Part shown: piece after piece, positions 1 through 46,642 of the stretch
Layout: each line of letters begins with the position of its first letter
How positions within the stretch are numbered: the stretch's first letter is position 1
The notes under the pieces: model-generated
What the model saw: only the letters and a program-made list of their open reading frames with translations
Told to the model about the DNA's origin: nothing
The model's database searches: none
Made by a program: the position numbers and the translations under genes
NCBI GenBank assembly: GCA_031257565.1
Contig: JAIROL010000294.1
Coordinates: forward strand, 1-46,642
Direction of reading: 5' to 3'
DNA from: Tannerella sp.
GTDB taxonomy: Bacteria; Bacteroidota; Bacteroidia; Bacteroidales; Tannerellaceae
DNA: 46,642 nt

Positions 1-303
1 GACGCCAAAGAGGAAAAGCATTTTGAGAAAGTGTTTTTCATTATGTGCCGTTTGATGGGACAGTTCATCGAAGTAGAACCGCATTTCAGCGCCGGTCGCG
101 CCGATGCTGTTATGATAACGAAAGATACGGTTTATATCTTCGAGTTCAAACTTGACGAGAGTTCGACCGTCGAAAAGGCCGTGCAGCAAATCGACGACAA
201 ATCTTATGCGATACCATACTCCGCCAAAGGCAAAAAAACAGTGAAAGTAGGCGTTGTGTTCAGCAGGGAAAAACGGGGAATAGCTGACTGGAAAATTGAA
301 TGA
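1..303 (+). CDS. C-terminal fragment of AAA-ATPase-like / PD-(D/E)XK nuclease domain protein (5' truncated by window edge)
   Basis: Frame open from base 1 (DAKEEKHFEKVFFIMCRLMG...); GRADAVMITKDTVYIFEFKLD matches the PD-(D/E)XK core pattern of the Bacteroidota AAA-ATPase-like/DUF1703 family. Confidence 0.8.
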   Translation, partial: DAKEEKHFEKVFFIMCRLMGQFIEVEPHFSAGRADAVMITKDTVYIFEFKLDESSTVEKAVQQIDDKSYAIPYSAKGKKTVKVGVVFSREKRGIADWKIE

Positions 304-390
304 AGATGAATTACTTAAGTTTCCCACCTGTTATTATCAGTATCTGCGCGAGGGTACTCGGTTTTAGTGGTATGAGTTACAGCTTGTTAG

Positions 391-567
391 CTACGCTGCA
401 TTAATTTTCGTCAATTTAGTTGTATTTAACTGATTTACAGCTATTAATGTGGCAAGAAGTTTTTCTGTAGCCTTTTCATCAGCCATCATATTGCGGAGTG
501 TATCTTCTATTCCGAAAATGAGAAAAAAAGCCGTAGTCCCCCTGTTGGCATAAAAGAATTTATTCAT
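391..567 (-). CDS. possible small protein (58 aa) overlapping the stop codon of the M16 peptidase gene
   Basis: ATG at 567 lies in ATGAATAA, where the upstream M16 gene ends in TAA; ORF MNKFFYANRGTTAFFLIFG...; no recognised family. Confidence 0.3.
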   Translation of the reverse strand: MNKFFYANRGTTAFFLIFGIEDTLRNMMADEKATEKLLATLIAVNQLNTTKLTKINAA

Positions 568-1780
568 AGATAAGTCTGAATATTTTTTCCGGATGTAAAA
601 TGTCATTGGCTGTTTCCTGAATCTGTTCTGCCGTTATTTTTTCAATTTTCATAAAAACTTCGGGAAGTATTTCATATCGGTTGTAATGAAGGTATGATTT
701 TCCAAGTCCGAGAAACAGGCTTTCTTTATTGTCGCCGGCTATGCCAAGTTGTCCGATAGCCTGCTTTTTTGCTGCAGCGAGTTGTGTCGCTGTGAGCTTT
801 TTAGAGCGCAGGAGCGCGATTTCTTTTTCTACAAGTTGCATTGCATGTTCACGATTTTTCGGATCCGTACCGAAATAGATGGAGAAGACTCCGGCGTCGG
901 TATATGATGTGATATTGGATTCCACATGATAGGCCAGACCGTGTTTTTCTCTCAGGCTAACATTCAGTCGGTTATTCATGCCGGGACCTCCAAGGATATT
1001 GTTTAGTAAAAACAGAGGATATCTGTTTTCATTATACATATCATAAGCGCGTCCTCCGATTATGACATGCGACAAATGTGTTTTCTTTTTCTTTTGCAAT
1101 TCCCATGCATTTATATTTTGCGGCTTGTCTCTTATTATCGGTGATTTTTGCGGAGGAATTGCATTCATGTATTTTTCTGCAAATTTTATGATTTGCCTGA
1201 AATCAGTACGCGACGTCGAGAAGAAGACCATATTTTCAGCCGCATAAAAATGTTCCAGGAATGATTTTCCGGATGTGGAATCAAATGATTTCAAAGAACG
1301 CTTGTTTCCTAATATATGATGTCCCAGCGGATGGCCGTCGAAAAGCAGATTCTCAAAATCGTCAAAGATCAGTTCCGAAGGCGAGTCTTCGTATGACTGT
1401 ATTTCGTCGATGATCACTTCACGTTCTTTTATCAATTCATTTTCCGGAAACTGTGAGTTGATAATCAGGTCCGAGATGAGATCTGTAGCCCTTTCAAAAT
1501 CTTTTTCCATGAATATGGAATAGATAAAAGTGTTTTCTTTCGATGTGTAGGCATTGAGTTCGCCTCCGACATTCTCCATACGGTTGAGGATGCGCCATGC
1601 TTTACGTTTGCGCGTACCTTTAAATAAGGTATGCTCAACGAAGTGGGCGAGCCCGTGTTCATTTTCCCTTTCGTCGCGCGCTCCGGCATTTATTGCAAAT
1701 CCGCAATAGCCGACATGCGAATCTGTCGGGAGATGTATGATTCTTAATCCATTGGAAAGGGAATAGGATTGTGTTATCAT
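560..1780 (-). CDS. M16 family (insulinase-like/pitrilysin) zinc peptidase
   Basis: 406 aa; HXXEH zinc motif in GLAHFVEHTLFKGT and typical M16 N-terminal fold sequence. Confidence 0.93.
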   Translation of the reverse strand: MITQSYSLSNGLRIIHLPTDSHVGYCGFAINAGARDERENEHGLAHFVEHTLFKGTRKRKAWRILNRMENVGGELNAYTSKENTFIYSIFMEKDFERATDLISDLIINSQFPENELIKEREVIIDEIQSYEDSPSELIFDDFENLLFDGHPLGHHILGNKRSLKSFDSTSGKSFLEHFYAAENMVFFSTSRTDFRQIIKFAEKYMNAIPPQKSPIIRDKPQNINAWELQKKKKTHLSHVIIGGRAYDMYNENRYPLFLLNNILGGPGMNNRLNVSLREKHGLAYHVESNITSYTDAGVFSIYFGTDPKNREHAMQLVEKEIALLRSKKLTATQLAAAKKQAIGQLGIAGDNKESLFLGLGKSYLHYNRYEILPEVFMKIEKITAEQIQETANDILHPEKIFRLIYE

Positions 1781-1873
1781 TCAAATTAGTTGTTATTTCT
1801 ACGAATTTAAAAAATCCGAGGCGTGGAACTCTCCCTGCCTCGGATTAATGAAAAAATATGAAAACGAAAACTT

Positions 1874-2788
1874 TCAGTCTAAAACTTTGATCCGGATATT
1901 TTTAAACCATACATCATCGCCATGATCCTGAAATCCGATGTATCCTTCCCGGTTTGGGCCTCCGAGATGGGTCAATAATCCATAAGCCAAAGGATAATCG
2001 CCTTTCGGTTTGAATTTGCTGTTTGCTATAAGCTCATTCCATTTAGGAGTCCATAAATGATATTCCACCACCGTTTTTCCGTTTTGTTTATGGAAAACGG
2101 AACCTTTAGCTACAATGATAGAGCCGGTATTCCATTCGTCAAATGGTTTTGCATTCTGAGGTTTTGCCGGAATCATGTCGTATAGCGAGGCGGATTGACG
2201 GTTACCGTCTTCTCCTTCCATTGCATCCCCATGGTTTGCGTTATCCAGCACCTGATATTCGGGACTGGAAATCCATATCGGTTCTCCTTTAACTTCCTGC
2301 GCTAAATAGAAGACGCCGGAATTGGAACCTTTAGCCACTTTCCAGTCAAAGGCCAATTCGAAATTTTTGAATTTGCAGGCAAAAATAATATCGCCGCCGT
2401 CTTTTTCCTGGGCCTCGCCGAAGCCGGTACCATTGAATTTCATAGCTCCATTGTCAATAATCCATCTTGTCGGAACCTCGTCTTTATTGTAACCTCTCCA
2501 TCCTTTGAAAGATGTGCCGTCAAAAATAATATAATATCCGTCCTTGTCTTTCGGAAAATCTTCCGGATTAACCGTCGGTTTTTCAATCAGAACATAAGCC
2601 GGACTTTCATCCGTTGCCGGGATTAATTTTTCATAAGGCCCCTCTGCTGTTAATTTCTGATCAGCTTCAACTTTATCTTCAACAGGAGCGTCCTTTTTAT
2701 CCGCTGCGTTATCGGCTTTTTTTCCTCCGCCGCAAGAGGCAAGCGCCATCATACTAACGGCGCTTGCTAATAAAATTATTTTTTTCAT
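1874..2788 (-). CDS. DUF1080 (3-keto-disaccharide hydrolase-like) lipoprotein
   Basis: Signal/lipobox MKKIILLASAVSMMALASCGG; FDGTSFKGWRGY...GDIIFACKFKNFELAFDWKVAKGSNSGVFY typical of DUF1080; start set at internal ATG. Confidence 0.88.
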   Translation of the reverse strand: MKKIILLASAVSMMALASCGGGKKADNAADKKDAPVEDKVEADQKLTAEGPYEKLIPATDESPAYVLIEKPTVNPEDFPKDKDGYYIIFDGTSFKGWRGYNKDEVPTRWIIDNGAMKFNGTGFGEAQEKDGGDIIFACKFKNFELAFDWKVAKGSNSGVFYLAQEVKGEPIWISSPEYQVLDNANHGDAMEGEDGNRQSASLYDMIPAKPQNAKPFDEWNTGSIIVAKGSVFHKQNGKTVVEYHLWTPKWNELIANSKFKPKGDYPLAYGLLTHLGGPNREGYIGFQDHGDDVWFKNIRIKVLD

Positions 2789-2877
2789 TTTGTGTAAACT
2801 GTTAATTAAAAGTAGTTTCCTGAACAAATTTGATCAGGAAACTTTTATTTTTCAAACGAATCTGTTAAAAAGACATT

Positions 2878-4350
2878 TTATGGCATTGCCGGAAGTTTCC
2901 ATCCGTCGCGATAGTCGTGGTTGATGAGTTCCGCGGCAAACGCCTGTGCATTGACCGGCTCGGTCCAGTCTTTGTTGAATGAAGGATGTCCGTCTTTGAT
3001 TGTGAAACCATCTTTGATGACTGTCTTTATGGTTTCGTTGACGCCAATATTCGTAAACTTCATATTCGGGCCATCCCAGTGCAATATTTTATTTAAGGCC
3101 TGAAGGCGAACGGCTAATACTCCCATTACCACCATTTCATTGAATGGGCCTGCCTCGCTAAAGTCGGAAGATGTTTTTATACGGTTAGCAGGACTTTCTT
3201 TACATGCGCGGACCCAGTCCATTTCATGGGAGACCGTTACTCTGCGGCATACTTTCGGGGCATTAGGCACGCGTCCGGATAATAACCAGGGATCCCGTCC
3301 GTAGCATCCGCAGATCAAAGTGTCTTTTGTTCCGTGGAATATCGCCAATCCTCCTCCGACGCCCATCAATTCTTTATCCTGCGGGAATCCTTCCGGGCGA
3401 TCCGGCATCATGCCTCCGTCGTACCAGTGTACAACAACTTCCGGCATGGCCACTTTAGACATATTATCACGGGCGGGGAATGTCAGTTTTGCATGTTGCG
3501 CCTGCGGCGCGCAGTCGTTTAGCAATAGCGTGGACGAAGCTTCCGCTTTTGTCGGATAGCCTAATTTCAATGCCTTAAATACAGGATGCATGATATGACA
3601 TGCCATATCTCCGAGCGCGCCTGTCCCGTATGGCCACCATCCGCGCCAGTTCCACGGATGATAAATATTATTGAACGGACGCATGGCTGCAGGACCTGTG
3701 AATAAATCCCAGTTTAACGTGGAAGGAACCTTATCGACTTTATCCGGCGTATTCAAGCCTTGCGGCCATATCGGACGGTCGGTAGCGCATTCTACTTTTG
3801 TTACTTCACCGATTTCGCCATTCCAGATCCATTCGCATACAAGGTTAACGCCTTCGCCCGATGCGCCCTGATTACCCATTTGTGTGGCAAGCTGATGTTT
3901 TTCCGCAAGTCTTGTCAGCAAACGCGATTCATAAACCGAATGGGTCAAAGGTTTTTGAACATATGCATGTTTCCCAAGAGTCATGGCGTCTGCTGCAATA
4001 ATAGCGTGAGTATGATCGGCTGTTGCAACGATAACGGCGTCAATTTCTTTGCCCATTTCATCGTACATCTTGCGATAATCCCAGTATTTTTTTGCTGTCG
4101 TCAGGCGGTCAAATACCGATTTTGAGTATCTCCAGTCAACATCGCAAAGAGCTACGATATTTTCCGTACCTTCTACGGCTTTCAGGTTTGCATTGCCCAT
4201 ACCGCCTATGCCTATACAGGCAATGTTTAGCTTATCCGACGGAGCTGTGTATCCATGGCTTTTTCCTAATATGGAACTGGGAGCGACAGTAAAAGCGGCA
4301 GCTGCCGCTGCGCCTTTTTGAAGGAAACTTCTTCTTGAAATGTTTGTCAT
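2878..4350 (-). CDS. Gfo/Idh/MocA family oxidoreductase with Tat signal
   Basis: SRRSFLQKGAAAAAAFTVAP Tat motif; IACIGIGGMGNANL Rossmann motif; YVQKPLTHS replaces canonical EKP. Confidence 0.92.
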   Translation of the reverse strand: MTNISRRSFLQKGAAAAAAFTVAPSSILGKSHGYTAPSDKLNIACIGIGGMGNANLKAVEGTENIVALCDVDWRYSKSVFDRLTTAKKYWDYRKMYDEMGKEIDAVIVATADHTHAIIAADAMTLGKHAYVQKPLTHSVYESRLLTRLAEKHQLATQMGNQGASGEGVNLVCEWIWNGEIGEVTKVECATDRPIWPQGLNTPDKVDKVPSTLNWDLFTGPAAMRPFNNIYHPWNWRGWWPYGTGALGDMACHIMHPVFKALKLGYPTKAEASSTLLLNDCAPQAQHAKLTFPARDNMSKVAMPEVVVHWYDGGMMPDRPEGFPQDKELMGVGGGLAIFHGTKDTLICGCYGRDPWLLSGRVPNAPKVCRRVTVSHEMDWVRACKESPANRIKTSSDFSEAGPFNEMVVMGVLAVRLQALNKILHWDGPNMKFTNIGVNETIKTVIKDGFTIKDGHPSFNKDWTEPVNAQAFAAELINHDYRDGWKLPAMP

Positions 4351-4442
4351 AGTAATGTTGTTTTACGATTTGTATATATAAAATTAGTTCAAAGTAAAAA
4401 TCAATTTAAAAACTTTTTATTTTGTGTTCTTTTATTTCTTCG

Positions 4443-4474
4443 CAAAGATAAGCAAAAAACTCTTCGCAAAGATA
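4443..4474 (-). promoter_or_regulatory. two tandem TATCTTTG (-7-like) elements, 24 bp apart, upstream of the Gfo/Idh gene
   Basis: caaagata at 4443-4450 and 4467-4474 inside the duplicated string cttcgcaaagataagcaaaaaa; possible TTTG at 4492-4495. Confidence 0.45.
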
Positions 4475-4557
4475 AGCAAAAAAAGTAAAAACAAACAGTA
4501 TAAAGATATTTTTGATGCGTTTTTTTAAACGTTCCGTTTTTTTAAGATTTTGCAACA

Positions 4558-7380
4558 TTACATCGGAGGAGGTCCGCCAGGTCCGCCGGATCTGCCAGGT
4601 CCGCCGGGTCCGCCGGGTCCGCGACGCATATCCGACATGCTTCCTCCACCTTTGAAAATACTGAATTTATAAATAAAATGCAGCATGAAATAACTGTTTA
4701 GCGTATTATATTCCGAATACCGGGTATAACCGGACGTCGCCGTATATGATATATTACTGCGTTGTTGTAGTATGTCATATATCTTAAAGCGCAATGTAGC
4801 GGCATTGCCTTTCAAAAAACTTTTAGAGAAAGACGCGTTCCATAACCATTCTTCCTGTTTGTATCCTTCGGCGTATCCCGAATTTGTAGAATAATTGATA
4901 TCAGTCTCTATTTTGAACTCATAAGGCAAGTAAAGAGTTGTATTGAAACCGCCGCCATAATCATACGTGTTCAGGTCGTCCTGGCTTTCAAGGGAATTTC
5001 CGGTGCGTTTGTAAGTGATATTTCCGTTCAGACCGAAATCCGCATAATCGGAACGGTAGTTAATTCCGAAACGGTCCATGAGTTGTGACGCTTTATTCGC
5101 GTTCTTTTCTTCGTCTATATAGCTATTTGTGTTTGCATATGATACAAACGCCATATTGTTGATTGATAATTTTTTGTTACGCAAAGGAGTATTATACATA
5201 ATGCGTGCGTTACCATCAAAGTTTCCGTTTATGTTTTTGTAAGTTGTTCTTTTTTTTCCGGTACTTTCATCATACGATACGTAATCGACAACATCGTTGA
5301 CAACATAACCGCCACTGGCAAAGATCATGAATGCCGATTGTTTCTCGCGATTGAAGTTTTGGAAACGAATGCGCAGGCTATTTGTATAGATTGGTTTCAG
5401 ATCCGGATTACCGATTGTCGTATTCAACGGATCGGAGACGTCCTCTACCGGCGATAACTGCTTCATACCAGGTTGACTTGTGCGTCCTTCATATTCGAGA
5501 CGGAGATTTTTCTCAGGTGCGGGACGGTAATTAAATTGTAGCGCAGGAGAAAAATTTACCACGTTACGGCTTGAAGAGTAGATCGTTTCGTCGCCGACAA
5601 ATGTTTCTGTTTTAGCATACGAAGGGTCGACATTAAAACCTATCGTATAGTTATATATGTTGCGCTGCGCTTTGAAGGCCAAGCTTGCGCGTTGTTCTGT
5701 CGATTCATTACGCGAACTTTGACTGTATGTGGAATCAAGTACATTATAGTTGCCGTTGCCGTCGGGAGCGTATGCATATTTCAGCGCCTCCCGTTGACTG
5801 TTGCTGTAACTGTATGATAATTGGATAAAATTGTTTCGTCCGACAGGTTCGACCCAGGAAACAAATCCGCGATAATTATAATTGGTATTATCATAATCGA
5901 TTTGCTGATCTATCAGATCATCCGCACGTTCCGTTTGAAGATATTTTGTAAGCGAATACTGGTCATTGTCGTTTTTTGTATTTCCCGCGCCTCCGGATAA
6001 AGAGACGCTCAGAACGCGTCCTTTATCATTCAGTTTACGGCTGGCTTCCAGACGTCCCGACACATTGTATCCGCGTCCTTTTGAGTCGGAGTTTGAAGTG
6101 GAAGTATTAATGGAATCAGAAGCGCTGTTTAATGTGTAAGAATCGCCGGATTCATTTTGATCTGTTTCGCTATAGGAAAAATCCGGAGTAAAAATCACCT
6201 GCGTCAGCGTATCCGGTTTCCAGGTCATGCGCATGTTGAGTCCGATATTATCATTTTTTGTATTTGAATTGGACCCCACAAAATCAGACGTATTACCTGA
6301 CGGCAGGATGTTTTCTCTTTCACTCTTGCTTTTGGCGTCATTATCCGAATGAGAATAACGGGCGTTGCCGCCAATAGCGAGTTTGGAATTAAATTCTTTA
6401 TTGAAATTAGCGCCGATATTACCTGATTGGGTAATCCCGTTTCCGGCTCCTCCTCCGCCAAAGCCGCGTCTTCCTCCTCCGCCCATACCACTGAACATGG
6501 TTGATGCAAAATCGGAAAAACCCATGTTATTGGTATTGTTTATACCGCCGATAAGAGAGAGCTGGTCATTGTTAATAAACCTGTTTACCATAAAATTCCC
6601 TTCATATCGCTCTTTGCTTCCGTATCCGGCAAAAGCATTACCGAACCAACCCTGCTTCATGCCCGGTTTAACGATCAGGTTTATGACCGCTTCTTCGTCC
6701 CCATCGTCGAAGCCTGTCATAAGCGCCATATCGCTTCTCCTGTCGTAAGTCTGAACTTTGTCAACCATCTTTGCCGGAAGGTTTTTGGCCGCAACTTTTG
6801 GGTCGTCCGAAAAGAATTCTTTACTGTCCACAAGAATCTTTTTGATCTGTTTCCCGTTGATTGTAATGGTCCCGTCACTGTTTACTTCGGCGCCCGGCAT
6901 TTTTTTTATCAGGTCTTCCAGCATTGAGCCTTCTGCTACTTTGTACGAGTCCGCATTATATTCGACCGTATCTTCCTTAACCGTGATTTCGACGGCTTTG
7001 GCTGTGACTACGGCTTCGCTGAGAAGAACGCTGTTTTCATCCATTTCTATTTTACCGACATGTATGATTTCCGAACGCCCGGTAATTCTTAAAGGTTGAT
7101 ATACCGGTTCATATCCTATGCAGGAAATGTGTAAAAGATAAGTTCCGGGAGCGATATTTTTTAAAGAGAAATTACCGTTATTTCCGGTTGCAACTCCGGT
7201 CTTCATCGTACTGTCCCTGCTTGAGAGTAATCTCACACTGGCTGCTTCAATCGGGTCGTCGCTTGTTTTCTCAACAACGCTTCCTTTTATTTCTACTTTG
7301 TTATGTTGCGCCTTCGCAGGCAAAGATAATAAGATAAAAAGGCTAATACCTATTAAAATAAACCCGTATTTCTTCTCCAT
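4558..7380 (-). CDS. outer membrane beta-barrel protein, TonB-dependent receptor-like (carboxypeptidase-like N-domain, plug, barrel)
   Basis: ~940 aa; N-terminal VEIKGSVVEKTSDDPIEAASVRLLSSRDSTMKTGVATGNNGNFSLKNIAPGTY, then plug (EDLIKKMPGAEVNSDGTITINGKQIKKILVDSKEFF) and barrel; Gly/Pro-rich C-terminus. Confidence 0.9.
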   Translation of the reverse strand: MEKKYGFILIGISLFILLSLPAKAQHNKVEIKGSVVEKTSDDPIEAASVRLLSSRDSTMKTGVATGNNGNFSLKNIAPGTYLLHISCIGYEPVYQPLRITGRSEIIHVGKIEMDENSVLLSEAVVTAKAVEITVKEDTVEYNADSYKVAEGSMLEDLIKKMPGAEVNSDGTITINGKQIKKILVDSKEFFSDDPKVAAKNLPAKMVDKVQTYDRRSDMALMTGFDDGDEEAVINLIVKPGMKQGWFGNAFAGYGSKERYEGNFMVNRFINNDQLSLIGGINNTNNMGFSDFASTMFSGMGGGGRRGFGGGGAGNGITQSGNIGANFNKEFNSKLAIGGNARYSHSDNDAKSKSERENILPSGNTSDFVGSNSNTKNDNIGLNMRMTWKPDTLTQVIFTPDFSYSETDQNESGDSYTLNSASDSINTSTSNSDSKGRGYNVSGRLEASRKLNDKGRVLSVSLSGGAGNTKNDNDQYSLTKYLQTERADDLIDQQIDYDNTNYNYRGFVSWVEPVGRNNFIQLSYSYSNSQREALKYAYAPDGNGNYNVLDSTYSQSSRNESTEQRASLAFKAQRNIYNYTIGFNVDPSYAKTETFVGDETIYSSSRNVVNFSPALQFNYRPAPEKNLRLEYEGRTSQPGMKQLSPVEDVSDPLNTTIGNPDLKPIYTNSLRIRFQNFNREKQSAFMIFASGGYVVNDVVDYVSYDESTGKKRTTYKNINGNFDGNARIMYNTPLRNKKLSINNMAFVSYANTNSYIDEEKNANKASQLMDRFGINYRSDYADFGLNGNITYKRTGNSLESQDDLNTYDYGGGFNTTLYLPYEFKIETDINYSTNSGYAEGYKQEEWLWNASFSKSFLKGNAATLRFKIYDILQQRSNISYTATSGYTRYSEYNTLNSYFMLHFIYKFSIFKGGGSMSDMRRGPGGPGGPGRSGGPGGPPPM

Positions 7381-7494
7381 AAAAATAATATTTATGGAAA
7401 TAGACAACGGATTGAATGGAACGTTTAACGACCCGCTTTTTGTTTAAGTTTTATTAACACGAATGAACCGACAATAGATAACGCGGAGAATCGT

Positions 7495-8292
7495 TTAGAC
7501 AGATGCTTTTAATCCTTTTATCACCGCATTTGTAAAACCTGCCTCTTCCATTGCGTTCAGGCCTTTAATGGTAATGCCTCCGGGCGTGGTTACTTTATCA
7601 ATTTCCGCCTCCGGATGGTTGTTGTTTGTTTCGAGTAGGGCGACTGCGCCTTTCAGGGTCTGTAATTCTATTTTTTTTGCAAGTTCCGGGCTAAGTCCGA
7701 GTTCGACAGCTCCTTCGACAGCTGCCCGTATGTATCTGAAAGCATATGCTATACCGCACGAAGCAAGAGCCATGCCGGCCCCGATAAGCCGTTCTTCAAT
7801 AATAATCGTGAGTCCGAGTTCGTCAAATATATTTTTTATGATATCTGTTTGTTCCTGTGTGGCGTTATATGCGGAAACAAAATTGACGCTTTCTCTTACT
7901 TCAATGGCAGTATTGGGAATGATGCGGAAAATAGCAGGTAATTCATCTCCTTCTTTTTTCAGGAACCGACAAAGTTTGTCGAATTCGATTCCGGCTGCAA
8001 TGGATACAAAAATCTGGCGTTTATAATCCAAGGCTTCTTTAATTTCGTCTATCGTCGCTTCAATAAACCAGGGTTTAACTGCGACAATAACGATATCCGC
8101 ATCTTTTATTGCTTCTATATTATTCGTGGAGACATGAATAGATGCGTTTGCATCTTTAATTTTATTTAATTTTTCAGGCAGAATGTCCGTACAATATATC
8201 TCCGGCTCCGGCGAGTCGATTATCCTACTGCTTCCTAAACCGCGTGCAATTGCGCTTCCCATATTGCCTGCGCCAATAATCGTAAGTTTCAT
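7495..8292 (-). CDS. proC: pyrroline-5-carboxylate reductase
   Basis: MKLTIIGAGNMGSAIARGL; VVAVKPW; GPATP-like region and C-terminal TPGGITIKGLNAMEEAGF typical of ProC. Confidence 0.92.
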   Translation of the reverse strand: MKLTIIGAGNMGSAIARGLGSSRIIDSPEPEIYCTDILPEKLNKIKDANASIHVSTNNIEAIKDADIVIVAVKPWFIEATIDEIKEALDYKRQIFVSIAAGIEFDKLCRFLKKEGDELPAIFRIIPNTAIEVRESVNFVSAYNATQEQTDIIKNIFDELGLTIIIEERLIGAGMALASCGIAYAFRYIRAAVEGAVELGLSPELAKKIELQTLKGAVALLETNNNHPEAEIDKVTTPGGITIKGLNAMEEAGFTNAVIKGLKASV

Positions 8293-8316
8293 GCGTACAT
8301 TATTTAATTTTTAACA

Positions 8317-8385
8317 TTAAGGAAACATAGAACTCACAGCATGTTCATTCTCTTTGGCGCAAGCCGTTTTACCTGTTCGTTTCAT
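8317..8385 (-). CDS. candidate 22-aa leader peptide, copy proximal to proC (MKRTGKTACAKENEHAVSSMFP)
   Basis: Intact ATG-to-TAA ORF in the tandem repeat; stop lies 24 nt before the proC ATG. Confidence 0.45.
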   Translation of the reverse strand: MKRTGKTACAKENEHAVSSMFP

Positions 8386-8409
8386 GTTTACATTGTTTAT
8401 TTTTTAACA

Positions 8410-8478
8410 CTAAGGAAACATAGAACTCACAGCATGTTCATTCTCTTTGGCGCAAGCCTTTTTGCATGTTCGTTTCAT
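8410..8478 (-). CDS. candidate 22-aa leader peptide, distal copy (MKRTCKKACAKENEHAVSSMFP)
   Basis: Intact ATG-to-TAG ORF; stop lies 24 nt before the ATG of the proximal copy; TATCTTTG on the minus strand at 8508-8515. Confidence 0.45.
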   Translation of the reverse strand: MKRTCKKACAKENEHAVSSMFP

Positions 8479-8507
8479 GTTTCAATTTTTTAATGGACTT
8501 CGGGCGA

Positions 8508-8515
8508 CAAAGATA
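8508..8515 (-). promoter_or_regulatory. candidate -7 element (TATCTTTG) for leader ORFs and proC
   Basis: caaagata on + strand; no clear TTTG at -33. Confidence 0.4.
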
Positions 8516-8560
8516 ATTGATTTTTTCTTATATTTCTGCTGGAATGTGCGTTTATAATTT

Positions 8561-8568
8561 TATCTTTG
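8561..8568 (+). promoter_or_regulatory. candidate -7 element (TATCTTTG) for the C1 peptidase gene
   Basis: tatctttg 40 nt upstream of ATG at 8608; -33 not obvious. Confidence 0.45.
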
Positions 8569-8607
8569 CATCCAACAGTATTTAAATTTTTAAAGAACAT
8601 TAAAGTT

Positions 8608-9801
8608 ATGAAGAAAGGATTTATTGTCGGAATATTGTTGTTGAGCAGCTTTATCTCGATGAGCGCACAGGAAAGTAATGACAATGAAGGCTATGAATTT
8701 ACAGTCGTAAAAGAACTTAAAGTTACGCCCGTAAAAAATCAAAATCGTTCCGGCACATGTTGGGCTTTTTCCGGCGTCGCTATGATTGAAGCCGAATTGT
8801 TGCGTATGGGAAAGGGAGAATATGATCTGTCGGAGATGTTTATTGTGAATAAATCGTATATAGACAAAGCCGACAAATATGTACGTTTGCATGGATTCCT
8901 TAATTATGCGCAGGGTGGGGCGTTTGCCGATGTTTTGTATGCATTCAAGCATTATGGGGCCATACCGGGAGAAGTTTATCGCGGACTTAATTATGATGAA
9001 GCGTTGCATGTCCACGGAGAAATGGCGCAGGCCTCTTTCGCATTTGTAAAAGCGATCGTTGCTAATCCGAATGGAAAATTATCGCCCGTGTGGAAAAATG
9101 GGCATCAGGCCATCATCGAATCATACCTGGGAGAAATTCCGGAAAAATTCACTTATAAAGGAAAAGAATATACTCCGGAAAGTTTCGGCCGGTCGTTGGG
9201 ATTGAATATGGATGATTATGTTTCTCTTACGTCATATACCCATCAACCGTTTTATTCTTCGTTTGCCCTGGAAATACAGGATAACTGGCGTTGGGCGCAT
9301 TCATATAACCTGCCTCTTGATGAACTGATGCAAGTATTTGAAAATGCAATTAATATGGGTTATACGGTTGCATGGGGGGCGGATGTTAGCGAGAAAGGAT
9401 TTACGCGTGATGGAATTGCTGTGGCGCCGGATATTGAATATGAGGAAACAAAGGGTTCTGATCAGGAACAATGGGTAGGGTTAAGTCGTACGGAAAAAGA
9501 CGCTAAAATAAAAGAGCTTACCAAAAAGCCTTGTAAAGAGATTGAAGTAACGCCGGAAATACGCCAGAAAGCTTATGATAATTATGAAACCACAGATGAT
9601 CATGGAATGCTTATTTATGGTATAGCCAAGGATCAGACAGGAAAAAATTATTACATGGTTAAAAATTCGTGGGGTACGGACAATAAATATCAGGGCACAT
9701 GGTATGCGTCAGAAGCTTTTGTCGCATATAAGACGCTGAATATTGTTGTTCACAAGGACGCTCTTTCTAAAACAATAAAAGATAAATTAGATATTAAATA
9801 A
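8608..9801 (+). CDS. C1-family cysteine aminopeptidase (bleomycin hydrolase-like), secreted
   Basis: Signal MKKGFIVGILLLSSFISMSAQ; catalytic NRSGTCWAFSG; DDHGMLIYGIAKDQTGKNYYMVKNSWG. Confidence 0.9.
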   Translation: MKKGFIVGILLLSSFISMSAQESNDNEGYEFTVVKELKVTPVKNQNRSGTCWAFSGVAMIEAELLRMGKGEYDLSEMFIVNKSYIDKADKYVRLHGFLNYAQGGAFADVLYAFKHYGAIPGEVYRGLNYDEALHVHGEMAQASFAFVKAIVANPNGKLSPVWKNGHQAIIESYLGEIPEKFTYKGKEYTPESFGRSLGLNMDDYVSLTSYTHQPFYSSFALEIQDNWRWAHSYNLPLDELMQVFENAINMGYTVAWGADVSEKGFTRDGIAVAPDIEYEETKGSDQEQWVGLSRTEKDAKIKELTKKPCKEIEVTPEIRQKAYDNYETTDDHGMLIYGIAKDQTGKNYYMVKNSWGTDNKYQGTWYASEAFVAYKTLNIVVHKDALSKTIKDKLDIK

Positions 9802-9802
9802 T

Positions 9803-10273
9803 ATGGAATCATTATTGGAACAATCGGACGTCGTCCGTCAGAAAGGACGTCGCTGGCGAAAAATAAGAAATATTATTTTTCTGGTTTTATTTTTTGGATT
9901 TATCATATGGGGGGCAATCAGGTATTATTATCCTTTTGCAGAAGGGGTTAAATCCGGTAAATTGAATTATGTCGTATATAAGGGTTTGGTTTTTAAGACT
10001 TACGAAGGTAAGTTAATTCAGTCCGGGATTAAGTCCTCAGGAGAAGGAGGTATACAATCTAACGAATTTGTTTTCTCTGTGGCAAAGAAAGATGTTGCAG
10101 AAAAACTCATACATGCGGGCGGTAAGACTGTAGAACTTCACTATACCGAATATTTCGGGGCTATACCGTGGCGTGGATATTCCCGTTATGTAGTGGATGA
10201 AATCGTCAGTATATCTAATGAAGAAAACGCTACCGGGAATGAAGAAGTTTCCGAAGGTTCAATGGAGTTATGA
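9803..10273 (+). CDS. conserved membrane protein, unknown function
   Basis: 156 aa, one TM (IIFLVLFFGFIIWGAIRYYY), directly follows the peptidase gene. Confidence 0.7.
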   Translation: MESLLEQSDVVRQKGRRWRKIRNIIFLVLFFGFIIWGAIRYYYPFAEGVKSGKLNYVVYKGLVFKTYEGKLIQSGIKSSGEGGIQSNEFVFSVAKKDVAEKLIHAGGKTVELHYTEYFGAIPWRGYSRYVVDEIVSISNEENATGNEEVSEGSMEL

Positions 10274-10488
10274 GCAATGAATAGACCGAATCATGCGCGA
10301 TTGACAATTAGTCGTTAATAAATAAGTTGTTGAGAAACGCCAAATGAACTTTCCGGTTATGCGGAAGAAATAAAATTGCTGAAAAGCCTCTACAAGTAGA
10401 TTCTTCGAATGCGTAAACTTACTTTATTATTACAAGCATGATTTAAAAGTATAATTATTATATTTGCAAAGATATTTTATTTCGGAAT

Positions 10489-10698
10489 ATGAAGAGAATA
10501 AACATCCTTACGATCGCCTTGCTGGCTTATTTGCTTATAATGAGTTATATAGGATGGCCCGGTAGAAATGATAATCACAATTACACGGAATATTTTATTG
10601 TGATGGGGGTTTCTGTCGTTGTTATATTTTTATTGAGATTCCTGCGTATCAGACTGTTGAAAACGAGGAACAGACAAAAAGAAAATAAACAGATGTAA
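10489..10698 (+). CDS. small membrane protein, unknown function
   Basis: 69 aa, two hydrophobic segments, adjacent to apbE in same orientation. Confidence 0.6.
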   Translation: MKRINILTIALLAYLLIMSYIGWPGRNDNHNYTEYFIVMGVSVVVIFLLRFLRIRLLKTRNRQKENKQM

Positions 10699-10700
10699 AA

Positions 10701-11504
10701 ATGCGTTATGCTAATTTTTATCCTTCTTCCGGTTTGTATCATGTCTCACTGCCATTGTTGATGGGTACGCGGTTGGATGTATTGCTGTTCGGCGACGACA
10801 GACGTCGTCTGGAGATTGTGTGGGATGGTACGGAAACGGAATTACGGCGTCTGGAGCAGATGTTGAACCGGTTTGATCCTGAAAGTGAAGTGGCGAAAGT
10901 AAACAGTGATGCACAGTTCTCGTCGGTTCGATTGTCGGATGAATTGTGGGATATTCTGCTTGATTGTCGCAAGTATTATGAGTTGACGGACGGTTGCTTT
11001 GATATTACATTGTCGGATTTTGGTCAAGTTGTCATGATGGAAGAATCGCATAGCGTTCTTTTTGATAAATACGGAATGACGCTTGATTTTGGCGGATATG
11101 CCAAAGGTTATGCGCTAAAGTGTGTGCGTAAACGCTTTAAAGAGGCGGGAATAAAACGTGCATTGGTTAACTTCGGCAACAGTTCGATTCTGGCTATGGG
11201 CGCTCATCCCTTTGGGGATAGCTGGTCGATCGGCATTGAAGATCCATCTGATGGGACTGCTTTGACTGCAATCAGTCTTTCTGATGCGTCGATGTCTGTT
11301 TCCGGAAATACGCCATTCAATAAGCGGCATATTATTAATCCGGAAACTTCCGAATTTGTTGCCGGAGACAGGATGGTAGCTGTTGTTTCCGACGATCCTG
11401 TAGACGCGGAAGCGCTGACGACAGCGTGGATCGCTTCCGGTGAAGACGAACTTCCGGATTGGATGGTAAGATTTAATTTGAAAAACACATATAGAATACG
11501 ATGA
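10701..11504 (+). CDS. apbE: FAD:protein FMN transferase (ApbE-like)
   Basis: MGTRLDVLLFG; NRFDPESEVAKVN; LDFGGYAKGYALKCV; INPETSEF; typical ApbE layout. Confidence 0.88.
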   Translation: MRYANFYPSSGLYHVSLPLLMGTRLDVLLFGDDRRRLEIVWDGTETELRRLEQMLNRFDPESEVAKVNSDAQFSSVRLSDELWDILLDCRKYYELTDGCFDITLSDFGQVVMMEESHSVLFDKYGMTLDFGGYAKGYALKCVRKRFKEAGIKRALVNFGNSSILAMGAHPFGDSWSIGIEDPSDGTALTAISLSDASMSVSGNTPFNKRHIINPETSEFVAGDRMVAVVSDDPVDAEALTTAWIASGEDELPDWMVRFNLKNTYRIR

Positions 11505-12793
11505 CAAAAGATTTTGATTTTAGTAATTTTAACCGGCGTGATTTTTTTAAACTACTGGGCGGTAGTGGATTAGTTGTAATGTTTCCCTGGTTGCAGTCAT
11601 GTACGAAAGAATCTTCTGACGCCGTCTCCGGCGAAAAAGTGCGTATTGGCGTTATTGGTACAGGCTCGCGCGGCATGTATCATCTGAATAATTTACAGAA
11701 TATACCGCAGGCGGAGATTGTTGCCCTGTGTGATGATTATGAACCGCATCTACAGCAAGCGGCTGCGTTATATCCGAAGGCGAAGTTGTATGACGACTAC
11801 CGTAAACTGCTTGAAGATAAAAACACTCAGGCTATTATTATAACAACGCCGTTGAACGAACACGAACGCATGACAATAGATGCGCTCTCAGCCGGAAAAC
11901 ACGTCTTTTGTGAGAAATCAATGGCGTTGACCCTTGATGGTTGCCGCAGGATATACGATGCTTACAAACGATCCGGAAAAGCGCTGTATGTAGGGCAGCA
12001 ACGACTGTTTGATCCGAAGTATATTCGCGCGATGAGTATGATCCATCGCGGCCTGATCGGAACGATCACCGGTATGCGCGCCTATTGGTACCGGAATAAT
12101 GATTGGCGTCGCCCTGTTCCGTCGCCCGAACTGGAGCGTAGAATAAACTGGCGCCTTTATCGTGATTCGTCTGCCGGACTAGTGACGGAACTTGCCGCAC
12201 ATCAATTACAGGTAGGCGACTGGGCGCTGGGGTTACGTCCGGAAAGCGTTATGGGATATGGCGATATTGTATACTGGAAAGATGGGCGTGAAGTTTATGA
12301 TAATATAAGCCTTATCTATCATTATCCCAATGGCGTGAAAATGTCGTATGAATCTGTTATATCCAATAAGTTTCTGGGGTTGGAAGAATTGATATTGGGC
12401 GATAAGGGAACCATGGAACTGGAAAAGGGGAAATATTATTTTGAGGAAGCGAAACCGGCGCCAGGCATTCTGCAACTTATAAATCAGATAGAACATAAGA
12501 TTTTCGATAACGTAGTATTTGCAGGACCAAGCTGGGTTCCGGAAACAGCGTCGATTAATAAAGGATACTATGTTATTGACAACGTCAGTACTACGAGTGG
12601 AGCATCGTCGGTGGGCGCAGTAAATGACGGTTCGGTGGAATTGCTTACTGCTTTCTGCAATTCGTCGATCACGGGACAACTTAATGAGACACTGGCGAAA
12701 GAGGCTTACTACTCGTCCGTATATGCGTTACTTGGTTTACAGGCCATGGAAGAAAAACGTATCGTATGTTTTCCCAAAGAACTGGAGATTTAA
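11501..12793 (+). CDS. Gfo/Idh/MocA family oxidoreductase, Tat/lipoprotein-like N-terminus
   Basis: NRRDFFKLLGGSGLVVMFPWLQSC; VRIGVIGTGSRGMYHL; VFCEKSMAL (EKS in place of EKP); overlaps apbE stop by ATGA. Confidence 0.9.
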   Translation: MTKDFDFSNFNRRDFFKLLGGSGLVVMFPWLQSCTKESSDAVSGEKVRIGVIGTGSRGMYHLNNLQNIPQAEIVALCDDYEPHLQQAAALYPKAKLYDDYRKLLEDKNTQAIIITTPLNEHERMTIDALSAGKHVFCEKSMALTLDGCRRIYDAYKRSGKALYVGQQRLFDPKYIRAMSMIHRGLIGTITGMRAYWYRNNDWRRPVPSPELERRINWRLYRDSSAGLVTELAAHQLQVGDWALGLRPESVMGYGDIVYWKDGREVYDNISLIYHYPNGVKMSYESVISNKFLGLEELILGDKGTMELEKGKYYFEEAKPAPGILQLINQIEHKIFDNVVFAGPSWVPETASINKGYYVIDNVSTTSGASSVGAVNDGSVELLTAFCNSSITGQLNETLAKEAYYSSVYALLGLQAMEEKRIVCFPKELEI

Positions 12794-12885
12794 AGATCTC
12801 TGTTTGTTTTTTAAGTTCACCTTATTCCGGAAATCAAGTATGCTTTTTTAGCAGTAAATATACATGAACTTCATAAAATAAAGAA

Positions 12886-13113
12886 ATGAAAGATCTTCAT
12901 ATATCGGCCAAACGGCAGAAATTCGAATTAAAATGGTTTGCGGCTTCTTTTTGTATAGCTGTTCTGGTAAATGTTTTTTCTATCATAATATATAAAACGT
13001 CATGGTCGGAAGTTTTTACACAGCTTCTGTGGGTTCTTGTTATGGCATGTATTTTATATGCCGTTTCCATAGCTTCCCGGATTGTAATATATATGCTAAA
13101 ACGGTTGTTTTGA
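12886..13113 (+). CDS. small membrane protein, unknown function
   Basis: 75 aa, two hydrophobic segments. Confidence 0.55.
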   Translation: MKDLHISAKRQKFELKWFAASFCIAVLVNVFSIIIYKTSWSEVFTQLLWVLVMACILYAVSIASRIVIYMLKRLF

Positions 13114-13151
13114 AAGTTGACCTGCTATTTGCTGTATAATTTCGGATTTTG

Positions 13152-14300
13152 ATGGCAGGACTTTACTTGCACATACCCTTTTGCGCTAAACGTTGTATAT
13201 ATTGCGACTTTTATTCTAATACCGATATGGGTTATAAAGAAGCCTGTATTGCCGCGTTACTGAGCGAGATGGATATCCGGCATAATTATTTGCAGGGAGA
13301 AATGGTCGAAACCATCTATTTCGGAGGCGGCACCCCTTCCCGGTTACAACCACGGGACCTGGAGAAATTACTGGATGGAATTTATCGCATCTTTCCCGTT
13401 TCGGATCATCCGGAAATAACCCTTGAAGCTAACCCGGATGATTTGTCCGACAGTTATGTTTCATCCTTAAAGAATCTTCCGGTTAACCGTATCAGTATCG
13501 GTATACAAAGCTTTGATGACAGAGAACTTCGCTTGCTGAACCGCAGGCATACGGCTCAGGAGGCTCTTCGTTCAGTCGCCCGATGTAAAAATGCAGGATG
13601 GACGAATATAAGTATCGATTTAATGTACGGATTACCGGAGCAAACCATGGAAATCTGGCTGCATACGATAGATAAAGCCATAGAACTTGACGTTTCACAT
13701 ATATCTGCTTATAATCTTACATACGAGGAAGGAACAGTCATTTATAAAATGATGGAATGCAAGAAATTAAAACTTGTTGAAGATGAATTATGCGAACAAT
13801 TTTTCCGCAAACTGACCGAAAAACTTACAAGCGCAGGTTTTATTCATTATGAGATATCTAATTTTGCCGGACGTTCGGCTTTTTACCCTGACGGGCGGAT
13901 ATCGCTTCATAATTCTTCATACTGGAATGGAACTCGTTATCTTGGACTTGGTCCGTCCGCTCATTCTTATGATGGAAAGAGCCGCTCCCGGAATGTATCG
14001 TCCATATCCGGATATATAGGAGCGATAAATAACAGATCCGGAGAATTATATGAAACGGAAGTACTTGATGAGCGTGCGAGGTATAATGATTTTATAATAA
14101 CGCGTTTGCGGACTATGTGGGGAGTCTCGTTAGACGAACTCCGGAGGGAGTTCGGTAAAGAACGCGAGCGCTATTTTCTTGAAAAGTCTGAGGCTTTTAT
14201 GTGTTATAATATGTTAAAAAAACAGGGTGATTTTGTTAAAGTTACGTCCGAAGGAATTTTTGTTTCGGATGCAATTATGCGTGAATTGATAGTTCTTTAG
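13152..14300 (+). CDS. hemW: radical SAM heme chaperone HemW (coproporphyrinogen III oxidase-like)
   Basis: LYLHIPFCAKRCIYCDFYS (CxxxCxxC); FGGGTPSRL; NRISIGIQSFDDRELRLLNRRH. Confidence 0.93.
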   Translation: MAGLYLHIPFCAKRCIYCDFYSNTDMGYKEACIAALLSEMDIRHNYLQGEMVETIYFGGGTPSRLQPRDLEKLLDGIYRIFPVSDHPEITLEANPDDLSDSYVSSLKNLPVNRISIGIQSFDDRELRLLNRRHTAQEALRSVARCKNAGWTNISIDLMYGLPEQTMEIWLHTIDKAIELDVSHISAYNLTYEEGTVIYKMMECKKLKLVEDELCEQFFRKLTEKLTSAGFIHYEISNFAGRSAFYPDGRISLHNSSYWNGTRYLGLGPSAHSYDGKSRSRNVSSISGYIGAINNRSGELYETEVLDERARYNDFIITRLRTMWGVSLDELRREFGKERERYFLEKSEAFMCYNMLKKQGDFVKVTSEGIFVSDAIMRELIVL

Positions 14301-14364
14301 AGGTTTTTTGTACGAAATTGCGATTATCGAGGACGAAACGCCTGAAATTTTGTATATCTTTTGT

Positions 14365-14396
14365 TTTGCTATTTAAAAAAAAGCATTTATATTTGC
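14365..14396 (+). promoter_or_regulatory. Bacteroidota-type promoter TTTG-N20-TATATTTG upstream of zeta-toxin gene
   Basis: TTTG 14365-14368, TATATTTG 14389-14396, ATG at 14406. Confidence 0.6.
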
Positions 14397-14405
14397 CACG
14401 CTAAA

Positions 14406-14993
14406 ATGTTTAGAGACGTGCCAAATTTATATATAATATCCGGATGTAATGGTGCAGGTAAAACGACAGCTTCCTATACTATATTGCCGGAAATGTTGCA
14501 CTGCAAGGAGTTTGTGAACTCGGACGAGATAGCAAAGGGGCTATCGCCGTTTAATGCCAATACAATGGCTGTTGCAGTTGAGGCCAGCAGAATTATGTAT
14601 AAGCGTATCAGGGAGCTGATCGGAATGGCTGAAACATTCGCATTGGAGACTACTTTGGCTAGCAGATCAATTGCCAAGTTAATCAAAGATGCGCAATCCA
14701 AAGGTTATTATGTTACCTTGCTTTATTTTTGGTTGAATACTCCGGATCTGGCAGTGGAAAGAGTAAAGAACAGAGTGGCGGCGGGAGGACATAATGTTAG
14801 CGAACCTACAGTACGTCGGCGTTATCGTACGGGGATTTTGAATTTGTTCGATTTGTATATGCCGATATCTGATTACTGGATGATTACCGATAATTCATTG
14901 TCTCCGATGGAGGTTATAGCCAAAGGTTTCAGGAATGGAGAAAAAGATGTTTGTAATGCAATTGTTTATGATAAACTGAAAAATTATGAATGA
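14406..14993 (+). CDS. zeta-toxin family kinase-like protein
   Basis: LYIISGCNGAGKTTASYTILPE (Walker A), ETTLASRSIAKLI, SEPTVRRRYRTGILNLFDLYMPISDYWMITDNS. Confidence 0.85.
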   Translation: MFRDVPNLYIISGCNGAGKTTASYTILPEMLHCKEFVNSDEIAKGLSPFNANTMAVAVEASRIMYKRIRELIGMAETFALETTLASRSIAKLIKDAQSKGYYVTLLYFWLNTPDLAVERVKNRVAAGGHNVSEPTVRRRYRTGILNLFDLYMPISDYWMITDNSLSPMEVIAKGFRNGEKDVCNAIVYDKLKNYE

Positions 14994-15144
14994 ACGTGAA
15001 CTTCGTAAATTTGAAGAGATTGTTACTAAAGGCGCGCATTTGGCGTTCCAACGTTTGGTAAAGGAACGTAAAAAGTCGGACGGCGAACTTGTTTTTGCAC
15101 GTAATGGTCGTGTTTTTAAAGTGAAAGCTTCCGAATTAGAATAA
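14986..15144 (+). CDS. small 52-aa partner protein of the zeta-toxin gene (candidate antitoxin)
   Basis: Not in the ORF track; ATGAATGA overlap with the toxin stop; MNERELRKFEEIVTKGAHLAFQRLVKERKKSDGELVFARNGRVFKVKASELE. Confidence 0.7.
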   Translation: MNERELRKFEEIVTKGAHLAFQRLVKERKKSDGELVFARNGRVFKVKASELE

Positions 15145-15163
15145 ATTGGCGGTTTTACAATCG

Positions 15164-15193
15164 TTGATTTTCTCTCGGTTTGTATTATCTTTG
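15164..15193 (+). promoter_or_regulatory. Bacteroidota-type promoter TTG-N19-TATCTTTG upstream of DUF5606 gene
   Basis: TTG 15164-15166, TATCTTTG 15186-15193. Confidence 0.65.
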
Positions 15194-15224
15194 TAGTCGT
15201 TAAACTTTTAAATTTGGAAATCTT

Positions 15225-15848
15225 ATGTTGAAGGATATCTTGGCAGTATCGGGTAAATCCGGTTTGTATAGATTAGTATCAAGAGGAAAGAATTTGTTAA
15301 TAATCGAATCTTTGACGGATAAAAAACGAATTCCCGCCTATGCGCGCGATAAGGTAATTTCTCTTGGCGATATATCTATTTATACGGATAAAGGCGAGGC
15401 GTCTATTCGTGAAGCGCTTACTTCCATAAAAGAAAAGGAAAACGGTAAGAATATTTCGATCGATTTGTCTAAAGCGCAGGCTGACGAGTTGCGCGCATAT
15501 TTAGCGGAGGCGTTTCCGAATTTTGATCGTGAGCGCGTATATCCGAGCGATATAAAGAAACTTTTGAAATGGTATGAGATATTAATCGCCAATGGCATTA
15601 CGGATTTTTCGGAAAAGAAAGAAGATGCGGCAGATACGGAGGTAAAAGACGACAAAGATACGCCGGAAGAAGAAGAAAGCGATGAGGCAAAGAAAGCGGC
15701 AAAGGCAAAGAGTACGCCGAAAGCTAAACCCGTTTCTTCCAGGCGTAAGGAACCTTCAATGATTTCAACTAAGTCGACAAAAGCAAAATCTACGCCGAAA
15801 ACTTCTACTCCGAAGAAGAGTGTTGTAGGAGCTAAACGTGGAGGATGA
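15225..15848 (+). CDS. DUF5606-type conserved protein with Lys/Ser/Thr-rich C-terminal tail
   Basis: MLKDILAVSGKSGLYRLVSRGKNLLIIESLTDKKRIPAYARDKVISLGDISIYT; basic low-complexity tail. Confidence 0.85.
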   Translation: MLKDILAVSGKSGLYRLVSRGKNLLIIESLTDKKRIPAYARDKVISLGDISIYTDKGEASIREALTSIKEKENGKNISIDLSKAQADELRAYLAEAFPNFDRERVYPSDIKKLLKWYEILIANGITDFSEKKEDAADTEVKDDKDTPEEEESDEAKKAAKAKSTPKAKPVSSRRKEPSMISTKSTKAKSTPKTSTPKKSVVGAKRGG

Positions 15849-15871
15849 CTTATGTAAGATTGTTTTCTAAT

Positions 15872-15917
15872 AAAAAAAACAGGGATGTTCGTTGTGAAGC
15901 AGTCCCTGTTTTTTTTA
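15872..15917. terminator. bidirectional Rho-independent-like terminator
   Basis: AAAAAACAGGGA ... TCCCTGTTTTTTT inverted repeat with A/T tracts. Confidence 0.75.
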
Positions 15918-15946
15918 TCTGTATGTGCCGTTCTCCGTAAGTATTG

Positions 15947-16144
15947 TTAAAATCCGAAGTCGTCGACTTCAACATCCCGGGCTTCTTCCTCTTGAGGTAG
16001 TTTTGCCGTCTGGTGGGTTGCGTTAGGGATAACGACGATTGCCCGGTCCGGACGCACGGGGCAGATCGATTCGCATCCTCCGCATCCGACACAAAGTTCC
16101 GGCTCTACTGTGGGAATGGTTAGAGTTCCTTGAACGGCGACTTT
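15947..16144 (-). pseudogene. truncated C-terminal remnant of a 4Fe-4S ferredoxin-type protein
   Basis: Frame reads (K)VAVQGTLTIPTVEPELCVGCGGCESICPVRPDRAIVVIPNATHQTAKLPQEEEARDVEVDDFGF*; in-frame TAG at 16145-16147 and no start codon. Confidence 0.75.
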
Positions 16145-16177
16145 CTATGAATTTATCTCTTGGCGCCTGCTGTTCTG

Positions 16178-17098
16178 TTAATCCGGTCTTCGCTTCTGAT
16201 ATGGCGGAATCCTTTTTTTTGAAAGCAGCTGTTGGCGCGAAACTAATGTAGCATTTGCTGTTTGTACTTTTTCTGTTATTTCATCTACATATCTATGATA
16301 CATTTCATGTAATTTAGGGGAATTCCGAGTCTCTTGGACGCATAGCAGATGGTTGTTCCATATACGAATACCTCCGGCCATTAACGATTTGAAACCGGCA
16401 TTATACCACCCTACTTTCAATCCGGATATCCATGCACGAAGGCACAATTCCCCATCATCACATGTAAGCGGGGCAAAAGACAAGTTAAGGTGTTTCAAAT
16501 ATTGCATATACAAAGATCTTTTCAGTAACATGGGAGCTCTGTCGACCGTATGGACAAATTGAAATTCTACAGGAACATGATTTTCTACAACACTTGGACA
16601 CACGACTTTATGGCCTCCATCAATCTCATATTTCAATCCATGATAACCTCCCAATATAACCATATCAGGATATTTGTCGAAATAACCCAGTCCCCTGTCC
16701 AACCAATCCATATCCGAAATCATGTCGTCGTCCTGTAACAGGACGATATAGTCCCCGTTTGCAAAACGAATTGCCTTGTCATACATGACAATTTCATACA
16801 AATCATTCGCTTTGATTAAAAATTCATTCCCTCCTTGCAGAAAACGAGCCAGACGCTTAGCATGATGATTTTCCGACCCATCGTCAATCACAATAATTTC
16901 CGCATCAGGATATGTCCTCAACTGTTTGACAATATGCATAACAGCTGTGCTTTTATTGTGTGACTGGATAACGAAACTTACTTTCGGCGTGCAGAGATAG
17001 CCTTTTGCCAGCCAATCTTCGTACGTTTTTTGTTTTTTAATGGGCGATCTTTTGCGTAATGCCCAATATAGTTTTTCGGAAAATAAACGAATAGACAT
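16178..17098 (-). CDS. glycosyltransferase family 2
   Basis: VSFVIQSHNKSTAVMHIVKQLRTYPDAEIIVIDDGS; DYIVLLQDDDMIS. Confidence 0.88.
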   Translation of the reverse strand: MSIRLFSEKLYWALRKRSPIKKQKTYEDWLAKGYLCTPKVSFVIQSHNKSTAVMHIVKQLRTYPDAEIIVIDDGSENHHAKRLARFLQGGNEFLIKANDLYEIVMYDKAIRFANGDYIVLLQDDDMISDMDWLDRGLGYFDKYPDMVILGGYHGLKYEIDGGHKVVCPSVVENHVPVEFQFVHTVDRAPMLLKRSLYMQYLKHLNLSFAPLTCDDGELCLRAWISGLKVGWYNAGFKSLMAGGIRIWNNHLLCVQETRNSPKLHEMYHRYVDEITEKVQTANATLVSRQQLLSKKRIPPYQKRRPD

Positions 17099-17122
17099 GT
17101 TTATAATAATATTAGCTACGCA

Positions 17123-17998
17123 TTAGAAGCGAGCGTTTCGATATTTAAGTAAGATTCTTTTTATTATCTTGCGCAAAAAGCGTTTAAGAGAATAACGCTT
17201 AAACGAAAATTTTTCAGGCTTATATCCCGGTTTGACCTCCATATAATAATCTCCCAGCACTTTGTACTTATCCCTCAAAATAATTTTGCAATACCAATAG
17301 AAGCCCACATCCTCGCCTTTTCCATATTTTGAACCGACTACTTTTACTCGTTTATCTAACAAATATTTATTAAAATGAGATTCATCACCAATACATGCTA
17401 CAATATCCTTTTCTTCATCTTTTCGGACCCACTCGTCACACGTTCTCAATAATTCCAGATATTCCTGTTTTCTTCCTCCATAGATAGCGCTTTGATAGTA
17501 ATAATCACCTTTTCCATACGGAATACAGGCACATGACTCCGGTCTTCTTTCATAAGGCCATGAATCCTTGTGATGACCAATATAGAAATCAGGCGACAAG
17601 GCTATCAAATAATTATCTTTTTTTTGGGGAATAAATTCTTTCGGGGTTACTTTCTTTCGGAACAGGGTATTTGCATTAAAAAAATACAGATAGTCGCAAT
17701 CTGCATAATCCTCCTGATGTCCAAGAATCATTTTATAGCGGTATAGCACATTTTTCACCCAACTCCCAAATGATTCCTGATGATAAATTGTAACATTATT
17801 CGCTTGTGAAGTATAGTTATCCCCCCCTAATATTTTTTCACAATTGCTCAATGATGATGTTATTTCATCATCATTGTCGGTGAAAACAAAATATTGCTTG
17901 TCGATTCCCGGAAGAAAATATTTCTCACTGGACAGATAAAAATCTTTCCAGAATACACTGTATCGGGCTACACCGATATAAAAAATACCTACTTTCAT
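17123..17998 (-). CDS. glycosyltransferase family 6 (bacterial, NXN-type)
   Basis: MKVGIFYIGVARYSVFWKDFYLSSEKYFLPG; YFFNANTLF in the DXD position; YYQSAIYGG; GDESHFNKYLL. Confidence 0.87.
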   Translation of the reverse strand: MKVGIFYIGVARYSVFWKDFYLSSEKYFLPGIDKQYFVFTDNDDEITSSLSNCEKILGGDNYTSQANNVTIYHQESFGSWVKNVLYRYKMILGHQEDYADCDYLYFFNANTLFRKKVTPKEFIPQKKDNYLIALSPDFYIGHHKDSWPYERRPESCACIPYGKGDYYYQSAIYGGRKQEYLELLRTCDEWVRKDEEKDIVACIGDESHFNKYLLDKRVKVVGSKYGKGEDVGFYWYCKIILRDKYKVLGDYYMEVKPGYKPEKFSFKRYSLKRFLRKIIKRILLKYRNARF

Positions 17999-18107
17999 TG
18001 ATGTTGATTATGTTAAGTTGTTAAAAATTATTTGTTTTATACAGTTGAATTGATTTACGTTTTCTTTCGCTGATTTGAAAAATTTCTCACAAGAGAGTAT
18101 TGCCTTT

Positions 18108-18941
18108 TTAGCTTGTTTCGACGCTCTCCCCATTCGCATATTCTCCGTGGAATAATCTTCCTTGTCTTTTTATACAAACGAGCAATAAGAGACTGGTTTT
18201 CAGGGAATTGGCGGCGGCGGGGGGTGGCAATTTCCATTCGGCAACATAGTCGCTTTGATATACAGAAAGGGTTTCGGGAACTTCCGACATTTTTTCCGAT
18301 ACAACAAGCATCAGAGACTCTCTGCTTGAAGGAGGCATAATGAGACGCTTTCCGATTTCTTTAAAAGAGGGTACTTCATACCAGTTACCGGCGTTATCCT
18401 GCATATATATTTTTGTATTGATGAAAGAATTGTGCGTGTCCAACAGAGAGAAAAAAAGCTCCGGAGAAAACTGATAAAATCCATGACCGAAAAAATTGTT
18501 CGCCGGAGTTTCCAATATAAGATGTCCGTGAGGTTTAACCATATCCATGCAATTTTTTATTGCAACGGGAAAATTGAAAACATGTTCCAAACAGCCCCCA
18601 TCCCATACGAGGGTGTACTTGTTTTTCAAATGCTCTTCCACAGGAGTGTTCATGTCATGAATAATCGTAGCGCTTTCAAAATCACTGTAATCAATTGAAT
18701 CGACATATTTTGCGCCAAAATACTCAAACAAGCTTTCTGAAAACTGTGATTTCGCAAACATTGATTCTATTATCCCAACTCCCTTATCAAGATATAAAGG
18801 ATCATATTTTGCCAATATTAAGTCTATTTCCCTTTTATTCAAAAGGCAAGACTGTCGTCCTATGGTCACGGTATGTGTAAAATCAACACCTTTTTCGCGC
18901 ATATAACACATACTTAACAGTGATTTTCTTGATATTCCCAT
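18108..18941 (-). CDS. SAM-dependent methyltransferase, C-terminus probably frameshifted
   Basis: YTLVWDGGCLEHVFNFPVAIKNCMDMVKPHGHLILETPANN; more protein-like C-terminus is in another frame (18055..18237). Confidence 0.75.
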   Translation of the reverse strand: MGISRKSLLSMCYMREKGVDFTHTVTIGRQSCLLNKREIDLILAKYDPLYLDKGVGIIESMFAKSQFSESLFEYFGAKYVDSIDYSDFESATIIHDMNTPVEEHLKNKYTLVWDGGCLEHVFNFPVAIKNCMDMVKPHGHLILETPANNFFGHGFYQFSPELFFSLLDTHNSFINTKIYMQDNAGNWYEVPSFKEIGKRLIMPPSSRESLMLVVSEKMSEVPETLSVYQSDYVAEWKLPPPAAANSLKTSLLLLVCIKRQGRLFHGEYANGESVETS

Positions 18942-19146
18942 ATTTTATTTTTTCATATATTTTTTTCTTATTTTGATTTTCATGCAAAGCCCAAGTCCGT
19001 TAAAACTCTGCTTGAAAGTTGCTGCAAAGATAACTGTTTTTTTGATACTCGTTCTAAAAGCGCCGAATTTTCATCTGTTTTCCTGTCTATCTATCTGTCG
19101 GTATTTTTCATTTTCAACTTATAATCATTCCAAATAATTTGCCTTT

Positions 19147-20445
19147 TTACAGGCCTCTTCCGGAGGACTGCATGTGTCCATGCTTGCTGCTGATCTTTTT
19201 ATACCCGATTAGCCTGTCATACCGGGCTCCCACAGGACGATAGTAGACGGCAATGTTATATTCGTTTTCGGTTTCGAAAAAGTTACCTTCCGTCCGGCTG
19301 AAAGAAGCTTTTGTATCTCCGTCTTCTATAAATATATATTGATAGTTGTATAATCCGGTCTTCAACATGACAGCTTTCTCGTATGCGCCGGTTCCCATAT
19401 TGTATTCCATGAGGCTTCTGTTGTCAAGAATATTGTTAAACAGGTCTCCGAATATGTACATTTTCCCATTTGGCATTAATTCCGATACCAGCGAGAAATG
19501 TACAATAAAGTAATCGGCTTCCGTATCAGGATCTTCACATTCGCTACAGCGAATGAAAAAACGTCCGTTTTGATCCTGGTCGTATAAATATGTTTTTTTA
19601 TCGCGTTTCTTATCCTGCATTAATGTTACATGGTAATATGGATTATGGAAATCGGTTGCTTCTACGCCCATACCATTATATCGATGGGTCAGGAATTCAA
19701 TACGGCGATATTCGTTGCCGGCTTCAAAAATCAACTCGCGATTATGTTTGTACTGCAGTTGTCTGTTATTGATCGTCATCGGCTGCATATTGCGCCTTAC
19801 ATCATTGAGATTATTATTCTGATAAACAAATATTTTCAGGTCACTCTGAGGATAGGTAATGTTTATATTTGCTTGATTGACTGTAAACTCCACCTGCTGA
19901 TGACTTTTGTTAAAGTCAATGTCGGTATTTCCGCTTATGGAGGCGTCTATTTCAATCAGAGGTTCCACCATGGAAAAACATGCCGTAAAAACGATCTTTT
20001 CAGGAGTGTCTTCTTCATAGACCAGAATGGCATAATTTCCGGAGACAGCGAGCTGGGTATCTTCGTTAGGGAGCGACAGCTTGTAATTTGTATAGTGTGT
20101 CGTTGCGTTCATGGAATTTGCAAAATCTTCAATGGCGACATGCTGAAAACCTTTCATATATTCTATGGGAAGAAGTTCTGATTTTTTCCAGTCTGCGTCG
20201 CAGTGAATAACCGAATAGGCGAATCGTCCGCCGGAACGATGTAATGCGTCAAAGGATATTTCTATATTTTTTTCGCCGTCAAGTTCTGCGTATGGCGTTG
20301 AAATAAGCTCGCCCCCAACTTTTATTTCCAGACTTTTGACGTCGTTACGTATTATTTCGGTGCGATATACTTCCTGCGCTTCTGCACTGATGCATGCCCA
20401 TAGAAGCAGTATAGAGGCTTTTATGTATTTAATATATGTGCGCAT
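19147..20445 (-). CDS. type IX secretion system plug protein (DUF5103-like)
   Basis: Signal MRTYIKYIKASILLLWACISAEAQ; EIRNDVKSLEIKVGGE...ISFDALHRSGGRFAYSVIHCDADWKKSELLPIEYMKGF characteristic of DUF5103; start moved to internal ATG. Confidence 0.85.
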   Translation of the reverse strand: MRTYIKYIKASILLLWACISAEAQEVYRTEIIRNDVKSLEIKVGGELISTPYAELDGEKNIEISFDALHRSGGRFAYSVIHCDADWKKSELLPIEYMKGFQHVAIEDFANSMNATTHYTNYKLSLPNEDTQLAVSGNYAILVYEEDTPEKIVFTACFSMVEPLIEIDASISGNTDIDFNKSHQQVEFTVNQANINITYPQSDLKIFVYQNNNLNDVRRNMQPMTINNRQLQYKHNRELIFEAGNEYRRIEFLTHRYNGMGVEATDFHNPYYHVTLMQDKKRDKKTYLYDQDQNGRFFIRCSECEDPDTEADYFIVHFSLVSELMPNGKMYIFGDLFNNILDNRSLMEYNMGTGAYEKAVMLKTGLYNYQYIFIEDGDTKASFSRTEGNFFETENEYNIAVYYRPVGARYDRLIGYKKISSKHGHMQSSGRGL

Positions 20446-20487
20446 GATGCATTTTTTTTGCATATATACAGTTGGTAATTTGAACGA

Positions 20488-20518
20488 CAAAGATAACGCA
20501 AGTTGAGAGCAATACAAA
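20488..20518 (-). promoter_or_regulatory. Bacteroidota-type promoter TTTG-N19-TATCTTTG for the T9SS plug gene
   Basis: caaagata 20488-20495 and caaa 20515-20518, 19-nt spacer, 43 nt from the ATG. Confidence 0.75.
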
Positions 20519-20751
20519 ATAAGTCTTGCTTATTTTTATTGCCGAAACGCCGCCTGTCTTCATTTTCTTGAATAAAGATAACGCAAGTTGAGAGCAATAC
20601 AAAATAAGTCCAGCTTATTTTTATTGCCGAAACGCCGCTTATCTTCATTTTCTTGAATAAAGATAACGCAAGTTGAGAGCAATACAAAATAAGTCTTGCT
20701 TATTTTTATTGCCGAAACGCCGCTTATCTTCATTTTCTTGAATAAAGATAA
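20491..20751. repeat. 85-bp tandem repeat, three copies plus a partial fourth, each carrying promoter-like sequence
   Basis: agataacgcaagttgagagcaatacaaaataag at 20491, 20576, 20661 and agata at 20746. Confidence 0.97.
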
Positions 20752-20944
20752 TGTATAAAATCCGAAGATGGGGATTGTGCGAACAGTTTTATTAATATAC
20801 TGTTAATATGCTGTTTAATCATATTGCGTTTTGCACGTTTTCTTGATTAAAGAATTTTTTCTTTATTTCTTTGGCAATTTTGTGTTTCAAGTGAAAAAAT
20901 TATGTAATTTTGCAGCATATTTTCAAAACGGAAATTTTTCAAAC

Positions 20945-22297
20945 ATGGCAAATGTTATTAGAATCAAGAAAGGATTGGACATAAATCTGAAAGGAAAAGC
21001 TCCTGAAGAATTTATTAGCGTCGGTAAATCTGAAAGTTACGCGATTGTTCCGGATAATTTTGTCGGGATAACGCCGAAGGTAGTTGTGCGCGAGGGCGAT
21101 AAAGTCAAAGCCGGTACGCCGCTTATGGTAGACAAGGCTCATCCGGAAATTAAATTTGTATCGCCGGTAAGCGGCGAAGTGACAGGCGTTAACCGCGGTG
21201 AGAAACGTAAGGTTTTGAGCATAACTGTGAGACCCGATAATCAAATGGAATATGAAAAATTTGAGGTGAAAGACCCGGCGTCGTATGACGTTGAAGGTTT
21301 GAAGACGATTTTGCTTGAAACAGGGATATGGCCTTACATCAAGCAACGCCCATATGATCGGGTCGCCGATCTGACGGAGGCGCCGCGCGATATTTTTGTG
21401 ACGGCTTATAATTCTGCTCCGTTAGCTCCGGATTTTGATTTTATTATAAAAGGAGAAGAGGCTGTTTTTCAAACAGGACTTGATGTGTTGGCTAAGCTGA
21501 CTGCAGGGAAAGTTTATTTAGGTATTAAGTCCGGTTCGACTTTGCGTAATGTGACCGGAGTGGAAGTAACAGAACTTTACGGTCCGCATCCGATAGGGAA
21601 TGTCGGCGTAATGATCAATCATATAAAACCGATTAATAAAGGCGAGACGGTCTGGACATTGAATGCTGCGGATGTTTTGTTTATGGGTCGCTTGTTCAAA
21701 AAAGGCACGGTTGATTTTACGCGCGTTATTGCTTTGACCGGTTCGCAAATGTCGGAAAGAGGCTATGCCAGGGTAATTGCCGGTTGCTCTATTGACAGTC
21801 TCGTTGCCGGTAAAATTTCTACGGGAAGCAGACGTCTCCGTATCATTAGCGGTAATGTATTGACGGGGACGAATGTCGGCCGGGAGGGTTATCTTGGCGC
21901 ATACGATTACGAAGTAACGGTTATACCGGAAGGCGACGATGTGGACGAATTTGTAGGATGGGCGACGCCGGGTTTCGGAAAATACAGCGTCAGTCATACC
22001 TATTTCAGTTGGTTGCTTGGTAAAAATAAGAAGTATGAGCTGGATGCGCGTATCCGTGGCGGAAAACGTGCGATGATCATGTCGAACGAGTACGATAAAG
22101 TATTCCCGATGGATATACTGCCGGAATATCTACTGAAAGCAATTATTGCTTTTGATATTGATAAGATGGAAAATCTGGGTATTTACGAGGTGGCGCCCGA
22201 AGATTTTGCTTTGTGTGAATTTGTTGATACATCGAAAATCGAAATACAGAAAATCGTTCGTAACGGACTCGATTTGTTGTATAAGGAAATGAATTAA
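20945..22297 (+). CDS. nqrA: Na+-translocating NADH:quinone reductase subunit A
   Basis: MANVIRIKKGLDINLKGKAPE; first gene of complete nqr operon. Confidence 0.95.
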   Translation: MANVIRIKKGLDINLKGKAPEEFISVGKSESYAIVPDNFVGITPKVVVREGDKVKAGTPLMVDKAHPEIKFVSPVSGEVTGVNRGEKRKVLSITVRPDNQMEYEKFEVKDPASYDVEGLKTILLETGIWPYIKQRPYDRVADLTEAPRDIFVTAYNSAPLAPDFDFIIKGEEAVFQTGLDVLAKLTAGKVYLGIKSGSTLRNVTGVEVTELYGPHPIGNVGVMINHIKPINKGETVWTLNAADVLFMGRLFKKGTVDFTRVIALTGSQMSERGYARVIAGCSIDSLVAGKISTGSRRLRIISGNVLTGTNVGREGYLGAYDYEVTVIPEGDDVDEFVGWATPGFGKYSVSHTYFSWLLGKNKKYELDARIRGGKRAMIMSNEYDKVFPMDILPEYLLKAIIAFDIDKMENLGIYEVAPEDFALCEFVDTSKIEIQKIVRNGLDLLYKEMN

Positions 22298-22318
22298 TAA
22301 CAATAAAAATAGAGAAGA

Positions 22319-23521
22319 TTGAAAGCGTTAAGGAATTATCTAAACAAGATTAAGCCTACTTTTGAGAAAGGCGGAAAGCTGTCTATGTTTCAGTCGATTT
22401 TTGATGGGTTTGAAACGTTCTTATTCGTTTCGAATAAAACGTCAAAATCGGGAGTGCATATTCATGACAGCATCGATTCGAAACGCACGATGTCAGTGGT
22501 TATCGCGGCATTGATACCCGCTTTGCTGTTTGGTATGTATAATACAGGCTATCAGCATAACCTGGCAACAGGCGCTGATCCGGGATGCTGGACGACATTC
22601 GTATATGGTTTTCTGGCGGTGCTGCCGAAAATTATCGTTTCGTATGTAGTGGGATTAGGTATTGAATTTATCGTAGCCCAGTTGAAAAATGAAGAAATAC
22701 AGGAAGGTTTTCTTGTATCAGGTATGTTAATCCCGATGATTGTACCGATTGATACGCCATTGTGGATGATAGCGGTAGCAACGGCTTTTGCCGTTATTTT
22801 TGCGAAGGAAGTTTTCGGAGGAACCGGCTACAATGTTTTTAATGTAGCTTTGGTTACCCGTGCATTTTTGTTTTTTGCCTATCCGGCAGCGATGTCGGGC
22901 GATCAGGTGTTTGTTCGTACTGCGGATACGTTTGGGATCGGAGGCGGACAGGTTATAGACGCTTTTTCGGGAGCAACCCCGCTTGGACAGATCGGTACTG
23001 CCGCTAAAGATGCAATCGGTTCGTTTCATACGGTCGATGTGCTGGGTAATCCGCTCGCTACATGGGATTTCTTTATCGGATTAATACCGGGTTCTATTGG
23101 TGAAACATCCGTTTTAGCGATCCTGATAGGCGCAGCGATCTTATTGTTCGCGGGTATTGCCAGTTGGAAAACGATGTTTTCCGTATTTGTCGGCGGCGCT
23201 ATTATGGCGGCGCTATTTAATCTGATTGGGACGACAGTCGCAATGACCGTTTCTCCGGTCGATCACTTATTCCTGGGAGGATTCGCATTTGGCGCCGTGT
23301 TTATGGCAACAGACCCGGTAACGTCGGCCCGTACGGAAACCGGAAAATATATTTACGGATTGCTTGTGGGAGCATTCGCTATTATTATTCGCGTTCTGAA
23401 TCCGGGGTATCCCGAAGGAATGATGCTTGCAATTCTGTTAATGAACACATTTGCGCCTCTGATCGACTATTATGTCGTGGAAAGCAATATTAAGCGTCGT
23501 CTGAAGAGAGTTGTAAGTTAA
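22319..23521 (+). CDS. nqrB: Na+-NQR subunit B (TTG start)
   Basis: DSIDSKRTMSVVIAALIPALLFGMYNTGYQ; DAFSGATPLGQ flavinylation motif. Confidence 0.96.
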   Translation: MKALRNYLNKIKPTFEKGGKLSMFQSIFDGFETFLFVSNKTSKSGVHIHDSIDSKRTMSVVIAALIPALLFGMYNTGYQHNLATGADPGCWTTFVYGFLAVLPKIIVSYVVGLGIEFIVAQLKNEEIQEGFLVSGMLIPMIVPIDTPLWMIAVATAFAVIFAKEVFGGTGYNVFNVALVTRAFLFFAYPAAMSGDQVFVRTADTFGIGGGQVIDAFSGATPLGQIGTAAKDAIGSFHTVDVLGNPLATWDFFIGLIPGSIGETSVLAILIGAAILLFAGIASWKTMFSVFVGGAIMAALFNLIGTTVAMTVSPVDHLFLGGFAFGAVFMATDPVTSARTETGKYIYGLLVGAFAIIIRVLNPGYPEGMMLAILLMNTFAPLIDYYVVESNIKRRLKRVVS

Positions 23522-23540
23522 TTTTATAATACGAAAGATT

Positions 23541-24221
23541 ATGAATAGAGATAGTAATGCATACACGATAATATACGCTTCTGCAATGGTTGTGCTGGTA
23601 GCGGTATTGTTGGCTTTTACATCCGAATCGTTGAGAAGTTATCAGAAGAAAAACGAAGCGGATGATAAAAGGCAGCAGATCCTGAGATCGGTGAACGTAT
23701 CGGTATCCGGCGCTGAAACCGAAACGAAGTATAGTGAATTAATCAAAGAATCGTTTTTAGTAAATGAAAAAGGACAGAAGGTGGAGGGCGACGCCTTTGC
23801 CGTCGACGCTTCCAAGATGGTAGCAGAAAATAAATATCCTGTATTTGTCGCAAATGTCGATGGTAAGACCAAATATATTATGGCAATGTATGGCGCCGGA
23901 CTTTGGGGGCCGATATGGGGATATATTTCAATGAATGAGGATGGAAATATGGTTTTCGGAACAGACTTTAGTCATCAGGCAGAGACGCCCGGACTGGGAG
24001 CGGAAATAACAACGTCCGCTTTTAATTCGCAGTTTCCCGGCAAGCAGATCTTTAAGAATAATGAATTCAAGAGTATTGCGATTGTGAAGCCGGGCAAGAC
24101 TGCTCAGGGACGGGATTATGTCGACGGAATCTCAGGCGGAACAATTACGAGTAAGGGCGTAGACCATATGATTGAGAATAGTCTGAGACATTATGTGGAA
24201 TTTTTAAAAACGATTAAATAA
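23541..24221 (+). CDS. nqrC: Na+-NQR subunit C
   Basis: FSHQAETPGLGAEI; DGISGGTITSKGV FMN-binding motif. Confidence 0.95.
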   Translation: MNRDSNAYTIIYASAMVVLVAVLLAFTSESLRSYQKKNEADDKRQQILRSVNVSVSGAETETKYSELIKESFLVNEKGQKVEGDAFAVDASKMVAENKYPVFVANVDGKTKYIMAMYGAGLWGPIWGYISMNEDGNMVFGTDFSHQAETPGLGAEITTSAFNSQFPGKQIFKNNEFKSIAIVKPGKTAQGRDYVDGISGGTITSKGVDHMIENSLRHYVEFLKTIK

Positions 24222-24227
24222 GAAATT

Positions 24228-24857
24228 ATGGGACTATTATCCGCAAAGAATAGAGAGATTTTGTTAGGCCCGTTAAGTAAGAATAATCCGGTCATTATTC
24301 AGATGCTCGGCGTCTGTTCCGCATTGGCTGTAACGGCAAAGCTGGAGCCTGCCATTGTAATGGCTATTTCAGTAACGGTAGTCGTGGCATTTGCAAATGT
24401 AATCATATCATTGATCAGAAATACCATTCCGAACAGAATACGTATTATCGTGCAATTGGTGGTTGTTGCCGCACTGGTTACCATTGTGAGCGAAGTGTTG
24501 AAGGCATTTGCCTACGATGTAAGCAAACAGTTGTCTGTGTTTATCGGGTTGATTATAACAAACTGTATCCTGATGGGACGATTGGAGGCATTTGCTCTGG
24601 GAAACCGCCCCTGGTCGTCATTCCTGGATGGTATAGGAAATGGGTTAGGTTATGGTATTATACTGGTAATTGTGGCGTTCTTTCGTGAACTACTGGGTTC
24701 GGGTACGCTTTTTGGACTTCAGGTAATTCCGAAAGCTGCATACGAAACAGGTTACGTGAATAACGGTTTGATGATTATGCCTCCGATGGCATTGATATGC
24801 TGCGCCGTTATCATTTGGGCGCATCGTTCGAAGAATAAGGACCTTCAGGAAAATTAA
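24228..24857 (+). CDS. nqrD: Na+-NQR subunit D
   Basis: NPVIIQMLGVCSALAVTAKLEPAIVM; GRLEAFALGNRPWSSFLDG. Confidence 0.96.
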   Translation: MGLLSAKNREILLGPLSKNNPVIIQMLGVCSALAVTAKLEPAIVMAISVTVVVAFANVIISLIRNTIPNRIRIIVQLVVVAALVTIVSEVLKAFAYDVSKQLSVFIGLIITNCILMGRLEAFALGNRPWSSFLDGIGNGLGYGIILVIVAFFRELLGSGTLFGLQVIPKAAYETGYVNNGLMIMPPMALICCAVIIWAHRSKNKDLQEN

Positions 24858-24883
24858 TGCCGAATCATAAAAATAACTAAAGA

Positions 24884-25501
24884 ATGGAACAAATATTAAA
24901 CACATTCGTACGGTCGATTTTTGTTGAAAACATGATCTTTGCATACTATCTCGGTATGTGTTCGTATCTGGCTGTTTCCAAAAATGTAAAGACCGCGTTA
25001 GGTTTGGGAATAGCCGTAACGTTCGTCCTGGTATGTACGTTACCGATCAATTATATGTTAGAGAATTATGTTCTGAAAGAAGGCGCATTAAGTTGGCTCG
25101 GCCCACAATTCGCCGGTATAAATATGAGTTTCCTGTCTTTGATCCTTTTCATTGCTATTATCGCTTCTTTTGTCCAACTGGTAGAGATGGCGGTTGAAAA
25201 ATTTGCTCCTGCATTGTATTCTTCGTTGGGAATTTTTCTTCCATTGATCGCCGTAAACTGCGCCATATTGGGGGGATCTTTGTTTATGCAACAAAAGAAC
25301 TTCTCTAACGTCGGAGAGGCGACGGTTTACGGATTTGGATTGGGCTTAGGTTGGCTGTTGGCTATACTGGGAATGGCTGCTATTCGTGAAAAGTTAGCTT
25401 ATTCGGATATACCGAAGCCATTGAAAGGATTGGGAATAACATTCATAATTACCGGTCTGATGGGACTTGGGTTTTTGTGTTTTTCGGGACTTAGCATCTA
25501 A
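24884..25501 (+). CDS. nqrE: Na+-NQR subunit E
   Basis: FVRSIFVENMIFAYYLGMCSYLAVSK; LPLIAVNCAILGGSLFM. Confidence 0.96.
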   Translation: MEQILNTFVRSIFVENMIFAYYLGMCSYLAVSKNVKTALGLGIAVTFVLVCTLPINYMLENYVLKEGALSWLGPQFAGINMSFLSLILFIAIIASFVQLVEMAVEKFAPALYSSLGIFLPLIAVNCAILGGSLFMQQKNFSNVGEATVYGFGLGLGWLLAILGMAAIREKLAYSDIPKPLKGLGITFIITGLMGLGFLCFSGLSI

Positions 25502-25529
25502 TTGTATTAACGTAAAAAGATAGTAGAAA

Positions 25530-26816
25530 ATGATTATATTGACGTCAGGCGGACTAACAATAATTACCGGAGCTGTAATTTTTTTGATTATTACGTTGAT
25601 TTTGGTTGGAGTTCTCTTATTTGCCAAAGCAAAGTTGATACCTTCCGGGAATGTGAAGATTGTTGTAAATGGAGAAAAAGAGTTTGATTCTCCCATGGGG
25701 GGTACGGTTTTGGGTACGCTTCAGAGTCAGGGTATATTTCTTTCTTCGGCCTGTGGCGGCGGCGGCAGTTGTGGCCAGTGTCGTTGCCGGGTCATGGAAG
25801 GAGGCGGAAACATCCTTCCTACGGAAGTCGGTTTCTTTTCCCGTAAGCAGATTAAAGATCACTGGCGTTTGGGATGTCAAACGAAAGTGAAAGAAGATAT
25901 GGAAATAAAGGTGCCGGATGAAGTGTTCGGAGTAAAAGAGTGGGAGTGTACTGTTATTTCAAACAAGAATGTATCTACCTTTATTAAAGAGTTTATCGTG
26001 GCCTTGCCGGAAGGGGAGCATATGGACTTTATTCCCGGCTCTTATGCGCAGATCAGTATTCCCAAGTATTCGATGGATTACGATCAGGACATTGATAAAG
26101 ATATGATTGGACCCGAGTATTTGCAGGCATGGAACGGTTTCGGCTTGTTCTCTTTGAAATGCCGTAATGATGAAGAAACTGTCCGCGCTTATTCAATGGC
26201 GAACTATCCGGCAGAAGGCGATCGTATCATGTTAACTGTGCGTATTGCAACGCCTCCTTTCAAACCGAAGCCGCAAGTAGGCTTTATGGATGTTACGCCG
26301 GGTATTGCTTCTTCTTATATTTTTACGCTGAAACCGGGCGATAAAGTGAAAATGAGCGGTCCTTACGGAGATTTCTTTCCTGTCTTTGATTCAAAACGTG
26401 AGATGATGTGGATTGGCGGTGGCGCAGGTATGGCTCCTTTGCGCGCTCAGATCATGCACTTGACAAAAACGCTTCATGTAACAGACCGCAAGATGTCTTA
26501 TTTTTATGGCGCGCGCGCACTGAATGAAGTCTTTTATCTGGAAGATTTTCTTGGAATAGAGAAAGAATTTCCGAATTTCACATTTCATTTGGCGCTTGAT
26601 CGTCCGGATCCGGCAGCTGATGCGGCAGGAGTAAAATATACCGCCGGATTTGTTCACCAGGTCATTTATGAAACGTACCTGAAAGATCACGAAGAACCTG
26701 AAGAGATAGAATACTATATGTGTGGTCCCGGCCCGATGTCAAAAGCTGTAGAAGGTATGCTTGACGGTCTTGGCGTTCCGCGTGAGATGCTGCACTTCGA
26801 TGATTTTGGGGCATAA
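25530..26816 (+). CDS. nqrF: Na+-NQR subunit F
   Basis: 2Fe-2S motif SACGGGGSCGQCRCRV; FAD/NADH reductase domain; EYYMCGPGPMSKAVEGML. Confidence 0.96.
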   Translation: MIILTSGGLTIITGAVIFLIITLILVGVLLFAKAKLIPSGNVKIVVNGEKEFDSPMGGTVLGTLQSQGIFLSSACGGGGSCGQCRCRVMEGGGNILPTEVGFFSRKQIKDHWRLGCQTKVKEDMEIKVPDEVFGVKEWECTVISNKNVSTFIKEFIVALPEGEHMDFIPGSYAQISIPKYSMDYDQDIDKDMIGPEYLQAWNGFGLFSLKCRNDEETVRAYSMANYPAEGDRIMLTVRIATPPFKPKPQVGFMDVTPGIASSYIFTLKPGDKVKMSGPYGDFFPVFDSKREMMWIGGGAGMAPLRAQIMHLTKTLHVTDRKMSYFYGARALNEVFYLEDFLGIEKEFPNFTFHLALDRPDPAADAAGVKYTAGFVHQVIYETYLKDHEEPEEIEYYMCGPGPMSKAVEGMLDGLGVPREMLHFDDFGA

Positions 26817-26896
26817 TATTGCTGGTATAAGAATCTGTTATGGATAGAAATTTTTGACTATATTTGTACTCAATTATAACTTCAAAATTAATAATT

Positions 26897-27619
26897 ATGA
26901 AAAGAGAAATTTTATTTTTAATGTTATGCACATTCATTTCATCCGTATTTGTATCGGCACAGAACAACACATTGACGCGGAAAGAAAAACAGGAAGGCTG
27001 GAAACTTTTATTTGACGGGAAAAACTTTGACGGATGGCGTAAATGCAACGCCGCCGGGATGGCAACTAACTGGGAAATCGACGAAGAAGCCATGAAAGTG
27101 AAACGGGGAGAAAGAGCGGGACACGGACAAGGCGGCGATATCTTGTTTGCCGGAGAAAAGTTCTCGGATTTTGAATTATCCGTAGACTGGAAAATTGAGA
27201 AAGAAGGTAATTCGGGTATTTTTTATTATGTAGTGGAAGAACCCGGGAAACCGATCTATAATGCAGCGCCCGAAGTACAGGTTCTTGACAACTGGAATGC
27301 GTCGGATAACAGACTGACAAATCATCTGGCAGGTTCTTTATATGACATGCTTCCCGCATTACCCCAGAATGCAAAGCCGGCAGGAGAATGGAATACCATA
27401 CTTATCCGTGTGAAAGACGGGAAAGCGACACATACGCAAAATGGCGTAAAAGTAGTCGAATATACCCTTTGGACGCCGGAATGGTATGAATTGGTTGCGA
27501 AAAGTAAATTCAAAGACTGGCCGGGTTTTAAGGAGGGTCCGGCAAAAGAGGGATATATCGGCCTGCAGGATCACGGATACGACTGTTGGTTCCGTAATAT
27601 TAAGATAAGAAAACTGTGA
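26897..27619 (+). CDS. DUF1080 (3-keto-disaccharide hydrolase-like) secreted protein
   Basis: Signal MKREILFLMLCTFISSVFVSAQ; LLFDGKNFDGWRKCN...FELSVDWKIEKEGNSGIFYYV. Confidence 0.9.
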   Translation: MKREILFLMLCTFISSVFVSAQNNTLTRKEKQEGWKLLFDGKNFDGWRKCNAAGMATNWEIDEEAMKVKRGERAGHGQGGDILFAGEKFSDFELSVDWKIEKEGNSGIFYYVVEEPGKPIYNAAPEVQVLDNWNASDNRLTNHLAGSLYDMLPALPQNAKPAGEWNTILIRVKDGKATHTQNGVKVVEYTLWTPEWYELVAKSKFKDWPGFKEGPAKEGYIGLQDHGYDCWFRNIKIRKL

Positions 27620-27644
27620 CCGCGATAAGCGGCGGGGAATGACC

Positions 27645-27680
27645 AAAGAGGGCGTCTAAAAAGTTTTGGACGCCCTCTTT
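27645..27680. terminator. stem-loop terminator after DUF1080 gene
   Basis: AAAGAGGGCGTC ... GACGCCCTCTTT perfect 12-bp stem. Confidence 0.75.
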
Positions 27681-27893
27681 ACGGAATCCATATATTTCAC
27701 TCTCCCGGCAGGAAATTATTCCCAATTACAACAACGCCTCTGCTGGAGGCAATACATAACAGGCTCAAATTCAACGTTTAAGTAAATGGAGATAAGATTT
27801 TTTTAAAAAAATATTTTTTTTGCACAATATTTATGTCGATGCAACGTTTTGAATATAAAATGTATCTAAAGAGGAAAGCAAATAGAAAAAACA

Positions 27894-28127
27894 ATGAAAC
27901 AGTTAATCCTGACATTTTTTGCAGTCATATTGTGTTATTCTTTATTTTTTGATAATGAAACAGAGAAATCTGTCTCGGATGAGATTAATTATATATATGA
28001 AGATACATTAAGTCCGGATCCGTATTTACAGGCTCCGGACACATTGAATTACTTCACATTGTACAATTGTTCAACAGGTTGGAATTTTAGCGATCTGAAA
28101 AGTATAGAAACGACCCTGTTGAAATAA
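27894..28127 (+). CDS. small exported protein, unknown function
   Basis: 77 aa, signal-like N-terminus MKQLILTFFAVILCYSLFF. Confidence 0.5.
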   Translation: MKQLILTFFAVILCYSLFFDNETEKSVSDEINYIYEDTLSPDPYLQAPDTLNYFTLYNCSTGWNFSDLKSIETTLLK

Positions 28128-28159
28128 AAAAATCGACAAAGCGCCGGATTTACCCGCTT

Positions 28160-29542
28160 TTATTTTGTTCCGGATTTATAAGTTTTAAACCTTGTCATTA
28201 CTTCCTTTACATACCTGAACGTTTCTGTTCCACGCAGATATCCGTGTTTGCAAACCGGATCGTTATAATATTCCGGTTCGCTTTTTAATCTGATATATTC
28301 GGCCACATTATCATTCCATATAGCGGGGTTTTTTCCATATTTTGAAGCGAGACTGCGGGCGTCTGTAACATGGCCGCTACCGGCATTATAAGACGCCAGA
28401 GTGAATTTGATTTTTTCATCTCCTTCCATATCTGAAAAATATTTACTAAAAGAAATAAGACATTTTACGCCTGCCTGTATGGATATTTCCGGATTATCAA
28501 GACTATCGGGCGAAAAGCCCAGATTTCGCGCGGTTCGGGGCATTATTCCCATAAGTCCTTTTGCGCCTGCCCATGATTCCAGGCGATTGTGGAATCTTGA
28601 TTCCTGATATGCGATGGACGCCAGCAACTGCCAGTCCCATCCGATTTCCGGCGCGTATTTTTTGAATAAACTGTCATAAGGAGAAATAGCTCCTTTTTTT
28701 ATGATGATGCTTCCTGAATAGAAATCCTCATCTTTGGACTGCTCGAAATAGCGTTTGGCGGCAGCTTTTAGTACAAACCCTTTGGATATGTTTGCAGCCC
28801 ATTCATTTACGGCTTCCGCCAGTTCAGGACAGTCTTTCCTGACAATCCATGACGTGCGTTGGGGAAAACTTATCGATAGCCGGATGTCGATATTACGATA
28901 ATAAGTGCGATTTAGTCTTGCGAGATTATTATCGCTGACGGTATAGCGTATTTCTCCGTCGGCGACCATTTCGATCAGATCTTCTGTAGTAACCGTGTCG
29001 CGTTCTATCTTTTTAATGATGATACCTCCTCCAAGTTCTGTATTCAGATTAATCAGGCGCTCATGAGATCTCGATTTATCTTTTACCCATATTTCTTTGC
29101 CGATCAGCTGTGTTACGTCTTTTGAAAGGGTATCTCCCTTTTCTGCCCGTTGTACGATCACAAGATGGTTTTGTTGCTCGACGCCGCAGAATAAATATTT
29201 ATTTTTCATCGTGTTATCCATTTGGATCGGGTATGCGACAATGTCGGCTTCGCCACTTTGGAGCATTTCTTCCAGGCGGGTTACATTTTCTGCTACTTTT
29301 ATGTTCAACTCAAGTCCGAGAGATTCGGCGAAATCGTCTATCAACTCGTATTCGTATCCCATCCGCTGTGTTTTATATATGAAATAAGAAGTAGAAGTAT
29401 TCAGTGTTACAGCCGTAAGCTCGCCTTTTTCCTTTATTAATTGCAAGTTTGTTATGACCGTTTTCATATCTTTCTTATTTGAAAGACTACAGGCCGATAA
29501 CATTATACAAAACAAACTGAAAAGGAGCATATTTGTTTTCAT
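28160..29542 (-). CDS. membrane-bound lytic murein transglycosylase F-like lipoprotein
   Basis: Lipobox LSAC; solute-binding-like N-domain; SLT domain LLASIAYQESRFHNRLESWAGAKGLMGIMPRTARNLG. Confidence 0.9.
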   Translation of the reverse strand: MKTNMLLFSLFCIMLSACSLSNKKDMKTVITNLQLIKEKGELTAVTLNTSTSYFIYKTQRMGYEYELIDDFAESLGLELNIKVAENVTRLEEMLQSGEADIVAYPIQMDNTMKNKYLFCGVEQQNHLVIVQRAEKGDTLSKDVTQLIGKEIWVKDKSRSHERLINLNTELGGGIIIKKIERDTVTTEDLIEMVADGEIRYTVSDNNLARLNRTYYRNIDIRLSISFPQRTSWIVRKDCPELAEAVNEWAANISKGFVLKAAAKRYFEQSKDEDFYSGSIIIKKGAISPYDSLFKKYAPEIGWDWQLLASIAYQESRFHNRLESWAGAKGLMGIMPRTARNLGFSPDSLDNPEISIQAGVKCLISFSKYFSDMEGDEKIKFTLASYNAGSGHVTDARSLASKYGKNPAIWNDNVAEYIRLKSEPEYYNDPVCKHGYLRGTETFRYVKEVMTRFKTYKSGTK

Positions 29543-29552
29543 CTCACTGTTT

Positions 29553-30971
29553 TTACGGATACTTATTCAACGTCAACAGGGCTACGTTTTCGACGTGATG
29601 AGTATGCGGAAACATATCTACCGGTTGCACCTTGCATACGCGGTAACGTGTACTCAGACGATTCAGATCGCGCGCCTGCGTGGCCGGATTACAACTTACA
29701 TAGACTATACGTTCCGGCGCTGCGGCAAGTATTGTATCTGTTACGTCGTCGTGCATACCCGAACGGGGAGGGTCGGTAATGATAACATCCGGTTTTCCGT
29801 GCATGGCAATAAACTCAGGCGTCAGAAGATCTTTCATGTCGCCTGCAAAAAAGACTGTATTGTCCAGATTGTTGAGTTCGGCATTTATCTTCGCATCTTC
29901 AATCGCTTCCGGAACATATTCAATTCCAATAACTTTTCCGGCATTACGGGCAATAAAATTTGCGATGGTTCCTGTACCGGCGTATAAATCGTATACCGTT
30001 TCGTTTCCCGTCAATCCGGCAAATTCGCGGGTAATAGAGTATAATTTGTATGCTTGCCGACTGTTTGTCTGATAAAATGATTTGGGGCCGACTTTGAATT
30101 GCAGGTCGTTCATTTTTTCAATCAGATGATCTTTTCCGTGGAAAAGCTGAACTTCAAGATCGGTTATCGTGTCATTGCATTTTCCATTTATTACGTATAA
30201 TAAGGAGGTTATTTCAGGAAAGTTTTCTTTTACGGCATTGAGCAGGGCTTTTCGTTTTTCACTGTCATCTTCGAAAAAAACTACGATAATCATTATTTCG
30301 CCGACGGAAGAGGTGCGAACAATCAGTGTCCGGATAAATCCGGTTTGTGCGCGGAGGTCGAAAAAGGAATATTTGCGCATTATGCAAAAATCCCTTATAT
30401 ACAAGCGAATGCGGTTTGATATATCGTCCTGTAACCAGCATTTGTGAATATCCAGTACTTTGTCAAATTTGCCTGGTATATGAAAGCCTGCGCCATCGAG
30501 GCGGATATCTTCGGTTTTAGCATCAAATTCTTCGGTTGTAAACCAGCGTTTGTTGGAGAATGTAAATTCCAGCTTGTTCCGGTAGAAGACTTTTTGTTCG
30601 GAACCGGCTATTGGTAAAACCTCTCCCAAGTCAACCTTTCCTATCCGCGCGAGGTTATCCGTTACCTGCTTCTGTTTATATCGCAGTTGCGCCTCGTAAG
30701 GGAGATGTTGCCATTTACATCCGCCGCAAGTGGAAAAGTGTTCACAGAACGGCTCTGTGCGTTCGGTCGCATATTTGTGGAATTTAATGGCGCGTCCTTC
30801 AGCATAACTGTTTTTTTTGCGCGTAAGTTGAATATCCACAATATCGCCCGGCGCAACCCATGGTACAAAAATGACCCGATCATTTACTTTGGCTATAGCC
30901 ATCCCTTCGGCAGCTACGTCCGTAATCTCTATTTCCTCCAGTATTGGTAACGGTTTCTTTTTGCGTCTCAA
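29553..30971 (-). CDS. rlmD: 23S rRNA (uracil-C5)-methyltransferase RlmD/RumA-like
   Basis: CEHFSTCGGCKWQHLPYEAQLRYKQ; YDLYAGTGTIANFIA; IITDPPRSGMHD; YVSCNPATQARDL. Confidence 0.92.
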   Translation of the reverse strand: MRRKKKPLPILEEIEITDVAAEGMAIAKVNDRVIFVPWVAPGDIVDIQLTRKKNSYAEGRAIKFHKYATERTEPFCEHFSTCGGCKWQHLPYEAQLRYKQKQVTDNLARIGKVDLGEVLPIAGSEQKVFYRNKLEFTFSNKRWFTTEEFDAKTEDIRLDGAGFHIPGKFDKVLDIHKCWLQDDISNRIRLYIRDFCIMRKYSFFDLRAQTGFIRTLIVRTSSVGEIMIIVVFFEDDSEKRKALLNAVKENFPEITSLLYVINGKCNDTITDLEVQLFHGKDHLIEKMNDLQFKVGPKSFYQTNSRQAYKLYSITREFAGLTGNETVYDLYAGTGTIANFIARNAGKVIGIEYVPEAIEDAKINAELNNLDNTVFFAGDMKDLLTPEFIAMHGKPDVIITDPPRSGMHDDVTDTILAAAPERIVYVSCNPATQARDLNRLSTRYRVCKVQPVDMFPHTHHVENVALLTLNKYP

Positions 30972-31000
30972 AGCAGTCTGTTTTATGATTGATTATTGGG

Positions 31001-31031
31001 CAAAGGTAATGCAAGCGGGGAAGAATGCAAA
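31001..31031 (-). promoter_or_regulatory. Bacteroidota-type promoter TTTG-N19-TACCTTTG upstream of rlmD
   Basis: caaaggta 31001-31008 and caaa 31028-31031. Confidence 0.65.
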
Positions 31032-31177
31032 ATAATTTTACATTGAAACCCTTTTCTCAATTCGGTTAGCGCTTTCACGGGAAATCATTTACGATAGAGG
31101 CGGAAAAGGGAAAAAGGCGATCCCGGGCGTAAAAATCCTCATCCCGGACATCCCGAAAAAAACGGGATGATTCGTAA

Positions 31178-31888
31178 TCACACAAATTTCTCCCGTTTCT
31201 GGAGATTCAGTAGACCTGTCATAAGAAAAACTATTCCGCCGACCGATAAAAAGAGACGGCTCTTAATGATTGTATTCTGCCAGATCACAGGATGAATATC
31301 TCTTGGTATGGAAAACGGATTCAGAAAAACATTCCAAAAAGAATTACGGATCGCACTATTGGCATTCATAAAGATAAAAAATACCAGGCCCAGTATAATC
31401 ATAATAACTGCCGTACCATTGCCGCTCCGCGTAATCGTGGAAAACATAAATGCCAGATTACCGAAAAACAACATGGGAAAAATGAGCTGTGCCGCCATTT
31501 CGAATATATTGACGGGATACAGCAATAAACGGGCTACATAAGCAAATACGACAAGGATAAAATAATCCGCCACATAGACCATCAGCATGCGAAGCCCCCA
31601 TACCTTATAACGATAATTGGGTATACCGAAAATAATTTCAAGGATACGGTTATCTTCATCATTCTGAATGCCGAAAACAACCGGATAAAATATCAGCAGC
31701 AAACAGGGGAACAACAACAAATCATAGATTGAACCCTCGTTTATTTCCTCTCTGTTCCATGCCTGTTGAAACATGAAAAAAGCAAAAAATGCAAAAGCGG
31801 CCAGCAAAAACCAGAAGAATTTACCGGCGAATATAATCTTCAGGTTATATCGTACAACTCTATTTATCAGCGTTATGTATTTTTTCAT
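31178..31888 (-). CDS. ABC-2-like transporter permease protein
   Basis: 236 aa, six hydrophobic segments; YPVVFGIQNDEDNRILEIIFGIPNYRYKVWGLRM; directly follows an ABC ATPase domain. Confidence 0.75.
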   Translation of the reverse strand: MKKYITLINRVVRYNLKIIFAGKFFWFLLAAFAFFAFFMFQQAWNREEINEGSIYDLLLFPCLLLIFYPVVFGIQNDEDNRILEIIFGIPNYRYKVWGLRMLMVYVADYFILVVFAYVARLLLYPVNIFEMAAQLIFPMLFFGNLAFMFSTITRSGNGTAVIMIILGLVFFIFMNANSAIRNSFWNVFLNPFSIPRDIHPVIWQNTIIKSRLFLSVGGIVFLMTGLLNLQKREKFV

Positions 31889-31891
31889 AGG

Positions 31892-34800
31892 TTACATGTT
31901 TTTCAACAAACATAAGTAAGCGTCTTCCAGGTTTGCTTCTACCTGTACGGCGTCGGCATAAGGTTGTTCTTTTGACAGATAACGTACCTGTATCATATCG
32001 CCTTCCTGAATGTTATATACCACAAGAGACTTATCCAACTGACTTTCAAACGACTCTTTGTCTATCAGGAACTGCCATACTTTACCGACGGCCATACCGA
32101 CCATGCCAACCGGTTCGCCGAAATATTTCAATTCGCCTTTATTAATTACGACGACCTGATTACAAGAGCTTGAAATATCTTCGATGATATGCGTGGAAAA
32201 GATAACCACACGATCTTTACTCAATTCGACCAACAAGTTCCGGAAACGGATACGTTCACGCGGGTCAAGACCGGCCGTCGGTTCATCTACCACCAGGATA
32301 CGTGGCAAATGCAACAATATCAACGCAATACCGATACGTTGTTTCATGCCTCCGGAGAAAGAGCCGATTTTATCGTCTTTCCGTTCGTACATATGAACAG
32401 CTTTCAGCACATATTCCAGACGCTCATTTCGCATTTTTCCATCCGTTAATCCTTTCATGATTGCCTGATAATCCAGAAATTCCCAGGACGACATATTTTC
32501 ATAAGCGCCAAATTCCTGCGGAAGAAATCCGATAAGGCTCTGCAATTCTTCGCGATAGATGCGCGTATCCAATCCGTTAATCCATATACTACCGTAACTC
32601 TGTTCGAAAATACCTGTAACAATACGCATCAGTGTGGATTTTCCGGCTCCGTTAGGTCCAAGTAAGCCGAACATACCTGTTTTTATATCAAAAGATACTC
32701 CGCGCAACGCTTTAAACGGACGACGGCGTTTTCCGATTAGCGGAACGCTCTTCGCCATACGGAAGTAAGAACGACGGAGACCGGCAAAACGACCGCTTAC
32801 CCGCTCAATATTGATATCCTTCTCATACAAATACCGGGAAGTAATGTATATTGCTATACCTACGGCCCACAAGAAGCCAATGATTGCCGTCATGGGGAGA
32901 TTATCCAACTTTTTGTACATCCCGAATAAAATCAGCGGAGGAATACTCCAGAATATAATGCGATTGATATACTTCACAGCCCTGCTTCCTGAAAAACGAT
33001 AGAACAGATAGGTTCTGATTTTACGCCATAAGTATAAAGTAGAGGCATAAATGGCAAAAGATAAAAAGAAACTCCACAGCTTATTCTCAACATAGAAATA
33101 GGTGAAGTAAATGCCAAATCCCCATAATACAAACTGCCAGCTGACGCCGATAAAGTCTTTCAGCGAATGATATTCGCTGCTTAAGCCCAAACGCTTACGC
33201 AGTTCCAACCCGCTGTTCCACTGACGCGAAAAACGTCCTGCACGGTCATAGACTTTCACCAGGTTTCTCACAACAATATGTATTTCCTGCTCCTTATCGA
33301 CCACATCCGATTTGGCGCGCCGCAAACTCGTCTGTGCAAAATACGTCACCCCGGGCACAAGAATAACAAGCGCAACAAGATAGAACGACTGCCACAACAG
33401 TTCGTCGATGTATAAATAGATACAGGCTATCCCAACGACTATAAGAATAAGATGCAACGCCTTCATCTTGCGTGATAAAGCGCGATACCAGACTAGCGTA
33501 TTTTCCAGTCCCATGGCAACCGTAGGAATAATCGCCAATGTCAGTAATGTTGAAAAAGCAAGTCCTCCGATAACGGTAATGGCGAAAGGCGCGCCGATAG
33601 CTCCGGCATATTCCGAATCGCCCATTGCCAGCGGAAGCATCGCTATGATAGTCGTGATACTGGTAATCAATATCGGACGTATACGCGACAACCCCGCCGT
33701 CATCAAGGCTCGCTCACGACGAAAGCCGCGCTTTCGCAATATATTAGCGTAATCGATCAATATAATGCCGTTATTTACAACAACTCCCAACAATATCAGG
33801 AAACCGGTTAGCGTATTAGCGCTCAACAGGCTGTTTCCTGTCATCAATAAAGCCAATAACGAACCGATTGCCGCCAAAGGTATGGAGAACAATAATACAA
33901 ATGGAGTCGATACGGATTCGAAAACGCAGGCCAGTATCATGAATATCAGGATAAAGGCCGCGACGATAAGAAATTTGAAGTCTGCAAACCGGTCTTCTTC
34001 ATGTATCACTTCAATGGCCACGCCCGAAGGCAAATTATAATTCGCGACTAACTGGTCTATATCCGCACGATACCCTTCCAGCAGAGACTTGGACTGTTCG
34101 ACGCTACGGATAAAATTATATCGTACTTCAAGCTGCTTGTCCTGATTAACGCGCGTTATACGCGAACGACCAAACGCCCTGTTTACTGTAGCGATATCTT
34201 TCAGGCTATGCAGGCCGCCATTTGCGTTCGCTATCTGTATCGCTTCAAGGTCGCCTATCGTCTTTTGTTTCTTTTGTTCCTCTTCTTCTTCTTCTTCCGG
34301 CGTTTTGTCACGGATAATGATATCATAAGACTCTTCGCCTACTTTGAAGGTAGTACCCGACGAGTATTCCGTATTCAAGTCTGCCAATCCTGCGGTTATA
34401 TTGGCGCGCGTTATCTCATAAGAAGTAAGCAGAATCTGGTCAAAATTCAGGCGTACCTCCGGCTGGCGGCGCGTATAGGAGACCCATGAATTACGAATAA
34501 AATCCTGTTCGTCCAGATAATAACGTATATCTTCGGCAACAAGTTGCATCATATCATAATCGGAACCTTTAATAACAACGCGTTCCTGATTATCGCCAAT
34601 ACCCAGCAAACTCATAAACGCAACCATTCCTCCCATATTTCCGCCCCTGTTCTGTCCGCCTGTCGCATCCGATACGTATATTTCAGCGCCTTCCACATTC
34701 GGCATTTTCGATTGAACGTCGGACTTAATTTCGGAAATACTTCGTTTACCTATCTTCTGATAATTTTCCTGCAAGACAAACGTCAACACGGCCTCTTCTT

Positions 34801-36586
34801 CATTGATGCGACTAATAACATCTTTCTTTTCCGGTATTTCACTCAAGCGCTCTTCCAATACTTTTACCACTCTATCCGTACTTTCCAGCGTGCTTCCCGT
34901 ACGCATTGTCACATAAACGTTAAAGCGGTCGGATTCCACTTCCTGATTCTGCTGTACGGTTGTTGCCAACGAAAATACAAGCGTTACGAAAAGCAGCGCA
35001 ATCGCGCCGAAAATCGTTACTCCCGGATTGCGCATACAACTCTTGAGAAGAACGAGATATATCTGTACAGGACGTTGCGACAAAGAAACCTTTTCATAAA
35101 AGACGCTGCCGCTCTTCTTATTACGCAGTATGACATACGCCGTCATGGGAATAAACAATAGCGCAACGGCCATAGATACCAGAAGCGTGGAAATAATAGA
35201 AACTCCGATATGATTACCAATGAGTTTTATCATAAAATTATCCGTGAAAACAAAAGGGATAAAAACGGTGATGGTCGTAAGGGTAGCCGCGACAATCGAA
35301 CGCCAAACCTCCGAAGCGCCCTGCGTAACGGAATGTTTGGGCGAAGATCCCGCCCCGGACAGCCGGTAAATATTTTCAAGCACGACGACGCTATTATCTA
35401 ACAACATCCCGACAGCAAGCGCCATTCCGACAAGCGTAAGACTGTTTATGGATATTCCCGCCGCATAAAAGAAATTAAAAGCCGTATATACGGATATCGG
35501 TATAGATAATGCGATAAAAAATACCAATCGTATGTTTTTAAGGAAAAACCATAATACAATAATAGCCAGCAACCCGCCAACCAAAGCCAGGTCAATAATC
35601 TGGTTGATATTGTTTTCCATTATTTCAGCGGTATTGGAATCGATGACAATCTCAACATCCATACTTTCCAGACGCTTATTCAGCTTGTCGATAACATCTA
35701 TCGTACGATGCGACAAATCGATCAGATTCGCCTGCGCGTCGTTCACCAGCGAGACCGAGATGGCTTCTTTTCCATTCACGCGGCTGAATGATGTTTCTTC
35801 TTTCAGGTCAAAGAATATAGTCGCCACATCTTTCAACAATACGGGTCCGGAGGCCACTACAATATTTTCAAGATCCGATACTTTGGTATATGATGAATTG
35901 ACATGGACAAAAAACTGGCTGTCTGATTCTTTCACATTGCCGACAAACGCTTTTTCCTGCGTATTACTGTTCAACAGGACGCTTATTCTTGAAGTAGTAA
36001 GGTTTAATGCTTTACATACTTCTTTATCCAGGCGGATTTCAATCGCTTTTCCCCGTCCGCCATACACATTCGCCGCCGCTACGCCATCAATATTTTCCAG
36101 TTCTGCGGTTATCTTTTCATCGACAACATTACGTACGCGGTCAACGCCCCCCGACCCACGCACCTGAAGCGTCATAAAGTTATTAGCCATCATTGCCATA
36201 TCCACTTTCTGAACACGCACAACAAAACCATCCGGAAGCGATGCGGATACTTCTTTCATCTTTTCCTCCAGTTTCAATGATGTAGCTTTGAAGTTAACAT
36301 TACTCTTAAAATCAATCTGTATGGAGGACTGGCGACTGCTTATCTCCGACTGTATTTTATCAACGCCTCCGATTGAGCTGATCGCGCCTTCAAGAGGAAT
36401 GATAACTTCCGATTCCACATAGGAAGGATCCATCTCCTGTTGCGAATTGACGGATACGAACAACATCGGCAGTTCCGCGTTAGGCAATAACTCTACGGGC
36501 AATTGCTTATACGACACATACCCAAGCAGGGTAAGCGCTATAAACAACATCGTTATTGTGATTCTTCTATTTAACAGAAAATTCAT
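31892..36586 (-). CDS. RND efflux permease fused to a C-terminal ABC transporter ATPase domain (1564 aa)
   Basis: N-terminal full RND permease (NRRITITMLFIALTLLGYVSYKQLPVELLPNAELP ... VVNNGIILIDYANILRKRG); C-terminal GLLGPNGAGKST (Walker A), SFSGGMKQRIGIA (signature), ILVVDEPTAGLDPRER (Walker B), FSTHIIEDI (H-loop) in the same open frame. Confidence 0.93.
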   Translation of the reverse strand: MNFLLNRRITITMLFIALTLLGYVSYKQLPVELLPNAELPMLFVSVNSQQEMDPSYVESEVIIPLEGAISSIGGVDKIQSEISSRQSSIQIDFKSNVNFKATSLKLEEKMKEVSASLPDGFVVRVQKVDMAMMANNFMTLQVRGSGGVDRVRNVVDEKITAELENIDGVAAANVYGGRGKAIEIRLDKEVCKALNLTTSRISVLLNSNTQEKAFVGNVKESDSQFFVHVNSSYTKVSDLENIVVASGPVLLKDVATIFFDLKEETSFSRVNGKEAISVSLVNDAQANLIDLSHRTIDVIDKLNKRLESMDVEIVIDSNTAEIMENNINQIIDLALVGGLLAIIVLWFFLKNIRLVFFIALSIPISVYTAFNFFYAAGISINSLTLVGMALAVGMLLDNSVVVLENIYRLSGAGSSPKHSVTQGASEVWRSIVAATLTTITVFIPFVFTDNFMIKLIGNHIGVSIISTLLVSMAVALLFIPMTAYVILRNKKSGSVFYEKVSLSQRPVQIYLVLLKSCMRNPGVTIFGAIALLFVTLVFSLATTVQQNQEVESDRFNVYVTMRTGSTLESTDRVVKVLEERLSEIPEKKDVISRINEEEAVLTFVLQENYQKIGKRSISEIKSDVQSKMPNVEGAEIYVSDATGGQNRGGNMGGMVAFMSLLGIGDNQERVVIKGSDYDMMQLVAEDIRYYLDEQDFIRNSWVSYTRRQPEVRLNFDQILLTSYEITRANITAGLADLNTEYSSGTTFKVGEESYDIIIRDKTPEEEEEEEQKKQKTIGDLEAIQIANANGGLHSLKDIATVNRAFGRSRITRVNQDKQLEVRYNFIRSVEQSKSLLEGYRADIDQLVANYNLPSGVAIEVIHEEDRFADFKFLIVAAFILIFMILACVFESVSTPFVLLFSIPLAAIGSLLALLMTGNSLLSANTLTGFLILLGVVVNNGIILIDYANILRKRGFRRERALMTAGLSRIRPILITSITTIIAMLPLAMGDSEYAGAIGAPFAITVIGGLAFSTLLTLAIIPTVAMGLENTLVWYRALSRKMKALHLILIVVGIACIYLYIDELLWQSFYLVALVILVPGVTYFAQTSLRRAKSDVVDKEQEIHIVVRNLVKVYDRAGRFSRQWNSGLELRKRLGLSSEYHSLKDFIGVSWQFVLWGFGIYFTYFYVENKLWSFFLSFAIYASTLYLWRKIRTYLFYRFSGSRAVKYINRIIFWSIPPLILFGMYKKLDNLPMTAIIGFLWAVGIAIYITSRYLYEKDINIERVSGRFAGLRRSYFRMAKSVPLIGKRRRPFKALRGVSFDIKTGMFGLLGPNGAGKSTLMRIVTGIFEQSYGSIWINGLDTRIYREELQSLIGFLPQEFGAYENMSSWEFLDYQAIMKGLTDGKMRNERLEYVLKAVHMYERKDDKIGSFSGGMKQRIGIALILLHLPRILVVDEPTAGLDPRERIRFRNLLVELSKDRVVIFSTHIIEDISSSCNQVVVINKGELKYFGEPVGMVGMAVGKVWQFLIDKESFESQLDKSLVVYNIQEGDMIQVRYLSKEQPYADAVQVEANLEDAYLCLLKNM

Positions 36587-36610
36587 TCTTTTTCCTTCAC
36601 TCTGTTTATA

Positions 36611-39600
36611 TTATTGTTCCGTCTCCGGATGTGTTTTATTCACACGATGTTTCATCCGTTCAAAGACATAGTAAACGCACGGAATAACGACTAAGCTCAT
36701 CAGTGTCGAGGTAATCAAACCTCCGATAACGGCTATCGCCATCGACGAACGCAAAGCGGCCCCTTCCCCAATATTAAATGACATTGGCAACAATGCCAGG
36801 ATGGTTGTCAAACTTGTCATAATAATAGGACGGATACGCTGTTGTCCGGCCTGTACAATGGCGTCCGTAAGACTCTTCTCTGTTTTCAGCTGATTAATGC
36901 GTCCTACCAGAATAATTGAGTTATTTACTGCAATACCGGTCAGCATGATAATACCGATAACGCCCATTATATTGATTGTCGTACCTGTAATCAGAAACAT
37001 CAGGATAGCGCCGACAAGAGCAAGCGGTATCGTCAACAGGATTGTGAACGGATGCAACAACGACTCAAACTGAGACGCCAGCACCATATAAACAAGTACT
37101 ACGGACAAAAGCAATGCAAACATAAGACTGCTCATCGACTCCTGACGTTTTTCTTCTTCTCCCGTAACGGTAATCGAATAATTTGCCGGAAGATTTATTT
37201 CACGAACAGCCTGACGTATCTGTTGAGCAACCTTATCCAGTGATTTGCCGGCATCTTTATCGGCCAGGACCTTATTAATGCGGCTCTGGTTCCGGCGGAA
37301 AATCTCTTTCGGGGCCAACGAGCTTTCAATTGTCGCTATTTCACGCAAACGAAATTCCTGATTTCCGTTTTTGATAATGATATCTTGCAAATCTTTCACC
37401 GTAACATCCGGTACTTTTATTACGATATCGCGCATCTCTCCTTTATAATCCATTTTCCCGACGTCGCGTCCCTGCAACTGTTGTTTAAGTTGCTCAATAA
37501 CCGTCGAAACAGTAATATTATTAATTCCCGCCATGGTACGATCGATAGAAACGATTAGTTCGGGAGCTCCGTCCGCCATCGACGATTTGATATTGTAGAT
37601 ACCGTCTATCGCTTCCATTCTTATCAGGACTTCGTCCGTAATAGCAGCAATCTCATCCAAATCTTCGCCTTTCACTTCAACAACTATCGGCGCATCTTCA
37701 TCTCCGAACAACGAACTTAAAGAATTATCTTCCTGCTTAAATGCAAGCTCCAGTCCTTCAATATTATTCGTGGCTTCGACAAAACGCGCTATAACCGTTT
37801 CCGGAGGTAATGGCGACGATTTCGACAAGACTACTTTCATCATAGCCGTATGCTCGCCTTCGAAGACTTCGTTTTCCGACGAACCTTCGCCAACATGACT
37901 GTACACCGTACATAAACTATCTCCGCTTATCGTATTAATCAGATACTCCAGATTACTAACGACTACGTTGGTACGCTCTATACGCGTACCTTCCGGCAAC
38001 TTTGCCGATATCGAAAATGCGCGACTTTCGGAACGGGGAAGAAACTCCGTTCCCACAAACGGAAGAAAGATTATCGTACCTGTTAACAACAATACGGAAA
38101 TTCCGATTATCATCCAGCGACGTTTCAATAAAGAGGACAACGCATCGCTATACCATTTAAACCGGATAGAATTTGTTTCTGTCTTCACATTTTTCCGCCC
38201 GGATAATTTATCATACAACATCGGTATCACAAGTAAAGCGACAAACAACGATGATATCAGCGAAAATGCAACCGTCCATGCCTGATCTTTAAACAATTCC
38301 CCCGAAGCGCCGTGAAGATAGACTATCGGCAGAAAAACTACGATCGTAGTCAGCGTAGAGGCAGTAACGGCTCCCGATACTTCCGATGTGCCCGTGATAA
38401 TCGACTCATTCCGGCTAAGTCCGCGTTCATGGTTCCGAAAAATACTTTCTATCACAACAATTGCATTGTCGACAAGCATACCTCCGCCTAATGCCAGGCC
38501 GCTTAAAGTCATCACATTAAGCGTCAAACCGTTAAAGTACATCAGATTAAATGTAGCAATAATAGATACCGGAATAGACAAACTGACTATCAGTGTCGTT
38601 CCGATGCGGCGAAGAAAAACGAACAACACCAGTACGGCAAGAACCATACCCAGGACCGCGCTGCTTTTAACCTCGTCAATCGCCTGTTTTATAAATGTTC
38701 CCTGATTACCGACGACCTGAAATTTATAGCCCGGCAACGCCTGCTCGATAGTACCCAGTTGACGGGCGATAAGGTCTACCACCCGCACCGTATTATATTG
38801 CATTTCCTTGTAAATAGACAATCCGATGCAACGTTCCCCGTTGATACGGACAATATTTTCAGGACGCGCGTTTTCAAATTTTACGGTAGCCACTTCCCGC
38901 AGATACAAAGGAGCTTTACTGTTGCTTTCGGATGAAGCGGAGTAGGAGGAGGATGAACCGGTTGCAGCGTTTGTTCCCGTCGCGGACGCTTCTGTCGATT
39001 TATAACTGACAATCAGGTTTTCAAAATCAGCTTCGGAGGTAAACAGCGATGAACTTTTCACCAGATACTGCAAACCGAGTTCACTCACGCGCCCTCCTGA
39101 AATGCTCTGATTATTAGCTTCTATCCGTGAAGATATATCTTCCATTGTCAACCCGAACGCGCTTAACTTATAGGGGTCTGTTTTTATGGTCAGCACAGGA
39201 AGTTCCTGTCCGGAAAGCGACACTTCGGCCACGCCTTCGAGACGTATCAGTTCATTTCGGATATAACTCTCCGCCATTTTGCGTAATTCCGCCATATCCG
39301 TTATAGAACGGTGGGACATGGCAACAAGTACTACCGGCGCGGTATTAGGGTCATGTTGCGTAATATTGACAGACTCGATATCCGTATTCCGGGAAAAGGG
39401 ACTCATCGCTTTCTGAAGATCGAGAAAAGCCTCATCCATATCTTTGTTCTGGACATACTCAACCGTGATACGCGCGGAGCCGGCTTTAATAACCGACGAC
39501 ACCTGTGTCACGTCGCTCTGACGTATGGCCATCGACTCCATGTTTTCCACAAACATTTTCTCGATTTCTTCCGGCGGACGCTCTCCCGCTTCAATCTCAA

Positions 39601-39742
39601 CAAAGAGACGCGGAGAATCCATATCGGGCAATAAATCCACGTTCAGCCGGTCGTAAGAAATCTTTCCCAGTAAGAGGATTGCCAATACAATCATACTTAT
39701 GGTAACATGATTTTTTACCGCAAAGGCGACTATTTTTCTCAT
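36611..39742 (-). CDS. RND efflux transporter permease
   Basis: 1043 aa; VKNHVTISMIVLAILLLGKISYDRLNVDLLPDMDSPRL; GMLVDNAIVVIESIF; GIAVNNSIILVGRINQL. Confidence 0.95.
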   Translation of the reverse strand: MRKIVAFAVKNHVTISMIVLAILLLGKISYDRLNVDLLPDMDSPRLFVEIEAGERPPEEIEKMFVENMESMAIRQSDVTQVSSVIKAGSARITVEYVQNKDMDEAFLDLQKAMSPFSRNTDIESVNITQHDPNTAPVVLVAMSHRSITDMAELRKMAESYIRNELIRLEGVAEVSLSGQELPVLTIKTDPYKLSAFGLTMEDISSRIEANNQSISGGRVSELGLQYLVKSSSLFTSEADFENLIVSYKSTEASATGTNAATGSSSSYSASSESNSKAPLYLREVATVKFENARPENIVRINGERCIGLSIYKEMQYNTVRVVDLIARQLGTIEQALPGYKFQVVGNQGTFIKQAIDEVKSSAVLGMVLAVLVLFVFLRRIGTTLIVSLSIPVSIIATFNLMYFNGLTLNVMTLSGLALGGGMLVDNAIVVIESIFRNHERGLSRNESIITGTSEVSGAVTASTLTTIVVFLPIVYLHGASGELFKDQAWTVAFSLISSLFVALLVIPMLYDKLSGRKNVKTETNSIRFKWYSDALSSLLKRRWMIIGISVLLLTGTIIFLPFVGTEFLPRSESRAFSISAKLPEGTRIERTNVVVSNLEYLINTISGDSLCTVYSHVGEGSSENEVFEGEHTAMMKVVLSKSSPLPPETVIARFVEATNNIEGLELAFKQEDNSLSSLFGDEDAPIVVEVKGEDLDEIAAITDEVLIRMEAIDGIYNIKSSMADGAPELIVSIDRTMAGINNITVSTVIEQLKQQLQGRDVGKMDYKGEMRDIVIKVPDVTVKDLQDIIIKNGNQEFRLREIATIESSLAPKEIFRRNQSRINKVLADKDAGKSLDKVAQQIRQAVREINLPANYSITVTGEEEKRQESMSSLMFALLLSVVLVYMVLASQFESLLHPFTILLTIPLALVGAILMFLITGTTINIMGVIGIIMLTGIAVNNSIILVGRINQLKTEKSLTDAIVQAGQQRIRPIIMTSLTTILALLPMSFNIGEGAALRSSMAIAVIGGLITSTLMSLVVIPCVYYVFERMKHRVNKTHPETEQ

Positions 39743-39786
39743 TTAATACGCAAACTTAAAATGTAAATAAAGTTATCATTACCAGC

Positions 39787-40839
39787 CTATTTAAGCGCCT
39801 TGACACGACTATTTTCACGCAATGTTTCGTATCCCCTGACGACAAGGTTATCATTTTCGTTCAGGCCTTCGGTTACCTGAATATAATCTTCATCTTCAAG
39901 CCCCGTTTTTATATTACGTACAATTGCCGTATTTTTCTCCACAATATAAACATATTTCCGGTTTCTGCTGGAAAGGACAACATCTTTCGGTATAATAATC
40001 ACACTATCAGCCTTATCGACAACCACATCGGCTTTTACAAACATTCCGGGACGTAATTTCAGACCTGTATTATCAATAGAGATTTTCCCTTTGAATGTAC
40101 GCGTTTCAATACTTATCGCAGGCGACAATTCGCTGATAACTCCCCGTAACGTATCCTCCGGCATTGTATAATGAGTAATATATACCGGTTGATTCGGTTT
40201 GATATATTCGATTGTACTTTCCGGAAGATTTATATCCATATACATACGCGCATAATCCATTATTCCAACCATCGGTTGCCCTTGTGCAACTCTTCCGTCC
40301 GTCGTATAATGAGGTAAAGAAACGATCACGCCATCGAAAGGCGCCGTAATATTCATTTTTTCAAGATTGAGGCGCGCATTATCAAGGTCATAACGCGCAT
40401 TAGTCACTCTCACTTCGGTATTACGCATTTCACTGAGAGTGACTCCGCCTTTCTCGTACAGCGCTTTTTGCTTGGTCTGCTCCTGATCCGCAATATCGAG
40501 CGTTAGTTTTTTAGACTCCAGCGCTATACCATTCTCATATTCTTTATCTTCAAGACGGATAATAAGCTGGCCTTTCTTAACCGTATCGCCTAATTTATAC
40601 GGTTTACCGGTTCTGGAGTTCGTCTGAAGTTTATACATGCCACTCATCTCGGAATTAAGTTCCACGCTGTATGTAGCCTGCGCCGTTCCGGTGGTATTAA
40701 TCAACTTGCTGATAGAGCCTTTTTTCAGTTCCTGTACAGATACGGGCGTTTCGATATCGTTCGGATTACTTTGTGGCTGATTGTTACATGCTGTCAGTAA
40801 AACAATCATTGCCGCGGATAATAAACTTCTGTATTTCAT
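39787..40839 (-). CDS. RND/HlyD-family periplasmic adaptor (membrane fusion) lipoprotein
   Basis: Lipobox LLTACNNQ; VKKGQLIIRLED; ITAPFDGVIVSLPHYTTDGRVAQGQPM. Confidence 0.93.
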   Translation of the reverse strand: MKYRSLLSAAMIVLLTACNNQPQSNPNDIETPVSVQELKKGSISKLINTTGTAQATYSVELNSEMSGMYKLQTNSRTGKPYKLGDTVKKGQLIIRLEDKEYENGIALESKKLTLDIADQEQTKQKALYEKGGVTLSEMRNTEVRVTNARYDLDNARLNLEKMNITAPFDGVIVSLPHYTTDGRVAQGQPMVGIMDYARMYMDINLPESTIEYIKPNQPVYITHYTMPEDTLRGVISELSPAISIETRTFKGKISIDNTGLKLRPGMFVKADVVVDKADSVIIIPKDVVLSSRNRKYVYIVEKNTAIVRNIKTGLEDEDYIQVTEGLNENDNLVVRGYETLRENSRVKALK

Positions 40840-40874
40840 TCTGTAAATATTTTAATTTTCAACCTTTGTAAACC

Positions 40875-42368
40875 TTAATCCTTGTTATCCAACTCTTTCA
40901 CCGGAACGATCGGCGCTCCTTTCTCAAAATCATAGAGAGAAAGAATCTTCAGATTCAACAGTTCTATTTTATAATTGATAAGCGTCTGCGAGTATGTAAT
41001 CTTTTTGTTGGAAAGCTGTGTCTGAAACTGACTGATTTCCATACCCGTAAGATCGCCTTCACGATATCTTGTCAGATTCAGGTCGTAAGTAAGCTGCGCG
41101 TTACGGACATTCTTCTCCGCTATACTTATTTGTGTGCGAAGATTTTCCAGTCTGCGCCATACCTGACGAATATTCAGTTCTATATCAATTTTTTCGTTTT
41201 CATGCTGCAACTTAGCGATTGTCCGGGCTGTCTTTTGCGCTCTCACGCGCGCCTTTTTTTCTCCCCAGTCGAATATCGGAACCGTAAAGCTTACGGTAAC
41301 TCTCGGATTCTGGGTCGGATTATCATATATATTCGCAAACTTTTCATGATCGCCGATGATACCGACCGACAGAGAGACGTCTCCCTTAAATTCGCTAAGA
41401 CCCTTCGTTTGAATCATCTGTAAATCGGAAAGTTCTATATCTATCTCACGCTGACGCAGTTCCATTCGCGAATGCAATCCGCTTTGAACAGCCTGATCCA
41501 GATTAATAGATACCGGATCCACTTTGATATCCGCCTTCACATTTATACTTTGACTAAGCGACATACCTAACGTTTGTTTCAGTTCATCTTTCGCATTCTC
41601 AAGCGTAACAATACGCTCTTCCACAGAAGATTGCGCAGTGGCAAAATTTACTTCCGCCTGATAAAGCTCCTCCTTTGCCGACAAATCCGCTTCTACTTTA
41701 TTTTTGATTATCTCATAGCTCTGCTTTGCATTTTCATATTCCTCATGGCTTATTTCCAGGTTACTCTGAGCCATATAAACGGCATAGAACTGATTGGTAA
41801 TACTTCTCTCCGTATTAAGACGTTGCAAAGCATAGCTTATTCCCGCATTTTCATAATCATATTCTATCCGTTTGAGTTCCATTTTGCGACGGTTATACGT
41901 AAAAATAGGCTGATTAAGACGAAGATAAAGATCATTGCTGAAAGCTTTATTGCTGTTATCTGCGCCTTCGACCGTAGATTGATTATCCTGCCATCCGAAC
42001 GTATTGATTAGAGAAATCTCTCCGTCCGTAAACAGGATCGGTTGCGTAACCTGAAACGTACCGCTTGAATTAAACCGCTCATTCGTATACCATTGCGACA
42101 AACGATTATCAAAACTACGCGTCTTGGTATAACCGACAGGATTGAGGTTGAGCGAGAACTGCGATTTCAGGGACGCCCGCTGCGCAACAAGATTCTGCTG
42201 ATATCTCTCCAGATTCAACTTTGAAGTTATCAGCGTCGGATTATTTTCTTCCGCTATATCCAACGCCTGCTCTATTGTAATCGATTCCTGTGCGAACGAG
42301 AACAATGGTAATCCTGCAAGAAGAATTATTGCGCAGGCCAATTTTACCCATAACTGTCTATTTTTCAT
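40875..42368 (-). CDS. TolC-family outer membrane efflux protein
   Basis: ITIEQALDIAEENNPTL; paired coiled-coil repeats; YDLNLTRYREGDLTGMEISQFQTQL. Confidence 0.92.
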   Translation of the reverse strand: MKNRQLWVKLACAIILLAGLPLFSFAQESITIEQALDIAEENNPTLITSKLNLERYQQNLVAQRASLKSQFSLNLNPVGYTKTRSFDNRLSQWYTNERFNSSGTFQVTQPILFTDGEISLINTFGWQDNQSTVEGADNSNKAFSNDLYLRLNQPIFTYNRRKMELKRIEYDYENAGISYALQRLNTERSITNQFYAVYMAQSNLEISHEEYENAKQSYEIIKNKVEADLSAKEELYQAEVNFATAQSSVEERIVTLENAKDELKQTLGMSLSQSINVKADIKVDPVSINLDQAVQSGLHSRMELRQREIDIELSDLQMIQTKGLSEFKGDVSLSVGIIGDHEKFANIYDNPTQNPRVTVSFTVPIFDWGEKKARVRAQKTARTIAKLQHENEKIDIELNIRQVWRRLENLRTQISIAEKNVRNAQLTYDLNLTRYREGDLTGMEISQFQTQLSNKKITYSQTLINYKIELLNLKILSLYDFEKGAPIVPVKELDNKD

Positions 42369-42447
42369 AATCTTTCATTTTAAAAATACGCTATACTTTT
42401 TTCTTGCTGAAAAAGTATCAAAAAAGCAAGACTTTGCGTACTTCGCA

Positions 42448-45400
42448 TCATCTTCTCACGATCTTTACCGCATCAGCCACTACGGAGCGCAATTTACAAT
42501 CATTTGTCAAAATAACTCTTACCGTATCCTGACTAAAGTAGTAGGTTCCCAAAAGCCCCCAACCTTCATCCGAACGCCTGAGATCAATATATGCGTGTTC
42601 CTCATCTTCGTCGTATTTCACCGTGAAATGGTATTCCGTATCTCCGTTTCCGCCACGATCGCCTCCGCCTCCGCCTCCGCCTCCGCCTCCGCGACGTCCC
42701 CTACGAACATCCTCCTGCTTATATACATAATAATACAAATCATACTGTCCTGCTACAGGAACAGGTATTTTCCAGGTTGCGCTCTGACTTCCGCTACCGC
42801 TCTTAATAACATAGGCGGAACGAACATGCGTACCGTAATACTTATCGTTTGTCGTCAACGTCCACTGCAATGGCGGACGCCAGTTTGAAATGCCGGAATA
42901 ACGGAACGAGTTATCGTCAACCTGGTCTAACCATCTCGGCAAAAGTCCGACGACGTCCGGCTCCGACAATACAAATAACAGGGAATCTTCATTATCGACA
43001 ATGATCTCTCCCGGAATGTTGTATGAAACATGCTGAAGAACAAAATCCCTTTCCTCGTCAATCGGTTTGTTTCGTTCGCGTATAATATTGCTTACAGGCA
43101 GATTGACGAGGTTCGGCAGATTAGCCGATATCAATGTATTTACGTTTATATTACGCGGAGCTTCATCCCAGACGGAAACAAGCCGCTTCGTTTCATGGGC
43201 GGCAAAAGAAACTTTGCGTTTTGCCCGCGGATCATACACATCGTTACGTCCTCCGATATTTGTTTCGACATTGATAACGCCGTCATTATCGGAGTCATTC
43301 GTAATCTGTAATTTCACCACATAGACTTCCTTATCGCGGTTAGAGATATGCGTTACTTCAGGCGCTCCTACAATATATACAGGAAGAGGGGTCGGATAAT
43401 TCCATGCTTCAAGAGGCGTAATTAAATCCTCCCCTGCAATCGCGCCCATTGTGTCAAGCAGATTTTCAAACCGAAGATTGGTAAATATATTTCGCTGCAA
43501 AACAACTCGCAGCGAATCGCGATATTCTTTGTAGCCGATATTCCGCTCTGCCGGAGCAAACAGATAATTAGCTTTCAGCGATATCACATTATCCAGCAAA
43601 TCACGCTGTTCCGTATCAGACAATAACTCTTTGAACGGACGCTGTTCCATCAACAGATTGGCCTTTTCATTATTACTTATCCCATTCATTTGTCTTATCC
43701 AGGTATTATTATCGGATTTATCCTGCAGATAAAGCTCTATCAGACGATTGGCTATAGGCCACTCCGACGAAAATATATTGTATCTGAAATTATATAACTG
43801 CGGAAATACAAAATAAGGATTAGCCTTTACCGTAACATTAACGGAACCGCGTTCCTGCGACCAGTTAAAGTCGCTTTCCGTACGCTGAAACGTCCACATA
43901 AAATTGTTCAACGCACGTATAGCTGCCTCATCATCACTAATATCCTGTCCGTTCCATTTGGCCCATCGCTTTTCATTCTTCACCCTTTTAACCACATCCG
44001 CATTATCAAACAGACAACCTTTTTCAGGAAACAGGATCATTTCCGGTTGCATTTTTTCCTGCGCCTGCGTCCATGTCCGGACATAGCTATAAAACTGCAC
44101 CGGCGTTTCCACTAAAGAAAAACGATTGAATGAATAATCCAGCGAATAGGCGCTTTCCAGCGAACGTCTACGCTCCCTGATTTGCGCGGGAATCGTGTCC
44201 ATAATAGAGTCAAAAGCAGACGTAAAATAATCATGCCCTTTCAGATGCCAGATACTGAATAAAGTACTGTCTACATCTATGCACTTTTGTTCGTAATCGC
44301 CTATAATCAGCGTTATCGAGGGGGACGGAAAGTCCGTTTCAAAAATGAAAAGACTGTCCTTCGTTTCCGGAACGACCGGCGCTTCTTCATCATTTATCTC
44401 ACGATTTCCGATATCATCCCTTTCCGTATCTCTGTGCGGAGCTATATCCTGATTTTCGTCAACGGCATGTTCTATTTTTCCGGTTTCACTTCCTTCCATG
44501 TTCACAGAGCGCTCTCTCCTTTCTCCTCTTTCGGAGCCGCTTTCCGCATTTCCTCCCGGCGTCCGTCCTTCCCCTCTTCTTGCGCCCCCTTCCGGGCGTT
44601 CTTCCTCTCTTCTTGCGCCTCTTGCGCCCCCTTCCGGGCGTTCTTCCTCTCTTCTTGCGCCTCTTTCAGGAAATCCATCTTCTCTTCTTGCGCCCCTTTC
44701 CGGACGTCCTTCCCCCCTTCTTACGCCTCTTTCAAGACGTCCTTCACGAGGCGAGCCGCCGCTTCTTTCTCCACCGCCTCTACGCGCTCTGCCGTCACCG
44801 CTCTCCGAATCGCGAGCCGTTTCCCCTTCCGGCCTCTTCCGGTCTGAAACCGCCAGATCTTTTCTGCCGGAGATCGTATCAAGCGCTCCGATAGAATCAC
44901 TTCTTTCTTCCCCTGCAGGTTTTTCCCGCGTTCTTTTCGGGCGACCGGTCCGGGCAACAACAGGTTTCTTTGCCGGAGGCCATTTCTGCGTCCCCTGCGA
45001 CAACGCTTTAAGGCCATTGATCGTCTTCACCGTCAAACGAAAATGACTGAAATAAGCCTGCTGCCAATCCGGGCTATCGCTACTGTATGAAGTTCCGGGA
45101 CGAGGATACCAATAGGTTTCGGGCGTAAAAAGCAGATAATTAGCGCTCTGAAAACTGTATTTTTTATCTATACGGAACATGTTGTTCGAATATTCCTGTT
45201 GCAGTATTTCAGCAGGAATATCCAAATAACAGAAGATATCGTCTATGCGTCCGTCATATTTCATTGTAAATAACGCCGTATCGCCTTTTAGCAGATTACG
45301 ACCGAAATCAATAAGGATAATCTGATGCTCGCGATCAAACGACAATTCTTTTTGATTGTCTCTTATTTCACGCAACAGCAATGACGGGTTCAGGCAAAAA

Positions 45401-46413
45401 GCGAAAACCGGCGAAGACTCCAAAGCCACCCCTTTCATGACTACTTCCGCCGAAATCATTTCAGGATGTTGTTCTACGGATATATCATAATGATCTATAA
45501 TCATCTTCGGCAAATTCACGTATTTATTATTAACTTCCGTATATAAATTCCGCATTTTAGCTTCCTCCAATATGGAGCTGACATGATTATAAGCAGCGAT
45601 ACATCCTGCCAGAATAAAGCAAAATGACAAAACAAGCCAACGATAACGACCGTATTTCGTATTCGGCAACCTTCGGAATAAAAATATGGAGATACAAATA
45701 AATCCTAAACCAAGCAAAAGATAGATTAAACGATGGTTTATCAATGCCGCCCAATTGGTAAAACCCACCATTGAAGACTTAACCAGCGGCAGGTTATATA
45801 CCATATAATCAAAAAGATAATAAAACTTATCTTCTATATAAAACAGCGTTAAAGCGATATAACCTAATAGAATGACAAATGTAATAGCCTGATTTTTAAT
45901 AATAAGCATCAAACTCACCGACAATCCGAATATATAGATCAAGGTAGGAACACATATCAGGAAAAAGTAAACGATATAGGCTGCCCAGTCGACAGACACT
46001 CCTGAAGCAAGATTAAAAATAACAACGATTACAATAATAATCAGGTCAAGACGAAAAAAAACATTCATATTCCCCCATATCTTTCCGATGACATATTCGG
46101 CATTACTAAGAGAGTGAACATAAAAGACTTCGGATGTATCAAGCTTTTTGTCGGACTTCAGAAATTCCGAAGATAAAAAGACCGCAATAATTGCCTGTCC
46201 GGTATTCAGAAGTAACAGGTTTACATATGGAATATTAGAAGGTAAAGCTTTCATTAACCAGAAACCGCCGGCATCTCCGGATATTAATACCGCGAAGTTA
46301 AAAATGCACAAAAACAATACGGCCAGTATAAGAAATACCCTGTAGAACCAGCTTCTCATCAAAAGCTTACTCTCATACTTCGCAACAGAGCGTACATTAC
46401 CTGATACCGACAT
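42448..46413 (-). CDS. ABC-2-like permease with large periplasmic M1-like (no HEXXH) region, Arg/Glu/Gly-rich insert and golvesin-like C-terminal domain (1321 aa)
   Basis: N-terminal ABC-2-type TM block; central ILIIGDYEQKCIDVDS...LKGHDYF...PVQFYSYVRTWTQAQEKMQPEMILFPEKG as in Bacteroidota permease/M1-type proteins; C-term GWGLLGTYYFSQDTVRVILTND...VVADAVKIVRR. Confidence 0.8.
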   Translation of the reverse strand: MSVSGNVRSVAKYESKLLMRSWFYRVFLILAVLFLCIFNFAVLISGDAGGFWLMKALPSNIPYVNLLLLNTGQAIIAVFLSSEFLKSDKKLDTSEVFYVHSLSNAEYVIGKIWGNMNVFFRLDLIIIVIVVIFNLASGVSVDWAAYIVYFFLICVPTLIYIFGLSVSLMLIIKNQAITFVILLGYIALTLFYIEDKFYYLFDYMVYNLPLVKSSMVGFTNWAALINHRLIYLLLGLGFICISIFLFRRLPNTKYGRYRWLVLSFCFILAGCIAAYNHVSSILEEAKMRNLYTEVNNKYVNLPKMIIDHYDISVEQHPEMISAEVVMKGVALESSPVFAFCLNPSLLLREIRDNQKELSFDREHQIILIDFGRNLLKGDTALFTMKYDGRIDDIFCYLDIPAEILQQEYSNNMFRIDKKYSFQSANYLLFTPETYWYPRPGTSYSSDSPDWQQAYFSHFRLTVKTINGLKALSQGTQKWPPAKKPVVARTGRPKRTREKPAGEERSDSIGALDTISGRKDLAVSDRKRPEGETARDSESGDGRARRGGGERSGGSPREGRLERGVRRGEGRPERGARREDGFPERGARREEERPEGGARGARREEERPEGGARRGEGRTPGGNAESGSERGERRERSVNMEGSETGKIEHAVDENQDIAPHRDTERDDIGNREINDEEAPVVPETKDSLFIFETDFPSPSITLIIGDYEQKCIDVDSTLFSIWHLKGHDYFTSAFDSIMDTIPAQIRERRRSLESAYSLDYSFNRFSLVETPVQFYSYVRTWTQAQEKMQPEMILFPEKGCLFDNADVVKRVKNEKRWAKWNGQDISDDEAAIRALNNFMWTFQRTESDFNWSQERGSVNVTVKANPYFVFPQLYNFRYNIFSSEWPIANRLIELYLQDKSDNNTWIRQMNGISNNEKANLLMEQRPFKELLSDTEQRDLLDNVISLKANYLFAPAERNIGYKEYRDSLRVVLQRNIFTNLRFENLLDTMGAIAGEDLITPLEAWNYPTPLPVYIVGAPEVTHISNRDKEVYVVKLQITNDSDNDGVINVETNIGGRNDVYDPRAKRKVSFAAHETKRLVSVWDEAPRNINVNTLISANLPNLVNLPVSNIIRERNKPIDEERDFVLQHVSYNIPGEIIVDNEDSLLFVLSEPDVVGLLPRWLDQVDDNSFRYSGISNWRPPLQWTLTTNDKYYGTHVRSAYVIKSGSGSQSATWKIPVPVAGQYDLYYYVYKQEDVRRGRRGGGGGGGGGGDRGGNGDTEYHFTVKYDEDEEHAYIDLRRSDEGWGLLGTYYFSQDTVRVILTNDCKLRSVVADAVKIVRR
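42661..42690. repeat. (GCCTCC)5 hexanucleotide microsatellite encoding Gly10
   Basis: gcctccgcctccgcctccgcctccgcctcc. Confidence 0.95.
44580..44666. repeat. 42-bp in-frame tandem repeat inside Arg/Glu/Gly-rich coding insert
   Basis: ttgcgcccccttccgggcgttcttcctctcttcttgcgcctctt at 44580 and 44622; diverged copies flank it. Confidence 0.9.
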
Positions 46414-46424
46414 CTTTTTGCTTA

Positions 46425-46642
46425 TTAATCATTAATCCAGCGATCCAATTTTTTTTCCATATAATAAACATATGCATGTTCCAGATTCGGGGGATAGGGT
46501 TCCGCATCATAATCTTTTATTTCATCTGCTACTACCTGTACTTCCCAACCCGTACCGGAGGGTATCGTCGATATAACCGGATACTTTTTGTCTACAAGAG
46601 GCAAATCGTCCCCGCTTACTTTCATTCTCCACACTTTGCTTT
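46425..46642 (-). CDS. C-terminal fragment of an ABC transporter ATP-binding protein (5' part beyond window)
   Basis: Frame open to the window edge; tail ...PNLEHAYVYYMEKKLDRWIND resembles C-termini of ABC ATPases and of the fused ATPase in 31892..36586 (ANLEDAYLCLL). Confidence 0.6.
   Translation of the reverse strand, partial: SKVWRMKVSGDDLPLVDKKYPVISTIPSGTGWEVQVVADEIKDYDAEPYPPNLEHAYVYYMEKKLDRWIND

Follow-up and report, generated by a model that had tools for sequence, protein, structure and literature searches.

The 93-nt tandem repeat upstream of proC in the window (the whole stretch of DNA analysed, 46,642 nucleotides of a Tannerella sp. assembly) most probably consists of two units, in tandem, of a mobile repeat that is short and non-autonomous and whose precise integration site is (N)ATGAAA, chiefly at the start codons of genes. 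We put the probability of this reading at about 0.8. That the repeat has inserted at the start codon, is dispersed and forms tandem arrays, that its ends and a terminal stem are conserved and that it has spread over the phylum can be read directly from the genomes compared, whereas the steps by which the repeat moves and is tolerated are proposed below. The features of the locus are the following:

8508 to 8515, minus strand: TATCTTTG, the -7 box of the native proC promoter
8480 to 8507, minus strand: native proC 5'UTR region, conserved in the congener G034, where it is directly followed by ATGAAACTTAC
8479, minus strand: base -1 of the left junction, C in the window and T in the empty G034 site
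8386 to 8478, minus strand: promoter-distal repeat unit, 93 nt, from ATGAAACGAACATG to GTAAAC, with its ATG at the native proC start position; the site is empty in G034
8410 to 8478, minus strand: upstream ORF 1, MKRTCKKACAKENEHAVSSMFP followed by a stop; the frame varies in other copies
8293 to 8385, minus strand: proC-proximal repeat unit, 93 nt, whose right end GTACGC abuts the proC ATG
8317 to 8385, minus strand: upstream ORF 2, MKRTGKTACAKENEHAVSSMFP followed by a stop
8287 to 8292, minus strand: ATGAAA, start codon and codon 2 of proC; the hexamer (target/core) opens every unit
7495 to 8292, minus strand: proC, pyrroline-5-carboxylate reductase (Pfam P5CR_dimer, E 8.7e-30)

The initial annotation had described a 93-bp tandem duplication keeping ATG, frame and stop. 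This duplication is real: the two 93-nt units are 91% identical in an ungapped alignment (TRF score 341). The claimed spacing was also right, with 24 nt between each ORF stop and the ATG that follows (for the second ORF this is the proC ATG at 8292), and so was the view that the translation start region itself is repeated. The reported TATCTTTG (8515-8508) does lie upstream of the first ORF, 29 nt from its ATG, but it is the promoter box of proC itself, kept in the repeat-less congener. Retention of ATG, frame and stop is the expected outcome of a recent duplication free of indels. The two ORF copies differ in two codons, both changes being non-synonymous, and their 22-aa frame arose from a common 1-nt shortening, GAGTTATGAAC to GAGAATGAAC. 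Since the native proC start position is that of the first ATG, the ORFs do occupy real initiation sites.

Evidence for insertion comes from the closest congener (G034), in which filled and empty sites could be compared wherever the flanks were alignable. In G034 the 5'UTR runs uninterrupted into ATGAAA at proC, priA, dut and a hexokinase gene; further empty sites were found at panC, dusB, a susD and at L034, L202, L207, L209, L221 and L235. At proC the G034 sequence gtccattaaaaatttgaaat is directly followed by ATGAAACTTACA, and in the window gtccattaaaaaattgaaaC is followed by the two units, which start with ATGAAACG and end with GTACGC, and then by ATGAAACTTACG. Empty sites contain a single ATGAAA, filled sites one at every unit boundary, thus the hexamer forms a flanking direct repeat. 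At two loci (L216 and L032) the same start is occupied in G034 too, by a version of the element particular to that genome. Judged from these alignments, the element has inserted precisely at the start codon, and ATGAAA has been restored. At the left junction, 41 of 56 arrays have C at position -1, a base that occupies this position at 18% of background starts. Relative to G034, position -1 changed from T to C at five loci (proC, L034, panC, L209, L207) and is the same at seven (dut, priA, dusB, L223, L202, L235, L221). The simplest reading of this mixed pattern is that the exchanged region would include ATGAAA and reach position -1.

The repeat is dispersed in the genome of the window, a draft MAG of 4.47 Mb (94% complete), in which the arrays often break contigs. 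With one unit as query, 83 matches were obtained, which are spread over dozens of contigs and often lie in tandem; 171 copies of the exact left end ATGAAACGAACATG were counted (98 forward, 73 reverse) as opposed to zero occurrences of the reversed control. The 84 arrays that were retrieved and parsed consist mostly of one to three units; the largest, with six units, was seen once. Two contig ends (L036:3-238 and L037:3-226) are the two sides of a single array at the hexokinase gene, where the repeat breaks the assembly. Copies internal to contigs also occur in G297 (on a 5.26-Mb contig) and in G022 (on long contigs). Most units are 93-95 nt long, and about 30 units reach approximately 123 nt through the insert CCAACGGTCTTTTAGCGAAGCGTTAAAA. 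The ORF beginning at the first ATG encodes 4, 13, 22, 24 or 29 and more amino acids in 113 parsed units, the commonest unit having a 13-aa ORF. Among 78 units of the 94-nt class, codon changes relative to the consensus were non-synonymous in 39 and synonymous in 17 cases, which argues against selection on the peptide. What the copies conserve is the two ends and the terminal stem, not the reading frame.

In 57 of the 78 arrays followed by at least 120 nt of sequence, the ATGAAA that closes the array opens an ORF of 90 or more amino acids. The downstream genes are unrelated to each other; proC was identified by Pfam, and by recognising their translations we take others to be dut, priA, topB, dhaL, cmk, panC, dusB, susD and response regulators. 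Codon 2 is AAA in 53 of the 57 genes started by an array, compared to 56 of 263 background starts (21%). Outside ORFs, ATGAAA occurs 56 times at starts and 115 times in intergenic DNA (56/171, 33%), a background in which the start is approximated by the first ATG of the ORF and the intergenic counts include unrecognised small genes. Against this 33% the start bias of the arrays has a binomial p of 4e-13, therefore the supply of targets alone fails to explain it. About one quarter of the arrays have no recognisable gene start at their right end. Three such copies (L013:2513-2694, L024:2584-2807 and L028:3663-3763) are either insertions at non-start ATGAAA sites or relics of lost genes.

Either targeting or survival bias among random ATGAAA insertions could account for the preference for starts. 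In its pure form the latter explanation assumes a sequence-specific recombinase that inserts at random at any ATGAAA, with purifying selection as the only source of the start bias. Insertions at non-start ATGAAA sites and the nearly obligatory AAA in codon 2 fit this model, and the bias itself may be overstated because the start calls are approximate. Intergenic ATGAAA sites outnumber those at starts by about 2:1, yet starts received 57 of 78 insertions (odds about 5.6), and extra target features or context seem to be required. We regard purely random insertion as plausible, although on balance doubtful.

A stem interrupted by tandem G·A mismatches (ATGAAAC-GA-RCATG / ...TGY-GA-GTTCYAT) arises from pairing of the left end of the unit with its middle; the underlying 14-nt imperfect inverted repeat, which starts at the left end, does not extend beyond mid-unit. 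As the first pair beyond the GA step, the genome of the window has A-T and the others have G-C, and both types are present within G034. Pairing is kept in 260 of 273 pairs, while the maximum in 2000 shuffles was 249; the shuffles ignore relatedness, thus the excess is supportive rather than conclusive.

Related elements were found in other genomes. In G022, 36 end motifs were counted, and 21 of the 22 elements read are located at gene starts (the tally was taken from the element listing, the automatic right-end finder undercounting this genome). These elements have the left end ATGAAACGAAGCATG and the right end ...GTAAAAAATAAAATATCGT/ATGAAA, and their interiors belong to at least three unrelated kinds, several of which are long hairpins. 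Other families of the order have elements of the form ATGAAACGAGCATG...ATGCGAGTTCCATCCGACCTTATTAAAAAATTATTTACGG/ATGAAA with the same anatomy at gene starts. In small samples the right-end ATG coincided with a gene start in 5 of 6 (G420), 2 of 2 (G240), 5 of 6 (G034), 3 of 5 (G297), 3 of 8 (G097) and 1 of 3 cases (G226). G034 carries an element of the same anatomy at uvrC, and another congener (G021) has a similar 22-aa version before a different gene. In most of 393 genomes of the order, counts of the end motif are at the level of the control, and in scattered genomes the motif is hugely over-represented (motif/control 206/0, 131/4, 93/1, 89/0 and 59/1, among others). In a 396-genome sample of the phylum, one genome from another class (G572) contains five occurrences of the core pattern. 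A viral contig (L326:30-680, minus strand) contains one start-codon element at a small gene, with its ATGA overlapping the preceding stop. This contig is classified as Mu-like because it has AAA ATPase, GemA and DUF3164 genes, and phage transfer is a possible route for the element.

The distribution could also be that of a post-transcriptional element, a site for an RNA-binding protein or an sRNA, which was spread by selection to build an mRNA regulon. The element is always in sense orientation, at the initiation site when it is at a gene, the stem is kept with compensatory change, and the number of units ranges from one to six, all of which would suit a regulatory site. A regulon is difficult to reconcile with the unrelated functions of the downstream genes, with interiors wholly replaced between species, with species-specific bursts of copies and with copies that have no downstream gene, and we consider this explanation improbable.

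Comparison with the Rfam 15 covariance models (including HEARO) gave no match to any unit at E values up to 5, the sole weak hit falling outside the elements. The integron integrase model TIGR02249 scored above its cut-off in none of 21 genomes, and the searches revealed neither an autonomous copy nor a mobilising enzyme. No match to the unit of the window's genome or to the G420-type unit was found in the phage and plasmid collections; among viral contigs none had the former pattern and one had the latter. Searching the open-access literature by topic and by sequence strings returned no description of the repeat. Two other ideas were abandoned. A chain of mini-ORFs working by termination-reinitiation, suggested by AUGUACACAUGA overlapping the gene start in units of the window's genome, was dropped because in other genera the units end in TTTACGG/ATG, and hammerhead-like motifs were considered by eye and dropped.

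An origin as a repeat of the RNA-templated or IS200/RAYT (REP-like) kind, mobilised by a Y1 transposase, is very unlikely. The element is short, dispersed and hairpin-forming as such repeats are, but its units are flanked by direct ATGAAA repeats, Y1_Tnp (PF01797) had no match in the genome of the window (173 end motifs, 94% complete draft), and G297 (26 end motifs) was not among the Y1_Tnp matches listed. Least credible of all is the interpretation of the initial annotation, that the ORFs are a translated leader-peptide device (attenuator or coupling) regulating proC or proline synthesis, or a small peptide gene. Both copies have their ATG, stop and promoter correctly placed, and G021 has a similar 22-aa version, albeit before another gene, but homologous units with broken frames precede unrelated genes throughout the genome, the very outcome that the initial annotation had named as refuting its view, changes are mostly non-synonymous, a run of proline codons is absent, and the G034 proC orthologue has none of the repeat.

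If the locus does carry a mobile start-codon repeat, its tolerance could be explained as follows. The native promoter and 5'UTR would feed the short ORF of the element, which would begin where the gene used to start. The AT-rich right end (GTTAAAAAATAAATAATGTACAC/ATG) would become the new initiation region of the host gene, and the direct repeat would restore its ATGAAA. With a replacement initiation region and a restored ATGAAA, insertion would be tolerated at a position where the gene would otherwise be destroyed. Mobility probably involves site-specific exchange between a unit-unit junction, circular or tandem (...C/ATGAAACG...), and the target N/ATGAAA; such an exchange would leave ATGAAA on both sides and permit re-insertion into arrays. 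Gene conversion or unequal crossing-over could likewise have spread units within a genome. Both secondary structure and an A at -3 tune the Shine-Dalgarno-independent initiation of Bacteroidetes (PMC6847099). With the element in place, position -3 is occupied by C rather than the usual A and a hairpin is added, for which reason damped or altered translation is a likely by-product, mild damping being favoured over activation.

A second dispersed tandem array (85 nt x 3.1) is present in the window at 20489-20751, minus strand, with 69 matches in the genome. By the generally known promoter consensus of the phylum, the unit end, TTTG-N19-TATCTTT(G), is a complete promoter of the phylum type. The left flanks of these arrays end in a -7-like box (TAACTTT, TATCTTT or TGTCTTT). 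At dut, G034 has an insertion of the second family in the promoter, and the genome of the window has a plain promoter. As units that end in a promoter follow a native -7-like box, the logic of replacing a split signal appears twice. It is possible, and we suggest it tentatively, that Bacteroidota harbour a class of mobile repeats which home to expression signals and rebuild the signal they split, comprising the ATGAAA family and the TATCTTTG -7-box family, moved by a recombinase acting on a structured stem and rewiring the transcription or translation of dozens to hundreds of genes per genome. The window contains two further repeats: a perfect 24-nt tandem pair with CAAAGATA at 4437-4483, which is a duplicated -7 promoter box region upstream of a Gfo/Idh-like gene (2878-4350, minus strand), and 33/42-nt repeats at 44564-44745 encoding Glu/Arg/Gly-rich repeats in a 1321-aa ORF (42448-46413, minus strand).

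Should the mobile-repeat reading be correct, entry of a transposable repeat into a gene at its most sensitive base would be safe because the repeat brings a replacement initiation site with it. This would explain many "leader ORFs" of Bacteroidota genomes, start codons would be mis-set and small-ORF annotation affected, and filled and empty orthologues would be natural experiments on start-codon choice in bacteria that initiate without Shine-Dalgarno sequences.

It is instructive to compare the element with known systems. REP/BIME sequences with their RAYT (Y1) proteins and palindrome-associated IS200/IS605 derivatives are similarly short, dispersed, hairpin-forming, non-coding and often tandem, but they are not inserted at start codons, whereas our element has direct ATGAAA repeats at its ends and carries a translation-initiation region. 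We did not file it with REP/RAYT because the Y1 transposase is absent from the genome of the window. MITEs, exemplified by a P. gingivalis MITE with a minisatellite (PMC4596501), resemble the element in being small and non-autonomous, with flanking direct repeats and imperfect inverted repeats. They differ in that here the inverted repeat covers the left two-thirds only, the target is a functional codon, and no parent transposon was found. Integron attC sites are box-spacer-box stems with a variable centre and AAC/GTT at the stem base, the R box being GTTRRRY / RYYYAAC. The element shares the box-spacer-box design (ATGAAAC-GA-GCATG / CATGC-GA-GTTCCAT), the variable centre, the AAC/GTT stem base and the tandem arrays. 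It was not assigned to attC because the R-box consensus and integrase tests failed, nearly all units having GTTCTAT or GTTCCAT (GTTCYAT) in place of GTTRRRY. Gene cassettes are also absent. Direct repeats of the heptamer TAACTGA have been described ahead of start codons in Beggiatoaceae, cyanobacteria and some Bacteroidetes (PMC4679880). They resemble the element in being tandem repeats just 5' of start codons with a patchy phylogeny, but they are simple 7-nt repeats with no hairpin element, no start codon in the unit and no insertion at ATG. Leader peptides and translational attenuators also place a short ORF between promoter and gene start, but here peptide and frame are unconserved and there is no tie to a pathway. 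Compared to small non-autonomous mobile repeats, the unusual part is the homing to start codons.
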